From positions 1 through 23,769 of the IMG/VR virus record IMGVR_UViG_3300028571_000120: a stretch of 23,769 bases of DNA. One strand, 5' to 3'. A model generated the notes under the pieces. That model did not search any database and was not told where the DNA came from. It was given only the letters and a program-made list of their open reading frames with translations. This document shows positions 1 to 23,769 of the stretch, one piece after another. A program made the position numbers and the translations under genes. The stretch is from a virus. Every line of letters starts with the position of its first letter. The first letter of the stretch is position 1.

Positions 1-6
1 CACGAA

Positions 7-666
7 ATGAGAATCAAGATAAGAACGAACACATCTCCGAAGATTCATGAGTTATCTGAGATAACCTTGGTAAACCAGATAGGGTATGCCAAGAGGAATG
101 GGTACGATTGGGAGTCTTATGTATTTGACTATGCCAGACACAATGAAGTGGTCATGGAGGATATGTTGGGCTTGAGAGAGGCTATACAGAGTGTGGATGT
201 CTTGATGTTTGTTGGTGCTGATGTGATGTTCACGAATTGGTCTATTAAGGTAGAGGATATTCTTAGACCTGGAGACAATGTAGTGGTTGCCAGAGAAAAG
301 GGTGGGTGGTGGCCTGTTAATAATGATGTGATGATTTATGTGAATACCCCAAAGACATTAGCGTATATAGACAGAATGATTGCTGACCATGATATTTGGA
401 AGCAATATGTCTGGAGACAACAACAGCACCTATGGAATCTGATTGTTGAGGACAAAGATATTCGGGATACTGTGAGATTGGTAGATGCTCAAGTAATGAA
501 CCAGAGTATGAAGAACTGGCAGATTGGGGAATATATTGTCCATTTCTATGGAATGCCGATTAAAGAGAAGATAGAAAATGCTCGTGCTATAAGTGTTTTA
601 TTCCCTGATGGCATACCAGTATTTAAAAGTAACAATAATTTAATGGTTCCACATACGGCTGATTAA
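7..666 (+). CDS. Glycosyltransferase-like protein (GT-A fold, GT34-like)
   Basis: Predicted 219-residue protein that I read as a GT-A-type sugar transferase of unknown acceptor. Residues 69-77 (VGADVMFTN) resemble the metal/sugar-nucleotide loop of GT34-like galactosyl/mannosyltransferases, but only one Asp (D72) of the usual DxD is present. Further supports are an N-rich strand (WPVNNDVMIY, residues 102-111), a Gln/His helix (QQHLWN, 139-144) and a C-terminal VHFYG (178-182), in the places where this fold has acceptor and metal-binding residues. No signal peptide or membrane segment is visible. The frame is open from base 1, so the ATG at 7 may be internal to a gene that starts outside the window. 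It lies 9 bp upstream of the small terminase gene, probably in the same transcript. It could act on virion, host surface or nucleic acid sugars; the sequence does not decide. Family assignment is by motif only. Confidence 0.5.
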   Translation: MRIKIRTNTSPKIHELSEITLVNQIGYAKRNGYDWESYVFDYARHNEVVMEDMLGLREAIQSVDVLMFVGADVMFTNWSIKVEDILRPGDNVVVAREKGGWWPVNNDVMIYVNTPKTLAYIDRMIADHDIWKQYVWRQQQHLWNLIVEDKDIRDTVRLVDAQVMNQSMKNWQIGEYIVHFYGMPIKEKIENARAISVLFPDGIPVFKSNNNLMVPHTAD

Positions 667-675
667 GGAGAATAT

Positions 676-1116
676 ATGGCTGGCTTTCCAATGAGAAGAG
701 CGTTAGAGAAGAAGATAGAAGAACTAGGGGGTATTGAGTTCGTTACCGCACATATAAGTCAAGGAATGACCATAGGGCGGTTGGCTGAGTTCATCGAGTG
801 TTCTAGACCCATGCTCTCATTCTGGATAAACCATACTGATGAGCGAAGAGATGCAGTCCTAAAGGCTCGTAAGCTAAAGGCTGAGAAACTGGCAGAAGAG
901 GCTCTAGACATTGCTGACCAAGCAGATGAGACAAGTAACTCTGGAGTGAATAAAGCCAGGCTGCAGGTAGACACCCGTAAGTGGATGGCCTCTAAGCTTG
1001 ACCCTGAGAACTATGGAGACACCGCTAAAACCCAAGTCAATATATCTTTGGGTGATCTGCACCTCCAAGCTTTAAAGCACATGGGTAAGGCTGAAGTGAT
1101 TGAAAACCATGAATAA
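676..1116 (+). CDS. terS: Terminase small subunit
   Basis: Predicted 146-residue DNA-recognition subunit of the packaging motor; it binds the phage packaging site and hands DNA to the large subunit. An N-terminal helix-turn-helix is plausible at about residues 25-55 (GMTIGRLAEFIECSRPMLSF). It is followed by a Lys/Glu/Ala-rich helix and a segment VDTRKWMASKLDPENYGD (about 98-115), typical of phage small terminases in which a WxASKLxPxxYGD signature follows the oligomerisation helices. A good ribosome-binding site (AAGGAG, 664-669) sits 6 bases before the ATG. Its last codons overlap the start of the large subunit gene, the usual terS-terL arrangement, and this supports the call more strongly than the HTH alone. 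A generic HTH regulator is the alternative, but is unlikely given position and the C-terminal signature. Confidence 0.82.
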   Translation: MAGFPMRRALEKKIEELGGIEFVTAHISQGMTIGRLAEFIECSRPMLSFWINHTDERRDAVLKARKLKAEKLAEEALDIADQADETSNSGVNKARLQVDTRKWMASKLDPENYGDTAKTQVNISLGDLHLQALKHMGKAEVIENHE

Positions 1117-2503
1117 CCCCTTTATTGAGTTTATTAGACTCTACCGAAATGACCCCAATAAGTTTGTCAAAGAGGTTCTTGGAGTAGAACCAGATGAGTG
1201 GCAGCAAGACTTTCTAAACGCAGTAGCCTCTGGAGAGCGAAAGATCTCTATTCGTTCTGGTCACGGGGTTGGAAAGTCTACTACCGCTTCATGGGCAATG
1301 CTTTGGTTCCTTTTGACAAGGTATCCTGTCAAAGTCGTGGTTACTGCCCCAACTTCTGCCCAACTATATGATGCTTTGTTTGCCGAACTAAAGAGATGGG
1401 TCAAAGAACTACCCCAACCGATTCAGGATCTACTTGATGTCAAACAAGAGAGGATCGAGCTAAAGGCTTCCGCTACCGAGGCGTTCATCTCTGCTAGAAC
1501 CAGTAGAGCTGAACAACCCGAAGCCCTACAAGGAGTACACTCGGATAACGTAATGCTAGTAGCAGATGAGGCTTCTGGCGTACCAGAGGCAGTATTTGAG
1601 GCTGCCGCAGGTTCTATGTCAGGCCATAATGCTTTGACCATTCTGTTAGGCAATCCAGTTAGAAGTTCTGGATTCTTCTTTGACACGCATAATCGGCTCA
1701 AAGATGAGTGGTGGACAAGACGGGTTTCTTGTTTAGACTCTAATAGGGTCAGTAAAGAATATGTAGAAGACATGAAATCCCGCTATGGCGAGGAAAGTAA
1801 TGCCTACCGAATCCGAGTTCTAGGTGAGTTCCCAAGGAGCGATGATGACACGATTATTCCTATGGAGTTACTTGAGTCTGCCAAACACAGAGATACAAGG
1901 GCTTACGAAGATGCTCCGATTGTCTGGGGACTTGACGTTGCTCGGTTTGGCTCTGACTCGTCAGTTTTGTGTAAGCGTCAATCCAATGTGGTTCATACAC
2001 TAGAGAGGTGGAGAAACCTAGATTTGATGCAGTTAACGGGTGCGGTGGTGGCCCAGTACGAAGCCTGTGACCATAAGACTCGTCCTACAGAGATTCTGGT
2101 TGACTCTATTGGTCTGGGAGCAGGTGTTGTTGACCGACTCAGAGAACTAAAACTACCAGCTAGGGGGATTAATGTGTCCGAAAGCCCTGCAATGGGTGGG
2201 ACGTATCTCAATCTAAGGGCTGAACTCTGGCATAAAACCAAGGCTTGGCTAGAGAAGCGTGACTGCAAGATACCCAATAATGAGGATTTCATTGCTGAAC
2301 TGGCGACAGTTAGGTACACCTTTACCTCTAACGGGAAGATCAAGATTGAGTCCAAAGATGATATTAGAAGACGGGGATTGAAGTCTCCCGACATGGCTGA
2401 TGCTTTTGTCTTGACATTTGCCTCGGATGCCGCCACCATCTCTTGGGGGTCTAATCTTTCTTGGGGTAAACCGATCAAAAGGTTAATTCGAGGATTGGTC
2501 TGA
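1109..2503 (+). CDS. terL: Terminase large subunit (packaging ATPase/nuclease)
   Basis: Motor subunit that pumps DNA into the procapsid and cuts the concatemer. With the ATG at 1109 the protein has 464 residues. Visible motifs: an adenine-binding-type DEWQQDF near residue 30; Walker A SGHGVGKST with Lys 56; a coupling segment VVVTAPTSAQ near 80; Walker B VMLVADEAS with D153/E154; and a C-terminal RNase H-like nuclease with first Asp D276 in WGLDVARFGSD, a middle Asp in ILVDSIGLGAG, and the final SPDMADAF (D428, D431). All catalytic positions look intact. The ATG overlaps the end of terS (ATGAATAA). An in-frame TTG at 1100 would add three residues and cannot be excluded. A strong terminator follows 16 bases after the stop. 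Length and order of domains are normal for the family. Confidence 0.95.
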   Translation: MNNPFIEFIRLYRNDPNKFVKEVLGVEPDEWQQDFLNAVASGERKISIRSGHGVGKSTTASWAMLWFLLTRYPVKVVVTAPTSAQLYDALFAELKRWVKELPQPIQDLLDVKQERIELKASATEAFISARTSRAEQPEALQGVHSDNVMLVADEASGVPEAVFEAAAGSMSGHNALTILLGNPVRSSGFFFDTHNRLKDEWWTRRVSCLDSNRVSKEYVEDMKSRYGEESNAYRIRVLGEFPRSDDDTIIPMELLESAKHRDTRAYEDAPIVWGLDVARFGSDSSVLCKRQSNVVHTLERWRNLDLMQLTGAVVAQYEACDHKTRPTEILVDSIGLGAGVVDRLRELKLPARGINVSESPAMGGTYLNLRAELWHKTKAWLEKRDCKIPNNEDFIAELATVRYTFTSNGKIKIESKDDIRRRGLKSPDMADAFVLTFASDAATISWGSNLSWGKPIKRLIRGLV

Positions 2504-2518
2504 TTGCCGTTGCCATTT

Positions 2519-2550
2519 AGAGCTACCTTAAACAAGTAGCTCTTTTTTTT
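2519..2550 (+). terminator. Rho-independent terminator after terL
   Basis: An 8-bp perfect stem AGAGCTAC/GTAGCTCT (2519-2526 with 2536-2543) closes a 9-base loop and is followed by eight T residues (2543-2550). It lies just after the terL stop, so it should end or attenuate the transcript that carries the terminase genes before the head genes. Confidence 0.88.
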
Positions 2551-2552
2551 AT

Positions 2553-2595
2553 TACCACAGTATGGTAGTATTGACAAACCTTTTAGGAGATTTCT
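2553..2595 (+). promoter_or_regulatory. Possible operator/promoter before the small-gene and head operon
   Basis: Between the terL terminator and the next gene there is an inverted repeat TACCA-CAGTA-TGGTA (2553-2567). A consensus-like -35 hexamer TTGACA (2571-2576) follows, then a good ribosome-binding site AGGAGA (2585-2590) before the ATG at 2596. The best -10 candidate with normal spacing (TATGAA, 2595-2600) overlaps the start codon. That would place the transcript start inside the gene, so a standard sigma-70 promoter serving the first gene is doubtful. A terminator directly upstream makes a new promoter somewhere here likely, possibly one read by a phage-modified or phage-encoded polymerase. 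The role of the palindrome is inference. Confidence 0.3.
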
Positions 2596-2781
2596 ATGAA
2601 AATGGATGAAGCCGCCAACAAGATTGGCAAGGTAATGGGCGAATACAAGCGTGGCAAGCTCAAGTCTTCTTCTGGTCAGAAGGTTAAATCCCGTGACCAA
2701 GCAGTTGCTATCGCTATGAGTGAGGCTCGTTCTATGCCCAAGCGTGGGAGTAGAACTGCTACTAATCGGAGCAAGAAATGA
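2596..2781 (+). CDS. Small basic protein, DUF6496-like
   Basis: Predicted 61-residue Lys/Arg-rich protein. The pattern GKVMGEYKRGKLKSSSG followed by SRDQAVAIAMSEAR (about residues 11-45) matches what I remember of the DUF6496 family of small basic proteins, found in bacteria and phages and of unknown function. The C-terminal 15 residues are almost all basic or polar, so nucleic acid binding is plausible but not shown. A strong ribosome-binding site (AGGAGA) precedes the ATG; a second in-frame ATG lies two codons later. It is the first gene after the terL terminator and its stop overlaps the next start (ATGA). Being in the head operon, it might be a DNA-condensing or packaged protein; this is inference. 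Confidence 0.7.
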   Translation: MKMDEAANKIGKVMGEYKRGKLKSSSGQKVKSRDQAVAIAMSEARSMPKRGSRTATNRSKK

Positions 2782-2924
2782 AAGCGGGACTATATGCCAA
2801 TATCAATGCCAAACAAGAACGAATTAAAGCTGGCTCTAAAGAAAAGATGCGAAAGCCTGGCACTAAAGGTGCGCCTACTGCTAAAGACTTTAAGCAAGCG
2901 GCTAAGACCGCCAAAAAGAAATGA
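2778..2924 (+). CDS. Small basic protein of 48 residues, phage-conserved type
   Basis: A short gene that starts inside the stop of its upstream neighbour (ATGA, 2778-2781) and ends inside the start of the next (ATGA, 2921-2924), so it is almost certainly translated by coupling. It begins MKAGLYANINAKQERIKAG and continues with EKMRKPGTKGAPTAKDF and a Lys/Ala tail. The pattern of YANINAKQERIKAGSxEKMRKPGxKGAPTA is one I recall from several tailed phages next to terminase and portal genes, always without known function. About a third of residues are basic and no hydrophobic segment is present. Binding to DNA or to an acidic virion partner is possible but unproven. It was recovered by reading the frame between its neighbours. 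Confidence 0.68.
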   Translation: MKAGLYANINAKQERIKAGSKEKMRKPGTKGAPTAKDFKQAAKTAKKK

Positions 2925-3172
2925 TTAAGCGTGGTTCGGAAGAGTTCTCTGGTTATAACAAACCAAAGAAGACTCCTAACCACCCAAAGAAAAGCCATGC
3001 AGTATTGGCTAAGTCTGGTGACGAAGTGAAATTAATCCGCTTTGGACAACAAGGTGTTTCTGGTAGTCCTGATGGATCTAAAAGAAACGAAGCATTTAAA
3101 GCCCGTCATGCTCAGAATATTGCCAAAGGCAAAATGAGTGCAGCGTTCTGGGCTAATAAAGTAAAGTGGTAA
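2921..3172 (+). CDS. Conserved basic phage protein of 83 residues, function unknown
   Basis: Predicted small basic protein and third member of the overlapping basic trio after terL. The first half is rich in Lys, Pro and Gly (GYNKPKKTPNHPKKSH). The second half carries VKLIRFGQQGVSGSP (about residues 36-50) and ends FKARHAQNIAKGKMSAAFWA...VKW. This second half looks like a conserved phage module: similar RFGQxG...ARHxxNIxKxKMSAxxWAxKxKW proteins occur in head gene clusters of many environmental phages, as I recall, with no assigned function. No signal peptide, membrane helix or catalytic motif is seen. Start overlaps the previous stop by four bases. A virion or procapsid-associated role is inferred only from location. 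Confidence 0.7.
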   Translation: MIKRGSEEFSGYNKPKKTPNHPKKSHAVLAKSGDEVKLIRFGQQGVSGSPDGSKRNEAFKARHAQNIAKGKMSAAFWANKVKW

Positions 3173-3174
3173 AT

Positions 3175-3615
3175 ATGAAATGCCCTATCGCTACCTATGA
3201 CATCAAGGTTAACCTAAAAGCCCGTGATTGGGCATTTAAGAATGTTGGCTATGGTCCTGCTAATCCAGAAGAAGATAATATAGACTTCTGGATGGCAAGA
3301 GCAGATGAGTGGCAAACTCCTGTTGAAGAAGCTCAGACCATGCGATGTGGTAATTGCGCTGCCTTTATCCAGACACCAGAGATGCTGGACTGCATCCTAA
3401 AAGGTATAGATGAAGAGACTGATGGCTATGCTAAAGATGTCCAAGGTGCGGCTAATCTCGGCTACTGTGAACTGTTTGACTTTAAATGTGCAGGTGAGCG
3501 TACCTGTTCAGCATGGCTATCTGGTGGCCCTATCACCAAGAAGATGACCAAGAATCAGCAGAATATGTTGATGATGGCTAAAACCGAATACGACATGGAA
3601 GATGAGGAAGATTAA
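3175..3615 (+). CDS. Seven-cysteine protein, HiPIP-like (possible metal or Fe-S binding)
   Basis: Predicted 146-residue soluble protein with seven cysteines: C3, C58 and C61 (RCGNC), C73 (MLDC), C98 (GYC), C105 (FKC) and C111 (RTC). The arrangement CxxC-x11-C-x24-C-x6-C-x5-C, with aromatic residues around it, recalls phage proteins annotated as high-potential iron-sulfur protein-like. Those four-cysteine domains bind a 4Fe-4S cluster, but a zinc site is equally compatible with what is visible. The C-terminal 30 residues are Met/Lys rich and end in an acidic tail. I chose the ATG at 3175 rather than the GTG at 3166, because it follows the upstream stop by two bases and no better signal exists. 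It sits among head genes. Its role in the virion or in infected-cell redox chemistry is unknown. Confidence 0.65.
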   Translation: MKCPIATYDIKVNLKARDWAFKNVGYGPANPEEDNIDFWMARADEWQTPVEEAQTMRCGNCAAFIQTPEMLDCILKGIDEETDGYAKDVQGAANLGYCELFDFKCAGERTCSAWLSGGPITKKMTKNQQNMLMMAKTEYDMEDEED

Positions 3616-4002
3616 ATGGACTTTTGGACTGCTTTATTAGATTCTTTTAAAGGTTCTGCACCATTAGATGAAGCAGTTGCTTCTGGGGGTATGGCTCCAC
3701 CTTCTGCTATGGAAAGTCTTGGTAGCACTATTGGTGGAATTGGTAATCAAGCTATTGCCCCAACTATGGAAGCTTACAACACATTTACAAACCCAAATGC
3801 TACTGCTGGTGATATGTTGTCTAGTGCTTATAAATACGCATTCAACCCAAAAACAAAAGAAGAAGAAATGATGGCTCCTCAGATGCGTATGGGTGGTGGT
3901 ATGGGTGGAATGGCTAATAACTATGTTGGTGGCATTCCATCTTTGCTGCAAGGTTATGGGACTGCTTCACAGGGAATACTTCCCTATATTGCTGGACGAT
4001 AA
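3616..4002 (+). CDS. Gly/Met-rich hypothetical protein
   Basis: Predicted 128-residue protein whose ATG directly follows the stop of the cysteine-rich gene (TAAATG), which suggests coupled translation. An N-terminal amphipathic stretch (MDFWTALLDSFKG) precedes a Gly/Ser/Ala-rich middle. A Met/Gly run (MRMGGGMGGM, about residues 91-100) and a hydrophobic end with YVGGIPSLLQGYGTASQG follow. I do not recognise a family. Small Gly/Met-rich proteins just upstream of portal genes occur in other phages with this gene order, as far as I recall. Composition fits a flexible, minor or membrane-contacting virion protein, but this is a guess. No catalytic motif is present. Confidence 0.6.
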   Translation: MDFWTALLDSFKGSAPLDEAVASGGMAPPSAMESLGSTIGGIGNQAIAPTMEAYNTFTNPNATAGDMLSSAYKYAFNPKTKEEEMMAPQMRMGGGMGGMANNYVGGIPSLLQGYGTASQGILPYIAGR

Positions 4003-4011
4003 GGAATAAAA

Positions 4012-6159
4012 ATGAATATCGAAAACCCAATGTTGATGGCTGAAACTCTGCAAGGTCAGATGGAAGGCAATGAGGTAATGTCAGAAGAGGAACTTCAAGG
4101 CGTTATTTCATCTGAAATCAATGATGCTATATCTTTCATTGATGACGACATTGGCGGTAATCGTGCATTAGCAACTGAATACTACTATGGTCAACCATTT
4201 GGCGATGAAGAAGAAGGCCGTTCACAAGTAGTATCAATGGATGTGCGTGATACTGTTCAAGGTATTCTGCCAAGCCTGATGCGTATTTTCTTTGGCCCAG
4301 AGAAAGTTGTTGAGTTTGCACCTAATGGTCCAGAGGATGTCCAAGCTGCCGAACAAGCAACAGACTATGTAGACTTTATCTTTAAGCGTGATAACCAAGG
4401 CTTTAAGATTTTGCACTCAGCATTTAAAGATGCTTTGGTACGCAAGTGCGGTATTGTCAAATACTGGTGGGATGAGTCTGTAGAAGTTAAAGCAGAGTCT
4501 TTCTCTATGCTTGATGAGCAGACAATGATGTTCTTGACGCAAGACCCAGACATTGAGATTTCTGCGGTGCGTGAATACCCAATACCTGGCATGGCAGAGC
4601 AAAACCTTGCACAAGGCATTATGACTCCACCACCCATGATGTACGATGTGGAGATCAAGCGCAGAATCAAGACAGGCAAAGTCAAGATCGAAGCTTTACC
4701 CCCAGAAGAGTTCCTTATTGACCGAAGAGCAAAGTCCATTGATGAGGCTACTTTTGTAGGCCACAGGACTATGAAGACTGTTTCCGATCTAGTGGCTATG
4801 GGCTATGACTATGATGAAATGGTTGAAGCCGCTGGCAATGGAAATGATTTCGATGACAATCAAGAGTATCAAGCTCGTAACCCTTTCGCTGTTATCAGTA
4901 CTGCTAACAATGGCGATCCCTCAAGCAAAAATGTTTTATACATTGAGGGCTATTTAAAAGTTGACTTTGATGGAGATGGCATCGGTGAGATGCGTAGGAT
5001 TTGCACTATTGGTGCAAGCAACAAAGTTATCCGCAATGAAATAGTTTCTGACAGACAGTTTGCTGACTTCTGCCCAGACCCAGAACCCCATACCTTTTTT
5101 GGTATGTGTCCTGCTGATGTGGTCATGGATATTCAGCGTATTAAGTCTAATGTTCAACGTGGCATTTTGGACTCTTTGGCTCAGTCTATTCACCCTCGCA
5201 CAGCGATTGTTGAGGGACAGGCCAACATGGAAGATGTCCTAAATACCGAAGTTGGTGCGGTGATTCGCATGAGAGCACCAGGAATGGTTCAACCCTTTAC
5301 CACTCCATTTGTGGGTCAAGCCGCATTCCCAATGCTTGACTACTTGGATGACATTAAACAGACCCGTACAGGCATTTCTAAGGCCGCATCAGGCTTAGAT
5401 GCAGACGCATTGCAAAGCACTACCAAAGCCGCAGTATCAGCGACTGTCAATGCCGCCCATCAGCACATTGAGATGATTGCCCGTATCTTTGCGGAAACTG
5501 GTTTGCGTAAGCTATTTACTGGCATCTTGAAGTTGGTTATTGAGAACCAAGATAAAGAGAGAATGATTCGTTTGCGTAATACATTCGTACCTATGAATCC
5601 CCAATCTTGGGATGCCAATATGGATGTAATCGTTAATGTGGGCGTTGGTGATGGCACTATTGAAGACAGAATTAATATTCTGAATCAAGTGGCTATGCGT
5701 CAGGAAATGCTGATTAAAGAAACTGGTGTTAATAATCCTGTTGTTTCTTTACCACAATATACAAACACATTAACTAAGATGTTGCAGTTGGCGGGTATTA
5801 AAGATTCTCAGAATTACTTTAATCAATTGCCTGTTGACTTCCAATTGCCACCGCCTCCAGAGCCAAAGCCTACGCCAGAGGAGATGTTGGCTCAAGTACA
5901 GGTGCAATCTATTCAAGCGGATATTCAAAAGAAAGCCGCAGAATTGGATTTAGAGCGACAAAAAATGATTATGTCTGATGATCGTGAAAGAGATCGTGTT
6001 GAACAAGATGGTATTTTGCGTAGATATGAGCTAGAATTGAAATATGGTGTACAAATTCAAAGTGCGGAGATTAATGCCGCAATGAATACAGACCGAGAAT
6101 TAATTCGTCAACAAGCTGCAATGAGCCAAGTCCCTCAACAGCCCCAACCAATGATGTAA
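4012..6159 (+). CDS. Portal protein (podovirus type)
   Basis: Predicted 715-residue portal, the dodecameric ring at the special capsid vertex through which DNA enters and leaves and on which the tail is built. The N-terminal region has RALATEYYYGQPF then VVSMDVRDTVQGILPSLMRI (about residues 45-95), a signature I associate with large podoviral portals. A long alpha/beta core follows. It contains CGIVKYWWDES, PPEEFLIDRRAKSIDEATFVGHR and GISKAASGLDADAL, the last near the predicted tunnel-loop/stem region. The C-terminal 110 residues are proline-rich (PPPPEPKPTPEE), then Gln/Glu/Arg-rich helix, suited to the barrel or tail contacts of P22-like portals. Size agrees with P22 gp1 (725 residues). Ribosome-binding site AGGA lies 8 bases before the ATG. 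Position downstream of terL and upstream of scaffold and capsid supports the call. Confidence 0.88.
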   Translation: MNIENPMLMAETLQGQMEGNEVMSEEELQGVISSEINDAISFIDDDIGGNRALATEYYYGQPFGDEEEGRSQVVSMDVRDTVQGILPSLMRIFFGPEKVVEFAPNGPEDVQAAEQATDYVDFIFKRDNQGFKILHSAFKDALVRKCGIVKYWWDESVEVKAESFSMLDEQTMMFLTQDPDIEISAVREYPIPGMAEQNLAQGIMTPPPMMYDVEIKRRIKTGKVKIEALPPEEFLIDRRAKSIDEATFVGHRTMKTVSDLVAMGYDYDEMVEAAGNGNDFDDNQEYQARNPFAVISTANNGDPSSKNVLYIEGYLKVDFDGDGIGEMRRICTIGASNKVIRNEIVSDRQFADFCPDPEPHTFFGMCPADVVMDIQRIKSNVQRGILDSLAQSIHPRTAIVEGQANMEDVLNTEVGAVIRMRAPGMVQPFTTPFVGQAAFPMLDYLDDIKQTRTGISKAASGLDADALQSTTKAAVSATVNAAHQHIEMIARIFAETGLRKLFTGILKLVIENQDKERMIRLRNTFVPMNPQSWDANMDVIVNVGVGDGTIEDRINILNQVAMRQEMLIKETGVNNPVVSLPQYTNTLTKMLQLAGIKDSQNYFNQLPVDFQLPPPPEPKPTPEEMLAQVQVQSIQADIQKKAAELDLERQKMIMSDDRERDRVEQDGILRRYELELKYGVQIQSAEINAAMNTDRELIRQQAAMSQVPQQPQPMM

Positions 6160-6432
6160 ATGGATGATCTAGAAATTAACCTCGCAAGAGGAGACAGAGC
6201 TAAGTTACTTCTTGAAGATGAGCTTCTAAATGAAATGCTCAAACGAATTGAAGATGATTGTTATAGTGAGATTCGTTCTTCCAAGTTAATGGAAGGACCA
6301 ATCAGAGAACAGGCTTATTTGCTACTCACCACTATTGATATTCTGAGAGCAAAACTTAGATCTGTTATGGATACAGGCAAGATGGCAGAAGTTGCCCTTG
6401 TTCGTAGACGGGGTAGACCCCCAAACAAATGA
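6160..6432 (+). CDS. Small helical protein with AT-hook-like C-terminus
   Basis: Predicted 90-residue protein whose ATG abuts the portal stop (TAAATG). Residues 1-75 are charged and probably all helix (repeated LLEDELLNEMLKRIEDD, then LLLTTIDILRAKL). The last nine residues, RRRGRPPNK, contain the RGRP core of an AT-hook, a minor-groove DNA-binding motif. A helical body with a basic tail between portal and scaffold could be a portal- or DNA-associated assembly factor, but I do not recognise the family. Small proteins at this spot are common in phages with this gene order. The AT-hook assignment rests on a short motif and could be coincidence in a basic tail. Confidence 0.62.
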   Translation: MDDLEINLARGDRAKLLLEDELLNEMLKRIEDDCYSEIRSSKLMEGPIREQAYLLLTTIDILRAKLRSVMDTGKMAEVALVRRRGRPPNK

Positions 6433-6453
6433 TTGTTAAACTAAGAGGTAAAT

Positions 6454-7440
6454 ATGTCCGATAACGCAAATGCAGTCGGTTCGATTACAGTAAACCAAGC
6501 AGCGCAAAGCTTTGCTTCCATGCTAGACACTCAAGAGGGTGTTGACACTGGTGCAGAGGCGCAACCAGAGGAGGGGCAACCCGAACCTGAGTCTGAGGAA
6601 GTGGAATCTGCGGAGACGCAAGATGAAACAGAGGAATCTTCCGAGGAAGTAGAAGGCGAAGAAGAGGAAGCTGAAGAAGAAGCTCCAAGGGATGAGAAGT
6701 TTGTTGTCAAAGTTGATGGCAAAGAAATCGAAGTCCCAAAGGATGAACTGATCCGAGGCTACCAACGTGAAGCTGACTACACACGGAAAACGCAGAAACT
6801 GGCAGAAGAGCGCAAATTAGTCGAGTCTGAGTTTCAGCAAGTTCGTGGAGAGCGTGAACAATACGCTCAGATATTAGGACAATTACAGCAGAAATTGCAG
6901 GAGTTTGAGCCTCCAGAGCCTGATTGGAATCGTTTAGAAGTTGAAGACCCAACTGAATATGCCCGTCAATGGACATCCCATCAGAGGAGAAACCAACAGA
7001 AATTCGCTGTTCAAGCAGAGCAAGATAGGCTCAATCAAGTGCGTCAAGCTGAGCTACAGAAGCATTTGCAACAAGTTATGGTCACAGAGGTGTCTCTGTT
7101 GAAAGAGAAGATCCCAGAGTGGAATTCTCCCGAAAAAGCCAAGGCAGAAGGTAAGGCTCTGTTGGAGTATGGTCAGAATTTAGGCTTTTCAGAGCAGGAA
7201 CTGAGTACGATTACAGATTCACGGGCATTGCTTGCGCTTCACAAGGCGTGGAAATATGACATGATGATGAGTAAGCGTCCTGAGTTCCAAGCTAAGATTA
7301 AGAAAGCCCCAAGAATGGTCACTCCTGGTTCATCAGGTAGCGTAAGTTCTAAGTCGAGTGATATAAATAACGCAAAAAAGCGTCTTGCACAAACTGGAAG
7401 CGTCAGAGATGCCGCATCCCTTTTCGAGAAATTTATTTAA
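6454..7440 (+). CDS. Capsid scaffolding protein
   Basis: Predicted 328-residue scaffold, which fills the procapsid, guides coat assembly and leaves before or during packaging. Residues about 25-90 are extremely acidic (runs of Glu with Ser/Gln). The middle holds KFVVKVDGKEIEVPKDELI then YQREADYTRKTQKLAEERK, the DNA/peptide-free 'VDGxExxVxxxELIxGYxRxxDYT' motif frequent in phage scaffolds. Residues about 120-250 form Gln/Glu/Lys coiled coil. The C-terminus is basic (KKAPRMV, then SVRDAASLFEKFI) and would contact coat protein, as in P22-like scaffolds. A ribosome-binding site (AGAGGT) lies just upstream. The gene lies directly between the portal and the capsid genes, as expected. No protease motif is seen, so it is not a scaffold-protease fusion. 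Confidence 0.88.
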   Translation: MSDNANAVGSITVNQAAQSFASMLDTQEGVDTGAEAQPEEGQPEPESEEVESAETQDETEESSEEVEGEEEEAEEEAPRDEKFVVKVDGKEIEVPKDELIRGYQREADYTRKTQKLAEERKLVESEFQQVRGEREQYAQILGQLQQKLQEFEPPEPDWNRLEVEDPTEYARQWTSHQRRNQQKFAVQAEQDRLNQVRQAELQKHLQQVMVTEVSLLKEKIPEWNSPEKAKAEGKALLEYGQNLGFSEQELSTITDSRALLALHKAWKYDMMMSKRPEFQAKIKKAPRMVTPGSSGSVSSKSSDINNAKKRLAQTGSVRDAASLFEKFI

Positions 7441-7449
7441 GGAATTATC

Positions 7450-8430
7450 ATGGCTGCTATTACAAACACCTACACCCGCTTTGACGCAAAGGGTGTTAGG
7501 GAAGATCTTTCAAACGTCATTTATCAGATCTCTCCAGAAGAGACTCCATTCATGAGCAATGTTGGTCGTGAGAACGTCACCAACACTTTCTTTGAATGGC
7601 AAACTGATGATTTGGCCGCTGCTATCACAACTAATGCTCAGATCGAGGGTGATGACATCACTTCTTTCACAGCAGCAACTGCTACAGTTCGTTTGGGTAA
7701 CTACACTCAGATTAGCCGTAAAGACGTAATCATTTCTGGCACTTTGGAATCTGTTGATAAAGCAGGTCGCCGTTCAGAATTGAGCTATCAAATGGCTAAA
7801 AAATCTGCAGAAATTAAGCGTGACATGGAGTCAACAATGTTGGCCAACCAAGCCGCTACTGCTGGTTCTACATCTGCTGCCCGTAAAACTGGTGCATTGT
7901 TGGCCTTCTTGAAGACCAATACCAGCGAAGGTACTGGTGGTTCTGATCCTTCATACACCACTATTCCTGATGCGGCTCGTACAGACTCCACAGCAGGTAA
8001 CTTGCGTTCATTTAGCGAAGCATTGCTGAAAGACGTAATCCAGAAGGTTTGGACAGAAGGTGGCGCACCATCTATCGTTATGGCTGGTCCTGTTAACAAG
8101 CAGAACTTGTCAAAGATGGCTGGTATTGCTGGTCAGCGTTTCAATGTTACAGGTCCTAAGCCTTCAACAATCATCGGAGCCGCAGACATTTATGTTAGCG
8201 ATTTCGGTAACGTGAGCATTGTTGCCAACCGCTTCCAACGTGATCGTGATGTTTTCGTGCTTGATCCTGAGTACGCAAGCGTTGCTTATCTGCGTCCCTT
8301 CCAGACAGTTGAACTGGCTAAGACAGGTGATGCCGAGAAGCGTATGCTCTTGTGTGAGTGGGGCTTGAAGATCAAGAATGAGAAGGCTCATGGAGCCGTC
8401 TACGACTTGAACACTACAATTCAGACTTAA
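7450..8430 (+). CDS. Major capsid protein, SU10/DUF5309 type
   Basis: Predicted 326-residue HK97-fold coat protein. The N-terminus ITNTYTRFDAKGVREDLSNV with ISPEETPFMSNVGRENVTNT (about residues 5-50) and the segment ARTDSTAGNLRSFSEALLKD are characteristic of the family named DUF5309 or SU10 major capsid protein. The central part contains GGAPSIVMAGPVNKQNLSKM and the C-terminal part IYVSDFGNVSIVANRFQRDRDVFVLDPEY then VELAKTGDAEKRMLLCEWGL, again typical. Length is normal for unprocessed members of this family. Codon use is noticeably more regular than in its neighbours, as expected for a highly expressed gene. The stop is followed 14 bases later by a strong terminator, which allows abundant coat mRNA. 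The scaffold gene is immediately upstream. Confidence 0.93.
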   Translation: MAAITNTYTRFDAKGVREDLSNVIYQISPEETPFMSNVGRENVTNTFFEWQTDDLAAAITTNAQIEGDDITSFTAATATVRLGNYTQISRKDVIISGTLESVDKAGRRSELSYQMAKKSAEIKRDMESTMLANQAATAGSTSAARKTGALLAFLKTNTSEGTGGSDPSYTTIPDAARTDSTAGNLRSFSEALLKDVIQKVWTEGGAPSIVMAGPVNKQNLSKMAGIAGQRFNVTGPKPSTIIGAADIYVSDFGNVSIVANRFQRDRDVFVLDPEYASVAYLRPFQTVELAKTGDAEKRMLLCEWGLKIKNEKAHGAVYDLNTTIQT

Positions 8431-8443
8431 TCTGAAATGCAAG

Positions 8444-8471
8444 GGGTGGGCTAATAACCCACCCTTTTTTT
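8444..8471 (+). terminator. Rho-independent terminator after the major capsid gene
   Basis: Perfect 7-bp GC-rich stem GGGTGGG/CCCACCC (8444-8450 with 8458-8464), loop of seven bases and seven T residues (8465-8471). AAG bases before the stem can extend pairing into the T-run. It probably limits read-through from the coat gene to later genes. The next ATG begins at 8472, directly after the last T. Confidence 0.9.
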
Positions 8472-8786
8472 ATGACTACAAAAATCTTTGACACGAACCT
8501 AGAAATGGGAATTAAAAAACTTTGGCATTATGATGAAGCCAAAGATGAGGCAACCATTGAAACGATTATTGATGCTACTGAAGTAGTAGAAGCAAACAAA
8601 GAACGATTTAACTCATTTGATGAGAAGGCTAATTGGAAGGGTGATCTGCATCATGTGGCATCTATTCCTATGGCTTTGTATTATCAAATGAAGGCAGAAG
8701 GTAAGCTTGATGACCAAGCCTACATGAAACGATGGTTGAATTCTCCCGAGAATAGGTTTTTTAGAACAAGACCAGGGAAAGTATGA
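8472..8786 (+). CDS. Conserved virion-module protein of 104 residues, function unknown
   Basis: Predicted acidic protein found, by recall, directly after the capsid gene in many phages with SU10-like heads, typically ending NSPENRFFRTRPGKV or close variants. The first part reads as beta strands (ITKLWHYDEA-like, TIETIIDAT), the second as helices (VVEANKERFNSFDEKANW, then IPMALYYQMKAEGKL). No function is established to my knowledge; head-completion or decoration roles are guesses from location. The ATG lies directly after the T-run of the capsid terminator and has no ribosome-binding site. The next in-frame ATG (8505) also lacks one. Translation may depend on read-through mRNA with an unusual leader. 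Its stop overlaps the start of the HNH gene (ATGA). Confidence 0.75.
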   Translation: MTTKIFDTNLEMGIKKLWHYDEAKDEATIETIIDATEVVEANKERFNSFDEKANWKGDLHHVASIPMALYYQMKAEGKLDDQAYMKRWLNSPENRFFRTRPGKV

Positions 8787-9253
8787 TGGGAAGACCTGTT
8801 GTATCCTTAGAGAATAAAATTCTTAAATACTCTTCACCAGAAGCAATTACTGGTTGTATTTTATGGTTTGGTCCAACCTCAAGGGGTTATCCTAGAATTT
8901 CTTTAAAAAATAAGGAATACAGGGTAAGTCGATATTTGTATGAAAAAACTCATGGTAATTGTATAAATGATTTAAATGTTTGTCATACTTGCGACAATCC
9001 TTTATGCGTTAATCCAGACCATTTCTTTATTGGTACACACGCTGACAATCAACAAGATAAGTTTGATAAAAATAGACAGGCAAAAGGTGCTACACATGGG
9101 TGTTCAAAATTAAATAATGAGCAAGCAATGATGGCAAAATTTACGACAATCAAGCCAACTGTTTTAGCAAAAGAGTTTAATTGTTCAGCAACAATAATTA
9201 GGCAAATTCGCCAAGGCAAATATTGGAAACATTTGGAGAAGTTTAATGGATAG
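8783..9253 (+). CDS. HNH homing-type endonuclease with C-terminal HTH
   Basis: Predicted 156-residue nuclease of the HNH_3 type. Features in order: GCILWFGPTSRGYPRI (about residues 24-39); a zinc-knuckle and catalytic core VCHTCDNPLCVNPDHFFIGT (66-85) with C67, H68, C70, C75, N77 and H80; a following DNQQDK; and a C-terminal helix-turn-helix VLAKEFNCSATIIRQIRQGKYW (127-148) that would bind DNA. Such free-standing genes cut related phage genomes and spread into the vacant site. The gene overlaps its upstream neighbour by four bases and its downstream neighbour by eight, so it entered without breaking either. Its base composition looks clearly more AT-rich than the flanking virion genes, consistent with transfer. 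A ribosome-binding site-like AGGGA precedes the ATG; 8786 is a second possible ATG. Confidence 0.85.
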   Translation: MMGRPVVSLENKILKYSSPEAITGCILWFGPTSRGYPRISLKNKEYRVSRYLYEKTHGNCINDLNVCHTCDNPLCVNPDHFFIGTHADNQQDKFDKNRQAKGATHGCSKLNNEQAMMAKFTTIKPTVLAKEFNCSATIIRQIRQGKYWKHLEKFNG

Positions 9254-9911
9254 TAAGACCATTGGAATTTTGATTCCAACACGGGACTTTGTTAATGCTG
9301 GATTTGCCTATGATTTAGCCCGATTAGTGGGATATACAGTAGGTACAACAAACCATAAAGTAGTGATTTACACTAGTTCTGGAACACTACTATCTTCACA
9401 GCGTCAGGACCTAGCCAGAGATGCAGTTAAGGCTAATTGCACTCATACAATGTGGCTAGATAGCGATATGAGGTTTCCAAAGGACATGATTATTCGTCTT
9501 TTGGAAAGGGATAAAGGAATAGTTTGTGGGAATTATGCCAAGCGCAGATTTCCTACAGAGCCTATTGCGGTAAAGAAAAATACTCCAGATATGGATGCTT
9601 TATTTGTCAATAGGGTATATACTGAGGACGATTCAACAGGACTTGTTGAAGTAGACTACTGCGGAATGGGTGTAATGCTTGTTAAAGCCGAAGTCTATAA
9701 ATCTATGGAATATCCTTGGTTTGCTATACCTTGGGTTCCTGCTGCGGAAGACTACATTGGTGAAGATGTATGGTTTTGCCGTAGAGCCGCTGAGAACGGA
9801 CACAAAACATTTGTTGACCAAGATCTATCAAAAGAGATCTTTCACATTGGCACATTTGAATACAAACATGAGCATACATTAATGTGTAGGGATGTAGAAA
9901 ATGGCACTTGA
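9246..9911 (+). CDS. Glycosyltransferase, GT-A fold (GT2-like)
   Basis: Predicted 221-residue sugar transferase. The N-terminus IGILIPTRDFVN starts a Rossmann-like sheet. LARDAVKANCTHTMWLDSDMRFP (residues about 56-78) carries the DxD motif (D72, D74) that holds the metal and the nucleotide sugar. An acceptor/catalytic region with GEDVWFCRRAAENG (172-185; E173/D174) is followed by a late His-Gly (HIG, 200-202) of the type used for metal binding. All key positions are present, so the enzyme is probably active. There is no membrane segment. It has a good ribosome-binding site (GGAGA) and overlaps the HNH gene upstream and the adaptor downstream. Sugar donor and target are unknown; modification of capsid, fibre or host envelope are all possible. 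Confidence 0.8.
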   Translation: MDSKTIGILIPTRDFVNAGFAYDLARLVGYTVGTTNHKVVIYTSSGTLLSSQRQDLARDAVKANCTHTMWLDSDMRFPKDMIIRLLERDKGIVCGNYAKRRFPTEPIAVKKNTPDMDALFVNRVYTEDDSTGLVEVDYCGMGVMLVKAEVYKSMEYPWFAIPWVPAAEDYIGEDVWFCRRAAENGHKTFVDQDLSKEIFHIGTFEYKHEHTLMCRDVENGT

Positions 9912-10521
9912 TACTTTTAGCGGATTAAAGACAACCATTGCTGATTATCTGAATCGGGATGATTTAACGTCTGTCATTCCTTCATTTATCACTTTGGCAG
10001 AAGCTAAATTTAATCGTAAGTTGCGTGTTCGCCAGATGGTAAAACGTGCAACTGCCACTTTAGATACTCAGTATTTTGCTTTTCCTTCTGATTTCTTACA
10101 GGCTAAAGAGTTCCAACTGAATACAAATCCAATTACATATCTTCAGTATGTGACTCAAAATCAAGGTGATTACGCATCACAGAACAATTACATTACTGTT
10201 GGTAAACCACAATTTTATACAATTATTGGTACGCAAATAGAAGTTATCCCAACGCCTGATACTGGTTATACGGGTGAATTAACTTATTATGGTAAGATTC
10301 CTGCGTTAAGTGATTCAAATACAAGCAACTGGCTCCTAGCTTATGCACCAGACTTGTACTTGTATGGTGCGCTAGTTGAAGCTACACCATACTTGAAAGA
10401 CGATGAGCGTCTTGCCACATGGAGTCAGTTATATACCAACTCCTTGGGCGACATAGAAATAGCAGATCAAAGGGCATCTGTTGCTTCTACTCCGATTGTT
10501 CGTGCCCGATCTTTGGGGTGA
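9901..10521 (+). CDS. Head-tail adaptor protein, SU10 type
   Basis: Predicted 206-residue connector protein that binds under the portal and joins it to the nozzle. It begins MALDTFSGLKTTIADYLNRDDL, then IPSFITLAEAKFNRKLRVRQM (about residues 24-45), the helical pattern of the phage adaptor family found with SU10-like capsids. A beta-rich insert follows with YAFPSDFLQAKEFQLN-like and GKPQFYTIIGTQIEVIPTPDTGYTG segments. It closes with the helices ALVEATPYLKDDERLATWSQLY. The co-occurrence with an SU10-type coat protein strengthens the assignment. Its first 11 bases overlap the end of the glycosyltransferase gene and no strong ribosome-binding site is seen, so coupled translation is likely. A distantly related head-closure protein is the main alternative. 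Confidence 0.82.
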   Translation: MALDTFSGLKTTIADYLNRDDLTSVIPSFITLAEAKFNRKLRVRQMVKRATATLDTQYFAFPSDFLQAKEFQLNTNPITYLQYVTQNQGDYASQNNYITVGKPQFYTIIGTQIEVIPTPDTGYTGELTYYGKIPALSDSNTSNWLLAYAPDLYLYGALVEATPYLKDDERLATWSQLYTNSLGDIEIADQRASVASTPIVRARSLG

Positions 10522-10524
10522 TAT

Positions 10525-10917
10525 ATGGCTGGTTCATTTACAGATTATCTTGAAGACAAGATTCTCAAGCACGTTTTTACTAACGTAGCATATACCTCAC
10601 CAACTACTTTGTATGTTGGTTTGTTTACTACCGCACCTACTGATGCTGGTGGTGGCACAGAGCTTTCTGGTAGCGGATATGCCCGTAAATCTGCCGCTTT
10701 TACAGTAAGTGGAACAGGCACTTTGGCTACAAATAGTTCTGCCATTGAGTTTGATGCCGCTACTGGAACATGGGGAACTATTGTTGCTATTGCGATATTT
10801 GATGCTTTAACAACTGGCAATATGATTGCTTTTGCTGATTTGACAGCAAGTAAAACCATTGCAACTGGTGATATTTTGCGTATTCCTGCTGGTGATCTTG
10901 ACGTTACATTGAGTTAA
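10525..10917 (+). CDS. Phage tail/fibre-associated protein of 130 residues
   Basis: Predicted beta-rich protein. FTDYLEDKILKHVF (residues 5-18) with SPTTLYVGLFTTAPTDAGGGTE and GYARKSAAFTVSGTGT then AIAIFDALTTGNMIAFADL and GDILRIPAGDLDVTLS form a pattern I know from many phages, where it is labelled tail fibre or minor tail protein. Its exact place in the virion is not established from sequence. A strong ribosome-binding site (GGGGTGA) precedes the ATG and it follows the adaptor by three bases. It opens the long fibre region. The complete lack of cysteine and charged patches fits an extracellular structural protein. Confidence 0.75.
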   Translation: MAGSFTDYLEDKILKHVFTNVAYTSPTTLYVGLFTTAPTDAGGGTELSGSGYARKSAAFTVSGTGTLATNSSAIEFDAATGTWGTIVAIAIFDALTTGNMIAFADLTASKTIATGDILRIPAGDLDVTLS

Positions 10918-10919
10918 TC

Positions 10920-11375
10920 ATGGCATTAGTTATTGCTGATCGTGTAAAGGAAACTACTACTACGACAGGAACGGGTACGCTTACCCTTGCTGGCGCAGCT
11001 ACTGGTTTTCAATCTTTCTCTGTCATTGGCAATGGAAACACTACTTATTACGTAATAAGTTCAAGCACTAGTAGTGAATTTGAAGTTGGCATTGGAACAT
11101 ACACCTCTTCTGGGACTACGTTATCTCGAACAACAATTCTTTCATCTTCTAATAGTAATTCTGCTGTTAATTTATCAGCAGGAACTAAAGATGTATATGT
11201 TACTTATCCTGCGTTAACCAGTTCTACAAATGGTGTAATGATACAAAGTACAACAGTATCTGAAAACACGACAATAAGTGCAGGAACTAATGGCTTATCT
11301 GTTGGACCTGTAACAGTTGTTTCTGGTAAATCAGTAACCGTTATTTCTGGTCAAAGATGGTTAGTTTTAAACTAA
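10920..11375 (+). CDS. Fibre/attachment-related Ser/Thr-rich protein
   Basis: Predicted 151-residue beta protein. The N-terminal domain ADRVKETTTTTGTGTLTLAG with FQSFSVIGNGNTTYYVISS and FEVGIGTYTSSGTTLSRTTI (about residues 6-80) is a phage tail-protein module seen before fibre modules in many phages. The C-terminal part is Ser/Thr/Val-rich (VVSGKSVTVISGQRW). No enzyme motif or membrane segment is present. It starts two bases after the preceding stop and precedes a second Ser/Thr-rich fibre protein. It begins a set of genes (10920-12691) ending in a glycine-rich tip protein. Virion association is likely; the exact role is not known. Confidence 0.72.
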   Translation: MALVIADRVKETTTTTGTGTLTLAGAATGFQSFSVIGNGNTTYYVISSSTSSEFEVGIGTYTSSGTTLSRTTILSSSNSNSAVNLSAGTKDVYVTYPALTSSTNGVMIQSTTVSENTTISAGTNGLSVGPVTVVSGKSVTVISGQRWLVLN

Positions 11376-11384
11376 GGTGAAATT

Positions 11385-11819
11385 ATGAGTAACTTAAAAG
11401 TTCAAGGTAATGCCTCTGGTGCTGGAACAAGCACATTAGAGTCTCCAAATACATCAAGTAGCGTTACTTATTCGCTACCAGATACTTCTTCAAGTGTGAC
11501 ATTGGGCTATCTTAATATTCCCCTGTCGGGCATTAAAACGGCAAGCTACACATTAGTTGCGGGGGATGTAGGTAAGTTTGTGGAGTTGGGAACATCTGGA
11601 TCAGTCGTAGTACCTGCGTCTGTTTTTACAACGGGTGATGTAATTATGATTTTTAATAACACATCAGCTTCTATTTCTTGTACTTGCTCTGCTGTTACGA
11701 CAGTCTACAAGGGCGGTACAGATGCTGATATTGCTTCTTTTAGCGTAACTACAAGAGGTATTGCTACTATTCTGTTTATTACTGCCACAGTTGCCGTGGT
11801 AACAGGTAATTTAGCATGA
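11385..11819 (+). CDS. Fibre protein of 144 residues
   Basis: Predicted beta-rich protein that starts SNLKVQGNASGAGTSTLESP, a short N-terminal motif found at the start of phage fibre proteins, followed by SSSVTYSLPDTSSSVTLGYL. The middle (PLSGIKTASYTLVAGDVGKF, then VVVPASVF, GDVIMIFNN) resembles a domain often found between fibre stalk and tip. No charge-rich or catalytic parts are seen. A ribosome-binding site (AAGGTG) precedes the ATG. Its stop overlaps the ATG of the glycine-rich protein (ATGA), so both are probably made in fixed ratio and might form one fibre. Assignment is by motif recall and position. Confidence 0.72.
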   Translation: MSNLKVQGNASGAGTSTLESPNTSSSVTYSLPDTSSSVTLGYLNIPLSGIKTASYTLVAGDVGKFVELGTSGSVVVPASVFTTGDVIMIFNNTSASISCTCSAVTTVYKGGTDADIASFSVTTRGIATILFITATVAVVTGNLA

Positions 11820-12691
11820 GTGGCGTAATGCTTGGGATTGTTGGAGCTAGTTTTGCTAATGTAGCACCATCTGTTGAATATCTTGTAGTTGCTGGTGGTG
11901 GCTCTGGTGGCGGTCTTAATGGCGGTGGTGGTGGTGGTGCTGGCGGTTTTAAGACAGCTTCTGGATTTTCTGTTACCACGGGTTCACCTATTACTGTAAC
12001 AGTTGGTGCGGGTGGTAGCAGTGCCACTGGGGGAAACCAAGGAAATAATGGTTCTAATTCTGTTTTTAGTTCAATTACATCTACTGGCGGTGGCGGTGGT
12101 GGTCATGGAGTGCCCGCTGAAGCCGCAGGAAATAGTGGCGGTTCAGGCGGCGGCGGTGGTGGTGGTGATACTGCTGGTGGCTTAGGTGGTGCGGCTTCTC
12201 CAGCAAGTCAGGGATTTGCTGGTGGACAGGCATTTGCATACTCTGGTAATGCAAACGGAGCAGGTGGTGGTGGCGCAGGTGCTGCTGGCTCTAACGGGGC
12301 ATCTGGTTCACCAGGTAGAGGTGGTGTTGGTGGAGTTGGTCTTGCATCAAGTATTAGTGGAAGTAGTATTTTCTATGCTGGCGGTGGTGGTGGCGGATGT
12401 GGTGGCCCACCCAATGCTGGCGGAAATGGTGGTGGCGGTGCAGGTGGAACAGATAGCATTACAACGAATATCACGCCAACAGCGGGAACTGCTAACAGAG
12501 GAGGCGGTGGTGGTGGCTCTGGTGGTTACTCTCCGTCATATTCAACTGGCGCAGGTGGTTCGGGTATTGTTATCATTCGCTACGCTGATTCTTTTGAAGC
12601 TGCCGCATCTACTACTGGCTCACCAACAATCACAGTAGCTGGTGGTTATCGTGTCTATCAATGGACAGGTAACGGCTCAATCACATTCTAA
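11816..12691 (+). CDS. Glycine-rich fibre tip/adhesin-like protein (first copy)
   Basis: Predicted 291-residue protein, likely a receptor-binding tip. After a short hydrophobic start and VEYLVVAGGGSGGG (about residues 20-33), most of residues 30-250 are glycine-rich tracts separated by Ser/Asn/Ala turns. This composition is compatible with stacked polyglycine-II helices as in T-even-like gp38 adhesins. The end, GGSGIVIIRYADS followed by GGYRVYQWTGNGSITF, resembles C-termini I recall from other phage glycine-rich tips, and the N-terminal YLVVAGGGxG is typical of the same class. It shows no signal peptide. A second, different glycine-rich protein is encoded at 14410-15225. Overlap with the preceding fibre gene (ATGA) suggests they act together. 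An RBP role is inference from composition and place. Confidence 0.75.
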   Translation: MSGVMLGIVGASFANVAPSVEYLVVAGGGSGGGLNGGGGGGAGGFKTASGFSVTTGSPITVTVGAGGSSATGGNQGNNGSNSVFSSITSTGGGGGGHGVPAEAAGNSGGSGGGGGGGDTAGGLGGAASPASQGFAGGQAFAYSGNANGAGGGGAGAAGSNGASGSPGRGGVGGVGLASSISGSSIFYAGGGGGGCGGPPNAGGNGGGGAGGTDSITTNITPTAGTANRGGGGGGSGGYSPSYSTGAGGSGIVIIRYADSFEAAASTTGSPTITVAGGYRVYQWTGNGSITF

Positions 12692-12701
12692 GGAAGAACA
12701 A

Positions 12702-13070
12702 ATGGCACATTTTGCAAAATTAGATGAAAACAATGTTGTTCTTGAGGTTCATTGCGTCAATAACATTGAATTACTAACATCAGAAGGTCACGAATCTGAA
12801 GCGATGGGATATGCGTTTTTAGTTCGTTGGTCTGGTGGTTATTCTCGTTGGAAACAAACAAGTTATAACGGCACTATTCGTAAGAACTATGCAGGTATTG
12901 GCTTCACATATGATTCAACAAGAGATGCGTTTATTGCACCAAAGCCATATGAATCATGGATATTAAATGAAGAAACTTGCCGTTGGGAAGCACCAGTAGC
13001 AATGCCTACAGATGGCAAACGATATGATTGGAACGAATCAACAACTTCATGGGTTGAGTACACTCAATAA
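12702..13070 (+). CDS. Conserved phage protein of 122 residues, function unknown
   Basis: Predicted protein beginning MAHFAKLDENNVVLEVHCVN and containing WKQTSYNGTIRKNYAGIGFTY (about residues 50-70), then APKPYESWILNEETCRWEAP and a Trp-rich end. Close patterns (MAHFAxIDExNxVxxVxxVxN and WKQTSYNGxxRKNYAGIGxxYD) are very common in cyanophages and other aquatic phages, in virion gene clusters, with no proven function. I set the start at 12702, with AAGGAAG directly upstream, and not at the earlier in-frame ATG, because the longer form would overlap the glycine-rich gene. A structural or assembly role is probable from location. Cys residues (C18 and one near 95) are few. Confidence 0.78.
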   Translation: MAHFAKLDENNVVLEVHCVNNIELLTSEGHESEAMGYAFLVRWSGGYSRWKQTSYNGTIRKNYAGIGFTYDSTRDAFIAPKPYESWILNEETCRWEAPVAMPTDGKRYDWNESTTSWVEYTQ

Positions 13071-13075
13071 ACATC

Positions 13076-13261
13076 ATGCAAAACAAAATTGTACTTACTG
13101 ATGAACAACTAGAAATTCTGGTTGAAAAAGTTACTGAAAAAGTAATAGAAAATGTTTATATTTCTATTGGGCAAAGTATTGTCAAGAAGTTCTTTTGGAT
13201 CGTTGGTTTAGGAACAGTTGCAATTTTCGCATGGCTATCTGGTAATGGACACTTGAAATAA
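13076..13261 (+). CDS. Small single-span membrane protein, holin-like possibility
   Basis: Predicted 61-residue protein. The N-terminal 38 residues form an amphipathic helix rich in Glu/Lys/Val (LTDEQLEILVEKVTEKVIEN), and residues about 39-56 (FFWIVGLGTVAIFAWLSG) form one membrane helix with a short polar tail. The layout, helix then single span near the C-terminus, is shared with XhlA/holin-like phage proteins. Similar LTDEQL-start, VKK-span proteins occur as small phage membrane proteins. A lysis or fibre-anchoring role cannot be chosen from this sequence. It lies inside the fibre gene region. Its stop overlaps the next ATG (TAATG). No clear ribosome-binding site is seen. Confidence 0.6.
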   Translation: MQNKIVLTDEQLEILVEKVTEKVIENVYISIGQSIVKKFFWIVGLGTVAIFAWLSGNGHLK

Positions 13262-13731
13262 TGTTTGGAATAAGCGCATTTTCTGAAGTACCATTTTCAT
13301 CACTTTCGGGTGGTGCGGTACTCAATGCGGCTGCTGATGTAAATAGTGTTTCTTCTGTATCAACAAATGCAATTGGAATTTTAGTTGTTGCCGCAACTCC
13401 AACTAGTGAGTCTACAGTTTCTGTTTCAGCAAGTGTTATTAAGTCTGCCCAAGCAGAAATAGTATCAACCAGTACTGTTCAAGCTTCTGTTCTTTTAATA
13501 TTTTCATGTTCGGCAAATGTAGATTCAGTTTCCACAGTTTCTTGTGGGACTAGTTTAACAAGAGGTGTTAGTGCATTTATTGCTGGTGATGCTGTAGTGA
13601 CTGTTTCAGCTAGACTGAAATGGGAAGATAGTTCATTAGTAGCAGAATCTTGGACAACAATTTCAGATCAATCGGAGTCTTGGACTAATACAACAGACCA
13701 ATCCGAGACTTGGACAGTAACAACGCAATGA
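13261..13731 (+). CDS. Repeat-rich fibre/tail protein of 156 residues
   Basis: Predicted Ser/Val/Ala/Thr-rich protein. The start, MFGISAFSEVPFSSLSG, is a motif I know from phage tail genes (MFGISAFSExPFSxL). Residues about 20-115 are degenerate repeats of roughly 20 residues built from VSSVST, VSVSAS and VSTVSC blocks, probably beta strands stacked in a fibre. The C-terminus has an exact 10-residue period: ESWTTISDQS, ESWTNTTDQS, ETWTVTTQ (bases 13645-13728; the last unit is truncated to eight residues). The repeat suggests extension by tandem duplication. It begins on the stop of the membrane-protein gene (TAATG) and is followed by a fibre gene with a ribosome-binding site (GAGGT). Function beyond being a probable virion protein is not known. 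Confidence 0.66.
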   Translation: MFGISAFSEVPFSSLSGGAVLNAAADVNSVSSVSTNAIGILVVAATPTSESTVSVSASVIKSAQAEIVSTSTVQASVLLIFSCSANVDSVSTVSCGTSLTRGVSAFIAGDAVVTVSARLKWEDSSLVAESWTTISDQSESWTNTTDQSETWTVTTQ

Positions 13732-13738
13732 GGTAAAT

Positions 13739-14407
13739 ATGGCAGATACAACCACCACAAATCTAAGTCTTACAAAGCCAGAAGTAGGTGCATCAAGTGA
13801 CTCTTGGGGGACTAAGATAAATACAGACTTGGACTCAATTGATGCTTTGTTTGATACTGGTCCATATCTAAAACTTGCAAAAGGTGGGACTGGTGTAGGA
13901 ACTGCGTCTGATGCTAGAACAGCTCTTGCTGTGCCTGGTACTGCTATAAACAATACCTATACTGGTAAGCAAACATTTACTGGCTCAACTACTGCCATTG
14001 GCACTAAGTTTGTCAATGCGTTAGAGACAATTACCATCTCAGCTACTGCGGCTACTGGCACGATTGCTTATTACGCAACTACTCAGTCAGTTCTTTACTA
14101 CACAACTAATGCTTCTGCCAATTGGACAATTAATCTTACTGGTGCAAGCACTCCTGTAACTCTTAACACTTTGATGGCAACAGGTGAGTCTATAACTGTT
14201 GTCCACATGGTTAAACAAGGTTCTACTGCTTACTACAATTCTGTTGTTCAAGTTGATGGTACAGCAAGTGGTGTTACAACTGTTTGGCAAGGCGGTTTAA
14301 CACCATCGGCAGGTAACGTAAGTTCTACTGATGTATATACATACACCATTGTAAAAACTGGATCTGCTGCTTTTACAGTTTTTGCTACACAAACTAAATT
14401 TGCTTAA
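13739..14407 (+). CDS. Tail fibre protein of 222 residues
   Basis: Predicted fibre protein. ADTTTTNLSLTKPEVGASSDSW (from residue 2) with GTKINTDLDSIDALF is the standard opening of many phage fibre proteins. The motif LKLAKGGTGVGTASDARTAL (about residues 44-63) is the T4 gp12/gp37-type LAKGGTG...ARxAL repeat, found next to trimeric fibre shafts. The remainder is beta-rich with ITISATAATGTIAYYATTQS and a C-terminal YTIVKTGSAAFTVFATQTKF, a segment recurring in phage fibre C-termini. A good ribosome-binding site (GAGGT) precedes the ATG. It is followed directly by a glycine-rich tip protein, so the two may form a fibre/tip pair. Confidence 0.85.
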   Translation: MADTTTTNLSLTKPEVGASSDSWGTKINTDLDSIDALFDTGPYLKLAKGGTGVGTASDARTALAVPGTAINNTYTGKQTFTGSTTAIGTKFVNALETITISATAATGTIAYYATTQSVLYYTTNASANWTINLTGASTPVTLNTLMATGESITVVHMVKQGSTAYYNSVVQVDGTASGVTTVWQGGLTPSAGNVSSTDVYTYTIVKTGSAAFTVFATQTKFA

Positions 14408-14409
14408 TC

Positions 14410-15225
14410 ATGCCATTACTTAGCACTATTGCATCATCATCAGTTAAGGGCTTTGGGTTTGGGGCTAATGTTGTTGGTCAACAAGAATATATAAGTCCAG
14501 GAACATATTCTTGGACAGCTCCATTAGGCGTTTATAGTGTTTCTGTTGTTTGCGTAGGTGCTGGTGGAAACTATGCAACAGGAGGTGATCCTGATGGCGG
14601 CGGTGGCGGTGCTTTGGCTTATGCAAACAATATTGCTGTCATTCCTGGAAACACTTATACAGTAATTGTTGGTGCTACTAATAATACATATGGTGCATAT
14701 GGAGGCGATAGTTCATTTAATTCAACTAGTGTTAAGGCTGGTGGCGGTCAGAATGGATTTGGCGGTGGTGGTTTTGGTGGTGTTGTTATTTATGGTAGTG
14801 GTGGCGCAGGTGGAAGAGGCGCATTTGGTGGATATGGTGGACTAGCTGCTGCAGGTGCTGGTGCTGGTGGATACTCAGGCGATGGTGGTGCGGCTGGTGG
14901 ATTTACTGGAGATGGTGGTAATGGTGCTGGCGGTGGCGGTGGCGGCGGTGCTGGTGCAGGTGGATCAAAAGGTGGTGGTGGCGGTGGTGTAGGAATTTAT
15001 GGGCAGGGTGCTAATGGCGTTGGTGCAATATATGTAGTAAACATAAATGCTGGCGGTGGTGGTGGTTCAGGTGGAACTAATGGTAGTGCTGGTGGTGGTG
15101 GAACTGGTGCTGGTGGTCTTTATGGTGGTGGCTCTAGTCAACAAGGTGCTGGTCATGGCGCAGTCAGGATTATTTGGCCTGGTGTAACTCGCAGATTCCC
15201 ATCTACTCTTACTGGTAACTTGTAA
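14410..15225 (+). CDS. Glycine-rich fibre tip/adhesin-like protein (second copy)
   Basis: Predicted 271-residue protein. The start carries YISPGTYSWTAPLGVYSVSVVC (about residues 27-48), a beta-sandwich-like lead typical of phage glycine-rich tips (PGTYSWTxPxGV). Then come about 170 residues of glycine-rich tracts with Ala/Asn/Tyr spacers. The end GHGAVRIIWPGVTRRFPSTLTGN matches the GAVRIIWGxxRxFPST tail known in many fibre proteins. The glycine-rich part may fold as polyglycine-II helices whose loops contact the receptor. It differs from the glycine-rich protein at 11816-12691 in both ends, so the two are not simple duplicates. The stop shares its last base with the next ATG. Receptor binding is inferred, not shown. 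Confidence 0.8.
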   Translation: MPLLSTIASSSVKGFGFGANVVGQQEYISPGTYSWTAPLGVYSVSVVCVGAGGNYATGGDPDGGGGGALAYANNIAVIPGNTYTVIVGATNNTYGAYGGDSSFNSTSVKAGGGQNGFGGGGFGGVVIYGSGGAGGRGAFGGYGGLAAAGAGAGGYSGDGGAAGGFTGDGGNGAGGGGGGGAGAGGSKGGGGGGVGIYGQGANGVGAIYVVNINAGGGGGSGGTNGSAGGGGTGAGGLYGGGSSQQGAGHGAVRIIWPGVTRRFPSTLTGNL

Positions 15226-15878
15226 TGCCCAACTTAGGACAACAGTTACAAACCCCACCAATACCAAAGCTTGGTACATCTGGTGAGGCGTATTCTGCTG
15301 TTCTGCAAAACCAAAACAATAGCGTTTTAAATACCTTCTTCATCAGATTGGTAAACGCAATAAATTCTGCCCTTGGTATTCGTGGTGGTAAGTTCTTAAA
15401 TAACCCTTATGGTGCTTTTCAAGATAGTACAGACCAGACTGCTGCCAATACAACAACTGCCTATGCAGTCACTTTTAACACCACAGATTTTTCTAATGGC
15501 GTGACTATCGCTAGTAACTCAAGAATTACTGTTGCGGAAACTGGAATCTGGAACTTGCAGTTTTCCATTCAGTTTACAAATACAACAAATGCTTCTCAAG
15601 ATGTGGATGTTTGGTTTCGAGTCAATGGCACTAATATTGCCAACTCAAACAGCCGATTTGGCTTTGCACCCAGAAAAGGTGCTGGTGATCCATATCACAT
15701 CATTGCAGCCATGAATTACTTTGTCAGCTTAAATGCAACTGACTATGTTGAAATAATGTGGAGGCCAACCGATACGGGTGTGTCCATTGAACATTACGCT
15801 GCTGGAACAAGTCCAACAAGACCCGCAATTCCTTCAGCCATTGTTACAATGAGTTTTGTATCTAACTTATCTATATAA
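15225..15878 (+). CDS. C1q/TNF-like beta-sandwich fibre protein
   Basis: Predicted 217-residue protein with two parts. Residues 1-60 hold a leader with Pro-rich start and a helix (LNTFFIRLVNAINSALG). Residues about 62-217 begin NPYGAFQDSTDQTAANTTTAY and continue with DFSNGVTIASNSRITVAETG, then WNLQFSIQFTNT and DVDVWFRVNGTNIANSNSRF. This is the pattern of the C1q/TNF-like jelly-roll module found in many phage fibres and bacterial exosporium proteins. The end (AIVTMSFVSN) is the last strand. Such trimeric domains commonly bind surface ligands. It follows the second glycine-rich protein with a TAATG overlap, and the nozzle gene follows. A role as receptor-binding or fibre-capping protein is likely but not shown. 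Confidence 0.76.
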   Translation: MPNLGQQLQTPPIPKLGTSGEAYSAVLQNQNNSVLNTFFIRLVNAINSALGIRGGKFLNNPYGAFQDSTDQTAANTTTAYAVTFNTTDFSNGVTIASNSRITVAETGIWNLQFSIQFTNTTNASQDVDVWFRVNGTNIANSNSRFGFAPRKGAGDPYHIIAAMNYFVSLNATDYVEIMWRPTDTGVSIEHYAAGTSPTRPAIPSAIVTMSFVSNLSI

Positions 15879-15879
15879 A

Positions 15880-17355
15880 ATGGCCTACATTCCACTACAA
15901 ATACCGCCAGGAGTCTATAAGAATGGTACAGACTACCAATCTAAAGGACGATGGAATTATTCAAACTTAGTTCGGTGGTTTGAGGGAACTATTCGCCCTG
16001 TCGGTGGATGGCGAAAGCGTACTACTGACCAACTAACTGGCAAAGCCCGTGGGTTCATTAACTGGCGAGACAACAGCAACAATAGACGCATTGCTATTGG
16101 CACTCACTCAAAGTTATACCATCTAAGCGAATCAAACGCATTGACAGACATAACTCCAACTAGTTTTACTGTTGGTGATGCTGATGCTGTTCTTAAAATT
16201 GGTTATGGATATAGCACTTATGGCAGTTTTGCTTATGGTGTAGCAAGACCTGATACAGGCTCATTTACTGCAGCTACCACATGGAGTTTAGATACTTGGG
16301 GTGAGTATTTGGTAGGTTGCTCAACAAAAGATGGAAAGCTTCTTGAGTGGCAGTTAAATACGTCTAATGATGCTGTTGCTATTACCAATGCTCCTACTGG
16401 CAATATTGGTCTTATAACTACACAAGAACGATTCTTATTTGCCCTTGGTGCAGGTGGTAATCCTAGAAAAGTTCAATGGTGTGACCAAGAGAATAATACT
16501 GTTTGGACTGCTTCCGCTACCAACCAAGCGGGTGATTTTGAGTTAACCACAATTGGCTCATTGATGTGTGCCAAGCGAACCCGTGGTGCTACCATTTTGT
16601 TTACTGATGTAGATGTCCATGTGGCTACTTACATTGGCCCACCTTATGTTTACAGTTTTGAGCGTATTGGCTCATCTTGTGGGGTGATTTCCAAGCAAGC
16701 AGTTGCCGCTACTGATAACTCATGTATTTGGATGTCAAACTCTGGCTTCTGGGTATACGATGGTTTTGTAAAGCCATTGGCTTCTGATGTTGGTGATTAT
16801 GTATTTACTAATTTAAATACCCAACAAGCCTCTAAAGTCTATTCAGTTCATTTGGCTACTTATGGTGAGATTTGGTGGTTTTACCCAAGTTCAGCCAGTA
16901 ATGAAGTAGATTCTTATGTGACTTATAACTACAGAGAAGGCCATTGGGCTGTTGGCACTTTGGATCGTACTTGCGGTACAGACAGAGGCATATTCTCTAA
17001 TCCTTTGATGGTTTCTTCAGATGGGTATATTTATGAGCATGAGGTAGGTTTTGCTTATGATTCTCAGACTATATTTGCTCAGTCTGGACCCATTGAATTA
17101 GGTGCTGGTGACAGGGTTTTAAGCCTAAATGGGCTTGTTCCTGATGAGAAGACTTTGGGTGATGTAAAGGCTCGATTTGCTACCAAGTTTTACCCAACTG
17201 GCACACAATATAGCTATGGCCCATACACGATGGCAAACCCTACTTCTTTTAGGATTACTGGTCGACAAATAGCAGTAAAGATTGAAGGAAACACATTATC
17301 TGATTGGCGAGTTGGCACTATCAGATTTGATGGAAAACTAGGCAGTTTGCGTTAA
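15880..17355 (+). CDS. Tail nozzle-like protein
   Basis: Predicted 491-residue protein of a widely conserved phage family starting MAYIPLQIPPGVYKNGTDYQ, then WNYSNLVRWFEGTIRPVGGW (about residues 28-47) and ARGFINWRDNSNNRRIAIGT. Repeated beta blades (KLYHLSESNALTDITPTSF, FLFALGAGGNPRKVQWCD, TRGATILFTDVDVHVATYIG) suggest a beta-propeller, as in podoviral nozzles such as T7 gp12 and P22 gp10. In that role it forms the tail tube tip below the adaptor. I chose the ATG at 15880, as it restores the conserved N-terminus; an in-frame TTG at 15856 would add eight unrelated residues. The upstream stop lies one base before it. The nozzle name rests on fold-level resemblance and gene order, so an alternative tail tube protein remains possible. 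Confidence 0.68.
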   Translation: MAYIPLQIPPGVYKNGTDYQSKGRWNYSNLVRWFEGTIRPVGGWRKRTTDQLTGKARGFINWRDNSNNRRIAIGTHSKLYHLSESNALTDITPTSFTVGDADAVLKIGYGYSTYGSFAYGVARPDTGSFTAATTWSLDTWGEYLVGCSTKDGKLLEWQLNTSNDAVAITNAPTGNIGLITTQERFLFALGAGGNPRKVQWCDQENNTVWTASATNQAGDFELTTIGSLMCAKRTRGATILFTDVDVHVATYIGPPYVYSFERIGSSCGVISKQAVAATDNSCIWMSNSGFWVYDGFVKPLASDVGDYVFTNLNTQQASKVYSVHLATYGEIWWFYPSSASNEVDSYVTYNYREGHWAVGTLDRTCGTDRGIFSNPLMVSSDGYIYEHEVGFAYDSQTIFAQSGPIELGAGDRVLSLNGLVPDEKTLGDVKARFATKFYPTGTQYSYGPYTMANPTSFRITGRQIAVKIEGNTLSDWRVGTIRFDGKLGSLR

Positions 17356-17362
17356 ATATATT

Positions 17363-17833
17363 ATGATTGAACATGATTCTGAGAATTGGCGTGAAATAAG
17401 AAATGCCAAACTGTTAGAATGGTTTGGTGGCAACCAGAGTGCTGTAGACTTTTTAGTCGCTTTATCGGGTATTGCTGAGTTATGGGATGACTTGGTAGAT
17501 AAAGATAAAGAGCCTAGCAGAAAAGACATAGATATTGTCTTTTGGAATGCTCTGGTGACGCTACCTACAAATGAGTTCTTTAATGCTAATAGGGCGTTTT
17601 TAATGCCTTTAGTCATTCAGAGTATAAATGCTTGGCAAGACTCTGTAGAACTTGAAGGTGGTAATACCAACGACAGAGCCTATGCGCTCACATTGCGTAT
17701 TATTTCACTACAAATAGCACCAATGATAGTCTTATTGCTTAGAGGACAAAAAGCAATGAGAGAGGTGAGTACAGAAATGTGGCGGTATTTCACCTCACAT
17801 GATGATGCAATTAAATGGATACAAGGGGAATAA
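17363..17833 (+). CDS. Helical phage protein of 156 residues, function unknown
   Basis: Predicted soluble, mainly helical protein that contains WFGGNQSAVDFLVALSGIAELW (about residues 20-41), then IDIVFWNALVTLPTNEFF and ANRAFLMPLVIQSINAW. The C-terminal half has NDRAYALTLRIISLQIAPMI, a mostly hydrophobic helix that could be a membrane-associated or buried helix. It lies between the nozzle gene and the ejection-protein genes with a 7-base gap, so it is probably part of the same virion transcript. I recall such proteins in this position in environmental phage genomes but no function is known. Chaperone, nozzle partner or ejected protein are all open. Confidence 0.62.
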   Translation: MIEHDSENWREIRNAKLLEWFGGNQSAVDFLVALSGIAELWDDLVDKDKEPSRKDIDIVFWNALVTLPTNEFFNANRAFLMPLVIQSINAWQDSVELEGGNTNDRAYALTLRIISLQIAPMIVLLLRGQKAMREVSTEMWRYFTSHDDAIKWIQGE

Positions 17834-17834
17834 T

Positions 17835-19226
17835 ATGTCTCTAGGCGGTGGAAGTTCAAGTTCTCAGCAGTTAGATCCTGCTTTAAAAGATTTATTCTTA
17901 CAGAACTATCAAGGCGCACAAACTACTGCGGCTGGATTAGCTCCTCGTGAATTTGCAGGGTTTAATCCTGACCAACAACAAGGTTTTGCTTTAAATAGAC
18001 TATATGCAAGTCCACTTAGCGCACCCACTTTATACGCTACTGATGCCGCTAATCTATTAAGACAAAGTGCGCAATATAATCCACAAAATGTAGGCTATCA
18101 AAATGCCGCATCACAGGGATATAGTGCCGCACAAGGCGATGCCTCTTATGCAGGTGCTGCTGAAAGAGCCGCTGCCGCACAACTAAATAGGGGTGATATT
18201 CGCAATGTTGCATCACAAAATGTAACTGGTCAGCGAGTTGCTCAAGAGGCTTTAGGTGCTATTGCTCCACAAGCTAGGGCTAATATTCGTGATGTTACTG
18301 CTGGTTCATTCTTGAATCAGAATTTGCAAGCGTACATGAATCCTTTTACGCAAGCTGTTACTAATCAAAGCTTGAGTGATTTAGAGCGTTCACGACAACT
18401 TGAACAACAAAGAACTGCGGCACAAGCTACTGCGGCTAGAGCCTTTGGTGGATCTCGCCAAGGTGTTGCAGAAGCTGAAACTAATCGTGCTTATGGTGAG
18501 AATGCGGCTCGTTTAGTTGCTCAACAGAATGCTCAAGCTTATGAGGCGGCACAACGTGCTTCTGAGGCTGATTTGGCTCGTGCTATGCAAGCACAACAAT
18601 TGAATCAAGCTCAAGACTTGGCGACTACTCAGCAGTCTTTACAATTGGCAGGTCAGTTTGGTTTGGCGAATCAAGATGCGGCTTTACGGGCTGCTTTGGC
18701 TAATCAGGGTGTTGATGTGTCTACTGGTCAACTTAATGTCCAGAATGCTCAACAAGTGGCTTTGGCTAATGCTGCGGCTAGAAACCAGATGGCTCAATAC
18801 AATGCCTCAAATCAACAAGCAATGGCTTTGGCAAATCAAGCCGCTGCAAACCAAGCTGGTCAATTTGGTGCTGCCGCTTCAAATACTGCAAACTTGGCTA
18901 ATGCTCAGAATCTATTGCAAGCTAACTTAGCTAACCAACAAGCGGGGTTGGCTGCTAATCAACAGGGCATAACTGCTGGTGGTCAACTAGCAAGTGCGGC
19001 TACTAACTTGCAGAACTTAGGTTTCAATCAAGCAAATCAATTGCGTGACCAAGGTTTGGTTCAGCAAGGCTTCTCACAACAACAGTTGGATGCAATACGC
19101 AATCTACCTTTGGAACAACAACAGATTCTCAATCAAGCATTGGGTATCAATGTTGGTGGTGGATCTGGAATGCAATCAACATCTACTTCACGCCAAGGTT
19201 TGCTTGGTTTGTTTGGAATTGGTTAA
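17835..19226 (+). CDS. Ala/Gln/Asn-rich internal virion protein candidate
   Basis: Predicted 463-residue protein. After a Gly/Ser start (MSLGGGSSSSQQ) and LAPREFAGFNPDQQQGFALN (about residues 34-53), a mixed region ends with AYMNPFTQAVTNQSLSDLERSR and ARAFGGSRQGVAEAETNRAYGEN. This part is a signature I associate with large low-complexity virion proteins of aquatic phages. Residues about 210-420 consist of Ala/Gln/Asn repeats (LANQAAANQAGQFGA, LQANLANQQAGLAANQQ), predicted as a long coiled coil or fibrous helix. The start at 17835 has AAGGGG upstream and fits the conserved N-terminus; an earlier in-frame codon would overlap the previous gene. It lies first in a row of three large genes ending in the transglycosylase. 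An ejection or internal scaffold role is inferred. Confidence 0.62.
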   Translation: MSLGGGSSSSQQLDPALKDLFLQNYQGAQTTAAGLAPREFAGFNPDQQQGFALNRLYASPLSAPTLYATDAANLLRQSAQYNPQNVGYQNAASQGYSAAQGDASYAGAAERAAAAQLNRGDIRNVASQNVTGQRVAQEALGAIAPQARANIRDVTAGSFLNQNLQAYMNPFTQAVTNQSLSDLERSRQLEQQRTAAQATAARAFGGSRQGVAEAETNRAYGENAARLVAQQNAQAYEAAQRASEADLARAMQAQQLNQAQDLATTQQSLQLAGQFGLANQDAALRAALANQGVDVSTGQLNVQNAQQVALANAAARNQMAQYNASNQQAMALANQAAANQAGQFGAAASNTANLANAQNLLQANLANQQAGLAANQQGITAGGQLASAATNLQNLGFNQANQLRDQGLVQQGFSQQQLDAIRNLPLEQQQILNQALGINVGGGSGMQSTSTSRQGLLGLFGIG

Positions 19227-19236
19227 GGAGTAAATT

Positions 19237-20673
19237 ATGCCTTTTAATATTGGGTTGTTATCTGATGCCGCATTGACGGGCTTGTCTGATACTGAAAAAC
19301 AAGCAATGCAGAAACAGGCTACTCAGCAGTTTCTGATTGGTAGTTTGTTAAGTGGTGATCCTGGTATTGGCTTCAAGTCTGCAATGGATATTCCATCTAC
19401 TGCTATAACCATGCAAGATATGTTGCGTAAAAGCCAACAAGCCGCAGCAGATCAGGCGGCTCTTGAGAGCTTCCGAGGCAAATACACTCCTACTAAATTC
19501 CAAGAAGCAAACCCTGATTACATGGGTCCTGTTACACCAGATCAATTGGCTCAACAAGAGCAAATCAAAGGTGCTAGAGCGCAAGGATTGCCATTCAACA
19601 TACAAAATGCTTTGCAAGATGTGTTGGCATTGCCTACTGCTGCTCAAAGCGCCATGCGTGAAACTATTACTGCTTTGCAACCTAGAGTGCAAGGCGACTT
19701 GTTGATGAACCCTAATATGCAAGTAATACGTGGTTTACCGACACAAAAAGATTTAATTCAAAATCAATTTAATCCTTTAACTGGTATGTTTGAAGCAAAG
19801 CCAGTTACAGGAGCATTGGCGGCAAAAGTTGCGACTACATTGCCTGAAGTTCCAGTAGGCGCACAGTTGAGCATGAATGATGCAGGTTTGCTTCAAACTA
19901 ATTTACTTCCAAATATGCGAACAGTTCAACAACAATTAGCTTTTGATAAGCGATTTGGTGAAGGACAGGCGGCATTGCAAACAACTCCTACAAATGTGGT
20001 TGTTCCTTCAACTGGCAGACAACAAAGAACAACAGAAGCTGCGGCTATGGGTCAGCCAACTGCTTTATCTCCTTCTGAGGTACTTGCTTTTGAAGGGTAC
20101 AAACCTGTTAGAGAGGCCGCCTTTAAGGGTTTCCAAGCGGCTACAAGTTCTGATGCTAGTTTGCAAAACTTACAAAACATTATTAATCGTGGTGCGTTTG
20201 AGCCAGGTAAGTTTGCAGGATTTAAGTCTGAGGCTGCGGCTATTGCTACTGGCTTGGGCATTGGTGGCGACAGAGCTAAAGCAGTTGCTGTTGACTCACC
20301 ATTATTCTTGCAATCAGTTGCCGATGTTGCTTCTGCAAACATTCAAGACTTGGTTGGTGCAACTTCTGACAAAGATATTCAATTTAGTGCATCTCGTGGT
20401 CCACAAATTACAAATCCTAAAGAAGCAGTCCAATACTATTTAGATCTTACTCGTGTTGCTAATCAGCGCAAGAAAGATTATTACAACTATGTAACCAAGA
20501 ACCCTGTTCCTGATGTGGTTGAGAAATGGTCACAAACACCAGAGGGTAGTTCATCTATCTTTGAAGATCCAAAGTTGCGTAAATATTTACCTAGTTTTCC
20601 TGTTACTGCTGGTCCTGACAAGGGTAAGACTGCATATCAATTGCCTAATGGTATTTATCGGGTTTATAACTAA
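19237..20673 (+). CDS. Unrecognised 478-residue protein, possible ejection protein
   Basis: Predicted soluble protein without a family I recognise. The N-terminal 90 residues are helix-rich (LTGLSDTEKQAMQKQATQQF, then FKSAMDIPSTAITMQDMLRK). A middle region rich in Gln, Pro and Leu holds LPTAAQSAMRETITALQPRV. A C-terminal domain follows with LSPSEVLAFEGYKPVREAAF, FAGFKSEAAAIATGLGIGGD and a long helix around KEAVQYYLDLTRVANQRKKD. It ends in a beta hairpin YQLPNGIYRVYN. It sits between the low-complexity protein and the transglycosylase, in the place where podoviruses encode their second internal virion protein (as T7 gp14-gp16), and its last base is the first of the next ATG. Sequence alone does not show ejection. 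Confidence 0.55.
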   Translation: MPFNIGLLSDAALTGLSDTEKQAMQKQATQQFLIGSLLSGDPGIGFKSAMDIPSTAITMQDMLRKSQQAAADQAALESFRGKYTPTKFQEANPDYMGPVTPDQLAQQEQIKGARAQGLPFNIQNALQDVLALPTAAQSAMRETITALQPRVQGDLLMNPNMQVIRGLPTQKDLIQNQFNPLTGMFEAKPVTGALAAKVATTLPEVPVGAQLSMNDAGLLQTNLLPNMRTVQQQLAFDKRFGEGQAALQTTPTNVVVPSTGRQQRTTEAAAMGQPTALSPSEVLAFEGYKPVREAAFKGFQAATSSDASLQNLQNIINRGAFEPGKFAGFKSEAAAIATGLGIGGDRAKAVAVDSPLFLQSVADVASANIQDLVGATSDKDIQFSASRGPQITNPKEAVQYYLDLTRVANQRKKDYYNYVTKNPVPDVVEKWSQTPEGSSSIFEDPKLRKYLPSFPVTAGPDKGKTAYQLPNGIYRVYN

Positions 20674-23144
20674 TGGCAACCAAAGAACAAGTTTACGAAT
20701 TTGCTAGGCAAGAAGCCCAGAGGCAAGGCGTTCCTTATTCTTTGGTGCAAAAGATTGTTGAGACTGAATCAGGTGGATCTTTTAACGCTATAGGACCTAA
20801 AACTAGGTTCAATGATCGTGCTTATGGCCCTATGCAATTGATGGCGGCTACTGCTAAAGATCTTGGTGTTAACCGCATGGATTGGAAAGATAACATCCGA
20901 GGTGGTGTTAAGTATCTAAGCCAGTTATCACAACAATTTCAAGATCCTGTTTTGGTTGCTGCGGCTTATAACGCAGGACCTGGCAATGTTCAAAAGTATG
21001 GTGGAGTTCCTCCATTTAAACAAACGCAAAACTATGTTGAGAAAGTAGTAGGTACAAACATGGCCACATCTCGTGATATTGACCCTTCTTTTATTGGTAG
21101 GCCAACACAACCAGCACCAATTGCTAATATTGGGACGTCTGATGTTGGGACTATTGCTGTTCCTCAAGTTGGATATCGTGATATTGATCCAGCATTACTT
21201 GGTAAGCAAGTAGTTGCACAAGCCCCTGTAAGACAAAATACAGACTCTATTGCCCGTCAGGTTGGTTTAACTGCACGTTATGGCATGGAAGGTTTAGGCC
21301 AAGTAGCTGACATTGTTGGATCACCATTGAATATGTTGATTAACAGGGCTACTGGTAGCCAACTTGGTACTCCTAGCCAATCAATGTCAAACTTTGCAAC
21401 TATGCTTGGTTTGCCACAACCTCAAACTGGTTTTGAACGTGGCATTGGAAATGTTACTCGTGCAGTAGCTGGTATCCCTGCTATGGGTGGTGCTGGTGGT
21501 TTATTGCAACAAGCTCCTAATCTAACTGCTCAAGTTGTTGGTCGTGGCTTGGCGGCTCAACCTATTGCTCAAGCAGCAGGTGCTACTGTTGGTACTGGTG
21601 CGGCTGAGATTGCTCGTAATGTCTATGATGTCCAAAACCCATTAGCTTTGCTTGGCATTAACTTGGCGGCAGGTTTACCCGCTAGTGCAGTTGCGGCTCG
21701 TGCAGGAAACATTCCTTCTGGCACACGTTATCGTGATCCTGTTACTGGTCAGATTATTGAATCTGCGGCTCAACGTGGCGTGAATGTAGATGTTGGTGAT
21801 GTTGGTGGCCCAGGTGCAGGAACTATTGATAAGTTACGTCAATTAGGATTCTCAAAAGAATCTTCTAATCAAGTCAAAGCAGATCAGGTTAAAAAGTTAA
21901 TTGAAAAAACTACTGAAAATCTAAAGCCATCAAGAATGTCTGAAGGTGGCGAGAAGAAGATTATTGCTGATGACTTACGTAAGCAATATCAAACTGCTAA
22001 ATCTAATGTTAGTCCTGAGTTTAAAAAAGCTGAACAATTAGCTGGCGATGACATTATTCCATTGCGTAATACAAACCAAGCAACTGTAGATGTCATCAAT
22101 CAATTCCCATCTACATCTCAAACTCCTGTCATTGAGAAAACAATTGAGAAGTTAAATACATTAATTCAGAATGGCGGTGGGTCATATAAAGAATTGCGTG
22201 ATTTGCAATCTACAGTATTTTCTGAGATGGAGCGTGTTCGCAAGGGTCTTGTGCCAGGTTCTTATAGTGAAAAACAGTTAAATTCAATCAATCAGTTATA
22301 CAAAGGTTTAGCTGATGACGTTGACGTATGGGCTGCACCTGCTATTGATCCTAATGGTGTTAAATTATTTACACCTGCTGGCGCACAACACACAAAAGCA
22401 ATTGAGCAGTTTAAAGCGACTGTTTTGCCTTTTAGACAAGATACAAATATCTACAAACTTGTATCTAGCAAGACACCACAAAACGACATTGATTTGGTGG
22501 CACAAGGGTTTAGCTTTGACAAGAATCCTGCTACGGCAGAACTTGCTTTTAGCTTGATGTCACCAACTGGTAAACAAGCGGCCCAATACTCTATTCTTAA
22601 TGAGGCTAGAACTAGGGCTATTAATCCTGATGCGGCTACTGGTTTCTCAGCACCTGCATTTACTAGGACTTTAAACCTTGGTAGACCAGATAGCCCAACT
22701 GCACAACGTGTGGCATTTGCAGATAACCCTGCTTTACTGGATGAAGTAACTTTGTTGAGAGACATTGTGGATACGACTCGTGGTGCTGTTACACCTAAAG
22801 TTGCACCTGCTACTGGTGCGGCTTTATTGCCTTATGTTGCTGGCGGTGCTGGTATGACAGGTGGATTTGGCCTTGGTGGTCAACTTGCCGAAGGTTTAGG
22901 CATGGGTGGATTTGGGACAGGACTTTTAAGCGCAGCAGGTGCAGTTGGAGTTCCAATAGCATCAAACAGATTAGCTAATGCACTTTCTAGTCAAGCAGGA
23001 ACTAGGTTCTTACTTGGTGAGCAACTGCAAGGTGCTGGTGGCATGGGTACTGCAATGGGTCAAGCAATGACTGAGGCAACAACAAACCCTGACCAATTCA
23101 TTCCACAAAAGCCAATTCAAGGGCTTTTTGATTTGTTTAGATAA
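20673..23144 (+). CDS. Ejection/internal virion protein with lytic transglycosylase domain
   Basis: Predicted 823-residue protein. Residues about 15-120 form an SLT-type lytic transglycosylase. VPYSLVQKIVETESGGSFNA holds the catalytic Glu (E32 in ETES), AYGPMQLMAATAKDLGVN the GxMQLM substrate-binding segment, and VLVAAAYNAGPGNVQKYGG the AYNAGPG signature, followed by QNYVEKVVG. It would cut peptidoglycan glycan strands during DNA entry, as the N-terminal domain of T7 gp16 does. The rest has Gln/Ala helices and Gly/Ala-rich hydrophobic stretches (NPLALLGINLAAGLPASAVA near residue 325; a Gly-rich run near 700-770), perhaps for membrane passage. A lysis endolysin is less likely because of length and position. 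It begins on the stop of the previous gene. The end IPQKPIQGLFDLFR is typical of such proteins. Confidence 0.86.
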   Translation: MATKEQVYEFARQEAQRQGVPYSLVQKIVETESGGSFNAIGPKTRFNDRAYGPMQLMAATAKDLGVNRMDWKDNIRGGVKYLSQLSQQFQDPVLVAAAYNAGPGNVQKYGGVPPFKQTQNYVEKVVGTNMATSRDIDPSFIGRPTQPAPIANIGTSDVGTIAVPQVGYRDIDPALLGKQVVAQAPVRQNTDSIARQVGLTARYGMEGLGQVADIVGSPLNMLINRATGSQLGTPSQSMSNFATMLGLPQPQTGFERGIGNVTRAVAGIPAMGGAGGLLQQAPNLTAQVVGRGLAAQPIAQAAGATVGTGAAEIARNVYDVQNPLALLGINLAAGLPASAVAARAGNIPSGTRYRDPVTGQIIESAAQRGVNVDVGDVGGPGAGTIDKLRQLGFSKESSNQVKADQVKKLIEKTTENLKPSRMSEGGEKKIIADDLRKQYQTAKSNVSPEFKKAEQLAGDDIIPLRNTNQATVDVINQFPSTSQTPVIEKTIEKLNTLIQNGGGSYKELRDLQSTVFSEMERVRKGLVPGSYSEKQLNSINQLYKGLADDVDVWAAPAIDPNGVKLFTPAGAQHTKAIEQFKATVLPFRQDTNIYKLVSSKTPQNDIDLVAQGFSFDKNPATAELAFSLMSPTGKQAAQYSILNEARTRAINPDAATGFSAPAFTRTLNLGRPDSPTAQRVAFADNPALLDEVTLLRDIVDTTRGAVTPKVAPATGAALLPYVAGGAGMTGGFGLGGQLAEGLGMGGFGTGLLSAAGAVGVPIASNRLANALSSQAGTRFLLGEQLQGAGGMGTAMGQAMTEATTNPDQFIPQKPIQGLFDLFR

Positions 23145-23145
23145 A

Positions 23146-23238
23146 ATGAAAGACTGGCTGCTTGCAACAATTGCGGCAGTCTGTATGGTTGCCCTTATTG
23201 TTTGGTCATTCTCAGTAATCATCTGGGCATGGCAGTAA
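23146..23238 (+). CDS. 30-residue single-span membrane peptide
   Basis: A tiny gene starting one base after the transglycosylase stop. It encodes MKDWLLATIAAVCMVALIVW and continues to SFSVIIWAWQ: almost the entire peptide is one membrane helix with a positively charged N-terminus, Trp at both interfaces and no other charged residue. Such short spans occur as holins, pinholins or membrane-targeting peptides in phages, but there is no family match I can name. The next small gene starts inside it (10-base overlap), which supports translation as a linked set. A lysis or virion-entry role is inference from size, position and hydrophobicity. Confidence 0.5.
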   Translation: MKDWLLATIAAVCMVALIVWSFSVIIWAWQ

Positions 23239-23354
23239 TTAGTTTTTTACTGGCTGTATCTATTGAATACAGGTGCGTTAAGTGGACTTGGGTTGGAGAT
23301 GTCTACAACCGAAAGGTCTACTGTATTGAATGGAAAAAGGTAGAAAAGAAATGA
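23229..23354 (+). CDS. 41-residue two-cysteine protein, function unknown
   Basis: A tiny gene overlapping the previous one by 10 bases and the next by four (ATGA, 23351-23354). A short hydrophobic start (AVISFLLAVSI) leads to a Trp/Tyr/Cys-rich part with C16 and C32: YRCVKWTWVGDVYNRKVYC, then a basic tail EWKKVEKK. The shape CxKWTWxGDVYNRKVYCxxW is one I recall from small proteins in other aquatic phages. The two cysteines suggest a disulfide and so a periplasmic location, reached by the hydrophobic start, though it is not a classical signal peptide and no lipobox is seen. Location between the membrane peptide and a helical protein might indicate a lysis cassette; this is unproven. Confidence 0.5.
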   Translation: MAVISFLLAVSIEYRCVKWTWVGDVYNRKVYCIEWKKVEKK

Positions 23355-23769
23355 TTCCCATCGATCCAATGACCGCTTTAGCTGGCATACAGTCAGCAAT
23401 CAGCATGGTCAAGAAGGCAGCAAATGTTGCCAATGACTTAGGCTCACTTGCGCCCATGATTGGGAAGCTATTTGACGCAAAAAGTGTAGCTACAAAAGCC
23501 ATGCTTCAGGCTAAACAGTCTGGCAAAGGCTCAAACATGGGTACGGCTTTGCAGATTGAGATGGCTTTAGAACAGGCTAGAGCGTTTGAGGAAGAGTTAA
23601 AGATGCTCTTCATGCAGACGGGTAAGATTGATGTCTGGAACAAGATTAAAGCCCGTCAAGCAGAGATGGACTTGGCAGATGCCAAAGAGATTAGTGCTTT
23701 AAAGAAGGCAGAGAAAGCCGCTAAAGAAAAAGAGCAAGAACAACTAGAGATTGGCTTGGCAATAGGTGG
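23351..23769 (+). CDS. Helical protein, truncated at the window end
   Basis: A gene running off the right edge; 139 residues are visible. It starts MIPIDPMTALAGIQSAISMV, a start reminiscent of a phage protein type of unknown function (MIPIDPxTAxxxxxxxxxxxK) that I recall near virion or lysis genes. A helical region with SLAPMIGKLFDAKSVATKAM follows, then a long charged coiled coil (ALEQARAFEEELKMLFMQTG, then LADAKEISALKKAEKAAKEKE). The last residues (LEIGLAIGG) may begin a hydrophobic segment that would be a C-terminal membrane anchor, which cannot be read here. It overlaps the previous stop (ATGA), so it belongs to the same transcript. Spanin-like or virion roles are both open. Confidence 0.6.
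   Translation, partial: MIPIDPMTALAGIQSAISMVKKAANVANDLGSLAPMIGKLFDAKSVATKAMLQAKQSGKGSNMGTALQIEMALEQARAFEEELKMLFMQTGKIDVWNKIKARQAEMDLADAKEISALKKAEKAAKEKEQEQLEIGLAIG

Follow-up and report, generated by a model that had tools for sequence, protein, structure and literature searches.

Most work on how phages switch host specificity while keeping fibre assembly intact has been done in a few coliphages. In S16 and PP01, gp38 has a helical attachment domain with tryptophans and a beta-helix with a PGII sandwich, and a T2 phage without gene 38 required the N-terminal 113 residues of T2 on PP01 gp38 (PMC6851490, PMC12892980). In Pam3, a single gp24 chain supplies the head, a helical stalk and the baseplate dock, and gp25 is the chaperone (PMC9608196). 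For GP4, three fibre types are reported in a title given in PMC13243795. In Alteromonas phages, whole fibre modules are shared by recombination across distant phages (PMC10579305).

The locus described here comes from an uncultured phage from water (IMG/VR record IMGVR_UViG_3300028571_000120), of which a stretch of 23,769 nucleotides, referred to as the window, was analysed. Cultured phages gave no match to the whole window at the DNA level. A search of genomes for the host returned four distant capsid matches, three of the four in metagenome bins, and no usable host. The comparison sample comprised 165 related contigs, examined as a first and then a second set of relatives. Full loci were found in 69, of which 25 have the set-1 anchor and 44 have no set 1. 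All six ORFs that the first-pass annotation had arranged as two fibre sets are present (Table 1), and the two glycine-rich heads contain 34.7% (101/291, tip 1) and 36.2% (98/271, tip 2) glycine; the two sets of fibre plus head are thus real. The best explanation of the sequence is that this region of a GP4/SU10-type podovirus encodes two different tail fibres. We consider it probable that these fibres carry separately encoded, non-covalently docked and exchangeable host-binding heads. Fibre one would be built from the set-1 anchor and fibre segment and carry tip 1, while fibre two would have its anchor and shaft in one protein and carry tip 2.

Table 1. Features of the fibre locus in the window.
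Feature	Coordinates	Strand	Size or evidence
Tail adaptor (SU10_adaptor)	9901..10521	+	PF24175 E 1.2e-39
gp80-like bead protein, GP4-type fibre I	10525..10917	+	PF23140 E 1.4e-43; PDB 8jou chain E 6.3e-9
Set-1 anchor domain (residues 1-98) and short fibre end (101-150)	10920..11375	+	151 aa
Set-1 fibre segment, C-terminal end of fibre-end type D3 (..ATILFITATVAVVTGNLA)	11385..11819	+	144 aa
Set-1 glycine-rich head, class A (tip 1)	11816..12691	+	291 aa; PF21722 E 5.4e-23
Accessory protein, phrog_7759	12708..13070	+	co-occurs with class A heads
61-aa protein between the sets, one hydrophobic membrane-like stretch	13076..13261	+	sequence
Repeat protein, five ~20-aa beta repeats and W-containing C-terminal repeats	13261..13731	+	156 aa
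Set-2 anchor domain (residues 1-79) and fibre-end type D1 (91-221)	13739..14407	+	222 aa
Set-2 glycine-rich head, class B (tip 2)	14410..15225	+	271 aa; phrog_4474 E 3e-46
Jelly-roll (BclA_C-like) protein	15225..15878	+	PF18573 E 1.9e-5, under Pfam cut-off
Nozzle-like virion protein, edge of fibre locus	15874..17355	+	phrog_3287 E 4e-84

Beyond set 2, the jelly-roll protein is conserved (54-85% identity across relatives) and lies outside the variable sets. It is a possible tail-needle knob, and its profile found nothing convincing in the PDB. In MW202879, the nozzle-like protein is annotated as a phage stabilization protein.

The first-pass annotation had given both sets one plan, namely a small beta or repeat protein, a fibre protein and a glycine-rich protein. 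Each set does contain a fibre protein and a head. However, the proteins placed before them are not equivalents, the first being an anchor and the other a repeat protein whose period of 20 is found in 96 of 97 relatives. In loci without set 1, the repeat-protein gene lies directly 3′ of the gp80-like gene. Moreover, the type of its N-terminal end switches with the gp80 type and with set 1 (24 versus 44 loci, no exceptions). The five repeats in the window equal the number of gp80 dimers reportedly found in each GP4 fibre. These observations suggest that the repeat protein is likely to be the rope of the gp80-like bead fibre, a third fibre, whose length it would predict as 5, 6 or 9 units. The same three observations count against the repeat protein being the fibre partner of set 2. 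This we think unlikely, although its gene is directly upstream of the set-2 anchor gene in nearly all relatives and its profile found no match in the PDB, the GP4 entry included. As it more likely belongs to the bead-and-rope fibre, an exact parallel plan is unsupported. The parts that do correspond are two unrelated anchors, that of set 1 and the N-terminus of the set-2 fibre protein.

The set-1 anchor protein alone had no significant match in the PDB, and the set-2 anchor profile had none. In some relatives, either anchor is joined to a glycine-rich head within one ORF, that of set 1 in L002, L020, L021, L069 and L074 and that of set 2 in L029, L031, L046, L059, L060, L076 and L081. These separate fusions favour two distinct fibres over one branched fibre, which had been offered as an option. 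Both heads sharing a branched fibre is very improbable: the two sets are neighbours in the genome and some podophages have several fibre types (GP4, going by the title in PMC13243795), but the anchors are unrelated, each can exist alone with its own head, and set 1 is wholly missing from 44 of the 69 full loci. A homologue of the set-2 fibre protein, phiM5_19, has been recorded in phage particles. Neither slot appears to hold a decayed remnant, as intact glycine-rich ORFs occupy both in 12 of the 25 full loci that carry the set-1 anchor. Both fibres would be carried by one virion, and recognition of two receptors or two hosts, as first proposed, is plausible from the sequence; overall, the earlier interpretation is partly supported. 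It is rather doubtful that only one set is mounted per virion at a time, the second head giving an alternative specificity under other conditions or in mixed populations. Relatives with three or four slot-1 heads and few fibre genes (L023, L202, L095, L100, L106) do look as if their heads shared docking sites. However, each anchor in the window comes with a single head and the anchors differ, so that competition is not required.

The two heads differ at both ends, as the first-pass annotation had noted. Tip 1 is a member of Pfam Gly_rich_2 (PF21722; 82.6 bits against a curated cut-off of 24.3) and matches phrog_2295, whereas tip 2 matched no Pfam family at E values up to 0.1 and hence is not assigned to Gly_rich_2. 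The AlphaFold2 models (pLDDT 86.7 for tip 1 and 79.5 for tip 2) both match one solved fold, a TNF-like domain with a glycine-rich part, as in the host-binding head of cyanophage Pam3 gp24, in the tail tip of Bxb1 and in ALK/LTK. Tip 1 aligned to the Pam3 fibre with Z 13.3 over 171 residues and tip 2 with Z 15.6 over 181 (VIA-align), both well above unrelated rows. Matches to the Bxb1 tail tip had Z 13.1 and 11.8 respectively, and tip 2 matched ALK/LTK with Z about 7. No gp38 chains were among the matches listed. With models matching the Pam3/Bxb1/ALK type, the polyglycine-II label used earlier is not established. A recent duplication was rejected since only 77 columns of the two profiles could be aligned, with 31% identity; the heads are distant relatives. 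A DNA repeat as the source of the polyglycine was ruled out by the variety of GGN codons used (mostly GGT, GGC and GGA) and by the presence of just one 57-bp tandem array in the region, so that the glycine richness is a protein-level composition. No N-terminal helix or stalk was predicted in either model; the N-terminal ends are disordered and the connector residues mostly have pLDDT under 50, so no interface is visible.

Of the full loci, all 8 that carry a class A head have the gene for the accessory protein following tip 1, as do 6 of the 61 others. This protein is a possible head chaperone, a reading for which Pfam gave no support. The gene for the 61-aa protein is kept in relatives with set 1. 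Its product found no protein family; judging by its hydrophobic stretch, we would guess it to be holin-like.

Across the 165 contigs, the genes for tail fibres combine three kinds of part, namely an anchor, a fibre end and a head. Segments of the set-1 fibre type are fused to the set-1 anchor in some relatives (L003/L006/L007, L019, L029, L063, L067) and to the set-2 anchor in others (L036, L041-L043, L182, L188, L199), and heads of either class, A or B, are found in both slots. A head starts with ~16 residues whose type tracks that of the fibre end just upstream, while the remainder varies between glycine-rich classes and non-glycine forms. In Mantel comparisons made without hand-made patterns, similarity of the preceding fibre end was correlated with that of the first 25 residues of the head (r 0.80 in the first set of relatives, 0.64 in the second) more than with that of the last 45 (r 0.30 and 0.40). 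With patterns written after both sets had been inspected, the type's own connector followed fibre ends D1 in 18/19, D2 in 16/17, D3 in 13/15 and D4 in 11/11 cases, whatever the head. An unmatched ORF follows the fibre end in L019, L099 and L204, and L140 is matched only approximately. In the window, the set-1 head gene starts inside its fibre gene (4-bp overlap) and the set-2 head gene begins 2 bp past the end of its own. We infer that residues 1-16 of tip 1 (MSGVMLGIVGASFANVAPS) and of tip 2 (MPLLSTIASSSVKGFG, a D1 connector) are the connectors. These residues would most likely make a non-covalent contact with the C-terminal end of the fibre protein encoded just before.

The D3 connectors share 54% amino-acid identity at a third-base identity (0.39) close to background (0.37), and are therefore conserved as protein. 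For D1, D2 and D4 the third-base identity is 0.59-0.60, above background, which indicates that some units moved recently as blocks; linkage could thus in part lie behind the matched ends. This excess, the clearly frequent recombination and the disordered N-terminal ends would also suit glycine-rich ORFs that are independent virion or secreted proteins rather than docked adhesins, their conserved N-terminal ends being a recombination boundary set by the upstream gene. We consider this improbable, given that the D3 connector is conserved at synonymous saturation, that the same head class is fused straight to anchors in relatives, and that one connector/fibre-end pair is found on two anchors with different heads: the D3 end and MSGVML connector of the window recur in L199 with the set-2 anchor and a non-glycine head.

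When the window is compared with L002, a DNA identity of ~90% drops to 50-65% within tip 2 and returns to 93% at its end. Hypervariability, which the first-pass annotation had suggested looking for, is seen among relatives: in tip 2, variability peaks at the non-glycine columns of the glycine domain, with an entropy of 1.66, whereas the rest of the tip has 0.44-0.89. Receptor contacts would most likely lie in these hypervariable segments between conserved glycine motifs. Taken together, these patterns suggest that docked heads may be exchanged like plug-in parts via short matching connectors. Anchors, fibre ends and heads would be reshuffled while the connector stays matched to the fibre end, so that a head could change without breaking assembly. 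A general plug-and-socket code, in which a few fibre-end/connector pairs let these phages swap heads between two anchors and phages with three to five heads show them as mixtures on one virion population, is a tentative extension that we lean against. Such a code would cover glycine-rich and non-glycine heads alike.

In widespread uncultured aquatic podoviruses, then, the putative receptor-binding head has its own gene and a connector matched to the fibre end. The matched ends give testable docking pairs and a natural catalogue of heads, and the assignment of head to fibre should be predictable from sequence alone. We know of no glycine-rich heads from GP4. The window resembles the GP4 tail (PDB 8jou; PF23140) in its SU10-type adaptor (PF24175) and gp80-like fibre I protein, and in that a repeat protein goes with the bead protein. 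With Pam3 gp24 (PDB 7ypx, 7yfw; PMC9608196) the heads share a TNF-like sandwich with glycine-rich loops, a conserved stem and a variable distal tip. However, they are separate ORFs with a short connector and no stalk, and so have the same head fold but are not the same whole protein. As with S16/PP01 gp38 (6F45; PMC6851490, PMC12892980), the head gene directly follows the fibre gene and glycine motifs alternate with hypervariable segments. The N-terminal end of gp38 must match the fibre, and the connectors here likewise follow the fibre-end type. By analogy with gp38 in T2/PP01, the heads would dock non-covalently on the fibre. Unlike gp38, the matched fold is TNF-like, and the connectors are about 16 residues with no tryptophan and no predicted helix. 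The brush domains found in mycobacteriophages and in LSH1 (PDB 9d93; PMC13243795) are likewise glycine-rich finger domains and proposed antireceptors, but form the C-terminal part of a tail-tip protein, whereas the window appears to have plug-in heads on fibres. Compared with the modules of Alteromonas phages, exchange is finer here, with heads, fibre ends and anchors each swapped separately.

In the complete record of 23,769 bases, terminase, portal, scaffold and capsid genes belong to a structural module of podovirus type, together with an SU10-type adaptor and a gp80-like protein as in the GP4 tail. Each of the six ORFs listed in the first-pass annotation was present at the coordinates given there. 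A DNA-level search against cultured phages gave no match to the window, and among the portals of the phage collection even the nearest reach 53% at most. Relatives (L numbers) were gathered as two non-overlapping sets, 80 loci via the adaptor and 85 further loci via the nozzle protein. The jelly-roll protein next to the nozzle gene was not found in the clade of L029, L031, L059 and L060.

Features of the window discussed in the text
Positions	Feature	Remarks
9246-9911	Anp1-like glycosyltransferase (PF03452)	just ahead of adaptor gene, within structural module
10525	gp80-like gene
10920-11375	set 1 anchor	conserved domain, residues 1-98
11385-11819	set 1 fibre segment	fibre end D3
11816-12691	tip 1 (class A head)	Gly_rich_2 protein (PF21722)
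12708-13070	accessory protein	phrog_7759
13261-13731	repeat protein	20-residue repeat, five copies
13739-14407	set 2 anchor and fibre end	conserved domain, residues 1-79; fibre end D1
14410-15225	tip 2 (class B head)	phrog_4474
15225-15878	jelly-roll (BclA_C-like) protein	conserved, immediately upstream of nozzle gene; candidate tail-needle knob
15874-17355	nozzle-like gene
17799-19226	region beyond nozzle gene	equivalent region holds more head-like glycine-rich stretches in L043, L044, L045

Fibres begin with either of two conserved N-terminal domains (the anchors), which show no sequence resemblance to each other. The best evidence that both heads would be distal parts of two different fibres is that anchor and glycine-rich head form one ORF in relatives, with the set 1 anchor in L002, L020, L021, L069 and L074 and the set 2 anchor in L029, L031, L046, L059, L060, L076 and L081. 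In L002, the closest relative, the C-terminus of the fused head is nearly that of tip 1. The set 1 anchor occurs in 25 of the 69 full loci, heads fill both slots in 12/69, and the maximum is four heads per full locus. Five heads were found in one phage, L095, whose locus is partly covered; four class A heads in slot 1 and one fused to the set 2 anchor were noted for L095 (1-6400), L100 and L106.

Both glycine-rich ORFs are ~35% glycine, with mixed codons and hardly any DNA tandem repeats. AlphaFold2 models built from alignments of relatives were good (mean pLDDT 86.7 for tip 1, 79.5 for tip 2), and both matched the same solved structures, well over background rows. These were the fibre of Pam3 (Z 13.3 and 15.6, respectively), the Bxb1 tail tip (Z 13.1 and 11.8) and, next, ALK/LTK ligand-binding domains (Z about 5 and about 7). 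The predicted fold of both matches the TNF-like plus glycine-rich type of Pam3 and Bxb1; chains of gp38, which has a polyglycine-II sandwich, are not among the matches listed. The matched region serves Pam3 in host recognition and has a conserved stem and a distal tip that varies (PMC9608196). Since profile-profile alignment of the two head classes spans only 77 columns, the tips are, on these models, distant relatives sharing one fold, which bears out the earlier view that they are not recent copies.

When the protein before each head was listed, the head's first residues (the connector, ~16 residues) were found to go with the C-terminal end of the preceding fibre protein. Without hand-made classes, fibre end correlated with head N-terminus at 0.80 and head C-terminus at 0.30 in the first set (Mantel), and at 0.64 and 0.40 in the second. 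A six-class scheme matched 29/30 and 12/12 pairs, reached by 0 of 100,000 shuffles; its patterns were written once both sets had been seen, so the class-free test on the second set is cleaner. When all proteins following a recognised end were counted, including those not rich in glycine, the end's own connector type came next in 18/19 (D1), 16/17 (D2), 13/15 (D3) and 11/11 (D4) cases. One exception, L204_4, directly follows a D2 end, starts by eye with GIY-YIG-like sequence and may encode a homing endonuclease sited where the head joins.

Heads are also exchanged: class A heads occupy slot 2 in L027, L040 and L148, and class B heads slot 1 in L006, L029, L063 and L098. The D2 connector is carried by class A (L027, L040, L148), class B (L013) and other, non-glycine heads (L011, L014). 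D3 is found on either anchor, and its heads may belong to class A, to class B or to neither. The window's own pair is fibre end ATILFITATVAVVTGNLA with connector MSGVMLGIVGASF; in L199 it reappears as ATILFITATRAVVTGNLA with MSGIMLNVVGGTF, there attached to the other anchor and followed by a head that is not glycine-rich. Residue identity among D3 connectors is 54%, yet their fourfold sites stay at background (0.39 vs 0.37), which points to constraint at the protein level. For D1, D2 and D4, fourfold sites exceed background (0.59-0.60), so recent transfer of whole blocks contributes as well.

Comparing the tips with close relatives for hypervariable loops, as had been proposed, revealed variable segments. 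Between the window and L002, DNA identity is 82-96% in flanking genes, 63.9% in tip 1 and 74.2% in tip 2, within which it drops to 50-65% before returning to 93% at the C-terminal end. In class B slot 2 heads, entropy is 1.66 for non-glycine columns of the glycine domain, 0.82 for the sandwich half and 0.44 for the final strand. Such a pattern is expected for receptor-contact loops on a conserved scaffold, the contacts being putative.

The phrog_7759 protein is present in 8/8 full loci with a class A head and 6/61 others, and adjoins class A heads in slot 2 too (L027). It may be a head chaperone, as its C-terminus (PTDGKxYxWDExTxSWVE) resembles a tail-fibre assembly protein. The repeat protein has a best period of 20 in 96/97 relatives, mostly with 5, 6 or 9 repeats and few intermediate values. 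It immediately follows gp80 in loci lacking set 1. Its N-terminal type (MFG or MAAYG) switches with set 1 presence in 68/68 loci, and the gp80 type switches with it, despite set 1 lying between both genes where present. A 2023 J Mol Biol study of GP4 reportedly described a gp80 bead fibre with a rope; we infer that the repeat protein is probably the rope of such a fibre. Its repeat number may set the gp80 bead count.

Separate heads are, judging from one cyanomyovirus contig (L232), not confined to this podovirus group, a class B-like head with an N-terminal end of its own there standing straight after the fibre ORF. In T2-type phages the gp38 N-terminus docks on gp37, and for T2 without its gene 38, the gp38 of PP01 was usable only once the first 113 residues of that protein had been swapped for those of T2 (PMC12892980). 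A similar docking principle, here predicted, would explain the data from the window and its relatives, although the connectors are much shorter than in gp38 and the head fold is different.
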